In this document: piece after piece, positions 1-64,000 of the stretch
Numbering within the stretch: the first letter of the stretch is position 1
Layout: the number at the start of each line of letters is the position of its first letter
From: Rhodococcus sp. UNC23MFCrub1.1
Lineage (GTDB): Bacteria > Actinomycetota > Actinomycetes > Mycobacteriales > Mycobacteriaceae
Reading direction: 5' to 3'
NCBI RefSeq assembly: GCF_000686025.1
Contig: NZ_JMLQ01000001.1
Coordinates: 310,001-374,000 of the forward strand
DNA: 64,000 nucleotides
Program-made: the position numbers and the translations under genes
The notes under the pieces: model-generated
Told to the model about the DNA's origin: nothing
The model's database searches: none
Seen by the model: only the letters and a program-made list of their open reading frames with translations

Positions 1-825
1 GGCCGCGAGGCCGTCCTCGCCGAGGCCGTCGAGGGTGAACACGTTCCACGCCTCGAGCAGGGGCTTGATCACCTCTTCGGTCTCGATGGTGCGGTCGTAG
101 AGCCCGATGCCGGCGAGCAGTTCGGCGCTGCCGCCGCGGCCGGGGAGATCGACGGTGGGGACCGAGAAGGACGCGACGGTGTCGGCGATGGCGCGGACGG
201 CGCCGTCGGCATCGACGCGGATCGCGGCGGAGACCAGGTCGGTGAAGAGCGTGGTCTGCAGCTCGTCGTCCTCGGCGATGCGGTCGAGGATGCTCGACAG
301 GAGCGCGTCCTGCGACGACGCGGAGGCGCGACGGTGGCGCACGGCCGCTGCGCGCTCGTCGAGGGCGAACTTGGCGAGGATGTGCAGCACGTGCAGAGAC
401 GGTGCGGAGTAGCCGGTGGTCATGTGCTCGATGCGCACACGCTCGAGATCCACCGGGTCGACCGCGCGAGTCGTCATGAGGTAGTTGCGCAGCACGATGG
501 CGTGCCGGTTCTCCTCCGCGGTCCACCGGCCGATCAGCTTCCACCAGACGTCGCTGCTCCGGAGAGCGAACGCCAGGTCGCGGTGGTACTCGGGCAGGTT
601 GTCGGCGACCAGCACGCTGACGGTGGCACCGACGACCTCGGCGTCACCGAGCGTCACCTGCTCCGGAGACCAGTCCTCGCCGCCGAGGAACGCGAAGTTG
701 CGACCCGAGTCCCACGGAACGTAGTCGTGGGGCTGCCAGTCCCGAGCAGCGTCGATGTGCTTCTGCAGCAGGTGCGCGGCATCGGCTTCGAGCTCGCTCA
801 ACAGGTCCTGGTCACTCTTCGGCAT
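1..825 (-). CDS. desA2: acyl-ACP desaturase, DesA2-like (3' end cut by window)
   Basis: Member of the soluble acyl-ACP desaturase family, di-iron enzymes that introduce a double bond into ACP-bound acyl chains; in mycolate bacteria the family is tied to mycolic or unsaturated fatty acid synthesis. The 275 codons in the window start at ATG (825). The first iron box is intact: LPEYH near residue 78 and EENRH at 104-108. The second box is altered: where plant enzymes have D-E-K-R-H, this protein reads D-D-E-L-Q (residues 186-190), so the Glu ligand is Asp187 and the His ligand is Gln190. The C-terminus lies outside the window. It sits downstream of phoH on the same strand, next to glyA and coaA, as in the M. 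tuberculosis desA2 neighbourhood. The family is clear; desaturase activity is not, given the changed ligands. Confidence 0.85.
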   Translation of the reverse strand, partial: MPKSDQDLLSELEADAAHLLQKHIDAARDWQPHDYVPWDSGRNFAFLGGEDWSPEQVTLGDAEVVGATVSVLVADNLPEYHRDLAFALRSSDVWWKLIGRWTAEENRHAIVLRNYLMTTRAVDPVDLERVRIEHMTTGYSAPSLHVLHILAKFALDERAAAVRHRRASASSQDALLSSILDRIAEDDELQTTLFTDLVSAAIRVDADGAVRAIADTVASFSVPTVDLPGRGGSAELLAGIGLYDRTIETEEVIKPLLEAWNVFTLDGLGEDGLAA

Positions 826-932
826 CACAGCAGCATAACGGCCGTAGGTGTCCACTCCGAACCTTCGGACCGCGCGACGCGGATTCCGGTGATCTCCCTG
901 ACAAAGAGGTCGGTGATAGTTCGGCGTCACAC

Positions 933-962
933 CGCGCCGGGCGGTCCGTGCCGCCCGGCGCG
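933..962 (-). terminator. hairpin terminator downstream of phoH
   Basis: A perfect 12-bp GC-only stem (933-944 with 951-962) and a 6-base loop lie 10 bases beyond the phoH stop codon, between phoH and the desaturase gene. There is no clear U-tract, which is common for actinobacterial terminators. Confidence 0.65.
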
Positions 963-971
963 AACGGTGAC

Positions 972-2288
972 TCAGGCCGGCCCGAACTCCTCGAGCATCT
1001 CGGTGACCAGTGCGGCGATGGGCGAGCGCTCCGAACGGGTCAGCGTGATGTGGGCGAAGAGAGGGTGCCCCTTCAACTTCTCGATCACGGCGGCGACACC
1101 GTCGTGGCGTCCGACCCGCAGGTTGTCGCGCTGTGCCACGTCGTGCGTGAGCACCACGCGTGATCCCGTGCCGAGCCGCGAGAGCACCGTCAGCAGGACG
1201 TTGCGTTCCAGCGACTGCGCCTCGTCGACGATGACGAACGAGTCGTGCAGCGACCGTCCGCGGATGTGCGTGAGCGGCAGCACCTCGAGCATGCCGCGTG
1301 CGGTGACCTCCTCGATGACCTCCGGACTCGCGAGACCGTCGAGCGTGTCGAACACCGCTTGCGCCCACGGGCCCATCTTGTCGCTCTCGCTGCCGGGGAG
1401 GTAGCCGAGCTCCTGGCCGCCGACCGCGTACAGCGGCCGGAACACGACGACCTTGCGATGGGTCCGTCGTTCGAGCACCGCGTCGAGGCCCGCGGTGAGC
1501 GCGAGCGCGGACTTGCCGGTGCCGGCCTTCCCGCCGAGCGAGACGATGCCGATGCTCTCGTCGAGCAGCAGATCCAGGGCGACGCGCTGCTCGGCGGACC
1601 GGCCGTGCAGGCCGAACGCCTCACGCTCGCCGCGCACCAGCTGCACCTGCTTGTTCGCCGTCACCCGACCCAACGCGCTGGACGTGCCGCCGAGCAGTCG
1701 AACACCGGTGTGGCACGGCAACTCTCGCGCTTCGTCGATGTCGGCGAATCCCTCGGCGAACAGGCCGTCGATGGTCGCGCGCGACGCCTCGATCTCGGCC
1801 ATGCCCGTCCATCCCGACGGGACGACGTCGTGAGCGTGGTACTCGTCGGCCGGCAGACCCACCGCACCGGCCTTGACGCGCAGCGGGATGTCCTTGCTGA
1901 CCAGCACCACGTCCTTGCCCTCGGCGGCGAGGTTCAGTGCGCACGCGAGGATCCGCGAGTCGTTGGAGTCGGTCCGGAAGCCGACGGGAAGAACAGCGGG
2001 GTCGGTGTGATTGAGCTCGACCTGCAGGGTGCCGTTCTCGGTGCCGATGGGCACGGGCTGATCGAGGCGCCCGTGGCGGATCCGCAGGTCGTCGAGCATC
2101 CGCAACGACTCGCGCGCGAACCACCCCAGTTCGTGATGATGCCGCTTGCCCTCGAGCTCGCTGATGACGACGAGTGGAAGGACGATCGCGTGCTCGGCGA
2201 ACCGAGTCACGGCCCAGGGGTCCGAGAGCAGAACCGAGGTGTCCAGCACGTAGGTGCGGACGGAAGAACCGGAGCGAGCTGCAGTCAC
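972..2288 (-). CDS. phoH2: PIN domain plus PhoH-like ATPase (PhoH2 type)
   Basis: Two-domain protein of 438 residues. The N-terminal PIN (VapC-like ribonuclease) domain opens with YVLDTSVLL (Asp16 is a likely metal ligand) and runs to about residue 150. The C-terminal PhoH domain carries Walker [10 protein letters not shown] at 252-260 and a DEAQS Walker B near 355. Characterised mycobacterial PhoH2 proteins of this architecture are ATP-dependent RNA unwinding/cleaving enzymes; that activity is inferred here. Length and domain order match the family. The ATG start at 2288 gives the full PIN motif. It is transcribed away from the lipase gene and ends at a strong hairpin before the desaturase gene. 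Confidence 0.9.
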
Positions 2289-2592
2289 GTGGGGCTCCTA
2301 AGGACGCGCGGTCACCGCGCATCCGTCGATCGCTGGACCGGTCGATCCCGACACCGCAGGGACCGGGGCCGGCCCCTCCCGACCGAATGACTCAGTCATG
2401 TGTGAGGACCTCCCGTACGGACGGCTTCCCCGCCACCCGCACTGCTGACGCTAGACCGGATCGGGGGCGCAGGCTCGGCGACACGTGGGGACGTGTGGGT
2501 GAACTCTGCGTTACACGCCCGTGCGCCTTTCGCGCATCCAGGAGTACGCAAAAGGCGCACGGGGCCGAAGGCCACGGTGTTAACTTCGGCCG
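2289..2592. other. divergent intergenic region (phoH / lipase)
   Basis: A 304-bp gap between two divergent genes, so it should hold promoters for both. The only clear element is a short inverted repeat, ACACGT-GGGG-ACGTGT (2481-2496), a possible operator. No small gene or RNA could be supported. The lipase start is close behind a GTTAAC sequence (2579-2584), so its leader may be very short. Confidence 0.35.
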
Positions 2593-3417
2593 ATGCAGAA
2601 CGCGCAGGAAATGCAGCAGCTCAGGGGAACCCACGGCACCGTCGCCTACCGTTCCTGGCCGTCCACCACGCCGGGATTCGTCGCGCTGCTCGCGCACGGG
2701 TACGGCGAACACTCGGGTCGCTACGGCCACCTGGCGTCGACCCTGACGTCGGCCGGAGCGGCGGTGTACGCCCCCGACCATCACGGGCACGGGCGGTCGG
2801 ACGGGACGCCCGCCGAGATCACGGACGTGGACGGCATCGTCGCCGATCTGCACTCGATCGCGGACATCGCCCGCGGCGAGCACCCCGATCTACCGGTGAT
2901 GCTGCTGGGCCACTCGATGGGTGGTCTCATCGCCACGCGCTACGCGCAGACCCACCCCGGCGAGCTGGCGGCACTCGTGCTGTCCGGTCCGCTGGTCGGG
3001 CAGAACCCGGCCTTCTCGATGCTGCTGTCGATGGACGAGATCCCCGAGATCCCGATCGACCCGTCCGTGCTGTCCCGCGACCCCGAGGTCGGCGCCGCCT
3101 ACCAGGCGGACCCGCTGGTCTTCCACGGCCCCTTCGCGCGCGTCACCCTCGAGACCTTCACGGCCGCGGTGGAGACGGTGGCGTCCTCCGGCACTCTCGG
3201 CGACCAGCCCACGTTGTGGCTGCACGGCGGCGACGATCAGCTGGTGCCGCTGGAGACTACGACCGAGGCGATGCGCTCGCTGCGCGGCCCGTCGTTCGAG
3301 GAGAAGGTCTACCCCGGTGCGCGGCACGAGATCCTGAACGAGACCAACCGCAGCGAGGTCGAGTCGGACATCCTCGACTTCCTGGGCCGCGCGGGACTGC
3401 CGCTCACTCGCGACTGA
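2593..3417 (+). CDS. alpha/beta hydrolase, monoacylglycerol lipase-like
   Basis: Serine hydrolase of the monoacylglycerol lipase/lysophospholipase family (274 residues, normal length). The nucleophile elbow GHSMGG places the catalytic Ser at 108. The oxyanion-side motif HGYGEHSGRY lies at 35-44, and the catalytic His is in GARHEI near residue 252. These features fit the mycobacterial monoglyceride lipases (Rv0183 type). No signal peptide is visible, so it is cytosolic or peripheral. Its last 14 bases overlap the 3' end of the convergent nitrilase gene, leaving no room for a separate terminator. Substrate is inferred from the family. Confidence 0.85.
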   Translation: MQNAQEMQQLRGTHGTVAYRSWPSTTPGFVALLAHGYGEHSGRYGHLASTLTSAGAAVYAPDHHGHGRSDGTPAEITDVDGIVADLHSIADIARGEHPDLPVMLLGHSMGGLIATRYAQTHPGELAALVLSGPLVGQNPAFSMLLSMDEIPEIPIDPSVLSRDPEVGAAYQADPLVFHGPFARVTLETFTAAVETVASSGTLGDQPTLWLHGGDDQLVPLETTTEAMRSLRGPSFEEKVYPGARHEILNETNRSEVESDILDFLGRAGLPLTRD

Positions 3418-4207
3418 GGTCGCGGACGATCGACGAGTAGAGGCCGGGGCGGCGGTCCACCAGGTAGGGGTTGTCTCGATGGGCCGCCGCCACGACCTCG
3501 GTGTCCACCGTGCCGAGAATCAGGCCGGTCTCGTCGTCGAGTCGGTCGATCACCTCGGCGTCGGGGCCGACGATGCTGCTACGGCCGACGTAGGTGGTGG
3601 CGCGCTCGGTTCCGACGTGGTTGACGTACGCGACGTAGAGCTGGTTCTCCCATGCGCGCGTGCGGATGACGACGTCGGCCACGAATGTGAACGGCACCAT
3701 CTGCGCGGTGGGAACGAGCAGCGCGTGCGCGCCCGCGAGGGCCGCGGCTCGGACGTTCTCGGGGAACTCGACGTCGTAACAGATCATCAGACCGAGCCGT
3801 ACCCCGCGGAAGTCGACGACCGTCACCGAGTCGAGCCCGGGCGAGTACCACTCCCGGTCGAGCTCACCGTAGAGGTGCGACTTGCGGTGCTGCGCAATCA
3901 CACTGCCGTCCGCATCGACGAGTGCGACCGTGTTGTACACCGCTCCCGCCTCGGTCTCCGGCAGACCCACGAGCAGCGCGATGCCGCGGCGGCGCGCCAG
4001 TGCGCACACCTCGGAGAGAAGGTCCCGTGACGTCAGCTCAGCAAGGCGGTCACCGATGTCGTACCCGGTCACGAACATCTCCGGCGTGACCAGGAGGTCG
4101 GCTCCGCGCGCCAGAGCCGCCCCCGCGGCTCCGTCGAGTTCCGCGAGGTTGGCGTCGACGTCACCGGGTGACCCCGCCGTCTGCAGACCCGCCACGGTGA
4201 GCCGCAT
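3404..4207 (-). CDS. carbon-nitrogen hydrolase (nitrilase superfamily)
   Basis: A 267-residue nitrilase-superfamily amidase with a complete Glu-Lys-Cys triad: Glu43 in TPEMFVTGYD, Lys109 in HRKSHLYGE and Cys143 in MICYDVEFPE. Such enzymes hydrolyse linear or small cyclic amides, carbamoyl compounds or nitriles; the branch cannot be decided from sequence alone, though it resembles the aliphatic amidase/omega-amidase-like group. The ATG start at 4207 lies 6 bases after the glyA stop, so it is probably the last gene of a DUF885-glyA-nitrilase operon. It overlaps the convergent lipase gene by 14 bases. Confidence 0.85.
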   Translation of the reverse strand: MRLTVAGLQTAGSPGDVDANLAELDGAAGAALARGADLLVTPEMFVTGYDIGDRLAELTSRDLLSEVCALARRRGIALLVGLPETEAGAVYNTVALVDADGSVIAQHRKSHLYGELDREWYSPGLDSVTVVDFRGVRLGLMICYDVEFPENVRAAALAGAHALLVPTAQMVPFTFVADVVIRTRAWENQLYVAYVNHVGTERATTYVGRSSIVGPDAEVIDRLDDETGLILGTVDTEVVAAAHRDNPYLVDRRPGLYSSIVRDLSRE

Positions 4208-4213
4208 GTCGGA

Positions 4214-5518
4214 TCAGCCCAGCAGTCCCCAGCCCTCGAGTCCCTCGTACAGCGGGAAGTCGTGGGCGAGCGTGCTGACGCGACCACGCAGGTCGTCGGT
4301 GGCCTCGCCGGTGGCGAGCGCCGTCGCGATGATGTCGGCGACCTCGGTGAACTCGGCCTCGCCGAACCCACGGGTCGCGAGCGCCGCGGTACCGATACGC
4401 AGACCGGAGGTGACCATCGGCGGGCGCGGATCGAACGGCACCGCGTTGCGGTTCACGGTGATGCCGACCTCGTGCAGCAGATCCTCGGCCTGCTGGCCGT
4501 CGAGCTGAGAGTTGCGCAGGTCCACCAGCGCGAGGTGGACGTCGGTTCCGCCCGTCAACACCGAGACACCCTTGTCGGAGACGTCGGCGCCGGTCAGCCG
4601 CTCCGCGAGCAGCGACGCACCGAGCAGGGTGCGTTCCTGACGCTCCCGGAACTCGGGAGTGCCGGCGATCTTGAAGGCGACGGCCTTGGCCGCGATCGCG
4701 TGCATGAGCGGACCGCCCTGCTGGCCGGGGAACACCGCGGAGTTGAGCTTCTTCGCCCACTCCTTCTTGGCGAGGATGATGCCCGAGCGGGGCCCACCGA
4801 GGGTCTTGTGGACGGTGGAGGACACGACGTCCGCGTAGGGCACCGGCGACGGGTGCACACCGGCGGCGACGAGCCCGGCGAAGTGCGCCATGTCGACCCA
4901 CAGAAGCGCACCGACCTCGTCGGCGATGGAGCGGAACGCGGCGAAGTCCTGGTGCCGCGGGTAGGCCGACCATCCGGCGATGAGCACCTGTGGGCGTGCG
5001 TGCAGCGCCTGCTTGCGCACCTCGTCCATGTCGATGCGGTGGTCTTCCTTGCTCACACCGTAGGACTCGACCTCGTAGAGCTTGCCCGAGAAGTTCAGCT
5101 TCATGCCGTGCGTCAGGTGGCCGCCGTGCGCCAGGTCCAGACCCATGATCTTGTCGCCCGGGTTGATCAGAGCCATGAGAACGGCGGCGTTGGCCTGGGC
5201 GCCCGCGTGCGGCTGCACGTTGGCGAACTCGGCACCGAACAGCTCCTTCGCCCTGGTCCGAGCCAGATCCTCGACGATGTCGACGTGCTCACACCCGCCG
5301 TAGTACCGACGACCGGGGTAACCCTCGGCGTACTTGTTGGTGAGGACGCTGCCCTGCGCCTGGAGCACCGCGCGGGGAACGAAGTTCTCCGACGCGATCA
5401 TCTCCAGGGTGTCGCGCTGGCGTCCCAGCTCGCCGGCCATCGCCGCGGCGACCTCGGGATCCACCTCGGCGAGGGAGGCGGTGTCGATGTTGGTGGCAGA
5501 GACGGGCGCAGCAGTCAT
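4214..5518 (-). CDS. glyA: serine hydroxymethyltransferase
   Basis: PLP enzyme converting serine and tetrahydrofolate into glycine and 5,10-methylene-THF, the main cellular source of one-carbon units. The protein is 434 residues, as expected, with the PLP lysine at 238 in STVHKTLGG, the family signature region MIASENF (40-46) and the [11 protein letters not shown] loop (65-75). ATG 5518 is chosen because homologues begin just before this point; the frame stays open far upstream, but that stretch has no homology-like character and overlaps the DUF885 gene. It lies between DUF885 and the nitrilase gene in a tight operon, near coaA as in mycobacteria. Confidence 0.96.
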
Positions 5519-5541
5519 GCCGCCGAGTCTAATGCCCGTGA

Positions 5542-6735
5542 TCAGCGCAGTTGAGACGGGATGAGGGGTTCGTCGAGCAGCCGCTCGAAGCGGTCGGCTC
5601 GGCCGTCCGCCGAGTCGGCCCGGTGCAGCCACGAGTGCAGCAGGCGATACCCCTCGACATAGGTGCTGGTGTAGGCACGCCAGAGCGGTGAGGACAGGAA
5701 TCGCAACATCTGACGGGCGCGTTCCGGTGTCGCGAGCGACCACTGCCCCAGGAACGCGGCCACGTCGTCCTGGCTGCGGTGCTCGTCGTGCAGCAGCAGC
5801 GCGGCGTCCTGACGCACCCCCAGCAGCTTCGCCGACGCGGTCTGCAGCGCCTCGGCGCGTTCCCCGTCGAATCGCAGGCCGAGGTCGGCGTAGATCTCCT
5901 GCGCCCACACTCCCCAGCCCGGCCCGACGATCGACTCGAGCGCCAGGTCCGCGAGGCCCTCGGCCATCAGGCACTGCGGAGTGTTGACGACGAAGAGCGT
6001 CTGCTCCGCCTGCCCGGCACCGCGCACGAGCCCGGCCTCCTTGCGGCAGTGCTCGGTGTGGTGGCCCGGGTACGACTCGTGTGCGATGAGATGGGGCAGA
6101 TGCGCCATGTGCTGCTTGAGGTCCGAGTTGATCGCGACGGTGGACCGGTAGTCGCCCAGGTAGTAGTTGAACCCGGACCACGGCTTGTCGCCCACCACCT
6201 CGTAGGTGACCTTCTCGGTGTCGGGCAGCGGGTACCGGCCGCGCACCTTGTCGCGCAACGCACTGGAGAACGCCTCGACGCACTCGGCGAGCCGCTCGGG
6301 CGGGATCTCGTCGGCCACGCGGTGAGCGCGCACCCGCTCCCCCAGTGGCCCCGCCCCGGCCAGCACCTCGCCCATCAGGCGATGTGCCTCGCGGTAGTCG
6401 TCGGTGTCGCCCGGTGCGATCGCGACGTCGAAGTAGTCGTGCACCTCGTCGACGAATCCGATCTCGTCACCGGCCAATTTCCGTGCCGACGTCTCGAGCG
6501 CGCGCAGGTGGACGTCGAGGAACGCGGCGCGGTCCTCGGAGAGCCCCGACGAGGGCAGTTCGGTCCGCAGTTCCGCCGCCCGCCGCGCCAGCGCGCGGGG
6601 TTCGGGCGGGGGCGCGTTCTCGACCTGGCGTCGCAGAGCGGGGTCGCCGGTGTAGGCGTCGACGAACCCCTCCTCGAGGCGATCGAAGGACAACCCCAGC
6701 ACGAGGTAGTCGTGGACGAGAGTGTCGGCGTGCAT
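5542..6735 (-). CDS. DUF885 family protein (putative zinc peptidase-like)
   Basis: DUF885 protein of 397 residues, shorter than many members (about 550). It has the zinc-metalloprotease-like motif [11 protein letters not shown] (219-229) typical of the family; two histidines and a downstream Glu would bind zinc. No signal peptide is visible. The biochemical role of DUF885 is largely unassigned, although a few members are described as carboxypeptidase-like. The gene starts 78 bases from divergent coaA and is followed 23 bases later by glyA, suggesting a shared transcript. Confidence 0.8.
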
Positions 6736-6813
6736 GACGCTCGACTCTAGTCACGCACCACCCGGCTGTCGGTTCGCCGGAGCCACCCAGCACAATTCAG
6801 TCATGGAGGCAGC

Positions 6814-7746
6814 GTGTCCCGAGTGAGCGAGTCGAGTCCGTACGTCGAATTCGACCGTCGACAGTGGCGCACTCTCCGGAACGCGACACCCCTGGTCCTG
6901 ACCGAGGACGAGCTCACCGGCCTGCGCGGTCTGGGCGAACAGATCGACCTCGACGAGGTCGCGGAGGTCTACCTCCCCCTCGCTCGACTCATCCATCTCC
7001 AGGTGGCCGCCCGCCAACGCCTGTTCGCGGCGACGGCCACGTTCCTCGGGGAGAAGACGCCGGACCGCCAGGTCCCGTTCGTCATCGGCATCGCCGGCAG
7101 CGTCGCCGTCGGCAAGTCCACGACCGCGCGCGTGCTGCAGGCACTGCTGGCGCGATGGGAGCACCACCCGCGCGTGGACCTGGTGACGACGGACGGGTTC
7201 CTCTACTCGTCGGCCGAGCTGGTGCGTCGAGGAATCATGCACCGCAAGGGTTTTCCCGAGAGCTACGACCGGCGCAAGCTTCTGCGCTTCGTCACCGAGG
7301 TGAAATCCGGCGCCGAATCCGCACGCGCACCCGTGTACTCGCACGTCTCGTACGACATCGTGCCGGGCAAGTACACCGAGGTGCGACAGCCGGACATCCT
7401 CGTCATCGAGGGACTCAACGTCCTGCAGACCGGTCCGCGCCTCATGGTCTCGGACCTCTTCGACTTCTCCATCTACGTCGACGCCCGCATCGAGGACATC
7501 GAGAAGTGGTACGTCGACCGCTTTCTCGCCCTGCGCTCCACGTCGTTCGCCGACCCGGCCTCGCACTTCCACCACTACTCGGGACTGTCCGACGAGCACG
7601 CCAGGATCGCGGCTGCGGACATCTGGCAGTCGATCAACCGGCCCAACCTGGTGGAGAACATCCTGCCGACGCGCCCCCGCGCCACCCTGGTGCTGCGCAA
7701 GGACGCCGACCACACCATCAACCGGCTACGCCTGCGCAAATTGTGA
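6814..7746 (+). CDS. coaA: type I pantothenate kinase
   Basis: Phosphorylates pantothenate, the first committed step of coenzyme A synthesis. The 310-residue protein has the P-loop [11 protein letters not shown] at 92-102 and family-typical segments [10 protein letters not shown] and [11 protein letters not shown]. The GTG start at 6814 matches the usual N-terminus ([15 protein letters not shown]). It is transcribed divergently from the DUF885-glyA operon. Bacterial CoaA is usually feedback-inhibited by CoA; nothing visible in the DNA suggests transcriptional control. Confidence 0.96.
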
Positions 7747-7768
7747 CGACCGGCCTCCGGCCTGCCCG
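7747..7768 (-). repeat. GC-rich dispersed repeat, copy 1
   Basis: A 22-base sequence in the coaA/isoprenyl synthase intergenic space. Read on the minus strand, it is identical to the sequences at 19295-19316 and within 62753-62804. Its centre is the near-palindrome GACCGG-CCTCCGG-CC. Placed between convergent genes it could also act as part of a terminator. Confidence 0.7.
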
Positions 7769-7776
7769 GCTCCGGC

Positions 7777-8556
7777 TCAGGTACCGAATCTCCGGTGCCG
7801 CGCGGCGAAGTCGCGCAGCGCGCGCAGGAAGTCGACGCGGCGGAACTCGGGCCAGTAGGCCTCGGTGAACCAGATCTCCGAGTACGCGCTCTGCCACAGC
7901 AGGAACCCGGACAACCGCTGCTCCCCCGACGTGCGGATCACCAGATCCGGATCCGGCTGGCCCGACGTGTAGAGGTGCGAGTCGATGCCCTCGACGGTGA
8001 CCGAGCGGAGCAACTCGTCCCCGTCGGCACCGTCGGACAGCCGTTCCGCGATGAGCGACTGCACGGCGTCGGCGATCTCCTGACGGCCGCCGTACCCGAC
8101 CGCGACGTTGACGTGCGTTCCCGAGCGGCCGGCCGTGCCGGCGGCGGCCTCCTTGAGGCGGCGGGCGGATTCGGCGGGAAGCAGATCCATCGTGCCGACG
8201 ATCTTCACGGACCAGTTCTTTCCCGGTCCGCTGATCTCCTCGACGACGTCGGTGATGATCTCGAGCAGCGAGTCGAGCTCGTCCGGTGACCGGCGCAGGT
8301 TCTCGGTGGACAACAGGTAGATGGTGGCCATCTCGACGCCGGCCATGTCACACCACGTGAGCAGCTCCGCGATCTTGAGCGCGCCCATCCGGTGCCCGTG
8401 GCTGACGTCGGTGAAGCCGTTCTCCCGGGCCCAGCGACGATTGCCGTCGCACATCACGGCGACGTGCCGAGGGTGCTGAGCGCCCTCGAGCTGACGCAGC
8501 AGGCGCCTCTCGTAGAGCGTGTACAGCAGACCGCGAGCCTTCACCCAGCTCCCCAC
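7777..8556 (-). CDS. (2Z,6E)-farnesyl diphosphate synthase-like short-chain isoprenyl transferase
   Basis: cis-Prenyltransferase of the UppS family, 259 residues. The signature MCDGNRRWA (35-43, Asp37 binding Mg2+/diphosphate) and the C-terminal DLVIRTSGEQRLSGFLLWQ region are intact. Its position next to coaA matches M. tuberculosis Rv1086, a Z,E-farnesyl diphosphate synthase that supplies the precursor for decaprenyl phosphate. On this basis I infer a short-chain product rather than undecaprenyl diphosphate. It is convergent with coaA and has a separate promoter region shared with the SRPBCC gene. Confidence 0.9.
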   Translation of the reverse strand: MGSWVKARGLLYTLYERRLLRQLEGAQHPRHVAVMCDGNRRWARENGFTDVSHGHRMGALKIAELLTWCDMAGVEMATIYLLSTENLRRSPDELDSLLEIITDVVEEISGPGKNWSVKIVGTMDLLPAESARRLKEAAAGTAGRSGTHVNVAVGYGGRQEIADAVQSLIAERLSDGADGDELLRSVTVEGIDSHLYTSGQPDPDLVIRTSGEQRLSGFLLWQSAYSEIWFTEAYWPEFRRVDFLRALRDFAARHRRFGT

Positions 8557-8700
8557 TTCGACAGAATTGTTCAGCAGGTGATCACCCTACGCCCGCAGTA
8601 CGACGCGATCGGCGTGACCGACTCGTCACCGCGCCGCATGATGGTTCCGTGGCGTACGGGGTACCCGGCTCCGACCGCACACGAGAGAACAGGAGCAGTC

Positions 8701-9141
8701 ATGACTGTTGTCCGGGACACCACGGCGAGCGTCGAAGCCGTGTGGAACGTGCTCTCCGACGGGTGGAGCTACGCGACGTGGGTGGTGGGCGCCTCGCGCA
8801 TCCGCGCCGTCGACCCCGAGTTCCCCGCGCCCGGCTCGCGGATCCACCATTCGGTCGGGCTGTGGCCCGCCGTGCTGAACGACGAGACGCGGGTACTGAG
8901 CATGACGGAGGGACGCGAGGTGACACTCGAAGCGCGCGGGATGCCGGCAGGCAAGGCGACGATCGTCCTGCGCCTGACGCCGCGAGGCTCGGGGTGCCGG
9001 ATCGAGATGATCGAGCACGCTCGGACCCTCCCGTTCTCGCTCGTTCCCGAGTCGGTCCAGCACGCACTCGTGTATCCCCGCAACACCGAGGCGACACGGC
9101 GACTCGCGCTGCTGGCCGAGCGTTCCGCGGTTCCCCGATGA
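8701..9141 (+). CDS. SRPBCC family protein
   Basis: A 146-residue polyketide-cyclase/START-like (SRPBCC) protein that would form a single hydrophobic ligand pocket. The chosen ATG (8701) follows AGGAG at 8691-8695; the frame is open upstream but with no sensible start. The 3' end overlaps the next gene as ATGA, so the two are translationally coupled, and the ligand or product may be handled jointly with the FAD oxidoreductase. No specific ligand can be assigned. Confidence 0.82.
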   Translation: MTVVRDTTASVEAVWNVLSDGWSYATWVVGASRIRAVDPEFPAPGSRIHHSVGLWPAVLNDETRVLSMTEGREVTLEARGMPAGKATIVLRLTPRGSGCRIEMIEHARTLPFSLVPESVQHALVYPRNTEATRRLALLAERSAVPR

Positions 9142-10739
9142 CGACCACGACGGTGGACGCCGTCGTGATCGGAGCGGGCCACAACGGACTCGTCGCGGCG
9201 TCCGTGCTCGCCGACGCAGGATGGGACGTCGTCGTCCTGGAGTCCGCCCCGGTGCCCGGCGGCGCGGTCCGCAGCGCCGAGCTCACCCCGGGATACGTGA
9301 GCGACCTGTTCAGTGCCTTCTATCCCCTCGGTGCGTCGTCCCCGGCGTTCACGGCGCTCGAGCTCGACCGCCACGGACTCCGCTGGACCCACTCACCCGT
9401 CGTCTTCGGTCACCCGCGCTCGCCCGACGACGAGGACGCCCCGGTGGTCCACCACGATCCCGAGGACACCGCCGCCATGCTGGCGGAGCACGATCCGCGC
9501 GACGGCGAGGCGTGGATGTACGTGGTGGATCAGTGGAACCGGATCCGCGATCCTCTGCTGCACTCGCTGTTCGGCAGCTCCTTCCCGCCTGTCAAGGGTG
9601 CCGCGACGCTCTTCCGGCGCCTCGGGACCGCGGAGACACTGCGGTTCCTGCGCTTCGCAGTACTCCCGGCCCGGGCGATGGCGCACGAGTTGTTCCACAG
9701 CGAGGCGGCGCGATGCCTGCTGCTCGGCAACGCCATGCATGCCGACGTCCCCACCGACGCACCCGCGAGCGGCATCATGGGCTACCTGCTGACGATGCTC
9801 GCGCAGGATGTCGGCTACCCCGTCCCGGTCGGCGGTGCGCAGGAGCTGACCAGCGCGCTCGTGCGCCGTGCCGAGAGCGCCGGGGCGCGGGTCGTCTGCG
9901 TAACCGAGGTGACCTCGATCGACGTCTCCGGCGGTGTCGCCCGCGGCGTGCGGACGGCAGGCGGCGACACGTACGTCGCACGGCGAGCCGTCGTCGCAGA
10001 CGTGTCCGCTCCCGCGCTGTACAGCTCGCTGTTGCCGCGGGACGCGGTTCCCGCCCGGGTGCACAGCGATCTCGAGAAGTTCGAGTGGGACACCCCGGTG
10101 GTGAAGATCAACTACGCGCTCGACTCCCCGATCCCGTGGCGCTCGAAGAGTCTGAACGAGGCGGGCACGGTGCACGTCGGCGCAGACGACGACGGTCTGG
10201 TGCGATGGAACGCCGACCTGGTGACAGGCCGCATCCCGGAGCGGCCGTTCATGCTGTTCGGTCAGATGACGACCGCGGACGCCACCCGCTCCCCGGCCGG
10301 GACGGAGAGCGCATGGGCGTACACACACCTCCCCCGCGGTGTGACGGACGACGCCTCGGGCGACCTGCTCGCCGAGCGGGTCGACACCGTCCTCGAGGAG
10401 TACGCGCCCGGGTTCGCGGCGTCGATCGTCGGCAAGCACGTCCAGCGGCCGGGCGACCTGACAGCGGACGACGCCAACCTGTTCGGTGGCGCGGTGAACG
10501 GCGGAACGTCGCAACTGCAGCAGCAGTTGGTGTTCCGGCCCGTTCCCGGACTCGGACGTACGGAGACTCCCGTCGGTCGGTTGTTCCTCGGGAGCGCGTC
10601 CGCCCATCCGGGCGGCGGCGTGCACGGGGCACCGGGACTGGCTGCGGCGAGGGCCGCGTTGGCGAGCGACGGTGTGCGCGGATGGGTTCACCGCACGACG
10701 ATCAGTGCCCTGATGGATCTGACACTCGGTGACCGCTAG
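9138..10739 (+). CDS. phytoene desaturase-like FAD-dependent oxidoreductase
   Basis: A 533-residue NAD(P)/FAD-dependent oxidoreductase with the dinucleotide-binding motif VVIGAGHNGLVAA (10-22) followed by VLESAPVPGGAVRS, the pattern of the carotenoid (phytoene) desaturase/isomerase and amine oxidase group. The C-terminus HPGGGVHGAPG is the second conserved block of that family. There is no carotenoid cluster (crtB, crtE) nearby, so the substrate may be another hydrophobic molecule. It is coupled by a 4-base overlap to the upstream SRPBCC gene and followed by trhA on the same strand 42 bases on. Confidence 0.85.
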   Translation: MTTTTVDAVVIGAGHNGLVAASVLADAGWDVVVLESAPVPGGAVRSAELTPGYVSDLFSAFYPLGASSPAFTALELDRHGLRWTHSPVVFGHPRSPDDEDAPVVHHDPEDTAAMLAEHDPRDGEAWMYVVDQWNRIRDPLLHSLFGSSFPPVKGAATLFRRLGTAETLRFLRFAVLPARAMAHELFHSEAARCLLLGNAMHADVPTDAPASGIMGYLLTMLAQDVGYPVPVGGAQELTSALVRRAESAGARVVCVTEVTSIDVSGGVARGVRTAGGDTYVARRAVVADVSAPALYSSLLPRDAVPARVHSDLEKFEWDTPVVKINYALDSPIPWRSKSLNEAGTVHVGADDDGLVRWNADLVTGRIPERPFMLFGQMTTADATRSPAGTESAWAYTHLPRGVTDDASGDLLAERVDTVLEEYAPGFAASIVGKHVQRPGDLTADDANLFGGAVNGGTSQLQQQLVFRPVPGLGRTETPVGRLFLGSASAHPGGGVHGAPGLAAARAALASDGVRGWVHRTTISALMDLTLGDR

Positions 10740-10781
10740 TTCGGCCACGGTCGGAGCGCGAACCTACGGTACCGTAGGTTC

Positions 10782-11450
10782 GTGACTGTCTTCGGGCTCG
10801 ACGAACTGCCGGTGAAGCCGCGCATGCGCGGATGGATCCACCTGTACGCCTTCGGGGTGTCGGTGGTCTGCGGGATCGTGCTCGTGGTGCTCGCCTACTC
10901 GGCGGTGTCCGTCCGGGCCGGTCTCGCGATCACTGTCTACGCCGTCGCGACGTGCGGTCTCTTCGGAGTGAGCGCGACATACCACCGCGTCCACTGGCAG
11001 ACCGTGCGCAGCCGGACGTGGATGAAGCGCGCCGATCACTCGATGATCTTCCTGTTCATCGCCGGCAGTTACACGCCGTTCGCAGTGCTCGGGCTGCCGA
11101 GCCGCACCGGCACCATCGTGCTGATCGTGGTGTGGGCCGGTGCGCTGGCCGGAGTGACGCTGAAGATGCTGTGGCCCACGGCCCCTCGCTGGCTGGGCGT
11201 GCCCCTGTATCTCGTGCTGGGCTGGGCCATCGTGCCGGTCGCGGGCGAACTCACCCATCGTGTGGGCGTCGGACCGATGGCACTGCTGGTGGCGGGCGGC
11301 GTGTTCTACAGCATCGGCGCGATTCTGTACGCAACGAAGTGGCCCAACCCGTGGCCCACCACGTTCGGCCATCACGAGTTCTTCCACGCCGCGACGGTCG
11401 TCGCCGCGGTGTGCCACTACATCGCCGTGTGGCTGGTGCTCTTCACCTGA
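10782..11450 (+). CDS. trhA: hemolysin III family membrane protein (TrhA-like)
   Basis: Seven-helix membrane protein of the PAQR/hemolysin III family (222 residues). Conserved family histidines and acidic residues are present: TYHRVHW after TM2, RADHSMIFLFIAGSYTP in TM3, and HHEFFHAATVVAAVCHY near the C-terminus. Some bacterial members are linked to membrane-energy homeostasis; the hemolysin label is historical. GTG 10782 is the start. The position corresponds to M. tuberculosis Rv1085c. It converges on the thioredoxin-domain gene with only 7 bases between stops. Confidence 0.9.
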   Translation: MTVFGLDELPVKPRMRGWIHLYAFGVSVVCGIVLVVLAYSAVSVRAGLAITVYAVATCGLFGVSATYHRVHWQTVRSRTWMKRADHSMIFLFIAGSYTPFAVLGLPSRTGTIVLIVVWAGALAGVTLKMLWPTAPRWLGVPLYLVLGWAIVPVAGELTHRVGVGPMALLVAGGVFYSIGAILYATKWPNPWPTTFGHHEFFHAATVVAAVCHYIAVWLVLFT

Positions 11451-11457
11451 TCCGGCG

Positions 11458-13467
11458 TCACCGGACCAGGAGTGCGGTCAGGTCCTCGGGGTCGGTGACC
11501 GGTCGGTCGCACACGAAGCCGTGACACACGTACGCGGCCGACTCGCCGCTCACCAGCGGGCGATCCGCGAGCAGCGGGACCGAGTCGGGCGGACCCGCGA
11601 CCACCACCGTGCCGCCGGCGGCGACGCGGCGGGCGGTGCGTACGAGGTCGTCGTCGACCGACTCCGTGGCGATCGCCACCTGCACCGGTCCCGCCACCGC
11701 GGCTTCCGCGACGGTCAACCAGTGGCCGGCCGACCGGGGTGCCCGCTCGAGCAGGATCGACGCTCGCGCAAGCGACCTGTCCGCCGCCGCACCGAACCGC
11801 GAGGAGTTCTCGCTGGACGCGGCCACCGTCAGCAGACCCTCGGTGATCAGTGCCGCTCCGGACGGGGTCGCGTTGTCGAGTGGATCGCGAGGCCGGGTCA
11901 CGAGCGTCTCCGCGTCGTCGGCGGTGTCGAACCAGCTGCCCGGCTGCTCAGGATCGGCGAAGTGGTCGAGCGCGACGTCGAGTACCTCCTCCGCCGCCGT
12001 CAGCCAGCGTGCCTCCCCGGTCGCCTGGTGCAGCGCGGCGAGAGCGACGGCGAGTGCGCCGTGATCCTCCGCGATAGCCGCCGCATCGCCCACGACACCG
12101 CCCAGGGACGCACGCCGTAGTCGGCCGTCGACGCGGTGCAGGTCCAGGATGCGGTCCGCGCAGCGTGCTGCCGCATCGACCCAGTTCCGGTACCCCAGCG
12201 CGGCGCCGCCCTCGGCCAGCGCCGTGATCGCGAAGCCGTTCCAGGCGGTCACCACCTTGTCGTCGCGCCCCGGCTGAGGACGCGTGGCACGCGACGCGGC
12301 CAGTGCTGCGCGCATGCGTGCGAAACGCTCGGGGTCCGTCGGTTCGGCCCGCAGCTGCAACACGGACGCCCCCTCCTCGAACGTGCCCGTGTCGGTCACC
12401 CCGAACACCTGTGCGGCCCGAGCCCCGTCCTCGTCGCCCAGCACCTCGACCAGCTGCGCGGGTGTCCACGCGTAGGTCAGACCCTCCACCCCGTCGGTGT
12501 CGGCGTCCAGGGCGGAGGCGAAGCACCCGTCGTCCGTGCCGAGATCGCGCAGGAGGAAGTCGGCGGTGTCGACGGCCACACGATGAGCGAACGCATCGCC
12601 GCGGCGCGCCAGGTGAGCGTAGAAGCGCAGCAGCAACGCGTTGTCGTAGAGCATCTTCTCGAAGTGCGGCACCACCCAGTCCGCATCGACGGAGTACCGA
12701 GCGAAACCGCCCCCGAGCTGGTCGTACATCCCGCCGCGGGCCATGGCGTCGGCGGTACGGCCCACCGCAGCGCGGGCAGGCTCCGACCCGGTGCGCTCGA
12801 CGTGGCGGAGCAGCCCCTCCACGAGAGACGACGGTGGGAACTTCGGTGCTCCGCCGAAGCCGCCGCGCGGCACGTCCTCGTCCGCCAGGACGCGCGCCAC
12901 CGCCTCGTCGAGCAGGGCGGCGTCGACGACGCGGTCGCCCTCCGGAATGCCCGCGGCGGTCCTGCGCAGTTCGGCGACCACCGAGGCCGACGCCTGCTGC
13001 ACCTCGTCACGACGGGTGCGCCACGTCTCGGAGATGGCCTCGAGCAGCTGCGAGAACGACGGCATCCCTCGCCGAGGTGTGGGCGGGAAGTAGGTGCCGC
13101 AGTAGAACGGTTCCGCGTCGGGGGTGAGGAACGCCGTCATCGGCCAACCGCCCTGACCCGTCATCGCGACCGTCGCGTTCATGTAGACGGCGTCGATGTC
13201 GGGACGTTCCTCGCGATCGACCTTGATGCACACGAAGTTCGCGTTCATGATCTCCGCGATGGCGTCGTTCTCGAACGACTCGTGTGCCATCACGTGACAC
13301 CAGTGACACGCCGAGTAGCCCACCGACAGCAGGACCGGGACGTCTCGTTCGCGAGCCCACGCCAGGGCGTCGTCACCCCACTGCTGCCAGTGCACGGGAT
13401 TGTCGGCGTGCTGACGCAGGTAGGGGCTCGTCGAGTCGGACAGGGTGTTGCGCTCACGGGTGGCCAC
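11458..13467 (-). CDS. thioredoxin-domain protein, YyaL/SPATA20 family (DUF255)
   Basis: About 669 residues: an N-terminal thioredoxin-like domain (DUF255) with the active-site motif CHWCH at 54-58, then a long alpha/alpha-barrel domain resembling N-acylglucosamine 2-epimerase or glycosidase folds. The cellular role of this conserved family is unknown. I place the start at GTG 13467 (MATRERNTLSDSTSPYLRQH); the frame extends 12 codons further, but homologues start here. It follows the small membrane protein and mca genes on the same strand, as Rv1084 does with Rv1083 and Rv1082, so a link to mycothiol or redox metabolism is plausible but unproven. Confidence 0.87.
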   Translation of the reverse strand: MATRERNTLSDSTSPYLRQHADNPVHWQQWGDDALAWARERDVPVLLSVGYSACHWCHVMAHESFENDAIAEIMNANFVCIKVDREERPDIDAVYMNATVAMTGQGGWPMTAFLTPDAEPFYCGTYFPPTPRRGMPSFSQLLEAISETWRTRRDEVQQASASVVAELRRTAAGIPEGDRVVDAALLDEAVARVLADEDVPRGGFGGAPKFPPSSLVEGLLRHVERTGSEPARAAVGRTADAMARGGMYDQLGGGFARYSVDADWVVPHFEKMLYDNALLLRFYAHLARRGDAFAHRVAVDTADFLLRDLGTDDGCFASALDADTDGVEGLTYAWTPAQLVEVLGDEDGARAAQVFGVTDTGTFEEGASVLQLRAEPTDPERFARMRAALAASRATRPQPGRDDKVVTAWNGFAITALAEGGAALGYRNWVDAAARCADRILDLHRVDGRLRRASLGGVVGDAAAIAEDHGALAVALAALHQATGEARWLTAAEEVLDVALDHFADPEQPGSWFDTADDAETLVTRPRDPLDNATPSGAALITEGLLTVAASSENSSRFGAAADRSLARASILLERAPRSAGHWLTVAEAAVAGPVQVAIATESVDDDLVRTARRVAAGGTVVVAGPPDSVPLLADRPLVSGESAAYVCHGFVCDRPVTDPEDLTALLVR

Positions 13468-13522
13468 CCCTGCAGTGTCCCCCGTGACACCCGGCGCAAT
13501 CACCGCTCGGGTCGCAAACCCC

Positions 13523-13762
13523 TCACCGCTCGGGTCGGAAGCCTCCGCGGTCCGTGCCCTCGTCCGCCGCCTGGTCCGGCGTCGGATCCTCCGGCTCGAA
13601 GGACGCCGGAAGCTTCTTGAAGTGCGCGTTCATCGACCGCACCAACAGGGCGGTACCGATGAGCAACAGCACGATGATGACGAGGCCGACGGGTGACGCC
13701 TTACCGAACTCGGGCCCGGTGTTGTTCTGCGCCAGTATGATCGACGCGCTGAGCACGGTCAT
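13523..13762 (-). CDS. small single-pass membrane protein (Rv1083-like)
   Basis: A 79-residue protein with one transmembrane helix (about 25-42, GLVIIVLLLIGTALLV) and a short charged tail rich in Asp, Glu and Pro. Its ATG directly abuts the mca stop codon (zero spacing), so it is very likely co-translated with mca. The same arrangement exists around M. tuberculosis Rv1082-Rv1083. Function unknown; an accessory or membrane-tethering role for the mycothiol amidase is a guess from position only. Confidence 0.8.
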   Translation of the reverse strand: MTVLSASIILAQNNTGPEFGKASPVGLVIIVLLLIGTALLVRSMNAHFKKLPASFEPEDPTPDQAADEGTDRGGFRPER

Positions 13763-14629
13763 CTAGGACTCGATCCCGGCGAACAGGTCGGTCTCGGGCA
13801 GCGACGTGCGCACGCGGGTCCGCGCCAGCTCGTACTCCTCGGTCGGCCACAGCTTCTTCTGCACGTCGACCGGGACCGCGAAGAAGCGGCCGTTCGGATC
13901 GATCTGGGTGCGGTGCGCACGCAGTGCGTCGTCACGCTGCTGGAAGTAGTCCGCGCACTCCACCTGGGTGGTGACGCGCTCCATGATCTCGCCGCGATCC
14001 TTCGGCCACTGCGCGAGCCATTCCGTGAACGGCCCCTCCTGACCGGAGGCGATCATCTCGTCGTCGAACAACTGCATGCGCTGGCGGATGAAGCCGTGGG
14101 AGTAGTAGAGCTTCGAGACCTCCCACGCCTCGCCCGTTCCGGGGAACTGCTCGGGATCGCCGGCCGCCTCGTACGCGGCGACCGACACCTCGTGGCAGCG
14201 GATGTGGTCGGGGTGGGGGTAGCCACCCTTCTCGTCGTAGGTCGTCATGACGTGCGGCTTGAAGTCGCGCACCACGCGCACCAGAGCCTCGGTCGACTCC
14301 TCGAGCGGCACCAGCGCGAAGCATCCCTCGGGAAGCGGCGGCAGCGGATCTCCCTCCGGCAGACCGGAGTCCACGAACCCCAGCCACGTCTGCTGCACCC
14401 CGAGAATGGCTGCGGCAGCGGCCATCTCCTCCTTGCGCACCTCGGACATGCGCTCGCGCACACCGGGGATGTCCATGGCCGGGTTGAGGATGTCGCCGCG
14501 CTCACCGCCGGTGAGTGTGACCACCAGCACCTCGTTGCCCTCGGCCGCGTAACGCGCCATGGTGGCAGCGCCCTTGGAGGACTCGTCGTCAGGATGGGCG
14601 TGCACTGCCATCAGTCGCAGTCCGCTCAC
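13763..14629 (-). CDS. mca: mycothiol S-conjugate amidase
   Basis: Zinc hydrolase that cleaves mycothiol S-conjugates into glucosaminyl-inositol and a mercapturic acid for export, part of electrophile detoxification. The 288-residue protein has the LmbE/PIG-L zinc motif AHPDDE (11-16), the [13 protein letters not shown] segment and the third zinc-ligand region [10 protein letters not shown]. Length, motifs and neighbourhood separate it from the related MshB. The start is GTG 14629. It heads a three-gene operon with the small membrane protein and the thioredoxin-domain protein. Confidence 0.94.
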
Positions 14630-14747
14630 GTGTGCCTCACTTCAACTATCGGTGGTGCTCCGGTTCCGGTCCGGGCACCTCCAATAGTTCCACTTCGTCC
14701 GGTACCCCGCCGAGGCGGTACCGGGTCCGCGGGTAAGTTCGACGGCG

Positions 14748-15179
14748 ATGTCCACCACGCCGCAGAGTCTCCCCGAGGGTCGCTACCCCACCAGTCGGGG
14801 AATCGCCCCGTCCCGTGTCCTCGCCGTGGCTCTGACGCTGCTGGTCATCGCGCTGGGCGTGGCCGTCGCCTACCTCGGATACACCAAGTTCACCACCCCC
14901 GACGTCGACGGGACCATGGTGTCGTTCGACATCGTCGGCGAGGACCGCGTCGACGTACGCCTGAACGTGACCAGGGACGACCCGTCCCAGCCCGCGGTCT
15001 GCATCATCCGATCGCGATCGCGCGACGGAACCGAGACCGGGCGACGCGAAGTACTGATCCCGGCGTCCGAGAACGGCACCGAGGACGTCCGCAGCTTCGT
15101 GATCACCTCGGCCGCGCCGGGCCTCGCCGACCTCTACGGATGCAGCCTGGACGTACCGGAACATCTCACACCTCGGTGA
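14748..15179 (+). CDS. DUF4307 membrane-anchored protein (Rv1081c-like)
   Basis: A 143-residue protein with a short cytoplasmic N-terminus, one transmembrane helix (about 26-46) and an extracellular beta-rich domain of the DUF4307 type. Cysteines at about 85 and 134 could pair. It is divergent from mca and upstream of greA, as in mycobacteria. No function is known. The weak sequence GGGTAA at 14731-14736 lies just upstream, without a convincing -35 element. Confidence 0.85.
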   Translation: MSTTPQSLPEGRYPTSRGIAPSRVLAVALTLLVIALGVAVAYLGYTKFTTPDVDGTMVSFDIVGEDRVDVRLNVTRDDPSQPAVCIIRSRSRDGTETGRREVLIPASENGTEDVRSFVITSAAPGLADLYGCSLDVPEHLTPR

Positions 15180-15201
15180 CCGTCGGGTGCCGACCAAGAA
15201 A

Positions 15202-15340
15202 CCACGAAGTTCTTTCGTGGTAAAATCGCTTCGTACACGGCTCACCCAGTGGGGCCGTGTATTGCTGCATTGACGGGCGTAACGCGAGCACTCGAGCCAA
15301 GGGCCGTTCGCATCGACCGCGTTCCGCCCCGGCGGAACGC
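15202..15340 (+). promoter_or_regulatory. greA 5' region: candidate promoter and leader hairpins
   Basis: The 288-base region before greA has a TAAAAT -10-like box at 15221-15226. It also has three stem-loops: CCACGAA/TTCGTGG (15202-15220, possibly the terminator of the DUF4307 gene), an 8-bp stem at 15234-15241 with 15254-15261, and a tight 10-bp stem at 15319-15328 with 15331-15340. If the -10 box is used, the greA mRNA has a leader of more than 200 bases with two strong hairpins. Regulation by this leader is inference. Confidence 0.4.
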
Positions 15341-15467
15341 CCTGCTCGTGACGGAGCTCGCGCACCAGCGCGGGCTCTCTTTCACGTGTGGGCTCGGTGA
15401 CACCACCGCACGCCGCCTACGAATACCGGAGCCGAACGGCTCTGAAGAACACGAGGGAGTGATCGAG

Positions 15468-15962
15468 ATGAGCGAGACCCAGGTGACCTGGCTGACCCAG
15501 GAGTCGCACGACAGGCTCAAGGGCGAACTCGACCAGCTCATCGCCAACCGACCCGTCATCGCCGCGGAGATCAACGAGCGACGGGAAGAGGGCGACCTCA
15601 AGGAGAACGGTGGATACCACGCCGCCCGCGAGGAGCAGGGCCAGCAGGAGGCGCGTATCCGCCAGCTGCAGGAGCTGCTGAACAACGCCAAGGTCGGCGA
15701 GGCTCCCACCCAGTCGGGCGTCGCGCTCCCCGGGTCGGTCGTCAAGGTCTACTACGACGGTGACGAGTCCGATTCCGAGACGTTCCTCATCGCCACGCGT
15801 GAGGAGGGCGCACGGGACGGCAAGCTCGAGGTCTACTCCCCCAACTCGCCCCTCGGCGGCGCATTGATCGACGCCAAGGTAGGCGACACGCGCGAGTACT
15901 CGCTGCCCAACGGCAAGACCATGAAAGTCACGCTCGCGAGCGCGGAGCCGTACCACAACTGA
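15468..15962 (+). CDS. greA: transcription elongation factor GreA
   Basis: Binds the RNA polymerase secondary channel and stimulates cleavage of backtracked transcripts. The 164-residue protein has the coiled-coil arm with acidic tip [22 protein letters not shown] sequence (residues about 37-55) and the C-terminal FKBP-like domain ending [21 protein letters not shown] 15468 is preceded by GAGGGA; a GTG three codons upstream is a less likely start. It is followed by a strong terminator hairpin. Confidence 0.95.
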
Positions 15963-15980
15963 TCTCGCACGACGCATGTC

Positions 15981-16014
15981 GTTCGGCCCCGCACGTTCGC
16001 GTACGGGGCCGAAC
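15981..16014 (+). terminator. greA terminator
   Basis: A perfect 11-bp stem (15981-15991 with 16004-16014) and a 12-base loop begin 18 bases after the greA stop and are followed by a short T-rich stretch (GCGTTTCCC). Confidence 0.75.
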
Positions 16015-16106
16015 TGCGTTTCCCATCCGTGTGGCCGCCGGGCTCGAAGCCCTGGTGTAACAGGCACGCGCTCGCCGAGCGATGAACGCCATGGAGGTGC
16101 CACCAG

Positions 16107-16829
16107 ATGAGTCTCGCCACGAAGGCATTCGCAGGGTTCGACATCGACGACCGCCACGTGCGGGTGGTCGTCACCGACGCGGCCGTGATCACCGATGCGG
16201 CAGCCGCGGCGCGCACCGCCCTGGACACGTGGCTCGACATCGTCTCGCTCACCCGTGCGGACTCCGAACTGCAGCGACTGAACCGCTCCTTCGGCCGGAC
16301 CGTGCGCGTCTCCCCTGCTCTGGCGGACCAGGTGCGACACGCCCTCGCCGCCGCGGACCTGACGGCCGGCGCCGTCGATCCGCTCCGCAGCTCGGGCACG
16401 GACACTCACGAGGCCATCGAGGTCGACGGACTCGGCGTGCGCCTTCCCGGCTGGGCCACAGTCGATCTGGACGCGACAGCGCTCGCCGTGGTCGTGGAGC
16501 GCATCGCCGCGACGATCGCACGCCGCTTCGCCTGCGGGGCACTGGTGTCGGTGTCGGGTGCGAACTCGACCGACACCGACATCGCCGTCGCCGGGCCGGA
16601 ACCCGTTCGTGGATGGCAGATCTCGGTGATCGACGGCTCGGCGGAACGCCTCGTTCCGATCGCCTCGGGAACCACGATGGTGACCACCACGGGCACCACC
16701 ACGGCCACGGTGGCCGCGTCCTCCCCCCTGGTGGCAGCCGCGCTGTCGCGCGCCGCGGCAGCGGGCGCCGACGCGCTGATCGATCGCGCCGCCGACCACG
16801 CCTCCGCCGCGGTCTTCATCGCCGCCTGA
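16107..16829 (+). CDS. divergent ApbE-like (FAD:protein FMN transferase-like) protein
   Basis: A 240-residue protein that resembles the ApbE/flavin transferase family. The SLTRADSELQRLNRSF segment (about 49-64) matches the family motif with D-S-E-L-x-R-L-N, and VDLDATALAVVVERIA (about 119-134) aligns with the family's DLGxxAKGxAVD region. That second block has lost the Gly and Lys residues, and no leader peptide or lipobox is seen, so catalytic activity is doubtful. It is convergent with ilvA. Family membership is a moderate-confidence reading. Confidence 0.6.
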   Translation: MSLATKAFAGFDIDDRHVRVVVTDAAVITDAAAAARTALDTWLDIVSLTRADSELQRLNRSFGRTVRVSPALADQVRHALAAADLTAGAVDPLRSSGTDTHEAIEVDGLGVRLPGWATVDLDATALAVVVERIAATIARRFACGALVSVSGANSTDTDIAVAGPEPVRGWQISVIDGSAERLVPIASGTTMVTTTGTTTATVAASSPLVAAALSRAAAAGADALIDRAADHASAAVFIAA

Positions 16830-16848
16830 TCACTCCTGAACTGTCTGA

Positions 16849-18066
16849 TCACTCCTGGACTTCGGCCTCGTATCCGGCGGCCGCGAGACCGGACAGCACG
16901 GCGGCGCGGTGGTCCGGGCCCCGGGTCTCCAGGGTCATCATGATCTCGACCTCGTCCATCGCCAGCCGCCCTGCCGTGCGCGCGTGCACCACGTCGACCA
17001 CACTCGCGGCCGTATCGCGTGCCACGCCGAGCACCCCCACCAGGCCACCCGGGCGGTCGGGGATGACGATGCGCACCGTCAGATAGCGACCCGCCGCTCG
17101 CAACCCGTGCGCGACGACGTGTGTCAGCAGGAGCGGATCGATGTTGCCGCCGGACAGGACGGCGACGATCGGCCCGTCACCGTGGAACTGTTCGGGATGG
17201 TCCATGAGCGCAGCGACGGCTGCCGCTCCGGCGGCTTCGACGATGAGTTTGGCGCGCTCCATACACAGCAGCAGTGCCCGCGACAGCGCGTCCTCGCTGA
17301 CGGTGATCACGCGGTCCACCATCTCGGTGACGTGTGCGAAGGGGACCGCCCCGGGACGCCCCACGGCGATACCGTCGGCCATCGTCGACATCCGTTCGGC
17401 TGAGATCGGCATACCGGCCTCGAGCGATCCGGGCCACGCGGCTGCCTGTTCCGCCTGCACCCCGACGATGCGAATGTCCTTGCCGCTCAACGCGACGGCA
17501 GCGGCGATGCCGGCGACGAGACCGCCGCCGCCGGTCGGCACCACAATGGTGCCCACATCGGGCATCTGGTCGAGAATCTCGACACCGACCGTGGCCTGGC
17601 CCGCGACCACGTCGATGTGATCGAACGGGTGGATCAGCACGGCGCCGGTCTCGTCGGCGAAGGCCATGGCCGCCAGGAGAGCCTCGTCGATGGTGGTGCC
17701 CACCTGGTGAATGGTGGCCCCGTACGCCTTGGTGGCCACCAACTTCGGCAGCGGCGCACCGTTCGGCATGAACACCGTCGACGCGGCCCCGAGTTCCGAC
17801 GCCGCCCACGCGACGCCCTGCGCGTGATTGCCGGCACTGGCCGCGACCACCCCACGAGCGCGCTCCTCGTCGGTCAGACCCGCGATGCGGTTGTACGCAC
17901 CCCGCGGCTTGAACGATCCGGTGCGCTGCAGGTTCTCGCACTTGAGCCACACCTGGCGGTCGGTGCGATCGGACAGGACACGGGACGCCACGAGGGGTGT
18001 GCGGCGCATGACCGGGGCGAGCAGCGCGGTGGCGCGGTCCAGCCGGTCGGCGGTGAGGAGATCCAT
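16849..18066 (-). CDS. ilvA: threonine ammonia-lyase
   Basis: PLP enzyme that deaminates threonine to 2-oxobutanoate, the first step toward isoleucine. The 405-residue protein has the PLP lysine at 53 (SFKPRGAYN), the glycine-rich phosphate loop PTGGGGLVAG and SGGNIDP, and a C-terminal ACT-like domain (about 325-405, TVRIVIPDRPGGL), which suggests amino-acid regulation. It follows metB by 37 bases on the same strand, so it may be read with cbs and metB. All three handle oxobutanoate- or homoserine-derived metabolites. Confidence 0.93.
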   Translation of the reverse strand: MDLLTADRLDRATALLAPVMRRTPLVASRVLSDRTDRQVWLKCENLQRTGSFKPRGAYNRIAGLTDEERARGVVAASAGNHAQGVAWAASELGAASTVFMPNGAPLPKLVATKAYGATIHQVGTTIDEALLAAMAFADETGAVLIHPFDHIDVVAGQATVGVEILDQMPDVGTIVVPTGGGGLVAGIAAAVALSGKDIRIVGVQAEQAAAWPGSLEAGMPISAERMSTMADGIAVGRPGAVPFAHVTEMVDRVITVSEDALSRALLLCMERAKLIVEAAGAAAVAALMDHPEQFHGDGPIVAVLSGGNIDPLLLTHVVAHGLRAAGRYLTVRIVIPDRPGGLVGVLGVARDTAASVVDVVHARTAGRLAMDEVEIMMTLETRGPDHRAAVLSGLAAAGYEAEVQE

Positions 18067-18103
18067 GGCTGGAACCCTAAACCCGAATGCCCCCAGGCGA
18101 GCG

Positions 18104-19276
18104 TCAGGCGAGCGCCTGTTCTATGTCGCCCACCAGGTCGGCGGCGTCCTCGATGCCGACAGACAGGCGCACCAGGTCGTCCGGCACCTCGAGCAGCGAG
18201 CCGGCGGTGGAGGCGTGGGTCATGGCGCCGGGATGCTCGATCAACGACTCGACGCCGCCCAACGACTCGGCGAGAGTGAAGATCTCGGTGCGCGCGCAGA
18301 GGTCCAGCGCCGCCTGGCGGCCACCCTTCAGACGGACCGACACCATGCCGCCGAACCGACGCATCTGCTTGGCGGCGACGGCGTGGGACGGGTGGCTCTC
18401 GGATCCCGGGTAGATGACCGAGGAGACGGCGGGGTGACCCGTCAGCAGCTCGACGATCTTCTCGGCGTTGTCGCTGTGCCGCTCCATGCGCAGGGCGAGC
18501 GTCTTGATGCCGCGCAGTGTCAGGAACGCGTCGAACGGTCCGGGAACACCACCGGCGCCGTTCTGCAGGAAGGCGAACGACGCGTCCAGTTCCTCGTCGT
18601 TGCACACGAGGGCGCCGCCGACGACGTCGGAGTGTCCACCGATGTACTTGGTCGTCGAGTGCAGCACCACGTCGGCGCCGAGCGTGAGGGGCTGCTGCAG
18701 GTACGGCGACGCGAACGTGTTGTCGACGACGATCTTCGCGCCCGCCTCGTGTGCGACGCCCGACAGAGCCTCGATGTCGCCGACGTTGAGCAGCGGATTG
18801 GTGGGCGTCTCGACCCAGACCAGCTTCGTGTCGGGGCGAATGGCCTCGCGCACGGCGTCGACGTCCGACACCGCGGCCACCGAGTACTCGATGCCCCACT
18901 GGGTGAACACCTTGTCGATGAGCCGGAAGGTGCCGCCGTACGCGTCGTTCGGGATCACGAGGTGGTCGCCCGGGCGCAGCGACGCCCGCAGGAGGGCGTC
19001 CGTCGCGGCCATGCCTGAGGAGAACGCGCGACCGTAGTGGCCGTTCTCGAGGGCTGCCAGGTTGGCCTCGAGCGGACGCCGGGTCGGGTTGCCGGTGCGG
19101 GCGTACTCGAACCCGCTGCGCATACCACCCACACCGTCCTGGGCGAAGGTGGAGCTCGCGTAGATCGGGACGTTGACCGCACCGGTCAGCGGGTCGGGCT
19201 CGTACCCGGCGTGCACCGCGCGAGTGGAGAACCCCTGCCAGGACGTCGTGTCGGACTTGCTGCGCTGCTCACTCAT
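18104..19276 (-). CDS. metB: cystathionine gamma-synthase
   Basis: PLP Cys/Met-metabolism enzyme joining an activated homoserine to cysteine to form cystathionine. It has 390 residues with PLP lysine 210 in HSTTKYIGGHSD and the ETPTNPLL motif (156-163). Mycobacterial MetB works with O-succinylhomoserine and can also act as a gamma-lyase; which applies here is not decidable. ATG 19276 is preferred over GTG 19282. It lies 63 bases downstream of cbs, so forward and reverse transsulfuration enzymes are clustered. Confidence 0.93.
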   Translation of the reverse strand: MSEQRSKSDTTSWQGFSTRAVHAGYEPDPLTGAVNVPIYASSTFAQDGVGGMRSGFEYARTGNPTRRPLEANLAALENGHYGRAFSSGMAATDALLRASLRPGDHLVIPNDAYGGTFRLIDKVFTQWGIEYSVAAVSDVDAVREAIRPDTKLVWVETPTNPLLNVGDIEALSGVAHEAGAKIVVDNTFASPYLQQPLTLGADVVLHSTTKYIGGHSDVVGGALVCNDEELDASFAFLQNGAGGVPGPFDAFLTLRGIKTLALRMERHSDNAEKIVELLTGHPAVSSVIYPGSESHPSHAVAAKQMRRFGGMVSVRLKGGRQAALDLCARTEIFTLAESLGGVESLIEHPGAMTHASTAGSLLEVPDDLVRLSVGIEDAADLVGDIEQALA

Positions 19277-19294
19277 GCGCACCAGCCTAACGAG

Positions 19295-19317
19295 CGGGCA
19301 GGCCGGAGGCCGGTCGG
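19295..19317 (+). repeat. GC-rich dispersed repeat, copy 2
   Basis: In the cbs-metB intergenic gap, 23 bases are identical to the two RecQ insert copies (62753-62775 and 62783-62805), and 22 of them are identical to the inverted copy at 7747-7768. It lies within a likely operon, so it would be transcribed. Confidence 0.7.
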
Positions 19318-19339
19318 GATGGGTCAGTAGTTCCGTGTG

Positions 19340-20725
19340 TCAGGACGCGGTGGTGACGAATCCGAGGAGATCGTGGCGGGTGATGACGCCGACCGGCTTG
19401 CCGTCGTCGACGACCATGACGGCGTCGGTGTCGCCGAGCGTCTTCGTCGCGGCCGAGACCGGCTCACCGGCACCGATGAGCGGGAACGGCGCACTCATGT
19501 GCGTCTTCACGGCGTCGGACAGGTTCGCCCGGCCCTCGAACACGGCACTGAGCAGATCGCGCTCGCTGACACTGCCCGCGACCTCGCCCGCCATGACCGG
19601 CGGCTCGGCGCCGACGACCGGCATCTGGGAGACGCCGTACTCGCGCAGGATCTCGATGGCGTCGCGCAGCGTCTCGGACGGGTGCGTGTGCACGAGGTCG
19701 GGCAGTGCGCCGGACTTGCCGCGCAGCACGTCACCGACGGTGGGCTCGGCGGTGCCGCCGTCGAGCCGGGTGCGCAGGAAGCCGTAGGAGCTCATCCACT
19801 TGTCGTTGAAGATCTTGCCGAGGTAGCCGCGACCACCGTCGGGCAGCAGGACGACGACGAGGGCGTCCGGGCCCTCGCGCTCGGCCACCTGCAGCGCGGC
19901 GACCATGGCCATACCGCAGGATCCGCCGACCAGCAGGCCCTCCTCGCGGGCCAGGCGACGCGTCATCTCGAACGAGTCGGCGTCGGACACGGCGATGATC
20001 TCGTCCGGGATCGACGGGTCGTACGCGCTGGGCCAGAAGTCCTCGCCCACGCCCTCGACGAGGTACGGCCGGCCGGTCCCGCCCGAGTAGACGGAACCCT
20101 CGGGATCGGCACCGATGATCTTCACCGCACCGCCCGACATCTCCTTGAGGTAGCGACCGGTTCCGGTGATGGTGCCGCCGGTACCGACGCCGGCGACGAA
20201 GTGCGTGATCTTGCCGTCCGTGTCGTTCCAGATCTCGGGTCCGGTGGTCTCGTAGTGGCTCTGCGGACCACCCGGATTGGCGTACTGGTTGGGCTTCCAG
20301 GCACCGTCGATCTCGCGCACGAGGCGGTCCGAGACGCTGTAGTAGCTGTCCGGATCCTCGGGGGCGACCGCGGTGGGGCACACGACGACCTGCGCGCCGT
20401 AGGCACGTAGGACGTTGCGCTTGTCCTCGCCGACCTTGTCGGGGCACACGAAGACGCACTTGTAGCCGCGCTGCTGTGCGACGAGGGCCAGGCCGACTCC
20501 GGTGTTGCCGGAGGTGGGCTCGACGATGGTGCCGCCGGGCTTGAGTTCACCGGACGCCTCGGCCGCCTCGATCATCTTGACGGCGATGCGGTCCTTCGAA
20601 CTGCCACCGGGATTGAGGTACTCCACCTTGGCGGCGAGGAGTGCGGACCCGGGGGCGACGACGGTGTTCAGCTTCACCAGCGGGGTGTTGCCGATGAGGT
20701 CGACGACGCTGTTTGCAATGCGCAT
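19340..20725 (-). CDS. cbs: cystathionine beta-synthase
   Basis: Condenses serine and homocysteine to cystathionine. The 461-residue protein has a PLP domain with Lys44 in NPGGSSKDRIA, the PTSGNTGVGLA loop, and GVGTGGTITGTG for phosphate binding. Two CBS motifs fill about residues 335-461 (a regulatory Bateman module). No heme-binding N-terminus is seen, as in other actinobacteria. ATG 20725 gives the standard N-terminus; the longer open frame upstream is antisense to the SGNH gene and rejected. It is the first gene of cbs-metB-ilvA. Confidence 0.95.
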   Translation of the reverse strand: MRIANSVVDLIGNTPLVKLNTVVAPGSALLAAKVEYLNPGGSSKDRIAVKMIEAAEASGELKPGGTIVEPTSGNTGVGLALVAQQRGYKCVFVCPDKVGEDKRNVLRAYGAQVVVCPTAVAPEDPDSYYSVSDRLVREIDGAWKPNQYANPGGPQSHYETTGPEIWNDTDGKITHFVAGVGTGGTITGTGRYLKEMSGGAVKIIGADPEGSVYSGGTGRPYLVEGVGEDFWPSAYDPSIPDEIIAVSDADSFEMTRRLAREEGLLVGGSCGMAMVAALQVAEREGPDALVVVLLPDGGRGYLGKIFNDKWMSSYGFLRTRLDGGTAEPTVGDVLRGKSGALPDLVHTHPSETLRDAIEILREYGVSQMPVVGAEPPVMAGEVAGSVSERDLLSAVFEGRANLSDAVKTHMSAPFPLIGAGEPVSAATKTLGDTDAVMVVDDGKPVGVITRHDLLGFVTTAS

Positions 20726-20843
20726 GCGTCCATCCTCCCAGATGTCCGGCCGGACACCCACCGAGCCTGGTCGCGCTGCGGCGATCGCACTGCACGGCAC
20801 CACCGTCGGCGCACCTAGAATCGGACAGGTGAACGGAGGTGCG

Positions 20844-21818
20844 ATGCAGCAGGGCGGCTCGGGTCGCGGTGGGTGGCGACAGGCAGCGGTGGCGGGAGCC
20901 GCCACCGTCGTCGCGGGATCCGGCGCGGGAACGCTGTCCTGGGCCGCGTACCGGCACCTGCTGGCGCAGGCGGCCGCTGCCCGGACCGTGATCGGCCGCA
21001 GCACGGACCGGCCGCCCGAGGCCGACGGTGTGTACGCCCCGGGTGCGCGCGTCCCGCAGCGGTGGCGCCCCGGCGTGCAGTCCGACCTGCACCTGATGAT
21101 CTTCGGCGACTCGACGGCGGCCGGCATGGGCTGCGTCGTCGCGGACGAGGTGCCGGGCGTGCTGATCGCGCGGGGTCTCGCCGACGAGAGCGGGAAGCGG
21201 ATCCGGTTGAGCACCAAGGCCATTCCCGGCGCGACATCCAAGGGACTCGAGGGTCAGGTCGATGCGATGCTGGTCGCCCACCACGACCGGCCCGACGCTG
21301 CCGTCGTCTTCATCGGCGCCAACGACGTCACCAAGAAGCATGCGGTGGCGGCCTCGGCCGAGCGTCTGCGTACCGCGGTGCGTCGCCTGCGGGCGGAGGG
21401 CACCGTCGTGGTCGTCGGAACGTGCCCGGATCTCGGTGTCGTCACCGCCATCCCGCAGCCGCTCCGCGCTGTCGTGCGGACGTGGGGCCACCGACTCGCG
21501 CGGGCTCAGACGTCGGCGACGCTCGCCGCCGGCGGCCACCCCGTCGCGCTGGCGGATCTGCTCGCCCCGGAGTTCCTCGCGGCACCGGAGCGGATGTTCT
21601 CGGCCGACCGTTTCCATCCGTCCGCGGCCGGATACGAACTCGCTGCCCAGCAGATCCTGCCCGTGCTGGCGGCCGCGCTGGGCGAATGGGCGGGCGGCCC
21701 CCTGCCGACGCTGCCCACGGTGTCGGACGTCGCCGAGCAGCGTCGCCTCGTCTCCCGCCTCACCGCCTCGGCCAACCGCCACGTGTCGCGGCTACGGCCG
21801 CGAGACGCCCTGCAGTGA
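20844..21818 (+). CDS. SGNH/GDSL hydrolase (Rv1075c-like), membrane-anchored or exported
   Basis: A 324-residue GDSL-family esterase with a hydrophobic N-terminal segment (about 13-35) that is a signal anchor or uncleaved signal. Block I is IFGDSTAAG (nucleophile Ser90), block III is FIGANDV (Asn), and block V is DRFHPS with the Asp and His. M. tuberculosis Rv1075c, in the same genomic position, is an exported esterase. GGAGGT at 20835-20840 favours ATG 20844 over the upstream GTG (20829). It is divergent from cbs. Confidence 0.85.
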   Translation: MQQGGSGRGGWRQAAVAGAATVVAGSGAGTLSWAAYRHLLAQAAAARTVIGRSTDRPPEADGVYAPGARVPQRWRPGVQSDLHLMIFGDSTAAGMGCVVADEVPGVLIARGLADESGKRIRLSTKAIPGATSKGLEGQVDAMLVAHHDRPDAAVVFIGANDVTKKHAVAASAERLRTAVRRLRAEGTVVVVGTCPDLGVVTAIPQPLRAVVRTWGHRLARAQTSATLAAGGHPVALADLLAPEFLAAPERMFSADRFHPSAAGYELAAQQILPVLAAALGEWAGGPLPTLPTVSDVAEQRRLVSRLTASANRHVSRLRPRDALQ

Positions 21819-21882
21819 CCGGGGGCCCACCGGACGAGAGTTACCCTCCAGTCATATCGTCGCCAACCCCAGGAGTCCTCCC

Positions 21883-23100
21883 ATGCCAGAAGCAGTGATC
21901 GTGTCCGTGGCCCGTTCGCCCATCGGGCGCGCGATGAAGGGGTCGCTCGTGAGCATGCGTCCCGACGACCTCGCAGCGCAGATGGTCAAGGCAGCCCTCG
22001 ACAAGGTGCCCGCCCTCGACCCCACCATGATCGACGACCTCCTCATGGGGTGCGGTCTGCCCGGCGGCGAGCAGGGCTTCAACATCGGCCGCAACGTCGC
22101 CGTCCAGCTCGGCTACGACTTCCTCCCCGGCACCACCATCACCCGCTACTGTTCCTCGTCGCTGCAGACCACCCGCATGGCACTGCACGCCATCAAGGCC
22201 GGCGAGGGCGACGTGTTCATCTCCGCCGGAGTCGAGACCGTCTCCCGCTTCGTCAAGGGCAACTCCGACTCGTACCCGGACACCCAGAACCCCATCTACG
22301 CCGACGCCCAGGCCCGCACCGAGAAGATCGCCGAGGGTGGCCAGACCTGGTCCGACCCCCGCGAGAACGGCAACCTCCCCGACGCCTACATCGCGATGGG
22401 CCAGACCGCGGAGAACGTCGCCCAGCTCACCGGCATCAGCCGTGAGGAGCAGGACCACTGGGGCGTCCGCAGCCAGAACCGCGCCGAGGAAGCCATCGCC
22501 AAGGGCCACTTCGAGAACGAGATCACCCCGGTCACGCTGCCCGACGGCACCGTCGTCAGCACCGACGACGGCCCCCGCGCCGGCACCACCTACGAGAAGA
22601 TCTCGCAGCTCAAGCCGGTCTTCCGCCCGGACGGCACCATCACCGCCGGCAACGCCTGCCCGCTGAACGACGGTGCCGCGGCACTGGTGATCATGTCCGA
22701 CACCAAGGCCAAGGAGCTCGGGCTGACCCCGCTCGCCCGCGTCGTGTCCACCGGCGTCTCGGGCCTCTCGCCCGAGATCATGGGCCTCGGCCCCATCGAG
22801 GCCTCGAAGAAGGCGCTCGCGCTCGCCGGCAAGACCATCGACGACATCGACCTGGTCGAGATCAACGAAGCCTTCGCCGTCCAGGTGATCGGCTCCGCAC
22901 GGGAACTGAAGATCGACGAGGACAAGCTGAACGTCTCCGGCGGCGCCATCGCCCTCGGACACCCCTTCGGCATGACCGGTGCCCGCATCACCGCGACCCT
23001 GCTCAACAACCTGCGCGCCCACGACAAGCAGTTCGGTCTCGAGACCATGTGCGTCGGCGGCGGACAGGGCATGGCCATGGTGCTCGAGCGCCTCAGCTGA
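21883..23100 (+). CDS. fadA3: acetyl-CoA C-acyltransferase (thiolase)
   Basis: Thiolase of 405 residues with all catalytic positions: Cys90 (RYCSSSLQT), the GHPFGMTGA histidine and the CVGGGQG cysteine near the C-terminus. It cleaves 3-ketoacyl-CoA in beta-oxidation or forms acetoacetyl-CoA. ATG 21883 follows AGGAG at 21871-21875. Codon choice is strongly C-ending and uniform, as in highly expressed genes. The position equals Rv1074c (fadA3). It ends at a strong bidirectional terminator. Confidence 0.93.
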   Translation: MPEAVIVSVARSPIGRAMKGSLVSMRPDDLAAQMVKAALDKVPALDPTMIDDLLMGCGLPGGEQGFNIGRNVAVQLGYDFLPGTTITRYCSSSLQTTRMALHAIKAGEGDVFISAGVETVSRFVKGNSDSYPDTQNPIYADAQARTEKIAEGGQTWSDPRENGNLPDAYIAMGQTAENVAQLTGISREEQDHWGVRSQNRAEEAIAKGHFENEITPVTLPDGTVVSTDDGPRAGTTYEKISQLKPVFRPDGTITAGNACPLNDGAAALVIMSDTKAKELGLTPLARVVSTGVSGLSPEIMGLGPIEASKKALALAGKTIDDIDLVEINEAFAVQVIGSARELKIDEDKLNVSGGAIALGHPFGMTGARITATLLNNLRAHDKQFGLETMCVGGGQGMAMVLERLS

Positions 23101-23117
23101 GTCGGTCTCGTACAGCA

Positions 23118-23155
23118 GACAGCCCCCGCCCTCCGAGAGGAGGACGGGGGCTGTC
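23118..23155. terminator. bidirectional terminator fadA3 / Bax-inhibitor-like gene
   Basis: A long hairpin between convergent genes: an outer 11-bp stem (23118-23128 with 23145-23155) and an inner 5-bp stem (23130-23134 with 23139-23143) closed by a GAGA tetraloop. It can serve both strands. Confidence 0.85.
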
Positions 23156-23178
23156 GGCTGTGACGACTACCGCTGGAA

Positions 23179-24027
23179 CTAATCGTTGTTGAAGTAGCTC
23201 AGCAGTCGCAGAATCTCGACGTACAGCCAGACCAGGGTGATGGTCAGACCGAGCGCGACGCCCCAGGCAGCCTTCTCCGGTGCCTGGGCACGGATCAGCT
23301 GGTCGGCCTGGTCGAAGTCCAGCAGGAAGCTGAATGCTGCGAGGCCGATGCAGACGAGGCTGAAGATGATGGCGATCGGTCCGCCGTCGCGCAGACCGAA
23401 ACCGCCGTCCATGAAGAAGCTGGCGATCAGGTTGCCGAGCATCAGTACGACCACGCCGATGAGGGCGCCGACGATCATGCGGGTCAAGCGAGGAGTCACG
23501 CGGATCGCGCCGGTCTTGTAGACGATCAGCATGCCGAAGAACACGCCGAACGTACCGAGCACAGCCTGCACGATGAGCGAGCTGCCGTTGCTCACGCCGA
23601 ACATCGGACCGGTGAAGAGGAGCGACAGGGCACCGAGGAACACGCCCTCGAAGGCCGCGTACGCGAGCACCAGGGGCGCGCTGTCCATCTTGCGGCCGAA
23701 CGTCGCCACGAGGACGAGGACGAAGCCGATGAGTCCGCCGCCGATGACGAACATCGGGGCCAGGCCGGGGTTGTTGCTCGCGAGCACGTAGGACGCGATG
23801 GCGAACACCGTCAGGACACCGAGGGTGGTGGCCGTCTTGGTGACGACGTCGTCGATCGTCATCGCACGCTGCTGCGGACCGGTCTGGTACGGCTGCGGCT
23901 GTCCCTGCGGGGAGCCGTACTGCTGGGTGACCGCACCGGCACCGGCGGCGGCCGAACCGAAGGAGGCATATCCGCCTCCCGCCTGCTTGGGCAGATTGCG
24001 GAACACCGGGTTGCTGGAAGTGCGCAC
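23179..24027 (-). CDS. Bax inhibitor-1/YccA family membrane protein
   Basis: A 282-residue protein with a Gly/Gln/Pro-rich cytoplasmic N-terminus (about 1-60, tract QQYGSPQGQPQPYQ) and seven predicted membrane helices of the Bax-inhibitor-1-like family (Rv1072-like). Bacterial members have been linked to calcium leak or membrane-stress responses; the role here is unknown. It is convergent with fadA3 and divergent from the DUF5709 gene across a 200-base spacer. Confidence 0.87.
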   Translation of the reverse strand: MRTSSNPVFRNLPKQAGGGYASFGSAAAGAGAVTQQYGSPQGQPQPYQTGPQQRAMTIDDVVTKTATTLGVLTVFAIASYVLASNNPGLAPMFVIGGGLIGFVLVLVATFGRKMDSAPLVLAYAAFEGVFLGALSLLFTGPMFGVSNGSSLIVQAVLGTFGVFFGMLIVYKTGAIRVTPRLTRMIVGALIGVVVLMLGNLIASFFMDGGFGLRDGGPIAIIFSLVCIGLAAFSFLLDFDQADQLIRAQAPEKAAWGVALGLTITLVWLYVEILRLLSYFNND

Positions 24028-24227
24028 CGTGTCTCATCCCTTTCGTGTGGTGGAGCCTGTGTATCTCTCAACGTTCGGATGCGACGGAAAAGTTCCCATC
24101 GGACAAAACGGACTGTACCGGGCGGACGTCGCCGTTCCCCCAGCGCAGTACCGCATCAGTACACACGGTCGGCGCACGTTTGTCCGCTCACGTTTGTCGC
24201 TCGGGCGATCCGGGCACCTTCTCCCTC

Positions 24228-24683
24228 ATGAGCATCGAAGACGGACCCGGAGACACGCTGGACCAGAGTGAGAGTCTCGACTCGGACGAGATCCGAGGCA
24301 CGGACGACGTCGACGACGTGGTCACCCCGCCGGACTCGTGGACCGAGGCCGACAAGTTCGGCACCACCGAACGCGAGGCGCGTGAGGGTGAGAGCCTCGA
24401 CCAGAAGCTGGCCGAGGAAGTGCCGGACGTCCCGCTGGAGGAGGAACTCGACGTCCCCGTGGCGGCGACACCAGACGACGAACTGACCGAGGAACTGGTG
24501 GACCGAGTCGTCGACAGCGACGACGAGAACGACTACATCGCGGACGCCACGGAGGACGACGGCACCGACGGCGCCGCCGTGAAGGACGCGGACGTGGTGG
24601 ACGGAGTCGTGGTGGAGAACTCTGCGACGCACCGCGGCCAGATCGACGGTACCCCCGAGGACGCGGGCTCCTACTTCGACTGA
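24228..24683 (+). CDS. DUF5709 acidic protein
   Basis: A 151-residue, very acidic, low-complexity protein starting MSIEDGPGDTLDQSESLDSD, the N-terminal pattern of DUF5709. The DTLDQSESLDSDE and GESLDQKLAEE segments repeat the same S-L-D motif. It has no membrane helix and is probably largely disordered. Function unknown; such proteins are common in Rhodococcus and Mycobacterium. It converges on the methyltransferase gene with 39 bases between stops. Confidence 0.75.
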   Translation: MSIEDGPGDTLDQSESLDSDEIRGTDDVDDVVTPPDSWTEADKFGTTEREAREGESLDQKLAEEVPDVPLEEELDVPVAATPDDELTEELVDRVVDSDDENDYIADATEDDGTDGAAVKDADVVDGVVVENSATHRGQIDGTPEDAGSYFD

Positions 24684-24722
24684 GTCACGTCCGCCTGACT
24701 TGTGCGGCCGACACATTCACCG

Positions 24723-25844
24723 TCACCTGATCGACCGGGTGACGGTGAATTTGTCGTTGCGGCCCATCACCTCCGTCGGCCCGACCATGCGCGCGAGCAT
24801 GGAGCGGAACCGCAGGTGTGAGTTGTGCACCGCCCATAGTTCGCCGCCGGGGCGCAGGACGGTCCGCGCGGCCGCGAACAGTTTCTCCGCTCCCCCGGTG
24901 TGCACGGCCGCGTTCTCGTGGAACGGTGGATTGCACAGGATCACGTCGGCGCTCGCGGGCGCCTCCGACGCCATGGCGTCGTCCCGACGCGCCGTGACCC
25001 GCACGCCGGACGCCTCCGCCGTGGCCGCCGCCGAGGCCACCGCCGCGGCCGAGCGGTCTGTGGCGACCACCTCCGCGTCCGGCCGCAGGCGCGCGGCGAG
25101 GACCGCGAGAATGCCGGTCCCGCACCCCAGATCGACGATGCGGCGCGCGTCGGGCGACATCCGGTCGAGGAACGTGCACAGGTACCGGGTGCCGATGTCC
25201 AGCCGGTCCCCGGAGAAGACGGCACCGTGGGCGACCACGGTGAGGTCCAGATCGGCGAGGACGGTCGACACGGGGTACGTCGCGCTCTCGCGAGGCAGCG
25301 GCCCGGTCGCCACCAACCCGCGGGACTTCTGCGCCGCGCGGGTGGCCGCCACGTCGGTGAAGTTCGCGGCGAGCACGTCGTTCATCGACCGACTCATGTG
25401 TTTGAGTCGACCCGCCGAGATGACGCGGACCGACGGATCCGCCCAGCGGGCAACGGCTTCGGCGATCTCGGTGAGCTCGGCGAGGGCGCGGGGAAGCTGC
25501 AGCAGCACCACGGTCGCACCGTCGAGCAACTCTCGATCCAACGCGTGGTTCGTGTAGACGTCGCCGAAGCCGAGCGCGCCGGCGTTGCGGGCCAGCGCGA
25601 GCTCGGAGGTGAGGGGATCCTGGTGCACGCGAATGCCGGCGAGGCCGTGCGCGGCGGCGGTACCGAGGGTCAGCGCGCCGTACCGGTCGCCGATCACCGC
25701 GACCGACCCGGGCTCGGCGGTGGAGGTCGACTCCGCGGCCTCGGCCAGGATCAACCGGTCGGAGGCGTCGACGGCGTGGAGATTGGGCGCCTCGACATCG
25801 GGTGAGCGACGGAGCGCGCCGAGAACATGGTCCGGATCCTGCAT
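24723..25844 (-). CDS. rlmG: class I SAM methyltransferase, RlmG/RsmC-like
   Basis: A 373-residue protein with two methyltransferase-like halves: a degenerate N-terminal half and a catalytic C-terminal half carrying IVDLGCGTGILAV (SAM motif I, about 240-252) and NPPFHEN (motif IV, about 308-314). The N-P-P-F motif plus this architecture marks the RsmC/RlmG rRNA guanine-N2 methyltransferases. The exact rRNA position (RlmG is 23S G1835) cannot be settled by reading. It is divergent from the epimerase gene. Confidence 0.8.
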   Translation of the reverse strand: MQDPDHVLGALRRSPDVEAPNLHAVDASDRLILAEAAESTSTAEPGSVAVIGDRYGALTLGTAAAHGLAGIRVHQDPLTSELALARNAGALGFGDVYTNHALDRELLDGATVVLLQLPRALAELTEIAEAVARWADPSVRVISAGRLKHMSRSMNDVLAANFTDVAATRAAQKSRGLVATGPLPRESATYPVSTVLADLDLTVVAHGAVFSGDRLDIGTRYLCTFLDRMSPDARRIVDLGCGTGILAVLAARLRPDAEVVATDRSAAAVASAAATAEASGVRVTARRDDAMASEAPASADVILCNPPFHENAAVHTGGAEKLFAAARTVLRPGGELWAVHNSHLRFRSMLARMVGPTEVMGRNDKFTVTRSIR

Positions 25845-25909
25845 CGTCGCAGTCTCTCACTCCCACCGAACCTTGCTTGAATCCCGACGTCAGCGGGCAT
25901 CATCGACCC

Positions 25910-26893
25910 ATGGGACTCACAGTGGCAGTGACCGGTCCGACCGGCGAGATCGGCATGTCGGCGGTGGACGCGCTCGAGCGCGATCCGGCCGTGGACCGCA
26001 TCCTCGGCATGGCGCGACGACCGTTCGACGTGGACGAGCACGGCTGGACCAAGACGGAGTACCGGCAGGGCGACATACTCGATCGTGAGGCGGTGGACGC
26101 CTTCGTCGCCGAGGCGGATGTCGTGGTGCACCTCGCCTTCCTCATCATGGGATCGCGTGCCGAGAGTTCACGGATCAACCTGGCCGGGACTCGCACCGTC
26201 TTCGAGGCGACGGTGGCCGCCGCGCGGCCGACACGGCTCGTCTACACCTCGTCCGTCGCCGCGTACGGCTATCACTCGGACAACCGGGTGCCGCTGACCG
26301 AGGACACGCCGACGCGCGGATCGAAGGAGCACTACTACTCCGAGCAGAAGGCCGAACTCGAGGAGGTCCTCGACGAGGTCACCGCGGGATCGGACCTCGA
26401 GGTGTACGTCCTGCGGCCGTGCATCGTCGCCGGCCCGAAAGCGCCCGCCCTGGCCGATTCCATGCCGTGGCGCTCGATCGCCGCCCAGCTCCCCGCACCA
26501 CTGGGGGCCGTGGTCGGCGCTGTGCGTCCGGTGTTCCCCGACCCGGGACACCCGCTGCAACTGGTGCACCACGACGACGTGGCGACGGCCATCGCGCTCG
26601 CCGCGACCACGGACGCACCTCCCGGCCCGTACAACATCGCGGGCGACGGGGTGGTGTCCCTGTCGCAGGTGGCGGCCGCGCTGGGCGCCTTCCCGGTGCG
26701 GGTGCCGTCCCTCCTCGGGTCTGCGGCGTCGGCGGTGATCCGCACTCTCCCGTTCGTCCCGTCGATGGTGGAGTGGGTGCACGTGGGACGGACGTCCGTC
26801 GTCATGGACACCTCGAAGGCCAAGCGCGACCTCGGGTGGCATCCTGCGTACAGCAGCTCCGCCACCCTGAACGCCCTCGTCGCGTCGCTGTGA
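25910..26893 (+). CDS. NAD-dependent epimerase/dehydratase (extended SDR)
   Basis: A 327-residue Rossmann protein with an N-terminal TGPTGEIG cofactor loop (8-15), an NAD-family VYTSSVAAYG motif, and SEQKAELEE where classical members have YxxxK (Y-Y-S-E-Q-K at about 143-148, so the catalytic Tyr and Lys are present). Substrate unknown; sugar nucleotides or a steroid-like ligand are both possible in this family. ATG 25910 lies 65 bases from the divergent methyltransferase start. Confidence 0.82.
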   Translation: MGLTVAVTGPTGEIGMSAVDALERDPAVDRILGMARRPFDVDEHGWTKTEYRQGDILDREAVDAFVAEADVVVHLAFLIMGSRAESSRINLAGTRTVFEATVAAARPTRLVYTSSVAAYGYHSDNRVPLTEDTPTRGSKEHYYSEQKAELEEVLDEVTAGSDLEVYVLRPCIVAGPKAPALADSMPWRSIAAQLPAPLGAVVGAVRPVFPDPGHPLQLVHHDDVATAIALAATTDAPPGPYNIAGDGVVSLSQVAAALGAFPVRVPSLLGSAASAVIRTLPFVPSMVEWVHVGRTSVVMDTSKAKRDLGWHPAYSSSATLNALVASL

Positions 26894-26905
26894 CACGACG
26901 GGGAG

Positions 26906-26965
26906 TTGCACCGGGTACGAGCACCCCACTAGCGTGACTCCGCGCACTTGAACACCGTTCAAGTG
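26906..26965 (+). promoter_or_regulatory. bioY promoter with BioQ-like palindromic operator
   Basis: A perfect palindrome spans 26945-26965: half-sites CACTTGAAC and GTTCAAGTG with a 3-base spacer. It contains TGAAC-N3-GTTCA, the pattern I recall for the actinobacterial biotin repressor BioQ (TetR family). A promoter-like pair TTGCAC (26906-26911) N18 TAGCGT (26930-26935) places transcription start near 26942, so the operator would cover the start site. No bioQ gene is in the window. The palindrome is seen directly; the regulator is inferred. Confidence 0.75.
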
Positions 26966-26999
26966 GTTCTCGCTCACGCCACGCACAGGAGTCCCGACC

Positions 27000-27587
27000 G
27001 TGTCCCCTCGTTTCTCGGCTCGTGACCTCGCTCAGGTCGCCGTCTTCGCGGCACTGATCGCGGCACTCGGCCTTCCCGGCTCCATCACGGTCGGCATCAG
27101 CGGTGTGCCCATCACCCTGCAGACCCTCGGCGTCATCGCCGCGGGCGCGGTTCTCGGCGCCCGCAAGGGTGCGGCCGCGGTACTGGTCCTGCTCGCACTC
27201 GTCGCGATCGGCCTCCCGTTGCTCGCCGGCGGACGCGGCGGTCTCGGCGTCTTCGCGGCCCCCAGCGTCGGGTACCTCGTCGGATGGGTCGTGGGCGCCT
27301 TCGTCATCGGCGCGCTCACGCGGCTGATCGTCCCGTCCTACCCGCTGTGGGCCGGTCTGCTCGTCAACGCCGTGGGCGGCATCGCCGTCATCTACGTCTT
27401 CGGCGTCCTCGGCCTCCTGCTGCGCACCGACCTCGGCGTAGGGGCGGCCATCGCGTCCACGGGCGCCTACGTTCCCGGCGACGCGGTCAAGGTCGTCGTC
27501 GCGACCGTCGTCGCGAAGGGCGTGCACCGCGCCTACCCCGGTCTCGTCGCGCCGCGGCGTCGCGCGACCGTCGGGTCCGCCGCCTGA
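27000..27587 (+). CDS. bioY: biotin transporter substrate-binding subunit BioY
   Basis: S-component of an energy-coupling-factor transporter that binds biotin in the membrane. The 195-residue protein has about six hydrophobic helices; typical BioY segments include GLPGSITVGISGVPITLQTLGV (in part) near 24-45 and PSVGYLVGW near 91-99. GTG 27000 is preceded by AGGAG at 26988-26992. It heads a five-gene operon behind the palindromic operator and partners with bioM and bioN downstream. Confidence 0.92.
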   Translation: MSPRFSARDLAQVAVFAALIAALGLPGSITVGISGVPITLQTLGVIAAGAVLGARKGAAAVLVLLALVAIGLPLLAGGRGGLGVFAAPSVGYLVGWVVGAFVIGALTRLIVPSYPLWAGLLVNAVGGIAVIYVFGVLGLLLRTDLGVGAAIASTGAYVPGDAVKVVVATVVAKGVHRAYPGLVAPRRRATVGSAA

Positions 27588-27588
27588 C

Positions 27589-28719
27589 ATGGTGCGCTCG
27601 TCCCCGCGCGATCCGATCCTGCTGGCGGGACGGCGGACGGCGATCGGCACGGCGGGGCATGCGTTCGCCGACCTGACGGCCGCCGACCTCGCGGCACCCG
27701 TCCTCGCCGACGTCGCTCGCCGGGTGCACCATCTCGGCCGCATCGACGACGTCGTCCTGGGCAACTGCCTCGGTCCCGGCGGCGACCTCGCTCGGGTCGC
27801 CGCGCTGCAGGCCGGTCTCGGTCACCACGTTCCCGGCGTGACGGTCGACCGCCAGTGCGGCTCGGGCCTCGACGCCGTGGCCCTGGCCTCGTCCCGTGTC
27901 CGCGCGGGTGACGACGCCCTGATTCTCGCGGGGGGAGTCGAATCGGCGAGCACGGCGCCGTGGCGTTTCCACGCCCCGGTCGGCGACGGGGGTCCGCAGC
28001 GGTACACGCGCGCACCGTTCACCCCGCGCGGTCACCCCGACCCCGACATGGGCACGGCCGCGGACGATCTCGCCCGCACGCTCGGCATCGACCGGGAGCG
28101 ACAGGACGCGTACGCCGAACGCTCGCACCGACTCGCCTCGCAGACGGACTTCTCGGCGGAGATCGTCACCGTCGCCGGGATCGATCGGGACGAGCGGGTG
28201 CGCAGCGGACTCACCACGGCGCGTCTGAGCAGGCTGCGTCCGGCGTTCTCCCCCGACGGCACCGCCACCGCGGGCAACTCGTGCGGCATCTCCGACGGCG
28301 CGGCCGTGCTCGCCGTGACGACCGCGGACCGGGCCGACGGCCCTGCCCTGCGTGTACTCGGCTGGGCCGTCGCCGGGACGGATCCCGCGCTCCCCGGACT
28401 GTCCCCCGTGCCCGCGGTCCGCGCCGTCCTCGACCGCTGCGGAGTGGACCTGTCCGACGTCGGGATCGTCGAGATCACCGAGGCCTTCGCCTCGGTGGCC
28501 CTGGCGGCCGTCGACCGGCTGGGCATCGATCCGGACATCGTGTGCCCGCACGGAGGGGCCATCGCGCTCGGACACCCGTGGGGCGCCTCCGGAGCGATTC
28601 TCCTCGTCCGGTTGGCTGAGCAGATGGCCACGACCGACTCCCCCGCTCTCGGTCTTGCGGTGTGCGCCATCGGCGGTGGTCAGGGCATCGCCATGCTCGT
28701 GGAACGAGTCGGAGCATGA
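27589..28719 (+). CDS. thiolase family acyl-CoA acetyltransferase in the biotin operon
   Basis: A 376-residue thiolase with complete catalytic residues: Cys90 (VDRQCGSGLDA), the GHPWGASGA histidine and CAIGGGQG cysteine. It starts one base after bioY and overlaps bioM by ATGA, so it is an integral operon member, not a bystander. In Bacillus subtilis the bioY-like gene yhfU is grouped with a thiolase (yhfS) and an acyl-CoA ligase (yhfT), and that set was predicted to belong to the biotin regulon. The same pairing here suggests a role in making or salvaging a pimeloyl-type precursor, or in another biotin-linked acyl pathway; this is inference. Confidence 0.88.
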   Translation: MVRSSPRDPILLAGRRTAIGTAGHAFADLTAADLAAPVLADVARRVHHLGRIDDVVLGNCLGPGGDLARVAALQAGLGHHVPGVTVDRQCGSGLDAVALASSRVRAGDDALILAGGVESASTAPWRFHAPVGDGGPQRYTRAPFTPRGHPDPDMGTAADDLARTLGIDRERQDAYAERSHRLASQTDFSAEIVTVAGIDRDERVRSGLTTARLSRLRPAFSPDGTATAGNSCGISDGAAVLAVTTADRADGPALRVLGWAVAGTDPALPGLSPVPAVRAVLDRCGVDLSDVGIVEITEAFASVALAAVDRLGIDPDIVCPHGGAIALGHPWGASGAILLVRLAEQMATTDSPALGLAVCAIGGGQGIAMLVERVGA

Positions 28720-29396
28720 GCGTGATCCGGTTCGATCACGTCTCGCACGGATACGGCGATCGGCCCGTGCTGCGCGACATCGATCTCGAGATCACCGAAC
28801 ACCGCGTCGGCATCGTCGGATCCAACGGCTCCGGGAAGTCGACCCTGGCCCGCATGATCAACGGTCTGGTGTCGCCGAGTTCCGGCACCGTCACCGTCGA
28901 CGGTCTGAACGTCGCGCGCAAGGGTGGCCAGGTGCGACGGAAGGTCGGGTTCGTGTTCACGGACCCGGACAACCAGATCGTGATGCCGACCGTCGCCGAA
29001 GATCTGGCGTTCTCGCTGCGCCGCACCGGAGCGTCGAAGGACGAGGTGGCGGACCGCGTCGCCGACATGCTCGACCGTTTCGGGCTGGCCGGTCACGCCG
29101 ATCATCCCGCGCACCTGTTGTCCGGCGGACAGAAACAGATGCTGGCGATCGGCGCAGTGCTGATCCGCCGACCCGAGGTCCTGGTGGCCGACGAACCCAC
29201 CACGCTTCTCGATCTCCGCAACTCCCGCAAGGTCGGCGCGGTGTTCGACACTCTCGAGCAGCAGGTCGTCGTGGTGACACATCACCTCGATCTCCTGACG
29301 AACTTCGATCGCGTCATCGTGATCCACGACGCTCGGGTCGCCCACGACGGACGGCCCGCCGACGCCCTGCCCGCGTACGAGGCGCTGCTCGAATGA
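28716..29396 (+). CDS. bioM: biotin ECF transporter ATPase BioM
   Basis: A 226-residue ABC ATPase of the ECF A-component type. Walker A GSNGSGKST at 35-43, Q-loop region TDPDNQIV, signature LLSGGQKQM, Walker B VLVADEPTT and the switch His in VVVTHH are all present. It energises BioY together with BioN. The ATG overlaps the thiolase stop (ATGA) and its own stop overlaps bioN. Confidence 0.92.
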   Translation: MSVIRFDHVSHGYGDRPVLRDIDLEITEHRVGIVGSNGSGKSTLARMINGLVSPSSGTVTVDGLNVARKGGQVRRKVGFVFTDPDNQIVMPTVAEDLAFSLRRTGASKDEVADRVADMLDRFGLAGHADHPAHLLSGGQKQMLAIGAVLIRRPEVLVADEPTTLLDLRNSRKVGAVFDTLEQQVVVVTHHLDLLTNFDRVIVIHDARVAHDGRPADALPAYEALLE

Positions 29397-30010
29397 TCGG
29401 CCTCTACCGACCCGGTCACTCGCTCCTGCACCGACTTCCGGCCGGGTGGAAGCTTCTGCTGCTCATGGTCGGCGTCATCGCGGTCATCGCCCTCGTTCGC
29501 CGACCGGTCGACGTCGCGGTCGCTGCCGGCGTGGTTGCCGTTCTCTTCGGGATCGGGGGCATCGGCCCGCGGACCGCACTCGCGCAGATCCGGCCGCTCT
29601 TCTGGATGATCGCGATCATCGCGGTGTTCCAGGTGATCATCACGACCCCGGCCCGCGCCGTGGTCGTGTGCGGGATTCTCGTCGTCACGGTGGCCGCGGC
29701 GAGTCTGGTCACCCTCACCACCCGGGTGACCGCGATGCTCGACGTGTGCGGCAGGGTCCTGGAACCGTTGCGGCGCTTCGGCGTCGACCCCGACCGCATC
29801 GGACTGCTGCTGGCACTGACGATCCGGCTCGTCCCCGTCCTCACCGGCATCGTGCACGAGGTCTCCGACGCACGGAAGGCCCGCGGACTGCAGTGGTCGA
29901 TGACCGCGCTGGCGACACCCGTGGTGGTCCGCGCGCTGCGGACCGCGGATGCGCTGGGAGACAGTCTCGTCGCCCGCGGTGTGGACGACGACCGGGACGA
30001 GGACGCGTGA
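29393..30010 (+). CDS. bioN: biotin ECF transporter transmembrane subunit BioN
   Basis: A 205-residue T-component with four to five hydrophobic helices, starting YRPGHSLLHRLPAGWKLLLL as in the CbiQ/BioN family. The coupling-helix signature with Ala-Arg-Gly is found as ARKARG near 161-166 and ARG-VD near the C-terminus (about 196-200). It couples BioM ATP hydrolysis to BioY. It has 4-base overlaps with both bioM and the ligase gene. Confidence 0.92.
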   Translation: MIGLYRPGHSLLHRLPAGWKLLLLMVGVIAVIALVRRPVDVAVAAGVVAVLFGIGGIGPRTALAQIRPLFWMIAIIAVFQVIITTPARAVVVCGILVVTVAAASLVTLTTRVTAMLDVCGRVLEPLRRFGVDPDRIGLLLALTIRLVPVLTGIVHEVSDARKARGLQWSMTALATPVVVRALRTADALGDSLVARGVDDDRDEDA

Positions 30011-31416
30011 TCGCGGACTCGATCGACGAGCGCATCGGTCGTCGCGCCCGGGACCGTCCGGACTCGCTCGCGGTCGTCGCCGCGGACGGCAGTCTCACCT
30101 ATCGTGAGATGTGGGATCGGTCGGGACGCGTCGCCGCACGCCTGCTCGGTGCGGAGCGAGTGGCCGTACTCCCGGCGTCCGATCTCGGTTCCGTCGTCAC
30201 GGTTCTCGGCGCGATCCGTGCAGGTTGCTCGCTCGTCCTCCTGCACCGCCACCTGCTTCCCGACCACCTCGCATCGGTTCTCGAGATCGGTCGCCCCGCT
30301 GCGGTGATCGCCACGGAGCGCGGGCGGACCCGGCTGCGTCGACTCTGCGTCACCGGCACGCTCACCTCGCCCGACGACCTCGCCGCCGCACCCGCGGTCC
30401 CCCTCCCGGCACCGGACGAGGCCGGAGAACTGTTGGCGGGGTTGACCTCCGGCACGTCGGGCACTCCCAAGCTCTTCGTCCGCTCGCGGCGATCGTGGTC
30501 GCGCACGCTCGATCGGTCCGACGAGGAGTTCACCGTGGACCGGCACTCCCGGGTGGCCGCACCGGGCGTCCTGGACCACACCCACTTCCTCTACGGACTG
30601 GTGCACGCGCTCACGCGAGGTGCTGCCGTGGACCTACGGCCCCTCGAGTCGTGGTCCTCCGCGGGAGACGTCGACCCGACGCACGTCTACACCGTGCCCA
30701 CCCTCGCACACGACATCGCCGTGTCCAGCCGACCCGGGCTGGCGCAGGTCCGAGAAGTGTTGTCCTCGGGTGCTTTCTGGCCGCGCTCCGGTCGCGACGC
30801 CCTGTCCGCTCGCGTTCCCGGCGCTCGGCTCGTCCACTTCTACGGCGCCTCGGAACTGTCATTGGTGGCCGTGGACTCCTCCACCGAACCGGTTCCCGAC
30901 GGCTCCGCCGGGCGGCTCGTCTCGGGTGTCCGCACGAGAACCGTGGACGGGGTCGTCAGCGTGCACAGCGACATGCTGTTCGACGGATACCTGACCCACC
31001 CCGATCACGCGGAACCGTCCGACGGGCCCGTGAACGGGTGGACGGCCGTGGGCGATCGAGGCGAGATCCGCGGCGGGTGGCTGTTTCTCGCGGGCCGCAG
31101 TTCCGACACCATCGTGCGCGGCGGCCTCAAGGTGGAGCCACTCGATGTGGAGACCGCCCTGCGGGGGTTTCCCGGCGTGCTCGACGCGGCGTGTGTGGGC
31201 GAGCCGGATCCGAGGATGGGGCACGTCCCGGTCGCGGCGATCACGGTCTCGGAGCCGGTCGACCGCACCGCTCTGCGGCGTCGTCTGCGGGCGCACCTCG
31301 AGGCACCGGCGATGCCCACTCGCGTGGTCACGGTGCCCGCGCTCCCCCGCACGGCCCGCGGCAAGCTCGACCGCCCTGCCGTCCTGGCGATGATCGCGAC
31401 CGGGCCTGGATCCTGA
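30007..31416 (+). CDS. acyl-CoA ligase (adenylate-forming enzyme), biotin operon
   Basis: A 469-residue member of the ANL superfamily (shorter than typical 510-550). P-loop-like LTSGTSGTPK (about 140-149), GASEL, GDRGEIRGGW, the hinge RSSDTIVRGGLKVEP and the C-terminal catalytic lysine in RTARGKLDR are all present. It would activate a carboxylic acid as acyl-AMP and then acyl-CoA. GTG 30007 overlaps the bioN stop. With the thiolase it mirrors the yhfT/yhfS pair of Bacillus beside a BioY gene. The substrate is unknown; pimelate or a related diacid is one hypothesis. Confidence 0.87.
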   Translation: MIADSIDERIGRRARDRPDSLAVVAADGSLTYREMWDRSGRVAARLLGAERVAVLPASDLGSVVTVLGAIRAGCSLVLLHRHLLPDHLASVLEIGRPAAVIATERGRTRLRRLCVTGTLTSPDDLAAAPAVPLPAPDEAGELLAGLTSGTSGTPKLFVRSRRSWSRTLDRSDEEFTVDRHSRVAAPGVLDHTHFLYGLVHALTRGAAVDLRPLESWSSAGDVDPTHVYTVPTLAHDIAVSSRPGLAQVREVLSSGAFWPRSGRDALSARVPGARLVHFYGASELSLVAVDSSTEPVPDGSAGRLVSGVRTRTVDGVVSVHSDMLFDGYLTHPDHAEPSDGPVNGWTAVGDRGEIRGGWLFLAGRSSDTIVRGGLKVEPLDVETALRGFPGVLDAACVGEPDPRMGHVPVAAITVSEPVDRTALRRRLRAHLEAPAMPTRVVTVPALPRTARGKLDRPAVLAMIATGPGS

Positions 31417-31455
31417 CGGCTCGCTGTGCTGCGGACGTATTGTCCGAACAAACTA

Positions 31456-31484
31456 TTGACTTCCCTTGTGATGTGGATTACACA
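31456..31484 (+). promoter_or_regulatory. candidate promoter with CRP/GlxR-like site
   Basis: TTGACT (31456-31461) and TACACA (31479-31484) are 17 bases apart. Between and overlapping them is TGTGA-N6-TTACA (31467-31482), one mismatch from the CRP/GlxR consensus TGTGA-N6-TCACA. It lies about 100 bases before the sugar-binding lipoprotein gene, so cAMP-dependent control is plausible. Confidence 0.45.
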
Positions 31485-31586
31485 TATGTCGGGCCGCGAC
31501 CGAACAGGTCACCGGCTCGATCCATTCCAGTCGTACCCAGTATGTCGCCGCGTTGTTCTCTCGTCGGCGTTCGAGAAAGAGACCGA

Positions 31587-32594
31587 ATGACACGTCATTT
31601 CACCCGTCGGGGCACTGCTGTCGCTCTCGGCGTGGCACTGAGCGTCAGCCTGGCAGCGGGCTGCTCCAGTTCGGGCGGCGCACCGGAGTCCTCCGGTGAC
31701 GGCGGCGGCAACGCCGGCACGGCCGACACCCCGCGCGCCACGATCGCGATGATCACGCACGAGGTTCCCGGTGACACGTTCTGGGACCTCATCCGCAAGG
31801 GCGCCGAGGCGGCTGCGGCCAAGGACAACATCGAGCTGCGCTACTCGGCCGATCCCGAGGCACCGAACCAGGCCAACCTGGTGCAGAGCGCCATCGACTC
31901 CGACGTCGACGGCATCGCGGTCACACTGGCCAAGCCCGACGCCATGGCACCCGCCGTCGAGGCCGCCACGGCCGCCGGCATCCCGGTCGTCGCCTTCAAC
32001 TCCGGTTACGACGCGTGGAAGGACCAGGGCGTCCAGCAGTACTTCGGCCAGGACGAGACCATCGCCGGCCAGGCCGTCGGTGCGCGTCTGACCACCGAGG
32101 GTGCGAAGAAGACCCTCTGCATCATCCAGGAGCAGGGCCAGGTCGCCCTCGAATCCCGTTGCGCGGGTGTGACACAGGGCTTCACCGGCGGTTCCACCGA
32201 GATCCTGAACGTCAACAGCAAGGACATGCCGTCCGTCGAGGCCACCATCACGGCCAAGCTGCAGCAGGATCCGACCATCGACCACATCGTCGCCCTGGGC
32301 GCCCCCATCGCGCTGACCGCGGTGCAGTCCAAGGCGAACGCCAACTCCGAGGCCACGGTGGTCACCTTCGACACCAACGCCGCACTCGTCGAGGCCATCC
32401 AGAGCGGCGACGTCGCGTGGGCCGTCGATCAGCAGCCGTACCTCCAGGGCTACCTGGCCGTCGACTCGCTGTGGCTGTACCTGAACAACGGCAACACCAT
32501 CGGTGGCGGCACGCCCGTTCTGACCGGCCCGGCCTTCATCGACTCGACGAACATCGACGCGATCGCCGAGTACGCCAAGGGCGGCACTCGCTAG
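31587..32594 (+). CDS. sugar-type ABC substrate-binding lipoprotein (orphan)
   Basis: A 335-residue periplasmic binding protein of the type I (ribose/xylose) fold. The N-terminal signal ends in lipobox LAAGC (Cys26), followed by a Ser/Gly linker to about 50. Core features include ITHEVPGDTFWDLIRKGAEAAA-type start of domain 1 (about 56-77) and VAFNSGYD. The usual permease and ATPase genes are absent: a strong hairpin follows and the next gene is an unrelated convergent transporter. It may serve a transporter encoded elsewhere or act as a sensor ligand binder. Confidence 0.87.
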   Translation: MTRHFTRRGTAVALGVALSVSLAAGCSSSGGAPESSGDGGGNAGTADTPRATIAMITHEVPGDTFWDLIRKGAEAAAAKDNIELRYSADPEAPNQANLVQSAIDSDVDGIAVTLAKPDAMAPAVEAATAAGIPVVAFNSGYDAWKDQGVQQYFGQDETIAGQAVGARLTTEGAKKTLCIIQEQGQVALESRCAGVTQGFTGGSTEILNVNSKDMPSVEATITAKLQQDPTIDHIVALGAPIALTAVQSKANANSEATVVTFDTNAALVEAIQSGDVAWAVDQQPYLQGYLAVDSLWLYLNNGNTIGGGTPVLTGPAFIDSTNIDAIAEYAKGGTR

Positions 32595-32610
32595 CCTCCA
32601 CGCACACGAG

Positions 32611-32655
32611 ATCCGGTGCAGAGATCCGCGTTCACCGCGGATCTCTGCACCGGAT
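32611..32655. terminator. bidirectional terminator carrying shared hairpin sequence, copy A
   Basis: A perfect 20-bp stem (32611-32630 with 32636-32655) with loop TTCAC lies between the convergent lipoprotein and transporter genes. Its central 33 bases (14-bp stem arms plus loop) are identical to the hairpin at 52187-52229, even in the loop. Confidence 0.85.
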
Positions 32656-32669
32656 TCGTCGTCGTGGGG

Positions 32670-34022
32670 TCAGGTCAGGTCGTTGTTCTTCGTCTCCACC
32701 AGTGCTCGCGTGCAGATCAGACTGAGCACCGACAGGAGCGCCAGCATGACGCCCACGGCGATGCTGCCGAACTGCGCCGTCAACGGAGCCGCCAGCAGCG
32801 GTGGGATCGCACCGCCGAGCACGCCCGCCAGGTTGTAGCCGAGACCGGCACCGGTGTAGCGGAACCGGGTCTGGAAGAGCTCGGGCAGCAGCGCACCGGT
32901 GGGGCCGTAGGCGATACCGAAGATGGACAGGGTCACGCACATCGCGATCACGTACGCCGTACTCGAACCCGAGTCGAGGATCGGGAACAGGGCGAGCGAC
33001 CAAGGAACGGCCACCGCGCAGGAGACCATGATGACCTTGCGCCGACCCACCCGGTCCGAGAAGGTGGCCGACAACGCGATGGTGATGCCGAAGATCACCG
33101 CGCCGACGATCCCGGTCCACAGCACGAACGGCCGGTCGAAGCCGAGGGTCTTCGTGCCGTAGCTCGTGAGATACGCGGTGCCCATGTAGAACAGCGAGAA
33201 CAGCGACGCCAGCGCACCGGCCGCGAGCAGCACCTCGCGCTTCTGCACGTGCCACGCCTCAAGCACCGGGAGCCGGGTGGGAGCGGACGGCGTCGCCGCT
33301 GCGGCGGCCTGATCGGCCTTGAACACCGGCGTCTCCTCGATCGCCAGGCGCATGTAGAGACCGATCAGCACCAGCACGGCGCTGAAGAGGAACGGGATCC
33401 GCCAGCCGTAGTTCAGGAACGTGTCGTTGGTGTCGCCGAACACGGCGCCGGTCACCAGGAACGTCGCGCTGGAGAGGATGAAGGCGGCGGCCGGACCGAG
33501 CTGCGGGAACATGCCGTAGAAGCCGCGCCGCTTCGCCGGTGCGTACTCGGCGGTCAGCAGCGTCGCTCCCGCCCACTCGCCGCCGACGGCGAAGCCCTGC
33601 CCGAATCGCAACACCACCAGGATGATCGGTGCGGCGACGCCGATGGTCGCGGCACCGGGGAGCAGCCCGATGACGAAGGTGGAGACACCCATCAGCAGCA
33701 GCGTCGAGATCAGCGTCTTCTTGCGACCGATGCGGTCGCCGAAGTGGCCGAACAGCACGGCGCCCGCGGGGCGCGCGATGAAGGCGACGGCGAAAGTGGC
33801 GAACGAGGCCACGGTGCCGGCCGTCGATCCCAGTGCCGGGAAGAACACCGTCGGGAACACCAGCGCGGCCGCGGTGCCGTAGATGAAGAAGTCGTAGAAC
33901 TCGATGGTCGTTCCGATGCCGCTGGCGACGGCCACCTTGCGGACGCTCGTGGCGGGCGGTGCCGCGACGGGTGGTGCCGAGGTGGCGCGCGCCGTCGCGT
34001 CGTCCGGCGAAACTGTGGTCAT
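32670..34022 (-). CDS. MFS transporter, metabolite:H+ symporter (MHS/ProP-like) family
   Basis: A 450-residue transporter with 12 predicted helices. The motif FFGHFGDRIGRKKTL-like (GHFGDRIGRKKT, about 92-103) between TM2 and TM3 and the opening GIGTTIEFYDFFIYGTAAAL are diagnostic of the MHS family (shikimate, proline/betaine, alpha-ketoglutarate and related symporters). ATG 34022 is preceded by GGAG. The specific substrate cannot be read. It is divergent from the GlcD-like oxidase gene across 138 bases, so a hydroxy acid substrate (lactate, glycolate) is a possible but unproven link. Confidence 0.88.
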   Translation of the reverse strand: MTTVSPDDATARATSAPPVAAPPATSVRKVAVASGIGTTIEFYDFFIYGTAAALVFPTVFFPALGSTAGTVASFATFAVAFIARPAGAVLFGHFGDRIGRKKTLISTLLLMGVSTFVIGLLPGAATIGVAAPIILVVLRFGQGFAVGGEWAGATLLTAEYAPAKRRGFYGMFPQLGPAAAFILSSATFLVTGAVFGDTNDTFLNYGWRIPFLFSAVLVLIGLYMRLAIEETPVFKADQAAAAATPSAPTRLPVLEAWHVQKREVLLAAGALASLFSLFYMGTAYLTSYGTKTLGFDRPFVLWTGIVGAVIFGITIALSATFSDRVGRRKVIMVSCAVAVPWSLALFPILDSGSSTAYVIAMCVTLSIFGIAYGPTGALLPELFQTRFRYTGAGLGYNLAGVLGGAIPPLLAAPLTAQFGSIAVGVMLALLSVLSLICTRALVETKNNDLT

Positions 34023-34160
34023 GGTTCTCCATCCGAGGTGAGGATCGTCCGAATCGTCGGACTCGGGAGGAACGTATGTGACCTGAACCACTCCCACCAC
34101 CCTCCGAAGAGGGGGGCGGGATCCGGCGGGCGGGCGGTCGCCCGGCGCTACGCTCGACCG

Positions 34161-37273
<3,113 letters not shown>

Positions 37274-37287
<14 letters not shown>

Positions 37288-38026
37288 GTCCGGCCCCCGG
37301 TCCGCCGATTCCGGTCTCCGGCTTGCGCAGGTAGATCACCACGGACTTGCCGATGACGGGATTCAGGACCTGCTCGAGCACTCGGGTGGTGCGCGGGGCC
37401 TTCATCATGTCCCACACCAGCATCGAGTGATAGCCGCGCACCAGCGGGTGATCGTCGTTCCGCACCCCGACCGCGCACTTGAGCCACCAGTACGGAGCGT
37501 GCAGTGCGTGCGCGTGGTGGGTGTGCGTGACCTCGAGGCCGGCCGCGGTGAGCGACGCCGCCAACTCACTCGCACGGTAGATCCGGACGTGGCCACCCTC
37601 GTTCGCGTGGTACTCGTCGGAGAGGGACCAGCAGACCCGCTCGGGCAACCAGCGCGGGACACTCACCGCCACCGTGCCGCCGGGGCGCACCACGCGCGCG
37701 ATCTCGGCGATGGCCGACGCGTCGTCCGGCACGTGCTCGAGCATCTCGGACACGATCACCCCGTCGAACCACTCGTCCGGGAACGGCAGGGACAACGCGT
37801 CGCCGACGACCGTCTCCGCCGTGGCGGACTCGGGTACCTGCTTCTCCTCGGCCATCGCGCCGAACATGACCTTGACCTCGTCGAGTTCGTCCGCGTTCTG
37901 GTCGAAGGCGGTGACATGGGCCCCGCGGCGGTACAACTCGTAGGAGTGGCGCCCCTGGCCGCACCCGATGTCGATGACGCGATCGCCCGCACCGAAGCCG
38001 AGCCGGTCGAAGTCCATCGTCAGCAT
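37274..38026 (-). CDS. class I SAM-dependent methyltransferase (UbiE/Methyltransf_11 type)
   Basis: A 250-residue methyltransferase with VIDIGCGQGRHSYEL (motif I, about 18-32), an acidic motif II region (VTAFDQNADEL), DEWFDGVIVSEMLEHV (post-I/motif IV) and VVRPGGTVAVSVP (motif V). Small-molecule or glycolipid methylation is typical of this group. It overlaps the glycosyltransferase gene by 7 bases and the toroid gene by 14 bases, so all three are translationally coupled. Confidence 0.87.
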
Positions 38027-39267
38027 GTCGTCTCTCGATTCCCTCGTCCACGGCGATCGGCGATCGCCTTCTCGTACTCCGCGACGGTCGCGGCGGCCAC
38101 CGCCGGCCAGCCGTAGGTCTGCGTGGCCCGTTCCCGCCCGCGCTCGCCCATGGCGCGTCGGCGGGGCTCGTCGTCCAGCGCGCGCATCAGGGCCCGCGCC
38201 AGGGCGTCGCTGTCACCGGGAGGCACCAGATCGGCGCAGAGCCCGTCGGGGCCCACGACCTCGGGGATCGCCCCGGTGCGGCTCACCACGAGGGGGGTCG
38301 CGCAGGCCATGGCCTCGATGGTCGGGAGCGAGAAGCCCTCGTACAGCGACGGCACGCAGGCCACGTCGGCCGACGCCAGCACGCGCGCCAGTTCGGCGTC
38401 GTCGAGACCGCTCCGCGTCCGCACGATGTCGTCGATACCGAGATCGTCGATCAACGTCCGGGTCGGCCCTGCGGGGTCCACCTTCGACACCAGTTCGAGT
38501 TCGACATCCCGCTCGGTGCGCATCTTCGCGACCGCCTCGAGAAGGTGCCGCACACCCTTGAGGGCGACGTCGGCACTCGCGACGGCGACGATGCGGCCGG
38601 GAACTCGCGGCGCCGCGCCGGGGGTGAACACGGTGGTGTCGACCCCGAGCGGGACCACCGTCACCGCACCCGGAGCGACCCCGAACGCGTCCACGATGTC
38701 CACCGCGGACGAGCGGGACACGGTCAGCAACCGCGGGATCCGGCGCGCCACCCGCCGCTGCATGGTGAGGAAGCCGTACCAGCGCCGCACGGTGATCCGT
38801 CGTCGCCACGGCGCCCCCGCGAGGTCGAGGGCACGGTCGCGGGTGATGGGGTGATGAATGGTGGCCACGAGTGGCAACGGGATGCGCAGTAGTCCGTAGC
38901 TCAGCGACTGGTTGTCGTGCACCACGTCGAACTCGTCGGCTCGCGCGCGCAGCAGACGAGCGGCGCGTGCCCCGAACGTGCGGGGCTCCGGGAACCCGGC
39001 CGTCCACATGGTCAGCACCTCGGACACGTCGACCAGGTCTCGAATCTCGGAGGGCCGCGGGGTGCGGAACGGATCGTCGTCTCGATAGAGGTCGAGGCTC
39101 GGTACTCGCGTGAGCCGCACCCGCGGGTCGAGATCGGGATAGGGCTGACCGGAGAACACCTCGACCTCGTGCCCCTCGTCCACCAGCGCTCGACTCAGAC
39201 GCGCGACGTAGACACCCTGACCGCCGACGTGGGGCTTGCTCCGGTAGGACAGCAGAGCGATACGCAC
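38020..39267 (-). CDS. GT4 family glycosyltransferase
   Basis: A 415-residue retaining glycosyltransferase of GT4/GT-B fold. The N-terminal acceptor domain begins VRIALLSYRSKPHVGGQGVYV, and the C-terminal nucleotide-sugar domain has VPSLYEGFSLPTIEAMACAT, the E-x7-E motif that binds the donor diphosphate and ribose. GTG 39267 is chosen at the usual N-terminus; the frame extends upstream without homology-like sequence. First gene of a three-gene operon with a methyltransferase and the toroid protein; a methylated glycoconjugate is a reasonable inferred product. Confidence 0.85.
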   Translation of the reverse strand: MRIALLSYRSKPHVGGQGVYVARLSRALVDEGHEVEVFSGQPYPDLDPRVRLTRVPSLDLYRDDDPFRTPRPSEIRDLVDVSEVLTMWTAGFPEPRTFGARAARLLRARADEFDVVHDNQSLSYGLLRIPLPLVATIHHPITRDRALDLAGAPWRRRITVRRWYGFLTMQRRVARRIPRLLTVSRSSAVDIVDAFGVAPGAVTVVPLGVDTTVFTPGAAPRVPGRIVAVASADVALKGVRHLLEAVAKMRTERDVELELVSKVDPAGPTRTLIDDLGIDDIVRTRSGLDDAELARVLASADVACVPSLYEGFSLPTIEAMACATPLVVSRTGAIPEVVGPDGLCADLVPPGDSDALARALMRALDDEPRRRAMGERGRERATQTYGWPAVAAATVAEYEKAIADRRGRGNRETTC

Positions 39268-39440
39268 GTGGGTCCCCCGAGCTGTCGCGGCAGTGTGATG
39301 GCAGACACCCTCGCCGCGGTGGAACCGGCGATCATGTCCCGATGTGTCTACCACCTTCCGTTCTTCTCGAATCCACACGACCGACGACCAGCACTGATTC
39401 ACACTGGACCTCCCCGCCACCCGAGATCGAGGAGACGACG

Positions 39441-39920
39441 ATGACCGGAACCGGCGACAGGGCGCTGCACATCCACTCACCGGCGGGTCTGCCGTTCATC
39501 GATGTCCGGCGCGAGTTCGACGCACCCGTGTCCGCGGTCTTCCGGGCGCACGCGGAGCCCGAACTGGTGTCCCGCTGGCTCGGTCCCGCCGGCTACGAGA
39601 TGTCGGTCGAGGAGTACGACTTCCGCGGCGGTGGCCGGTACCGCTACGTCCACCGTGATCCCGGCGGTGCGGAGTACGCGTTCCACGGCGTGTTCCACAC
39701 GGTGCGGACGAACGAGTTCGCCGTGCAGACCTTCGAGTACGAGGGCTTCCCCGACGTGGTGAGCATCGAGTTCCTCACGTTCGTCGACCTGGGTGACCGC
39801 TGCCGGTTGGAGGGCCACTCGGTGTACCCGACACTGGAGGCGCGGGACTCGATGGCAGCGAGCGGCATGGAGAAGGGTATGCGGGAGGGCTACGAGCGCC
39901 TGGACGATCTGCTGGGCTGA
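39441..39920 (+). CDS. SRPBCC/AHSA1-like protein
   Basis: A 159-residue protein with the AHSA1 (activator of Hsp90 ATPase-like) START-fold pattern: FIDVRREFDAPVSAVFRAHA at the N-terminus, then LVSRWLGPAGYEM and GGGRYRYVHRD. Bacterial members bind small hydrophobic ligands; there is no Hsp90 link here. ATG 39441 follows GGAGAC. It is convergent with the molybdenum hydroxylase operon, only 8 bases from its last stop. Confidence 0.83.
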   Translation: MTGTGDRALHIHSPAGLPFIDVRREFDAPVSAVFRAHAEPELVSRWLGPAGYEMSVEEYDFRGGGRYRYVHRDPGGAEYAFHGVFHTVRTNEFAVQTFEYEGFPDVVSIEFLTFVDLGDRCRLEGHSVYPTLEARDSMAASGMEKGMREGYERLDDLLG

Positions 39921-39928
39921 CCGGGTGG

Positions 39929-42022
39929 TCACAGGCGCAGCGCGGGGTCCATCCGCTCGATCAGGGTGTCGAGAGTGATGGGCAGGTCTCGCACCCGGAC
40001 ACCGCACGCGTGGAACACCGCGTTGGCGATGGCAGCAGGCGACCCCACGATGCCGATCTCGCCGATCCCCTTGCTGCCCATCGGGTTCAGATCGTCGTCG
40101 TGCTCCTCGACCCAGATCGCCTCGATGTCGGCGACGTCGGCGTCCACCGGGACGTGGTACTCCGCGAGGTCGGCGTTGAGGAAGCCGCCGTGTCGTCGAT
40201 CCACGATGCCCTCCTCCATGAGTGCCATGCCGATACCGAACACCATGCCGCCCAGGAGCTGTGACCGAGCCAACCGAGGGTTCAGCACACGTCCCACGGA
40301 GAACACGCCCAGCATCCGCGTCACGCGGACCTCCCCCGTGTCGACGTCGACGTGCACCTCGGCGAAATGGGCGCCGAACGCCTGCCGCGCCAGCGCCGCA
40401 CGCTCCTCGAGGTCGTCGGTGGTGTCCGCGGTGGCCGTCGCACCCGGTGCGAGGTCTCCGTCCGCGCGCAGCGCACGACAGGCCTTGGTCACCGCCCAGC
40501 CCCACGACGAGGTACCCGAGGACCCGCCTGCGCCGGGCGCCGTGGGCAGCGCACTGTCCCCGACGTGGATGTGAACCCGGTCCAGCGCGACCTCGAGCGC
40601 GTCGGCGGCGATCTGGGCGAGCACTGTTCGTGCGCCGGTACCGATGTCCGACGCGGCGACGGACACGTCGACCGTCCCGTCGTCACGGACGGTCGCCCGC
40701 GCCGTGCTCGGCGACGTCATCGCGGGGTAGGTCGCCATCGCGACGCCGGTCCCGACGAGGGTGCGTCCTTCTCGGCGTATCGCGGGCCGCGGGTCACGAC
40801 CGGCCCAACCGAAGCGCCGCGCGCCCTCCTCGAAGACGGCGCGGACGGTACGTGAGCTGTAGGTCTGCCCGTCCGCGGGATCGACCGAGGGCTCGTTCCG
40901 CAGCCGCAACTCGACGGGGTCCGTTCCGAGCGCGTGGGCCAGTTCGTCCACCGCGCACTCAAGAGCGAACATGCCGGGCGCCTCACCGGGAGCGCGCATC
41001 CAGCGCGGTGTCCCGACGTCCAGCGCGACCGCGCGATGCGTGGTCGAGACGTCGTCGATGTCGTACACGTGGCGACTGCCCTCGGACGTCTGCTCCACGA
41101 ACTCCATCACGGTGGAGGTCTGCTGGAGCGAGTCGTGCAGCAACGCCGTCATCGAGCCGTCCGCGTCCGCCGACAGTCGGACCCGCTGGATCGTCGGCGT
41201 CCGGTAGCCGACGAAGTCGAAGGTCGACCGGCGTGGAACCGGAAACGAGACCGGCCGACCCACGACGGACGACGCCATGGCCGCGACGACCGCGTTCGGT
41301 CGCGTGCTCCCCTTCGATCCGAAGCCGCCGCCCACGTGCCGGGCGATGACGCGCACGGCGTCCGAGTCGACGCCGAAGAGCTCGGCGAGATCTCCGGCCA
41401 CGCCGGACGGCGCCTGCGTCGAGTCCAAGACCGTGAGGGTCGACCGGTCCTCGCTCCAGGCGGCGATCGACGCGTGCGGCTCCATGGGCGCATTGTGTTC
41501 GGGCGGCGTCGTGTAGCGGACGTCGACGCGCACCGCGGACTCCTCGAAGCGCCGCTCCGGTTCCCCGGTGACGACATCGGTGTCGAAGCCCGCGTTCACC
41601 TGCTCGGGTGCGTAGATGCCCGGGTGATGCTCCCGTAATTCGTTGTCGCACTGGCGACTCTCGTACGTGACGTCCAGAACGGAGGCCGCACACGTCGCCT
41701 GCTCCGACGTCTCCGCCACGACCACGGCGACGATCTGCCCGCGGTAGGCGACGACATCGGACTGGAGCACCTGCAACTCGCCGTCCCCGGCGGACCCGAG
41801 CGTCGGAGCGTTACCGTGCCACAGCACGGCGAGGACACCCGGAAGCGTCAGCGCCGAAGCACGATCCACGTCCAGCACACGCCCCGCCGGAACGGCGGCG
41901 CCGACGATCGCCGCGTGCGCTGGTTCTCCACCGACGTCCCGGTACTCCGCCGCGTACCGGGCGGCTCCGGTGACCTTGTCGCGGCCCTCGAGCCGCTCGA
42001 CCGGTGTTCCCGTGACGGTCAT
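39929..42022 (-). CDS. xanthine dehydrogenase family molybdopterin-binding subunit (PaoC/YagR-like)
   Basis: Large subunit (697 residues) of a molybdenum hydroxylase; binds the Mo-pterin cofactor and substrate. Recognisable blocks are HVGGGFGSKG (about 228-237), RWMRAPGEAPGMFALE (about 315-330), and the C-terminal GSKGIGEIGIVGSPAAIANAV with the catalytic Glu near 666. Its length is close to the E. coli periplasmic aldehyde oxidoreductase subunit PaoC (732). ATG 42022 overlaps the FAD subunit stop. No Tat signal is on this subunit. An aldehyde is the likely substrate class. Confidence 0.9.
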   Translation of the reverse strand: MTVTGTPVERLEGRDKVTGAARYAAEYRDVGGEPAHAAIVGAAVPAGRVLDVDRASALTLPGVLAVLWHGNAPTLGSAGDGELQVLQSDVVAYRGQIVAVVVAETSEQATCAASVLDVTYESRQCDNELREHHPGIYAPEQVNAGFDTDVVTGEPERRFEESAVRVDVRYTTPPEHNAPMEPHASIAAWSEDRSTLTVLDSTQAPSGVAGDLAELFGVDSDAVRVIARHVGGGFGSKGSTRPNAVVAAMASSVVGRPVSFPVPRRSTFDFVGYRTPTIQRVRLSADADGSMTALLHDSLQQTSTVMEFVEQTSEGSRHVYDIDDVSTTHRAVALDVGTPRWMRAPGEAPGMFALECAVDELAHALGTDPVELRLRNEPSVDPADGQTYSSRTVRAVFEEGARRFGWAGRDPRPAIRREGRTLVGTGVAMATYPAMTSPSTARATVRDDGTVDVSVAASDIGTGARTVLAQIAADALEVALDRVHIHVGDSALPTAPGAGGSSGTSSWGWAVTKACRALRADGDLAPGATATADTTDDLEERAALARQAFGAHFAEVHVDVDTGEVRVTRMLGVFSVGRVLNPRLARSQLLGGMVFGIGMALMEEGIVDRRHGGFLNADLAEYHVPVDADVADIEAIWVEEHDDDLNPMGSKGIGEIGIVGSPAAIANAVFHACGVRVRDLPITLDTLIERMDPALRL

Positions 42023-43038
42023 CGGGTGGCCACCTCGTCCGCGGCCGCGTCGGCGAGGGACATCACGGTGGAGGCCACCGTCGACGCGAGGAGTGACAAC
42101 TTGTAGTCGTTGTCGGGGAACGTGTGTGCCGCGGCGAGCTCGCGCTCCATCGCAGCGATCACGCCGCTCCGGGACGGGATCGCCCCGAGCAGCTCGGACT
42201 CGGCGACCGTGGCCCGCCACGGCTTGTGAGCGGCTCCGCCCAGCGCGATGCGCGCCGTGGTGAACACCCCGTTCTCCACGACCACGACGGCGGCGACGGA
42301 CACCCTCGCGAAGGCGTAGGACGCACGGTCCCGCACCTTCCGATAGGTCGAGCGCGCACCGGGTGGAAGCGGCGGTATGTCGAGGTGCGTCACCCACTCG
42401 TCCTGCCGCAGAGTCGAATCGCGTTCGGGTGCGGACTCGGGAAGCCGATGCAGATCGGCGAACCGGATCTCGCGTACTCCGTCGGTGCCGACGACGGTGA
42501 CAGTGGGATCGAGCACCGCGAGGCCCACGGCCATGTCCGAGGGGTGGGTGGCGATGCAGTGCTGCGATGCGCCCAGCACCGCGGCGTTGCGCCGATCGCC
42601 GTCCAGGGCCGAACAGCCCGAGCCCGGTTCACGCTTGTTGCACGCTGTGTCGACGTTCATGAAGTACGGACAGCGGGTGCGCTGGAACAGGTTCCCGCCC
42701 GTGGTCGCCATGTTCCGCAGTTGACCGGACGCACCCGAGAGCACAGCGCGCGACAGGACGGGAAACCGCGAACGCACGACGGGGTCGGCGGCCAGATCGC
42801 TGTTGCGGACCAGGGCCCCGACACGAAGACCCGGCACCCCGCCGCCACTGCCGTCGTTCCACTCGATGTCCGCCAGGGGCAGACCCGTGATGTCGACGAG
42901 CCGGTCCGGGGTCTCGATTCCCAGCTTCATCAGATCCACGAGGTTGGTTCCGCCGGCCAGCACGCGGGTGGACCCCTCGGCGAGTGCGGACGCGATGGTC
43001 GATGCGTCGGCGGCACGGTCGTACGCGAATGTTCTCAC
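42019..43038 (-). CDS. FAD-binding subunit with extra Fe-S motif (PaoB/YagS-like)
   Basis: The 339-residue medium subunit. It has the FAD loop VLAGGTNLVDLMKLG (about 27-41) and TTGGNLFQRTRCPYF (about 115-129). A cysteine-rich insertion (CPYFMNVDTACNKREPGSGC) supplies four cysteines, the 4Fe-4S signature of PaoB-type subunits rather than ordinary XDH FAD subunits. GTG 43038 overlaps the 2Fe-2S gene. It transfers electrons from the Mo subunit to its acceptor. Confidence 0.9.
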   Translation of the reverse strand: MRTFAYDRAADASTIASALAEGSTRVLAGGTNLVDLMKLGIETPDRLVDITGLPLADIEWNDGSGGGVPGLRVGALVRNSDLAADPVVRSRFPVLSRAVLSGASGQLRNMATTGGNLFQRTRCPYFMNVDTACNKREPGSGCSALDGDRRNAAVLGASQHCIATHPSDMAVGLAVLDPTVTVVGTDGVREIRFADLHRLPESAPERDSTLRQDEWVTHLDIPPLPPGARSTYRKVRDRASYAFARVSVAAVVVVENGVFTTARIALGGAAHKPWRATVAESELLGAIPSRSGVIAAMERELAAAHTFPDNDYKLSLLASTVASTVMSLADAAADEVATR

Positions 43039-43592
43039 CGGTCCGCGCCCGTCTCCGTCGTCGTTGCAGATATGCCGTCGATGTTCTCTCGCACGGCATC
43101 GACGATGTTGGGGTAGGCGCCGCACCGACAGATGTTGCCGCTCATCCGTTCTCGGATGTCCGCGTCCGAGGCCGTCGGCACGCCGTCGAGGTCCCCGGTG
43201 ACGGCGCTGGGCCATCCGTTCTTCACCTCGTCGAGCACGGCGACGGCAGAGCAGATCTGACCGGGGGTGCAGTAGCCGCACTGGAATGCGTCGTGCGCGA
43301 GGAACGACGCCTGCACGGGATGCAGGTCCTCGCCGTCGGCGAGCCCCTCGACGGTGGTGATGTCGTCGTCCTGTGCCGCGACGGCCAGCGTCAGGCAGCT
43401 GACCACGCGCCGACCACCGGACAGCACCGTGCACGATCCGCACTGACCGCGGTCGCACCCCTTCTTGGCGCCGGTCAGCCCGAGCCGCTCACGCAGCGCG
43501 TCGAGGAGCGTCGTCCGGACGTCGCACTCGATCCGGTGCTCCTCGCCGTTGACCGTGAGGCGTACTCCGACATCTCCTGTGACGAGGCTCAT
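43035..43592 (-). CDS. 2Fe-2S subunit of molybdenum hydroxylase (PaoA/YagT-like)
   Basis: The 185-residue small subunit. The plant-type ferredoxin domain has cysteines 46, 51, 54 and 66 (GCDRGQCGSC then VSC); the C-terminal helical domain has FQCGYCTPGQ and GNICRCGAYPN for the second cluster. Unlike E. coli PaoA it has no Tat signal peptide, so the complex is probably cytoplasmic. First gene of the operon. No XdhC-type insertion chaperone is adjacent. Confidence 0.93.
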   Translation of the reverse strand: MSLVTGDVGVRLTVNGEEHRIECDVRTTLLDALRERLGLTGAKKGCDRGQCGSCTVLSGGRRVVSCLTLAVAAQDDDITTVEGLADGEDLHPVQASFLAHDAFQCGYCTPGQICSAVAVLDEVKNGWPSAVTGDLDGVPTASDADIRERMSGNICRCGAYPNIVDAVRENIDGISATTTETGADR

Positions 43593-43641
43593 GCTCCGGG
43601 CTACCCTGCGCTCCCGCCACCAAACCGCCCCGTTGCCGGAC

Positions 43642-44439
43642 TTACAGAGGCAGTGCGGTCTCCCGCACGGCGCCGGGCGCGTCGACCGGGGGCACGATGC
43701 GTCGGAACCACTCGGTGCCGAACGCGGACGCGAGATCCTCGTCCGACATGGGGATGAACGGGCCGAAGTCACCGATCTGCGACTCGTGCACCACCATCGC
43801 CGCACGCTTGGCGGCCAGGACACCGGACACGTCCACCGCGGTGGTGAGTTCCGACTCGGGCAGGCCGAACGCCTCGATGTCGAGCTGCGAGGCGTCCTCG
43901 TTCTCGCCCGGATCCCAGTTGGGGTTCGCCGTCATCATCTCGCGCATGCGGTCACGGTTCATCGTCGCCTCGTAGACGAACGGCACCTCGGCGATGGCCG
44001 CGGCGCGCACCCCCACGTGGTGCACCTGCACGTGGTCGGGATGGCCGTAACCACCGTGCGAGTCGTAGACCGTCAGGACACGGGCCTGCTCCTCGACGAG
44101 AACGTCCGCGAGCCGCCGAGCGGCCTCCTCGACATCCACGTTGGCGAAGGCGTGCGGGTTCGTGTTGCCCTCGGTCCCGGCCATCCCCGAGTCCGCGTAT
44201 CCCAGCACGACCACGCGCTGTGCCCCCAGCACCTCGGCCGAGCGCTCTAGTTCACGCTGCCGCCGATCGTGCAGCGACTCGCCCTCGGTCAACAGGCCGT
44301 CGGGCACCTCACCGAGCGCACCGTCCGTCGCCGTCACCAGCACCACTCGGTGGCCGGCGTCGGCCGCCGACCGCATGATCCCGCCGGTGCCGAACACCTC
44401 GTCGTCGGGATGGGCATGGAAGCACACCAACACACTCAT
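43642..44439 (-). CDS. PIG-L/LmbE family deacetylase
   Basis: A 265-residue zinc-dependent deacetylase with the AHPDDE motif at 9-14 and a DSHGGYGHPDHVQVHHVG block (about 125-142) for the third ligand. It is related to MshB and Mca but has its own N-terminus and a shorter middle section. Substrates of this group are GlcNAc-type sugars, lipids or antibiotics. It stands alone behind the molybdenum hydroxylase operon on the same strand (49-base gap), so a shared transcript is possible. Confidence 0.85.
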   Translation of the reverse strand: MSVLVCFHAHPDDEVFGTGGIMRSAADAGHRVVLVTATDGALGEVPDGLLTEGESLHDRRQRELERSAEVLGAQRVVVLGYADSGMAGTEGNTNPHAFANVDVEEAARRLADVLVEEQARVLTVYDSHGGYGHPDHVQVHHVGVRAAAIAEVPFVYEATMNRDRMREMMTANPNWDPGENEDASQLDIEAFGLPESELTTAVDVSGVLAAKRAAMVVHESQIGDFGPFIPMSDEDLASAFGTEWFRRIVPPVDAPGAVRETALPL

Positions 44440-44557
44440 CGGCAGATGGTCGCACGGGCGCGGTGCGCGGGCTCGATCACGTCGGGTGTCGACCCCTCAC
44501 GTCGGTGCACCGCGAGATCGGGATTGCCGCCCTCGCTTCCGGGGAACGCGATGCGTC

Positions 44558-44893
44558 ATGACGGAGAAGAACGAGACGGTGGACGACGTGTGGGACGACT
44601 GGAAGGACGCGGTCACCATGACCAGGAAGGAGCTCGAGGACTGGCTGACGACCGACGAGTCCCGCTCCGTCGGTGACTCGAAGGACGGTGAGTCGACGGG
44701 GCACGCGATGGGGCGGCGCATCACCTCGATCCTGGACACGAAGAAATCCGATCTCACGGACGACGACATCGCCGCGATGCGCAAGGTCGTCGGATACGTG
44801 CACCGACATCGCGCCCAGGGCCCCTCGAAGGACGTGGAGCACTCGCGGTGGCGCTACTCGCTGATGAACTGGGGACACGATCCGCTGAAGTGA
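44558..44893 (+). CDS. DUF3140 protein
   Basis: A 111-residue protein covering the whole DUF3140 domain: DVWDDWKDAVTMTRKELEDW, then GHAMGRRITSIL, DLTDDDIAAMRKVVGYVHRH and the typical end WRYSLMNWGHDP. The family is small, basic-acidic and common in actinobacteria and fungi; it often appears near stress genes, with no assigned function. ATG 44558 lies 118 bases from the divergent PIG-L gene. Confidence 0.85.
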   Translation: MTEKNETVDDVWDDWKDAVTMTRKELEDWLTTDESRSVGDSKDGESTGHAMGRRITSILDTKKSDLTDDDIAAMRKVVGYVHRHRAQGPSKDVEHSRWRYSLMNWGHDPLK

Positions 44894-45171
44894 CACCCAC
44901 GTCAGATGAGGAGCAGGCATTCGGAGCCGATCGGCGTTCGGATGTTTTCTTCTCTCGATTCGGGATATTCACGACCTAGCTCGTCGGCGTGTTCATCACT
45001 CACGGTGTTCGACGGCCCGCGTACTTCCGCCTGCTCTCGACATACCCGCGGGCCCGACGTTCTGTCCGATCCGGTCTCCAGCCGACCTCGACTTGCACCA
45101 CCGACAGTAGCGAGACGTCGTTCAGTCACCAGCGACGACTCGGAACGCACGATCCGAGGGACGGATTCCTC

Positions 45172-46410
45172 ATGCGCATCGCCATGGTGTCAGAACATGC
45201 AAGTCCGCTCGCCGCGCCCGGCGGTATCGACGCCGGGGGGCAGAACGTCCATGTCGGATGCCTCGCCGCCGCCCTCGTCGACCGCGGCCACGAGGTGTCT
45301 GTGTTCACACGGCGCGATTCGGGCGAGCAGCACGACCAGGTCGTCGTCAGTCAGGGCTACCGCGTCGTCCATGTTCCGGCGGGTCCGTCGGAACCGGTTT
45401 CGAGCGACGAACTCCTTCTTCACACGGGTGACTTCGCCTCTCAGCTGGCCGAGCACTGGACGCGAGACCGGCCCGACGTCGTCCACGCCCACTTCTGGAT
45501 GTCCGGCCTCGCTACCCAACTCGCGGCGCGGCCGCTCGCGATTCCCACCGTGGTGACGTTCCATGCGCTCGGTGTGGTCGAACGCCGGCACCAGGGACCT
45601 CGGGACACGTCACCGCCGAGCCGGGCGAAGATGGAGCGGCTCGTCGCACGCGGAGCCGATCACGTCGTCGCGACGTGCTCGGACGAGGTCACCGAACTGG
45701 TCCGGATGGGCATACCGCGCCGACGGGTGTCTGTGGTGCCGTGCGGCGTGGACGTCGGGAGGTTTCGACCGGCCCCGGTCAGCTCTCCCGACCCCGCGCG
45801 ACGGCGGCGATTGGTCGCCGTGGGCCGACTGATACCACGCAAAGGTTTCGACCTGGCCATCGCCGCGCTGGCGTCGATTCCCGACGCCGAGCTCATCGTC
45901 GCAGGCGGCGAGCGCAGCGACGTCTCGGACGACGACGAGGCCCGACGCTTGAGGCAGATCGCCGTCGCCCACGGTGTGGCCGACCGCGTCCGCCTGGTCG
46001 GTCAGGTCTCCCACGAGGCGATGCCGGACCTTCTCCGCTCCGCCGACATCGTGGTCTGCACTCCCACGTACGAGCCGTTCGGCATCGTGCCGCTCGAGGC
46101 CATGGCGTGCGGGATTCCGGTGGTGGCCACCGCGGTCGGTGGCTTCCTCGACACCGTGATCGACGGTGTCACCGGGGTTCTCGTCCACCGACGCACGCCT
46201 GCCGCCGTCGCCGACGCCGTCCGTCGCCTGCTGAACGACGAGGGTCGGCGGACCGGCTATGGCATGTCGGCCGCCGATCGCGCTCGTGCGCGGTACTCGT
46301 GGGAGCAGATCGCCGTCGACACCGATCGGGTCTACCGGTCATTGCTTCCGGAGCCGGCCGCCGCCGACACCGCGGACGTATCGGGGGACGACCAGCTGGA
46401 CCGGGTGTGA
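45172..46410 (+). CDS. GT4 family glycosyltransferase (sucrose-synthase/MshA-like)
   Basis: A 412-residue GT-B enzyme starting MRIAMVSEHASPL and containing GGIDAGGQNVHV (17-28), the N-terminal motif of MshA and sucrose-phosphate-synthase-like GT4 proteins. The donor site is EPFGIVPLEAMACG (E-x7-E near 305). It is not the true MshA, judged by the start and by context. A 278-base leader precedes it with a weak GTTT-N14-GGGATA element at 44944-44967. The acceptor and product are unknown; its location beside stress genes suggests a stress-induced glycoside. Confidence 0.83.
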   Translation: MRIAMVSEHASPLAAPGGIDAGGQNVHVGCLAAALVDRGHEVSVFTRRDSGEQHDQVVVSQGYRVVHVPAGPSEPVSSDELLLHTGDFASQLAEHWTRDRPDVVHAHFWMSGLATQLAARPLAIPTVVTFHALGVVERRHQGPRDTSPPSRAKMERLVARGADHVVATCSDEVTELVRMGIPRRRVSVVPCGVDVGRFRPAPVSSPDPARRRRLVAVGRLIPRKGFDLAIAALASIPDAELIVAGGERSDVSDDDEARRLRQIAVAHGVADRVRLVGQVSHEAMPDLLRSADIVVCTPTYEPFGIVPLEAMACGIPVVATAVGGFLDTVIDGVTGVLVHRRTPAAVADAVRRLLNDEGRRTGYGMSAADRARARYSWEQIAVDTDRVYRSLLPEPAAADTADVSGDDQLDRV

Positions 46411-46595
46411 GGCCCTGTCACCAGCCCGCGACGAGAACGCGTCGGCCGTCCGTACCGATGCTGCTCATCGGGGCTCGATACCCTGGAAAAACCCCGTCAA
46501 ACTCCCCACCCGGCGCTCGGAGCCGGTGTGGCATCGGTCGGACTCGGCTGCTTGAATGGCCTTTCTGGACCGAACACCGAAAGGCAGGACATCCG

Positions 46596-46988
46596 ATGTC
46601 GATCGCCGAGAACACCACGGACGCATTCCGTGTCGACACCGAATGGCACGACGACGCAGCGATCCTGACAGTCGTGGGCGAACTCGATCTGGCCACCGCG
46701 CCGATTCTTCAGGACGCGGTGGACGCCGTACGGACCACGGCGTCGAGCGCGCTGATCATCGATCTGACGGGTGTCGATTTTCTCGCGTCGGCCGGTATGA
46801 CCGTGCTGGTGACCTCGCATCAGGCGGTGGGCGACGACGTCGCCTTCGCCGTCGTCGCCCGCGGTGCGGCCACCGCTCGCCCCCTGCAGTTGGTCGGTCT
46901 CGACGAGACGTTCCCCGTGCTCGACACCCGCGAGGCGGCGCTCGCGGCCGTCACCACGTCCGGTTCGCCCGTCGACGACCTCGCATGA
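46596..46988 (+). CDS. STAS-domain anti-sigma factor antagonist (RsbV-like)
   Basis: A 130-residue STAS protein. The phosphorylation loop DFLASAGMTVL contains the likely acceptor Ser65. In partner switching, the unphosphorylated form binds the anti-sigma kinase and releases the sigma factor. It is followed by the kinase (ATGA overlap) and by an RsbU/RsbP-type phosphatase, so the three form a complete switch. A 185-base upstream gap contains no clear SigF-type element. Confidence 0.88.
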   Translation: MSIAENTTDAFRVDTEWHDDAAILTVVGELDLATAPILQDAVDAVRTTASSALIIDLTGVDFLASAGMTVLVTSHQAVGDDVAFAVVARGAATARPLQLVGLDETFPVLDTREAALAAVTTSGSPVDDLA

Positions 46989-47494
46989 CCAGCGCTCCCG
47001 TTGTGAGGACCGGGCACGCGTGGGGTACTCCTCCCCTCGTGATCGACGACGCGACGACTGAGCACCACCAGCCCCCCACCCAGTTGTCCCTCACCGATCT
47101 CGACGCCGAACCGCAGCGCATCACCGACGCTCGCGTCCGCTTCGGTGCGTGGTTGACGCACACGCCCTTCGACACGGCGCGGACGTACGACATCGTGCTC
47201 GCCGTCTACGAGGCGATGGCCAACGTCGTCGAGCACGCCTATGCCGCCACCACCGGTCGACGCGTCTTCGACCTCCAGGCCACCTACGACTCCGCTCGGC
47301 TCGAGGTCGCCGTCCGTGATCACGGGACGTGGTCCGACTCGTCGCCGGGGCCCCTCCGTGGCCGCGGTCTTCCGCTGATCGAGACCCTGTCGGACGACGT
47401 CACGCTGTCGTCCGCCGACTCGGGCACCACCGTGACCATGGCATGGGACGTGGCACCGACATCCGGCATCGACACCGACGATCAGGTCTCGTAG
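46985..47494 (+). CDS. ATP-binding anti-sigma kinase (RsbW-like)
   Basis: A 169-residue GHKL/HATPase protein: N-box YEAMANVVEHAY (Asn80), G1-like DHGTWSD and G2-like RGRGLPLIETLSD. It would bind ATP, phosphorylate the RsbV-like Ser and sequester a sigma factor. No sigma factor gene is next to it, so its client is encoded elsewhere. Coupled to the RsbV gene by a 4-base overlap. Confidence 0.87.
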   Translation: MTSAPVVRTGHAWGTPPLVIDDATTEHHQPPTQLSLTDLDAEPQRITDARVRFGAWLTHTPFDTARTYDIVLAVYEAMANVVEHAYAATTGRRVFDLQATYDSARLEVAVRDHGTWSDSSPGPLRGRGLPLIETLSDDVTLSSADSGTTVTMAWDVAPTSGIDTDDQVS

Positions 47495-47583
47495 ACTCGT
47501 ACGCGATTGCTGAGGCTCCCCGTGAGTCTCTCCTCCTCCAGCCCCGGGGAGAGCATTACCGCTCTCGTCTCACCGGAGGCTTC

Positions 47584-48933
47584 GTGACTGCACTCTCGCC
47601 CCACGCGTTCGACTCCCCGCGCCGTGCCACGTCGAGAACGGCGATCGATGCCCTCGATCTCGGTCCCGACCTCGCGCAGGCCGCCGAGGCGGCACGCCTG
47701 GCCGCGTTGGCCCGGTACGACGTCGAGCACACCGCCGCCGACGGCGCCTTCGACCGCATCGCCCGCCTCGCGGCCCGCTGGTTCGACGCGCCGTACGCGT
47801 CCGTGTCCATCATCGATGCCGACCTGGTGCGGTTCACCGCCACCTACGGCGACGGGCTCCCGGACCACACCGAACGTCACGACGCCCTGTGCACGATGGC
47901 GATGACGCACGACGGGCCGTTCGTCGCGTCGGACACCCTGGCGAACCCGGCCACCGCCGGTAGTGCCTTTGTCCGCGGCGATCTCGGCATCCGCTTCTAC
48001 GCCGGCGCCCCCATCGTGACCGCCGACGGCTTCCGGCTCGGCACGGTCAACGTCTACGACGTGGTGCCGCGCACGGTGTCCGACGATCGCGCGGACATCC
48101 TGATGGAACTGGCCGACATCGCGATGGACGAGTTCGAGTTGCGACTGTCGGCCGCGACCACCGTGCGCGCCGAGCGGGAACTCCGCACGCGCGCCGAGGC
48201 GGACTCCGCGATCATCGGTGACTACGCCGCCGTGCTGCAGCGCACGCTGCTCCCACCCTCCCTTCCCACCATCGAGGGTCTGACGCTCGCGTCGCACTAC
48301 CACGCCTCGTCACCGCTGCAGGTCGGCGGCGACTTCTACGACGTCTTCGCGCTGGGCAAGGACCGGTGGGCGTTCTTCCTCGGCGACGTCCAGGGCCACG
48401 GCGCCGGCGCCGCGGCCGTCACCTCGCTGGTCCGCTACACCCTGCGGGCCGCGGCGCTGCACCACGACGATCCGACGGAGGGGCTCGCCGAGCTCAATCG
48501 ACTGTTGTTGATGGACACCTCGCATCAGCGTTTCTGCACCGTGCTGTTCGGTGTGATCACCCCGGATCCTCGTGGCGGTTTCCGCGTCACACTGGCGACG
48601 GGCGGGCACCCGCCCGCCCTGCTCCTCGATCCCGCTCGCGGCGAGGTGCACGAGATCCGTTCCAGTACAGGCATGTTCGTCGGCGCTCTGCCGAACGCGA
48701 CCTTCAGTGCGTGCAGTTTCCGGTTGCAGGAGGGGCAGACACTGCTGCTCTACACGGACGGCATCACCGAGGCACGTCCCGACGGGCGCACCATGTTCGG
48801 CGAGGACGGTCTCGCGCAGTTCACGCAGGCCCGCCTCGGACTGTCCACGACGAAGATGGTCGAGGATCTGGTCGCCCTCATACCCGACCTCTCTCCGATC
48901 GACGACATCGCCCTACTCGCGCTGGGCGCCTGA
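47584..48933 (+). CDS. GAF plus PP2C (SpoIIE/RsbU-type) phosphatase
   Basis: A 449-residue two-domain protein. The N-terminal GAF sensor (about 45-190) is linked by a helix (about 190-225) to a SpoIIE-type PP2C phosphatase (about 235-449) with metal-binding patterns GGDFYDVF (near 244), LGDVQGHGAGAAAV and the C-terminal SPIDDIALLAL. It should dephosphorylate the RsbV-like protein in response to a ligand or redox signal read by GAF. GTG 47584 has GGAGG 5 bases upstream. Its 3' end overlaps the convergent CinA-like gene by 21 bases. Confidence 0.87.
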   Translation: MTALSPHAFDSPRRATSRTAIDALDLGPDLAQAAEAARLAALARYDVEHTAADGAFDRIARLAARWFDAPYASVSIIDADLVRFTATYGDGLPDHTERHDALCTMAMTHDGPFVASDTLANPATAGSAFVRGDLGIRFYAGAPIVTADGFRLGTVNVYDVVPRTVSDDRADILMELADIAMDEFELRLSAATTVRAERELRTRAEADSAIIGDYAAVLQRTLLPPSLPTIEGLTLASHYHASSPLQVGGDFYDVFALGKDRWAFFLGDVQGHGAGAAAVTSLVRYTLRAAALHHDDPTEGLAELNRLLLMDTSHQRFCTVLFGVITPDPRGGFRVTLATGGHPPALLLDPARGEVHEIRSSTGMFVGALPNATFSACSFRLQEGQTLLLYTDGITEARPDGRTMFGEDGLAQFTQARLGLSTTKMVEDLVALIPDLSPIDDIALLALGA

Positions 48934-49464
48934 CCGGGCGTGGTCGCGCAGCAGGCGTAGCGCGCGTTCGATGGTCGCGGCCAGGACGTCCTTCGGGTCG
49001 CCCTCGAAGACCACGCGCTCCGCGCTGGTCGTCCCGTGGTCGGCGATGCCGAACCAGACCGTTCCGGGTTCCACGTCCTCGTTCGTCTCCGGTCCCGCCT
49101 CACCGGTGACGGCCACGGCGAGATCCGCGCCGAGCGCCGACGCCGCTCCGCTCGCCATGGCCGTGGCGGCCTCCTCGCTCACCACGGGGCCGCGGGGTAC
49201 CTGCAACAGCGAGTACTTCACCTCACTGGCGTAGGCGACGATCGACCCGCGGAACCACGTTCCGGACGACGACGCGCGGCCCAGGTTGGCAGCGATGTTC
49301 CCGGCGGTGAGCGACTCGGCGGTGGCGATACGGAGGTCGCGTTCGAGTGCGAGTTCCGCGATCTCCGAACAGAGCTCGGCGAGATCCTCGTCGGTGTCGA
49401 CACGCTGCTCCGGTTCGGCCGCCTCGCCCTCGATGAGTTCCTCGGTCTCGACGTGGTGAGACAT
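48913..49464 (-). CDS. CinA C-terminal domain protein (NMN amidohydrolase-like)
   Basis: A 183-residue protein whose core (about 27-180) matches the CinA C-terminal domain (PncC): AESLTAGNIAANLGRASSSG at 49-68 and GPVVSEEAATAMASGA. PncC deamidates NMN to NaMN, recycling a by-product of NAD-consuming ligase. The N-terminal acidic tail (1-25) is unusual. The NMN link fits its divergent neighbour nadE. A weak GTTT-N15-GGGAAG element (minus strand, 49532-49508) lies upstream. Confidence 0.85.
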   Translation of the reverse strand: MSHHVETEELIEGEAAEPEQRVDTDEDLAELCSEIAELALERDLRIATAESLTAGNIAANLGRASSSGTWFRGSIVAYASEVKYSLLQVPRGPVVSEEAATAMASGAASALGADLAVAVTGEAGPETNEDVEPGTVWFGIADHGTTSAERVVFEGDPKDVLAATIERALRLLRDHARSGAQRE

Positions 49465-49572
49465 GTGTCTTCCGTTTCCTCTCTCAGTGCTGCGCGGACC
49501 GGTAGTCCTTCCCGCTCCGTCCGGTGACAAACATCCCCGGCACGCGCGGAGGATCGGCGCTAGCGTTGAGTC

Positions 49573-50397
49573 ATGCCAAGCCTTCGCGACACCATTCGAA
49601 CCGAACTCGAGGTCCGTCCGACCATCGATCCCGCAGCGGAGATCGACACGCGGGTGGGCTTTCTCGCCGACTACGCCGTCGCCACCCGAACTGCCGGCTT
49701 CGTACTCGGCATCAGTGGCGGACAGGACAGCACACTCGTGGGACGCCTGTGCCAGCTCGCCGCGGAACGCGTTCGCGCCGGCGGCGGCGACGCGACGTTC
49801 ATGGCCGTACGACTCCCCTACGGTGAGCAGGCGGACGAGGCCGACGCGGCGATCGCGCTCGATTTCATCCGCCCCGACACCACGGTGACGGTGGACATCA
49901 AGCCGTCCGCGGACGGCGCAGGCGTGGCAGCTGCCACGGCCCTCGGAGTCGATCGACTGCGCGACTTCGTTCGCGGCAACATCAAGGCACGCGAGCGGAT
50001 GGTCGCCCAGTACGCGCTTGCGGGCGAGCGGAACCTGCTCGTCGTCGGTACCGATCACGCTGCCGAGGCCGTGACGGGGTTCTTCACCAAGTACGGCGAC
50101 GGCGGTGTGGACCTCACACCGCTGACCGGCCTGACCAAGCGCCAGGGTGCGGCCCTGCTGCGCGAGCTCGGTGCCCCGGAGAGCACGTGGAAGAAAGTAC
50201 CCACGGCCGACCTCGAGGACGACCGGCCGGCGCTGCCCGACGAGGAGGCACTGGGTGTGACGTACGCCCAGATCGACGCCTACCTCGAAGGCGAGGACGT
50301 GCCCGACGAGGCCGCCGCCACCATCGAGAACTGGTTCGTCAAGACCCGGCACAAGCGCACCACTCCGGTCACCCCCAGTGAGACGTGGTGGCGCTGA
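49573..50397 (+). CDS. nadE: NH3-dependent NAD+ synthetase
   Basis: Amidates NaAD to NAD+ with ATP and ammonia. The 274-residue protein has the PP-loop SGGQDST (48-54) and no glutaminase domain, so it is the ammonia-only form, as in E. coli and unlike M. tuberculosis (glutamine-dependent, 679 residues). Domain order and the C-terminal [13 protein letters not shown] end are typical. Divergent from the PncC-like gene; both act in NAD metabolism. Confidence 0.94.
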
Positions 50398-50413
50398 CCG
50401 TCTCGGTCGGTCG

Positions 50414-50438
50414 GTGTGATCCTGCTCCGAACGGGTAA
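50414..50438 (+). promoter_or_regulatory. SigF/SigB-like promoter before small ORF
   Basis: GTGT (50414-50417) N15 GGGTAA (50433-50438), one base from the GTTT/GGGTA(T) pattern. Sits about 68 bases before the small ORF at 50506. Confidence 0.45.
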
Positions 50439-50505
50439 TCCCCCCTCACAGCGCTCGAGAAGTGAGGCGTCGACGCATTCCGGTGTTTCGACAGGAGATG
50501 AACAG

Positions 50506-50676
50506 ATGGACATCGACACGGTGGTCTGGACCGAGACCGGTCCGCGGCAGGAATGGTGGGAGGCCGTGATGGCACGGTGCGGAGCGGAGACTGCACGACC
50601 CGTTCCCCTCGACTCGGCACCCTCCCGCCGAGAACGACCGGACCATGCCGACACCCCGACCAGGCGTGCGGGCTGA
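50506..50676 (+). CDS. small hypothetical protein
   Basis: A 56-residue protein with the start MDIDTVVWTETGPRQEWWEA and a Pro/Arg-rich tail. Support comes from a good ribosome-binding site (AGGAGA at 50493-50498, 7 bases from ATG), a stress-type promoter candidate upstream and a strong terminator 17 bases after the stop. The Trp-rich N-terminus is unlike random GC-rich sequence. Function unknown. Confidence 0.55.
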   Translation: MDIDTVVWTETGPRQEWWEAVMARCGAETARPVPLDSAPSRRERPDHADTPTRRAG

Positions 50677-50693
50677 CCGGACCGACGAACGAC

Positions 50694-50728
50694 GAAGCCC
50701 CCGAGGATCGATGATCCTCGGGGGCTTC
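50694..50728. terminator. bidirectional terminator
   Basis: A perfect 16-bp stem (50694-50709 with 50713-50728) and a 3-base loop between the small ORF (+) and the helical stress protein (-). Confidence 0.9.
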
Positions 50729-50740
50729 CGTGTGAGTGGA

Positions 50741-51715
50741 TCAGGAGATGCCGACGATGTCCTTCGCCAGCGCTGCCAGACGAGTCTGCGCGGCGGAGAC
50801 CACCGAGTGGCGGTTCTTGTTGCGCTCCTCGTAGGCGACCACGGTGCGCAGATCTGCCGGATCGGTCAGTTCCTTGATCTCGGCGACTGCTGCGGCGACG
50901 TTCAGACCGTCGTAGTCGGCGATGGGAAGTTCGTGCTCCTCGAGCGTCCCGCCGGCCGCACGGGTGCGGTGGATCGCGTCGGCGACACCGGTCGCGCCGC
51001 CGTCACGAGTGACCTCCTCGGCCGTCTCGAGTGCCGCGTCGCGGCTCGCGGTGACGGTGTCGACGGCCAGTTCGGTCGCGCGCTGGCCGCGGCCGATGAG
51101 GGTGGACACCTTCGCGGGAACGTCCTTCGCCGTGCCGACGACGCGGTCGACACCTCGCGACGACCAGGTGACCGGCGTGTTGATGAGACGCACGGCAGCA
51201 CCGGTGGCGGCCTGGATCGGCGTGCGACGCAGTGCGGCCGGTCCACCGAGGGCGTCCTCGGCGAGGACGGTGGTGAGCCACTCGACGGTCGCGGTGTGGG
51301 CGGTCACGAGATCGTCTGCGAGCGACACGACGCCCGGCGTGGACGCGGTCGTGGCGAGAGCCTTGACGTAACGGGCGCGGTCGAGCAGCTGGTGCTCCAG
51401 CGCGAGATCGCCGAGAAGGGCCTCGTCGAACGGCTGCGCCTGCTCGCCGATGGCCTTGAGCAGCGCGGTGAGGCGCCCGACGACGGGTGCGACGACGCCG
51501 GGGAAGCCGCCGAGTTCACGAATGGCGGCATCGATGCGAGCAGCGCGATCGCGTCCGTTCGACGCGTTCTGCAGCAGTTCCTCGCGGACAGCTTCCGTCC
51601 GAGCCTGTGCGACGCGGGTCTCGGCCACCTGAACCTCGGTGTTGGTGAGCGCGAGCAGAGCGCGAAGCTGGGCGACGAGCGTCGCCCGTTCGGTGTGTGC
51701 GGTGGTGCTGACCAT
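50741..51715 (-). CDS. helical ferritin-like stress protein with C-terminal YEExN-type domain
   Basis: A 324-residue, mostly alpha-helical protein. Residues about 8-130 look like a four-helix, ferritin-like bundle (ETRVAQARTEAVREELLQNA, HQLLDRARYVKALA), without a full set of obvious metal ligands. A middle part (about 165-255) is amphipathic. The C-terminal 50 residues (YDGLNVAAAVAEIKELTDP then VVAYEERNKNRHSVVSA) match a short domain seen at the end of many actinobacterial stress or lipid-associated proteins. A SigF-type promoter lies directly upstream, so stress induction is likely. Function unknown. Confidence 0.7.
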   Translation of the reverse strand: MVSTTAHTERATLVAQLRALLALTNTEVQVAETRVAQARTEAVREELLQNASNGRDRAARIDAAIRELGGFPGVVAPVVGRLTALLKAIGEQAQPFDEALLGDLALEHQLLDRARYVKALATTASTPGVVSLADDLVTAHTATVEWLTTVLAEDALGGPAALRRTPIQAATGAAVRLINTPVTWSSRGVDRVVGTAKDVPAKVSTLIGRGQRATELAVDTVTASRDAALETAEEVTRDGGATGVADAIHRTRAAGGTLEEHELPIADYDGLNVAAAVAEIKELTDPADLRTVVAYEERNKNRHSVVSAAQTRLAALAKDIVGIS

Positions 51716-51801
51716 GTGATGTGCCCCCTGTGATGGAAGTTGAGTCTCGGTGCAAGCGCAGCCGGAACGACCGCCCCGTGTCATTCGGTGACAGATCGTG
51801 G

Positions 51802-51827
51802 TTACCCGCCGGTACAACGGGGAAAAC
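51802..51827 (-). promoter_or_regulatory. SigF/SigB-like promoter of helical stress protein
   Basis: On the minus strand, GTTT (51827-51824) N16 GGGTAA (51807-51802), matching the GTTT-N15-17-GGGTA pattern of SigF/SigB-type factors. It lies about 90 bases before the ATG at 51715. Confidence 0.65.
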
Positions 51828-51869
51828 GCAGTGTGACGAGGCACATTCCCCGCGATCGAAGGAGTTCTC

Positions 51870-52124
51870 ATGGCCGACGAACTGGACGAGACGATGCTCG
51901 ACTCCGTGCAGGAGAAGATCGACGAGGCCAAGCAGGCGGCGGGAGACATCCCCGAGCGGCGTGAGGGCGGGCCGGATCAGGACGATCTCCACGATTCCTC
52001 CGACGGTGCCGCCGAACAGACCGGCGACGCGGCGGAGGCGACACTCGACGAGTTCCGCAACGCCGACGGTGACCGTGACGAGGGCATGACCGAGGGCGGC
52101 GGCGGAGGTCAGGGCGCCGCCTGA
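51870..52124 (+). CDS. small acidic hydrophilic protein
   Basis: An 84-residue protein ([20 protein letters not shown] at the start) that is extremely acidic, with one short predicted helix (about 5-25) and a disordered Gly/Asp/Glu-rich tail ending [15 protein letters not shown] at 51859-51864 gives a proper ribosome-binding site. Similar small acidic proteins occur in stress regulons of actinobacteria. It has no recognised domain. Confidence 0.7.
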
Positions 52125-52186
52125 GTGGGCTGAGCGGTCCGTCTCATCACGTCGGCGACCAGTCCGCTCCGCGATGCGTCGACGGT

Positions 52187-52229
52187 CTGTGTGCAGAGAT
52201 CCGCGTTCACCGCGGATCTCTGCACACAG
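52187..52229. terminator. hairpin with shared sequence, copy B
   Basis: A perfect 19-bp stem (52187-52205 with 52211-52229) with loop TTCAC, placed between the acidic protein (+) and the NUDIX gene (-). The inner 33 bases (52192-52224) are identical to those of the hairpin at 32611-32655. Confidence 0.85.
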
Positions 52230-52253
52230 TTCTCCGCCCGCGCGACGTGCGCC

Positions 52254-52721
52254 TCAGAGCTGCTCGAGGTGGCGGTCGAGGGCGTCGAGTAGCGGAACCT
52301 GCCCGCTCAGCAGCCGACGCCGCGCGGACGTCCGATCACACCACTCCACGCGGTCGACCTCGGGAAACACCAGCCGTCGCCCCGATCTGGGTGGCCACTC
52401 CATCTCCACACTGTTGCTCACGGCGGTCGAGGGGTCGAGTTCGCCGCGCACGGCGAACGCACGAACCGACTTGGCTCTGGACTGCGCGACCGTGCCGAGA
52501 TCGATCCAGTCCCCGTCGGGCACCGGGGACCCCAGTTCCTCCGCGAACTCTCTGGCCGCCGCTGCGCGCGCATCCTCGGCGTCGGCGTCGTACTCGCCCT
52601 TCGGTATCGACCAGGCACCGGCTTCTCTGCGCGCCCAGAAGGGTCCGCCGGGATGCGCCAGCAGCACCTCCAGCTCGCCCCCACCCCCGCGGAACAGCAG
52701 CACACCGGCACTCGTCCTCAT
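52254..52721 (-). CDS. NUDIX hydrolase
   Basis: A 155-residue NUDIX pyrophosphatase. The NUDIX box [20 protein letters not shown] (about 42-61), followed by ELG, has the G-x5-E-x7-R-E-x2-E-E pattern. It resembles the short diadenosine-polyphosphate or NTP-cleaning group ([23 protein letters not shown] motif before the box). ATG 52721 gives the normal start [11 protein letters not shown]. Divergent from katA with a shared promoter region. Substrate unknown. Confidence 0.87.
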
Positions 52722-52742
52722 TCCAGGATTCTGTCGGATCAC

Positions 52743-52767
52743 GTTTTCTCGCGATCGTGTCGGGTAC
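52743..52767 (+). promoter_or_regulatory. SigF/SigB-like promoter of katA
   Basis: GTTT (52743-52746) N15 GGGTAC (52762-52767), about 50 bases before the katA ATG. Confidence 0.68.
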
Positions 52768-52819
52768 GCGGTCCGCTGCACGAAGCCGCCGTTCCACAGA
52801 GCAGTCAAGGAGCCGACAC

Positions 52820-54478
52820 ATGACAGACGTCGCGTCGCAGGGGTCGACACCGGCAGACGACCGGGACATCCTCACCAATCGTCAAGGGCATCCCGTCTAC
52901 GACAACCAGAACCAGCGCACCGTGGGCTCACGCGGTCCTGCCACCCTCGAGAACTACCAATTCCTCGAGAAGGTCAGCCATTTCGATCGCGAGCGCATCC
53001 CGGAGCGCGTCGTCCACGCCCGCGGAGCCGTCGCCTACGGCTATTTCGAGGCCACCGGGAAGTGGGGCGACGAACCCATCGAGAGGTACACCCGCGCGAA
53101 GCTGTTCGCCGAGGCCGGCAAGCGCACGGACCTCGCCGTCAGATTCTCGACCGTGATCGGCGGGCGCGATTCGTCCGAGGCCGCGCGTGACCCCCGCGGC
53201 TTCGCGATCAAGTTCTACACCGAGGACGGCAACTGGGACCTCGTCGGAAACAACCTGGGCGTCTTCTTCATCCGTGACGCCATCAAGTTCCCCGACGTCA
53301 TTCACTCGCTCAAGCCGGATCCCGTGACGTTCCGGCAGGAGCCCGCGCGCATCTTCGACTTCATGTCGCAGACACCCGAGGCGACCCACATGCTCGTGAA
53401 CCTGTTCTCCCCCCGCGGGATTCCGGCCAACTACCGGACGCAGCAGGGTTTCGGAGTGAACACCTACAAGTGGGTCGACGCCGAGGGCGAGACTCACCTG
53501 GTGAAGTACCACTGGATCCCGAAGGCGGGAGTCGCGTCGCTCACCGAGGCGGACGCCGCCGCGATCCAGGCGAACGATCTGGGCCATGCGAGCAAGGATC
53601 TGTACGAGCACATCGAGCGCGGCGACTTCCCCGAATGGGAACTGCGCGTGCAGATGATGAGCGACGACGAGCACCCAGAGCTGAACTTCGACCCGCTCGA
53701 CGACACCAAGGTGTGGCTGGAGAACGAGTTCCCGCCGAAGGTGGTGGGCCGCATGGTGCTGGACCGCAACGTCTCGAACCACTTCGCCGAGAACGAGCAG
53801 ATCTCGTTCGGCACCGGTGTGCTCGTCGACGGCCTGGACTTCTCCGACGACAAGATGCTGGTCGGCCGGACCTTCTCGTACTCGGACACCCAGCGTTACC
53901 GCGTGGGGCCGAACTACCTGCAGCTGCCCGTCAACCAGGCGAAGAACGCGCGGGTGTCCACGAACCAGCAGGGCGGCCAGATGCAGTACTCGGTGGACAA
54001 CACCGGCAGCAATCCGCACGTGAACTACGAGCCCTCCATCACGGGCGGCCTCCGCGAGGCCGAGTACCCGACCCACGACGAGCAGGGTCCGGAGATCCAC
54101 GGCCGCCTCACCCGCAAGCGGATCGATCGCACCAACGACTACGAGCAGGCCGGTCAGCGGTACCAGCTGATGGATCAGTGGGAGAAGGACGACCTCGTCG
54201 CAAATCTCGTCGCGAACATCTCGGAGGCGACGCGCGAGGTGCAGGAGCGGATGGTCTGGCACTTCTTCATGGCCGACGACGAACTCGGTGCCCGCGTGGG
54301 AGAGGGGCTGGGCATCTCGGCCGACGACGTCCGCGGACTCGAACCGCTCGCATCGCAGACCCTGTCGGAGGAGGAGGACCAGCGGCGCGCGAATCTCGGG
54401 AAGAACGGCCCCCGCGACGTCGCCGACCTGCAAATGACGCACTGCGTTCCGAACGAACGCGCGACGACTGCCGGATGA
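52820..54478 (+). CDS. katA: heme catalase (monofunctional)
   Basis: Decomposes hydrogen peroxide. The 552-residue protein is a small/medium-subunit clade catalase. The active-site His66 is in [13 protein letters not shown], the Asn region is GNWDLVGNN, and the heme-ligating Tyr lies in [17 protein letters not shown]. An N-terminal extension of about 15 residues precedes the core. ATG 52820 follows AAGGAG (52808-52813). It has a SigF-type promoter, and a manganese catalase gene lies just downstream on the other strand. Confidence 0.96.
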
Positions 54479-54572
54479 CGTCGCCATGACGCAGGTGTGG
54501 ACAGCGTCACTCCGCGGGGTTATCGTCGAAGACGCAAGCCGAACAGGTCGTAGGACGAACTCGAGGCAGGTG

Positions 54573-54677
54573 GTGCGTATCAACACGGTGACGACGAGAC
54601 ACGTGTTCATTCCGACGCGAGGACGATCACGCGGAGCCTGTTCTCCGGATCGACTCGCACCATCCACATCAACCTGA
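54573..54677 (+). CDS. possible small ORF before terminator
   Basis: A 34-codon GTG-started frame (start VRINTVTTRHVF) with a GGCAGG-like sequence upstream, ending 2 bases before a strong terminator hairpin. The 253-base gap between katA and the Mn-catalase gene otherwise holds nothing recognisable. It could be a small basic peptide or part of a small RNA; low confidence. Confidence 0.25.
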   Translation: MRINTVTTRHVFIPTRGRSRGACSPDRLAPSTST

Positions 54678-54679
54678 CA

Positions 54680-54710
54680 GAACCCCGGCGCCGTATCGGC
54701 GCCGGGGTTC
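54680..54710. terminator. bidirectional terminator katA region / Mn catalase
   Basis: A perfect 14-bp GC-rich stem (54680-54693 with 54697-54710) with a 3-base loop, followed on the plus strand by TTCGTCGTT. Confidence 0.9.
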
Positions 54711-54731
54711 TTCGTCGTTCGGGTCGGCCGA

Positions 54732-55643
54732 TCAGCCGGCGTCGGGGTCCAACGTCTCCTTGATCTTGCCCATGACGCCCTTCTCCGTGCCGAGGGCCGC
54801 GTTCGACGGTTCGCCGAGTCCGCCGTCGTAGGTGGCGTAGAGCTTCGGGTCCGGCGGCGGTCCGCTCTGCTTGTTCCCCAGCGGCTGCGGATCGGCGAGG
54901 AACCTGTTCTCGTGGCGGCCGTCCGGTGCGGTGCCGTGCGCCCACCGGCCCTTGTCCGACTCGGTGCCGTCCGACAGATGCCACAGTGTGCTCGCGTGCT
55001 CGTCGTACTCCTCGTCGAACAGGTCGTTCGGCGCCACCACACCCTCCAGACCGTCCGCCTGCAACTCCTCGATGGCCGCGAGCCACATGTTCTGGTGATA
55101 CGTGTCGCGGGCGAGGTTGAACTTCAGCATGTTCTTGACACCGGGATCGTCGGTCATGTGCCACAGGCGTGCGGTCTGCACGCGGCCCTGCGCCTCGGCC
55201 GCGACGTTGGCGCGGAAATCCGCCAGCAGGTTGCCGCTGGCGACGATGAAGCGGCCGTTCCACGGGACACCGTTGCTGTCGGCGAGCGTGGGTCCGCCAC
55301 CGGACACGATGGCCTGCTGCGGATCCATCCCGCCCAGCACCGCGGCGACGACGGGATCGGCGGCAGCGTTCTTGGTGGACTCGGTGGCCGGTGCGCCCTC
55401 GAGGAGCCGCGCGACCATGGTCGCGATCATCTCCACGTGACCGATCTCCTCGGTCGCGATGTCCATGATGAGGTCCTTGTACTTGCCTTTCATGCGACAG
55501 TTCCATCCCTGGAACAGGTACTGCATCGTGACGGTCATCTCGCCGTACGCGCCGCCGATCAACTCTTGCAGCTTTCGGGCGTAGACGGGATCCGGCTTCT
55601 CCGGCTTCACGTCGAACTGGAGGTGGTCGGTGTGACGGAACAT
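54732..55643 (-). CDS. manganese catalase
   Basis: Non-heme dimanganese catalase, 303 residues. The ferritin-like core has MQYLFQGWNCR (about 40-50), TEEIGHVEM (Glu and His ligands, about 66-74), and EAQGRVQTARLW plus DTYHQNMW further on; the C-terminal part is typical of KatN-type proteins. ATG 55643 gives the standard FRHTDHLQFDV start. A SigF-type promoter sits 48 bases upstream. Having it beside a heme catalase gives two independent peroxide sinks with different metals. Confidence 0.93.
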   Translation of the reverse strand: MFRHTDHLQFDVKPEKPDPVYARKLQELIGGAYGEMTVTMQYLFQGWNCRMKGKYKDLIMDIATEEIGHVEMIATMVARLLEGAPATESTKNAAADPVVAAVLGGMDPQQAIVSGGGPTLADSNGVPWNGRFIVASGNLLADFRANVAAEAQGRVQTARLWHMTDDPGVKNMLKFNLARDTYHQNMWLAAIEELQADGLEGVVAPNDLFDEEYDEHASTLWHLSDGTESDKGRWAHGTAPDGRHENRFLADPQPLGNKQSGPPPDPKLYATYDGGLGEPSNAALGTEKGVMGKIKETLDPDAG

Positions 55644-55690
55644 GAAGGCTCCTGACAGTGCTCGGGGGTCGTGCTCTTGTCGCGCCCCGG

Positions 55691-55715
55691 CTACCCGGAG
55701 GCGGACCCGACAAAC
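55691..55715 (-). promoter_or_regulatory. SigF/SigB-like promoter of manganese catalase
   Basis: Minus strand GTTT (55715-55712) N15 GGGTAG (55696-55691), 48 bases before the catalase ATG. Confidence 0.65.
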
Positions 55716-55775
55716 GACCCGGATCGCCGGATCGTGCGCGTGGGTAACGGCCCCGCGAACGGGTAACCGGCTGCG

Positions 55776-57122
55776 ATGAGCACCGACCTGAACGACCCTG
55801 CGGCCCCGGGCGACTCCCCCGGTCTGCGTCGCGCCGTCACCGGCAAACTCCTGTTCGTCTTCATCCTGGGTGATGTTCTCGGAGCGGGTATCTACGCACT
55901 CGTGGGCGAGATCGCCGGCGAGGTCGGCGGTGCCGTGTGGGTGCCGCTGCTGGTGGCACTCGCCATGGCCATGCTCACCGCGGCCTCGTACGCCGAGCTG
56001 GTGACCAAGTACCCGCGCGCAGGTGGTGCCGCCGTGTTCGCCGAGCGAGCCTTCGGACGGCCGGTGGTGTCGTTCCTCGTCGGGTTCTCGATGCTTGCGG
56101 CGGGTGTGACGAGCGCGGCCGGGCTGTCCGTCGCCTTCGCCGGTGACTATCTGGGCGCCTTCCTCGACGTCCCGACGGTTCCTGCCGCGCTGGTGTTCCT
56201 CGCCGTCGTCGCTCTCCTGAACGCGCGTGGCATCAAGGAGTCGATGCGGGCGAACGTGGTCATGACCGTCGTCGAGGTCAGCGGACTCGTCCTCGTCGTC
56301 GTCCTCGCCTGCATCGTGCTCGGTCGCGGCGACGGCGATCTCGGCCGCACCCTCGAGTTCACCGATGCCGTGAACCCTGCCGTGGCGGTCCTCGCGGCGG
56401 CACTGCTCGCCTTCTACTCGTTCGTGGGGTTCGAGACCTCGGCCAACATGGCGGAGGAGGTCCGGGACGTGCACCGCGTCTACCCTCGCGCGCTCTTCCT
56501 CTCGCTGGCGACGGCCGGTGCGGTCTACGTCGCGGTCGGACTCGCGGTGAGCGCGGTGGTGCCCGCGAGCGACCTCGCGGACACCTCGGCGCCCCTGCTC
56601 GCCGTCGTCTCGGCGGCCGACGTCGGTGTCCCCGACAGGCTCTTCGGACTCGTGGCGTTGATCGCCGTGGCCAACGGCGCCCTGCTGACCATGATCATGG
56701 CCAGCCGACTCACCTACGGGATGGCCGGACAGCGACTACTGCCCGCTGTCGCGGGCCGGGTGTTGCCACGTCGGCAGACTCCCTGGGTGGCCATCGTCGC
56801 GACCACGGTGGTGGCGATGATTCTCGCGGCCACCGGGACCGTCGCAGCGCTCGCGGAGACCGTCGTCCTGCTGCTCCTGATCGTGTTCGTCAGCACCAAC
56901 CTCGCCGTGCTGGTGCTGCGCAAGGACCAGGTAAACCACCCGCACTTCCGCACCCCGGTGATCCTTCCGGTGCTCGCTCTGATCAGCTGCGGCGTGCTCG
57001 CGACGCAGCAGACCGCGCAGACGTGGCTGCGTGCCGGCGTGCTGCTCATGGTCGGCGGCGTGCTCTACGCGGCGATGCGGTGGACACGGAGTTTGAGAAG
57101 TCCCGAAATCGTCAACACGTGA
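55776..57122 (+). CDS. APC superfamily amino acid permease
   Basis: A 448-residue transporter with 12 predicted helices of the amino acid-polyamine-organocation type: GDVLGAGIYALVGEIAG near 32-48 is the TM1 unwound substrate motif, and FYSFVGFETSANMAEEV near 210-226 is the TM6 equivalent. Substrate not predictable. Two GGGTAA sequences (55742-55747, 55761-55766) sit just before the ATG but lack GTTT partners at the right distance. Confidence 0.86.
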   Translation: MSTDLNDPAAPGDSPGLRRAVTGKLLFVFILGDVLGAGIYALVGEIAGEVGGAVWVPLLVALAMAMLTAASYAELVTKYPRAGGAAVFAERAFGRPVVSFLVGFSMLAAGVTSAAGLSVAFAGDYLGAFLDVPTVPAALVFLAVVALLNARGIKESMRANVVMTVVEVSGLVLVVVLACIVLGRGDGDLGRTLEFTDAVNPAVAVLAAALLAFYSFVGFETSANMAEEVRDVHRVYPRALFLSLATAGAVYVAVGLAVSAVVPASDLADTSAPLLAVVSAADVGVPDRLFGLVALIAVANGALLTMIMASRLTYGMAGQRLLPAVAGRVLPRRQTPWVAIVATTVVAMILAATGTVAALAETVVLLLLIVFVSTNLAVLVLRKDQVNHPHFRTPVILPVLALISCGVLATQQTAQTWLRAGVLLMVGGVLYAAMRWTRSLRSPEIVNT

Positions 57123-57160
57123 CCTGTCTCCTGTAGAACGGGGACGTTCGATGTGTGTCC

Positions 57161-57180
57161 GACGCCGGAATTCCGGCGTC
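57161..57180. promoter_or_regulatory. perfect 20-bp palindrome (operator or terminator)
   Basis: GACGCCGGAA and its exact complement TTCCGGCGTC meet with no spacer. It lies between the permease stop (57122) and the repeat-peptide gene (57207), so it could terminate the permease (8-bp stem with AATT loop) or be a repressor site for the cassette. No promoter box could be fixed. Confidence 0.5.
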
Positions 57181-57206
57181 CGGTCGTGACGACTGAAAGG
57201 TAGACG

Positions 57207-57464
57207 ATGGCTATCAACGACGACGACATCACCACTTCCGGAGCAGCAGGCGGCGAAGGCCCCGCCGACGGCGGCTCCAACCCGAACGGTCACGACGGCG
57301 GCGCCGACGGCACCGCGTCCAGCACGGAGGGCCCCGCGGACGGCGGCTCGAATCCGGGTGGACACGACGGCGGCGCGGACGGCTCCGCGGCCAGCGGCGA
57401 GGGCCCGGCCGACGGCGGCTCGAACCCCGACGGCCACGACGGCGGTGCGGACGGTACGGCTTGA
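57207..57464 (+). CDS. Gly/Asp-rich repeat peptide, candidate modified-peptide precursor
   Basis: An 85-residue protein. Residues 1-16 (MAINDDDITTSGAAGG) look like a leader; the rest is three tandem copies of a 24-residue unit (17-40, 41-64, 65-85, the last cut to 21) with consensus EGPADGGSNP-x-GHDGGADG. Copies differ mainly at x (Asn, Gly, Asp) and in the Ser/Ala/Thr tail. It has no Cys, Arg, Lys or aromatic residue. The ribosome-binding site GAAAGG (57195-57200) is good. It overlaps the JmjC/cupin oxygenase gene by TTGA, implying coupled translation. A precursor of a hydroxylated peptide is my inference; a structural or Ca-binding role is an alternative. Confidence 0.75.
   Translation: MAINDDDITTSGAAGGEGPADGGSNPNGHDGGADGTASSTEGPADGGSNPGGHDGGADGSAASGEGPADGGSNPDGHDGGADGTA
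57255..57461 (+). repeat. 72-bp tandem repeat inside peptide gene (2.9 copies)
   Basis: Units 57255-57326, 57327-57398 and 57399-57461 stay in frame. Synonymous differences between copies show the protein repeat is being kept rather than freshly duplicated. Confidence 0.85.
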
Positions 57465-58720
57465 GCCGACCGACCGGTGACGAGCGCGGACCGGGAGACC
57501 GGTCCGCGCTGCGTCGTCTTCTGAGCATCGAGCCCCGCGCCTTCGCCGAGGACCACTGGGGTCGCGCGCCGCTCCTGACGCGCGCGGTCGATCTACCCAC
57601 TCCGTTCACCGATCTGCTGTCGACGGACGCCGTCGACGAGCTGGTGTCCGAACGCGGCGTGCGCACTCCGTTCGCCCGGATGGCCCGGAACGGCGCACTG
57701 ACCGACCGCAGTCAGTTCACCGATTCGGGTGGCTTCGGGGCCGAGGTGACCGACCAGCTCGACTCCGCCGGAATTCTGGCGGCCTTCGCGGACGGCCACA
57801 CCCTCGTCCTGCAGGGACTCCATCGACTGTGGCCTCCCCTCATCCACTTCACCGGCGACCTGGTCGCCGATCTCGGCCACCCGGTGCAGGTAAACTCGTA
57901 CATCACCCCCGCGTCCTCGCGGGGATTCGATCCCCACTACGACGTGCACGACGTCTTCGTCCTCCAGATCGCCGGCGAGAAGCGGTGGATCCTGCACCCC
58001 CCGGTGCACGAGCATCCGCTGTCGAACCAGCCGTGGTCGGATCGCCGGGACGCCGTCGCCGCCATGGCGCGCACGGACCCGACCCTCGACGTCGTTCTGC
58101 GCGAAGGTGATTCGCTGTACGTTCCGAGGGGCTGGATCCATTCCGCCGAGGCCCTGGGTGACACCTCGATCCATCTGACCGTCGGAATGTCGGCCTTCAC
58201 CCGACACGACCTCCTGCATCACGTGCTGGGCACCCTCGCGGACGACGCGAGCTTCCGGGCCCCGCTGCCCGTGGGGCTCGATCTGACCGATCCGGACGCC
58301 GTCGTACCGCACGTGCGCGCGCTGATCGCAGATCTGACCGCGACCCTCGCCGACACCGACGGCCGCGACGGTCGAGCGCGGACGGCGGCAGAGCGTGTCG
58401 GCCGTCGCTTCGTCGAGGTCACGCGGCCGGCCCCGGTGCGTCCTCTCGAGACCGTCCGCACGATGGCCGGCCTGACCGCGGCCACCGTGGTGACGTGGCG
58501 ATCCGGGCTCGCCGCGCGGGTGACGCAGTCGCCCGAGTCGGTCGCCGTGACGACGCGGACCAAGACGGTCACGTTGCCCTCGATCGCGGCGGACGCCGTT
58601 CGGCAGCTGCACAGCGGAAAAGACTGTGCTGTCGGAGATCTCACCGGTCTCGATGATCAGGACGCGATCGTCGTGGTGCGTCGTCTGCTCCGCGAGGGTC
58701 TCGTCGTCGCCCGATCGTGA
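57461..58720 (+). CDS. JmjC/cupin-4 oxygenase (ribosomal-oxygenase-like)
   Basis: A 419-residue Fe(II)/2-oxoglutarate oxygenase of the ROXA/NO66/MINA53 type (Cupin_4). Iron ligands are His159 and Asp161 (DPHYDVHD) and His227 (VPRGWIHSA); QVNSYITP near 143-150 and GEKRW with Lys174 fit the 2-oxoglutarate pocket. Relatives hydroxylate Arg or His side chains of ribosomal proteins. A winged-helix-like C-terminal part follows (about 320-419). It begins with a rare TTG that overlaps the stop of the repeat-peptide gene, and ends overlapping the ferredoxin-like gene (GTGA). This context suggests the peptide, which is rich in Asn, Asp and His, is the substrate; that is inference. Confidence 0.87.
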   Translation: MSRPTGDERGPGDRSALRRLLSIEPRAFAEDHWGRAPLLTRAVDLPTPFTDLLSTDAVDELVSERGVRTPFARMARNGALTDRSQFTDSGGFGAEVTDQLDSAGILAAFADGHTLVLQGLHRLWPPLIHFTGDLVADLGHPVQVNSYITPASSRGFDPHYDVHDVFVLQIAGEKRWILHPPVHEHPLSNQPWSDRRDAVAAMARTDPTLDVVLREGDSLYVPRGWIHSAEALGDTSIHLTVGMSAFTRHDLLHHVLGTLADDASFRAPLPVGLDLTDPDAVVPHVRALIADLTATLADTDGRDGRARTAAERVGRRFVEVTRPAPVRPLETVRTMAGLTAATVVTWRSGLAARVTQSPESVAVTTRTKTVTLPSIAADAVRQLHSGKDCAVGDLTGLDDQDAIVVVRRLLREGLVVARS

Positions 58721-59631
58721 CGACTCAGGTGAGCACCACCGCGGCGTGGCGCCCGTGCAGCGACAACGCTCGTGATCGGGGAGACACCTTGGCGGGAAGC
58801 GGTTCTCGCGGAGAACGATGGTTCCTCGTCGAGCTCGCGGGAAGCTGGGGCCCGTCGGCGTTCCTCGATTCCCCGTCCGTCCTCGATCCCGTACTGGGTA
58901 GTGCGCTCGTGCGCCGCATCGAGAGTGCCGGATTCCGCCCCCTCGCAGTCCGGGAGCCCGGCCGTCGCCGAGGCCGAGGCAGGTGGCGGTGGGCGTCGGT
59001 GGACGCACGGCCGGGGCACGAGAGCGTGCACCGGGGCGAGGTGTCCGACGCGGCCGATCTGCTCGACGTCCCGCTCGACGGATCGTCGGGAATCGCGTCG
59101 ACGGAAACCATCGTGGCCGTGTGCACCCACGGCAGGCACGACCGCTGTTGCGCCGTCCGCGGTCGCACGATCCTCGCTCCGGCCGTGGCGGCGTACCCCG
59201 GCGAGGTGTGGGAGTGCTCGCACCTCGGTGGCGATCGATTCGCCGGCACGATGATCGTCCTGCCGCACGGTCTCTACTACGGCAACGTCGACGACGCGGA
59301 CGTCGTCCGCATCCTGCGTCGCCACCACGACGGACTCGTCACCCCGGAGTTCCTGCGTGGCCGCAGTGCGCTCTCGGGGGCCGTGCAGGTGGCCCAGCAC
59401 GCCGCACGAACCGTCCTGCAGGACTTCGCCATCGACACCCTGCATCCCCTGTCGGAGGCTCCCGGCCCGGACGGTCGGCGACACGTCCTCCTCGACCACC
59501 ACGGGGACACCGTCGAGGTGGTCCTCCAGGAGTCTCGGTCGGCGCCGATCCTCACCACGTGCCACGCCCGCGTCGCCGGGCCGGTGCGCACCCACGAGGT
59601 CGTGTCCGTCCGCCCGTCTCGGCCCCGCTGA
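58717..59631 (+). CDS. sucrase/ferredoxin-like Fe-S protein
   Basis: A 304-residue protein of the sucrase ferredoxin-like (thioredoxin-fold 2Fe-2S) family. The ligand signature is CTHGRHDRCC (Cys136, 144, 145) followed by WECSHLGGDRF (Cys167, His169). Relatives are poorly characterised; the fold suggests electron transfer. GTG 58717 overlaps the oxygenase stop. It could reduce the oxygenase iron or act on the product, but this is untested. Confidence 0.85.
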   Translation: MTTQVSTTAAWRPCSDNARDRGDTLAGSGSRGERWFLVELAGSWGPSAFLDSPSVLDPVLGSALVRRIESAGFRPLAVREPGRRRGRGRWRWASVDARPGHESVHRGEVSDAADLLDVPLDGSSGIASTETIVAVCTHGRHDRCCAVRGRTILAPAVAAYPGEVWECSHLGGDRFAGTMIVLPHGLYYGNVDDADVVRILRRHHDGLVTPEFLRGRSALSGAVQVAQHAARTVLQDFAIDTLHPLSEAPGPDGRRHVLLDHHGDTVEVVLQESRSAPILTTCHARVAGPVRTHEVVSVRPSRPR

Positions 59632-59682
59632 GCGACCACTACTCTGGACCGGAGGCCGGTCGTACATCCGGAAGGGACACGT

Positions 59683-60264
59683 GTGGAACTCGTAGTACTG
59701 CTTGATGAGGACGGCCGTGCCATCGGCACCCACGACAAGGCCACTGTGCATCACGACGCCACACCGCTGCACCTGGCGTTCTCGAGCTACGTGATCAACC
59801 GCGAGCGCGAGGTCCTGGTGACACAGCGGGCGCACGACAAGCGCACCTGGCCCGGAATCTGGACCAACACGTGCTGCGGACACCCCGCGCCGGGTGAGCG
59901 TCTCGACTCCGCGGTTCTGCGGCGCCTCGATCACGAACTGGGTATCGGTGCGGACAGCGCGGCTCCGGTGCTCCCGTCGTTCCGGTACCGCGCCGTGATG
60001 GACAACGGCGTGGTCGAGTACGAGATCTGCCCGGTGTTCCTCGTCCTGCACGACGACAGGACGGTCGATCCGCGACCGGACGAGGTGGCCGACTACCGCT
60101 GGGAACCGTGGAACGAGTTCGTCGCGACCGTGTTGGCGGGCGAGAGCGATCTGTCGCCGTGGTGTCAGGACCAGGTCCGTCAGCTGCACGCCCTGGGTTC
60201 CGACCCTCTGGCGTGGCCCACCGGCGGCACCGAGTCCCTCCCACCCGCGGCACGCGTCGCGTGA
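59683..60264 (+). CDS. idi: isopentenyl-diphosphate delta-isomerase (type 1)
   Basis: Interconverts IPP and DMAPP for isoprenoid synthesis. The 193-residue NUDIX-fold protein has the catalytic Cys65 in TNTCCGHP, HLAFSSYV before it, and a YEICPVF segment near 113-119 (Glu114). GTG 59683 is the start. It has a 4-base overlap (GTGA) with the phospholipase D gene, an unusual partnership. Confidence 0.95.
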   Translation: MELVVLLDEDGRAIGTHDKATVHHDATPLHLAFSSYVINREREVLVTQRAHDKRTWPGIWTNTCCGHPAPGERLDSAVLRRLDHELGIGADSAAPVLPSFRYRAVMDNGVVEYEICPVFLVLHDDRTVDPRPDEVADYRWEPWNEFVATVLAGESDLSPWCQDQVRQLHALGSDPLAWPTGGTESLPPAARVA

Positions 60265-61982
60265 CGCACGGGTCGGGACGACGCGCGGTCGAGACGGGTG
60301 CACCACCGCGCGGCAACGTGCTGATGACGGCGGTCGACCGCATCTCGAACGCTCTGGGTCGGTCGTCGATCTTCGCCGACATCGACTTCGACGACGAGAC
60401 GCATCCCTGGTTCCTGTCCGCGGAGGAGCGCGCCAACCCGGACACTCGCATCCGCGCCTGGACGGAGGGCAACCGTTGCGTCGCTCTCGTGCACGGCGAC
60501 ACCTACTTCCGCGTGCTGAACGAGCACCTGGCCGACGCGACACCGGACGATCTGGTGTTGTTCACCGATTGGCGCGGCGACCCGGAGCAGGTGCTCACCG
60601 ACCGCGGTCCGACGGTCGAGGACGCGCTGACCGGTGCCGCTTCGCGCGGTGTCGTCGTCCGAGGTCTGCTGTGGCGCTCGCACGCGGAGGGCCTCGGATA
60701 CACCGGCGGCAAGAACAGTGCCCTCGCGACCGCGCTCGAGGACGCGGGCGGTGAGTGCGTTCTCGATCAGCGCGTTCTGGCCTTCGGGTCCCATCATCAG
60801 AAGCTCGTGGTGATGCGCTCCGCGTCGCGGCCCGGCGGCAACGTCGCCTTCGTGGGCGGGATCGATCTGGCCCGGTCGCGACGCGACGATGCGCACCATC
60901 ACGGCGATGCCCTGAGCCGACCGTTTCCGCCGGAGTACGGGGAGACCCCCGCCTGGCACGACCTGCAACTCGAGATGCGCGGTCCGGCCGTGCGCGACGT
61001 CGAGGACACCTTCCGGGAGCGCTGGGAGGATCCGGCGGCGCTGTCGCGGCTGCCGTGGCACGTGGTGAGCGACGTCGTCCGCCGGCACCGGCGCGAGCCG
61101 TCCGAGCTGCCCGCTGCCCTCCCCGACCCGGAGGCGACGGGAACGTGCTCGGTGCAGTTGCTCCGCACCTACCCGCGTCGCCGACCGTCCTACCCGTTCG
61201 CGCAGGACGGCGAGCGCAGCGCCGCCCGTGCGTACGCCAAAGCCCTCGGTCGCGCCGAGCGCCTGATCTACATCGAGGACCAGTACCTGTGGTCCGTGGA
61301 CGTCGCGCGGGTCTTCGCGCGTGCGCTGCGGCGCTCGCCCCGGCTCCGCATGATCATCGTGGTACCCCGGCACCTCGACGACGACAGTGCGATGACCATC
61401 CCGCCGTCGCTCCTGGGTCACGCCGCCGCGTTGGATCTACTACGCGACGCGGGCGCCGACCGGGTGCTCGTCCTCGACGTGGAAAACGACGACAGTGTGC
61501 CGGTCTACGTGCACTCCAAGGTCTGCATCGTCGACGACGTGTGGGCGGCCGTCGGTAGCGACAACTTCAATCGCCGCTCCTGGACGCACGATTCGGAACT
61601 CACAGCGGCCGTGGTCGACGAGGAGCGGGATGCGCGCGAGCCCGTCGATCCCGGTGGCCTGGGTGACGGTGCGCGGGTGTTCGCCCGAGATCTCCGCCTC
61701 GAGCTCCTCGCCGAACACCTGTCCCGTGGGAGCGGCGCGGACGCCGACGTCGCCGACCTCCTCGACCCGGACGACTGCTTCGACGCGGTCGCAGATCAGG
61801 TCAGTGAGCTCGACGCGTGGCACGACGGGGGCCGCGACGGTGATCGCCCGCGAGGACGATTGCGCATGCATGCCATCGAGGTGCCGCCGCTGTGGAAGCA
61901 GCGGGTGTTCTCGCTCCTCTACCGGCTGGTGGTCGACCCCGACGGCCGACCACTGCGGCTGCGGTTGACGCGCCGCTTCTGA
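60261..61982 (+). CDS. phospholipase D family protein
   Basis: A 573-residue protein with two HKD-type motifs: GSHHQKLVVM (about 175-184) and YVHSKVCIVDD (about 416-426), plus GSDNFNRRSW after the second. It would act on phosphodiester bonds of phospholipids (hydrolysis or transfer). No signal peptide is seen. GTG 60261 is chosen because it overlaps the idi stop; ATG 60324 is an alternative that shortens the protein by 21 residues. A C-terminal basic stretch may bind membranes. Confidence 0.87.
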   Translation: MTHGSGRRAVETGAPPRGNVLMTAVDRISNALGRSSIFADIDFDDETHPWFLSAEERANPDTRIRAWTEGNRCVALVHGDTYFRVLNEHLADATPDDLVLFTDWRGDPEQVLTDRGPTVEDALTGAASRGVVVRGLLWRSHAEGLGYTGGKNSALATALEDAGGECVLDQRVLAFGSHHQKLVVMRSASRPGGNVAFVGGIDLARSRRDDAHHHGDALSRPFPPEYGETPAWHDLQLEMRGPAVRDVEDTFRERWEDPAALSRLPWHVVSDVVRRHRREPSELPAALPDPEATGTCSVQLLRTYPRRRPSYPFAQDGERSAARAYAKALGRAERLIYIEDQYLWSVDVARVFARALRRSPRLRMIIVVPRHLDDDSAMTIPPSLLGHAAALDLLRDAGADRVLVLDVENDDSVPVYVHSKVCIVDDVWAAVGSDNFNRRSWTHDSELTAAVVDEERDAREPVDPGGLGDGARVFARDLRLELLAEHLSRGSGADADVADLLDPDDCFDAVADQVSELDAWHDGGRDGDRPRGRLRMHAIEVPPLWKQRVFSLLYRLVVDPDGRPLRLRLTRRF

Positions 61983-62033
61983 CGGTGCGGCCGCGCAGGA
62001 TTCGCACGCCCACTCGCGGGTACCTGGGCGTTC

Positions 62034-63736
62034 GTGAGCCCCGACACCGTCCCACCGCCCGACATCGATGCGGCCGCGCGGGCGCTCGGTCATGCCGAAC
62101 TGCATCCGAGACAACGTGACTCGATCGATGCCGTCGTGTCCGGACGAGACGTGCTGGCACTACTGGCGAGCGGTTTCGGCAAGTCGGCCATCTATCAGGT
62201 CGCCGCGTCGCTGCTCGACGGGCCGACCGTCGTCCTGAGCCCGCTCATCGCGTTGCAACGCGATCAGGTGAACGGTCTGCGTCGTCGGTCGACACACGTG
62301 CGGGCGGTCGCGGTGCACTCCGAGCAGAGCGACACCGAGAACGAGCGTTCGTGGGAGTCCCTCGCTCGCGGTGAGGTGACCATCGTCTACCTGACGCCGG
62401 AATCAGCCTCTCGGGACGAGGTGCAGGATCGGCTGCGCGCACTCGGCGTCGCGTGCATCGCCGTCGACGAGGCCCACTGCATCGCCGCCCGGGGCCACGA
62501 TTTCCGTCCGGCCTACCTTCGTCTCGGTCACGTGGCCGAGGCGATCGGACGCCCGCCGATCATCGCCGTCACCGCGACGGCTCCCCCGCCGATCCGTGAC
62601 GAGATCACGACGCGCCTCGGCATGCTCGATCCGTTGACGGTGGTCGGCTCCTTCGATCGGCCCGAGATCCGGCTGTCCGTCGTCCGGCACCACGACGCGG
62701 ACATGGCACTCCGGGCGGCCGTGGACGATGTCGTCCGGCGCTCGGAGTCCGGCGGGCAGGCCGGAGGCCGGTCGGAGTCCGGCGGGCAGGCCGGAGGCCG
62801 GTCGGAATCAAACGGGCAAACCGGAACCGGTCTCGTGTACACCGCCACTCGCGTGCAGGCGGAGGAGTTCGCGGCTCTGCTGGCGGAGCGCGGCCTCCGA
62901 GCGCTCGCGTACCACGCCAGTCTGCCGCGGTCCGCGCGCGACGAGGCGCACGAGGCGTTCGCGGCCGGGACGGTCGACGTCGTCGCGGCCACGTCGGCGT
63001 TCGGGATGGGCATCGACAAGCCCGATGTCCGGTTCGTCGTCCACACTGCACCGCCCGATTCGCTGGAGCGGTACTACCAGGAGTTCGGCCGCGCCGGTCG
63101 CGACGGTGCGGACGCCGCTGCCGTCCTGCACTTTCGCGCCGAGGACCTGGGGCTGCCGTCGTTCTTCGCCACTCGCCGACCGCGCCGAGATGCGCTCGAG
63201 GCGGTGCAGGGGGCGCTGCGGTCCGCCACGGAACCGATGTCGACCGAGTCGCTCACGGGGTTGCCCGACCTGTCACCGCGCGCTGTGGAGACCGCCCTGG
63301 AGCTGCTCGATCACGTCGACGCCGTGCACCACACGGACGCCGGGTGGGTGCCCGGCAGCCTCTCGACGACCGAGGCCGTCGAGCGCGCACTGGAGGCGGC
63401 TCGCCGGCAGGAGACGGCGGCGCGATCGCGGGTGGAGATGGTGCGGACCTACGCCGAGACACGGCGATGCCGACGACAGGTGCTCCTCGAGTACCTCGGC
63501 GAGGTGACGGAGCAACTCTGTGGTCGGTGCGACACCTGCGAGTCCGGCACCGCGGCCGAGTCCGACGTCAACGGCGGTGACACGAGCTACCGGCCCGGCG
63601 ACACGCTGCATCACCGCGACTGGGGCGCGGGAACGTGGTGTCGGCCGATGCGGAGCGCGTCACCGTGCACTTTCCCGAACACGGTTACCGCACCCTGGCG
63701 ACCACGATCCTGGAGGAGCGCGACATCACCGAGTGA
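62034..63736 (+). CDS. recQ: RecQ family ATP-dependent DNA helicase with apparent frameshift
   Basis: SF2 helicase. From GTG 62034 the frame gives a Walker A variant ASGFGKSAIYQ (about 45-55), DEAHCIAARGHDFRP (motif II plus the RecQ aromatic-rich loop), TATAPP (motif III), FGMGIDKPDVR (motif V) and QEFGRAGRDG (motif VI). A zinc-binding region follows (CRRQVLLEYLGE, then CGRCDTC). A three-unit repeat is inserted between the two RecA-like domains. Near 63633 the reading frame must shift by one base for the expected C-terminal DWGAGT-V-x-V-x-F-x-x-x-G-Y-R-T-L domain to continue to the TGA at 63736; without the shift the frame runs open to the window end. A sequencing error or a true mutation cannot be told apart. 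Confidence 0.82.
62742..62831 (+). repeat. in-frame 30-bp tandem repeat in RecQ (dispersed repeat copies 3 and 4)
   Basis: Two identical 30-base units (62742-62771, 62772-62801) and a degenerate third (62802-62831) encode SESGGQAGGR twice and then SESNGQTGTG. The core of each perfect unit is the same 22-23 bases found between genes at 7747-7768 and 19295-19317. It fills a loop just before the second RecA-like domain of the helicase. Confidence 0.85.
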
Positions 63737-63957
63737 CAGCCTCGAAACGGACCTTCGACAACCTGCGGGAGCCGAGAACCGGGGCCGACCACGACGGACG
63801 CGCGAGACTCGGACCGCAGGTTCGTTTAGCGCGTCGACCTGGCGGTTCCAAGCGCGGATCGACTGGGAAGACCGTAGATTCGCGCATGACAGACATCCCC
63901 GGGGGAGGGTGTGCCGTCGCTCCTTCCTGCCCGTCGAGTGTGAGGTTGCTAGACCAC

Positions 63958-64000
63958 ATGACAGACCTGAAGCCCTTCTTCAAGAACGTTCAGTCGCACT
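63958..64000 (+). CDS. start of probable cyclopropane/mycolic acid methyltransferase (cut by window)
   Basis: Only 14 codons are visible, MTDLKPFFKNVQSH. This fits the N-terminus of the cyclopropane-fatty-acid/mycolic acid methyltransferase family, which begins M-T-x-L-x-P-x-F-x-x-V-Q-x-H-Y-D. The 221 bases before it hold no gene; they include an inverted repeat (AACCTGCGG near 63758 and CCGCAGGTT near 63815) that may end recQ transcription. The assignment rests on a short match. Confidence 0.5.
   Translation, partial: MTDLKPFFKNVQSH

Follow-up and report, generated by a model that had tools for sequence, protein, structure and literature searches.

Sequence and fold comparisons in a Rhodococcus genome led us to a small RiPP-like cassette, in which a JmjC oxygenase is predicted to bind the DDDITT leader of a repetitive peptide via an RRE-like domain. 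The enzyme likely introduces hydroxyl groups into the Asp residues of the repeats, with the beta carbon as the most likely site; we regard this reading as fairly probable. The locus lies in a 64,000-nucleotide stretch of DNA (hereafter the window, meaning the whole of that stretch), and its relatives, scattered through the Actinomycetota, point to a widespread type of modified bacterial peptide that has apparently not been described.

Organization of the locus

Three open reading frames (ORFs) follow each other on the + strand, with each neighboring pair overlapping by 4 bases (TTGA and GTGA), and the ORF coordinates agree with the arrangement given in the preliminary description. The first (57207-57464, ATG start) codes for the 85-residue putative precursor, the second (57461-58720, TTG start) for a 419-residue JmjC oxygenase (PF08007) of the ROX/NO66-like type, and the third (58717-59631, GTG start) for a 304-residue Suc_Fer-like protein (PF06999) of an Fe-S family. 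In seven near relatives (L091, L092, and L094-L098), the coordinates likewise indicate that the peptide and oxygenase genes overlap by 4 bases.

As read from the ORF, the peptide has a leader-like, 16-residue start, MAINDDDITTSGAAGG (57207..57254, +), whose motif around DDDIT is common to most precursors. The repeat core comes next, with EGPADGGSNPxGHDGGADG[ST]A present three times in a 24-residue period (57255..57461, +) and a total of 10 Asp, and the stop codon (57462-57464, +) closes the ORF. The length and the 16-residue start had been described correctly, as had the absence of Cys, Lys, Arg, and the aromatic residues Phe, Trp, and Tyr. The three repeats had been given as 24 residues each, but the copies measure 24, 24, and 21 residues, the last being cut short by the end of the peptide.

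The peptide has no family match in Pfam or NCBIfam. A search of 5.8 billion proteins recovered 170 homologues at E<=0.001, and, among the 120 of these listed, the strict repeat pattern occurs twice in 102, three times in 12, and once in 6. Between the window and R. corynebacterioides the peptide gene has a pN/pS of 0.15, and pairwise comparisons of the window's own three 19-residue units give 7-8 synonymous changes in about 14.5 sites vs 1-2 nonsynonymous changes in about 42 sites. The peptide is under purifying selection, both between species and between its own repeats, and, with its homologues, this makes it more than a chance ORF.

Upstream, within the 3' end of a permease gene, lies a promoter-like element, GTTTG-N14-CGTCAAC (57091..57116, +), which we take to resemble an ECF-sigma promoter; the pattern GTTTR-N14-CGTCAAY occurs only this once in the genome. 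By eye, GTTT-N15-CGTCAA is present in 8 of the 9 upstream regions of the window and L091-L098. A common upstream operator was discarded, with no 8-mer exceeding shuffles, and Rfam offered no RNA element at gathering score between 56900 and 59900. Just upstream of the peptide gene (approximately 57158-57177) there is also a perfect 20-base palindrome, which is absent from the other 24 upstream regions compared. Further upstream, within 5 kb of the cassette, genes for a heme catalase (PF00199, + strand) and, on the - strand, a manganese catalase (PF05067) lie at 52247-56474. PADLOC had no match for the three proteins, and a defense system was accordingly rejected.

Coupling of the peptide and the oxygenase

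The peptide and the oxygenase are tightly coupled. Using cutoffs of E<=1e-60 for JmjC and E<=1e-10 for the peptide profile, 33 of 121 genomes sampled from the family carry the oxygenase, and in all 33 the repeat peptide lies directly before it, in one case cut by a contig end. The profile itself matches in 31 genomes, all of them among these 33 and always directly before the enzyme. The remaining two (G497 and G510) were assigned by reading and are not exceptions: one has a GGAD-type precursor, and in the other the contig end leaves only the last residues. Neither gene is found at these thresholds in the other 88 genomes. In seven of the 33 (G424, G451, G461, G485, G491, G500, and G513) the JmjC match crosses one stop codon.

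At the class level the peptide profile matches 24 of 197 genomes, and a JmjC relative lies directly downstream on the same strand in every one (gaps of -52 to 282 bases). When named genomes were scanned with the JmjC alignment, 553 loci were confirmed, the best 80 of which (the named loci) come from genera that include Rhodococcus, Rhodococcoides, Mycobacterium, Gordonia, Dietzia, Cellulomonas, and Leifsonia, and further Agromyces, Curtobacterium, Kribbella, Modestobacter, Micromonospora, and Pseudonocardia. An upstream repeat ORF, in a few cases apparently cut or frameshifted, is present in 78 of these best 80, while the other two offer only 64 and 123 bases before the match. At least two repeat motifs were counted in 78 of the 80 and at least four in 77; among 1774 control stretches, two were reached in 35 and four in none. 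The precursor genes of three Mycolicibacterium/Mycobacterium loci (L141, L145, and L169) look frameshifted or cut. The preliminary description had proposed that the two genes belong together, and these counts bear it out.

Given that the fold and sequence of the enzyme are nearest to those of NO66, MINA53, and YcfD, one could imagine an ordinary ribosomal oxygenase that merely adjoins an unrelated low-complexity ORF. Such an accident is contradicted by the co-occurrence in the family and in the best 80 named loci, with their controls, as well as by the purifying selection on the peptide. The patchy presence of the enzyme within the family is also unlike that of a housekeeping enzyme. We therefore consider that explanation highly improbable; the scattered distribution, together with the fixed peptide partner, argues against hydroxylation of ribosomal proteins as the role of the enzyme.

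The JmjC oxygenase and its RRE-like domain

The second protein matches Pfam JmjC_2 (PF08007) with an E value of 4.7e-28 and has a ROX fold with a C-terminal winged helix, NO66 being its nearest solved relative. Across 43 aligned JmjC sequences, H159, D161, and H227 (the HxD...H triad) and K174 are invariant. The protein thus has both the HxD/E...H triad and the C-terminal winged helix by which ROX hydroxylases are recognized, and its earlier placement in the ribosomal-oxygenase family is well supported by these comparisons. When the C-terminal domain, residues 325-419 of the protein (58433..58717, +), is compared by fold, the RREs of TbiB1, PbtF, PqqD, ThcOx, and TruD are among the matches that rank behind the ROX enzymes. 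Hence, we predict that this RRE-like winged helix binds the DDDITT leader of the adjoining peptide, which would then be the substrate of the oxygenase.

Plasmid-borne copies of the cassette were considered and rejected, as all 25 plasmid records have less than 60% identity. A distant JmjC relative on a Streptomyces clavuligerus plasmid (L223) follows a 48-residue Asp-rich peptide (3287-3433) with the stretches IADNDPSDPP and IADPDPFDP. Another distant relative, on a Pseudanabaena plasmid (L222), lies about 2.8 kb from a gene for a LanM lanthipeptide synthetase. The ORF before a further weak relative (L178, in genome G143) is, in our estimation, TfuA-like.

A mostly conserved leader with variable Asp-rich cores

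The class sample covers 50 of the 62 genomes with JmjC, namely, the 30 closest loci and 20 weaker relatives. A GGAD-type peptide is present in 30/30 of the closest loci, including near-pure (GGAD)n forms; the core of L057 is almost pure (GGAD)n. Among the 20 weaker relatives, GGAD occurs in three, DADGTD/DADSTD-like Asp repeats or stretches in five, a short MDPIEVEVEDLAEVTSRDITAGGDNDGTDSSSDFI-type peptide in four, an NDDDL...DPDGSDG peptide in two, and an Asp-rich nonrepeat ORF in one, with five lacking a clear candidate. In a phylum sample, the JmjC alignment matches 36 of 246 genomes, of which 21 loci were read and 9 others are genomes of the class sample (including G081; see L171). Elsewhere in the phylum the partner is built of different Asp repeats, DADGTDGDATD being one example, and its leader motif is mostly similar.

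An Asp-rich partner was found in all 20 of the 21 loci read that have enough upstream sequence. At least 11 Asp within 30 residues in some frame, a threshold set after seeing the data, occurs in all 20, vs 0.34% of 2630 control stretches flanking the 80 named loci. In L217 the top Asp window falls in another ORF, yet the locus also encodes an Asp-rich repeat peptide whose leader is similar; L210 and L177 are one locus. On a JmjC tree of 122 rows the core type clusters, with 7 changes vs a shuffled mean of 27.9, where L168 and L170, whose precursors lie beyond the contig end, are labeled GGAD by rank and L217 is labeled DxTD though its repeat differs.

The leader motif can be written approximately as D-(D/E)-D-(I/M)-(T/E)-T, preceded by a hydrophobic residue. 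It was traced in 129 segments, a set from which eight loci had been dropped beforehand and which took, of the 20 weaker relatives, the eight with a precursor in view. The strict pattern occurs in 108, with 12 near-misses by eye, seven segments without the motif, and two wrong picks (the wrong ORF in L214 and L217), leaving 127 placeable cores. Asp, Gly, and Ala each occur in 127/127 cores, the presence of Asp being partly by construction because the ORFs were picked by Asp-containing motifs. With no Cys in the window peptide and Cys in only 3/127 segments, the Cys-based RiPP types (lanthipeptides and the like) do not apply. What is found is a leader-plus-core ribosomal precursor beside a candidate modifying enzyme, the arrangement by which RiPPs are recognized. 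The mostly conserved leader, the variable repeat core, the dedicated oxygenase, and the RRE-like domain together favor the precursor-enzyme pairing that had been suggested from the window, and it is from them that we infer the label RiPP.

The proposed target residue

We propose that the oxygenase acts repeatedly along the repeats on Asp, which would likely be hydroxylated at the beta carbon. The preliminary description had also named His and Asn as possible sites, and one might suppose that each repeat is hydroxylated at its His or Asn, in the way that NO66, MINA53, or FIH modifies its substrates. The nearest solved relatives are indeed His hydroxylases, and in the precursors of the best 80 of the 553 loci plus the window (73 after six truncated or odd ones were dropped) His is found in 70 and Asn in 67. 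Across the wider set, His occurs in only 101 of the 127 cores and Asn in 80, being missing from 26 and 47, respectively. L057 and several DADGTD-type cores (e.g., L201 and L219) have neither, though their enzymes fall in the same tree. As both residues are absent from many cores, we judge either to be unlikely as the general target.

Known ROX enzymes such as NO66, MINA53, and YcfD hydroxylate side chains, and this weighs against a different oxidative chemistry, be it desaturation or decarboxylation of Asp or hydroxylation of the Gly alpha carbon with chain cleavage at each DG. In its favor, 997 of the 1357 Asp residues in the segments with the leader motif have Gly as the next residue, and Gly occurs in all 127 cores; in DxTD cores, however, Asp often precedes Ala, Ser, or Thr. 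We take chemistry of this sort to be quite unlikely and retain Asp side chain hydroxylation as the preferred reading.

The Suc_Fer-like protein and the gene neighborhood

The third protein matches the Suc_Fer-like family (PF06999) with an E value of 1.8e-18 and 67.8 bits vs a gathering cutoff of 34.9, and all 34 aligned sequences retain C136, H138, H141, C144, C145, and H169. Membership in this family is accordingly indicated by both score and conserved Cys/His residues; the thioredoxin-like [2Fe-2S] proteins Apd1 and Aim32 of yeast are probable relatives. A sequence search for relatives in the PDB returned none. By tblastn it is present in 68 of the best 80 of 553 loci, in 66 of them no more than 400 bases from the expected JmjC end. 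By profile it is present in 22/30 close class loci, 10/20 weaker ones (divergent in L188 and L189), and 18/21 phylum loci. This spread over close, weaker, and phylum loci marks it as an old partner. Several lineages, R. corynebacterioides among them, lack it in the vicinity of the cassette, and it is therefore not essential to the peptide-oxygenase pair. Hence, the earlier identification as an Fe-S protein stands as a family assignment and the gene is common at these loci, but its standing as a fixed part of the cassette does not hold. It may supply electrons or keep the iron of the oxygenase reduced.

ORFs clustered around 81 loci (-7 to +9 kb) leave only JmjC and Suc_Fer as widely conserved. 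No conserved exporter, peptidase, or permease emerged, and no other cluster occurs in more than 8 of the 81 loci, with a filter that left out ORFs of fewer than 100 codons and caught Suc_Fer in 52 loci vs 68 by tblastn. The neighboring permease, earlier put forward as a possible exporter of the peptide, is absent from these conserved clusters and was dropped as a cassette member. A leader peptidase and an exporter could be encoded elsewhere. As neither is conserved beside the cassette, the mature peptide may remain intracellular.

The lack of a conserved peptidase or exporter at these loci would also suit a peptide that is an acidic partner of the oxygenase and not its substrate, such as a subunit that binds iron or inhibits the enzyme and thereby loads or regulates it. 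Asp-rich chains can bind metals, and repeat number and core sequence vary freely. The leader motif, in contrast, is kept while the core changes, and this, like the RRE-like domain, fits substrate recognition better; we think a nonsubstrate role improbable. If the peptide is instead a substrate, a hydroxyaspartate chain in the cell would, speculatively, bind metal ions. Extending this, and more as a conjecture with a modest chance of being right than as an expectation, peptides across the phylum with cores of roughly Asp spaced by Gly, Ala, Ser, or Thr might be turned by RRE-fused JmjC enzymes into beta-hydroxyaspartate chains. These gene-encoded polymers would bind metals and be the ribosomal equivalent of hydroxyaspartate siderophores, with Suc_Fer handling the bound iron.

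Relationship to known systems

The ROX hydroxylases (NO66, MINA53, and YcfD) are nearest by sequence and share the fold including the winged helix, the HxD...H triad, and the lysine K174. By name, those with solved structures hydroxylate the ribosomal proteins L8, L27A, and L16, whereas the window enzyme adjoins a repeat peptide; to our knowledge, none of NO66, MINA53, and YcfD is encoded with such a peptide. In the imiditides, which are aspartimide RiPPs, a PIMT-like O-methyltransferase gene lies beside the precursor; among the ORF clusters found in more than 8 of the 81 loci, only JmjC and Suc_Fer accompany the present precursors. The PesHI enzymes are an MNIO and its partner. Peptidyl L-threo-3-hydroxyaspartate is made posttranslationally in RiPPs (Pes and nitrilobacillins), in Pes by PesHI at Asp21, whereas we propose a JmjC enzyme acting on repeats (PMC13060819).

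BipG, a JmjC enzyme, is reported to hydroxylate ornithine during the biosynthesis of a RiPP (PMC12707348). The biphenomycin systems (BipG, BpmG, and PbsQ) likewise combine a ribosomally made peptide with a hydroxylase of the JmjC or a related type, with an AFHAFRF-type core and genes for an MNIO, a B12-rSAM enzyme, and an arginase, in contrast to the Asp-repeat cores and Suc_Fer partner of the window type (PMC12707348, PMC12257519). In this comparison, BipG differs from the window enzyme in its described ornithine target. Fusions of RRE domains to JmjC (PF08007), which recall the Pfam family and the RRE-like fold of the window enzyme, have been noted in fish and algae, with the closest bacterial homologues in RiPP-like contexts, and the excerpts of that report name no Asp-repeat precursor of the window kind (PMC12710340). 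Full-text literature searches of one library, by words and by repeat strings, returned no description of this precursor class.

The small cassette is directly testable in Escherichia coli. If our proposal is true, it would constitute a RiPP-like class that is new and whose core, Asp set in spacers of small residues, is unusually simple, and the likely substrate of the oxygenase would be encoded next door to it. It would also link eukaryotic-type ribosomal oxygenases to peptide natural products.
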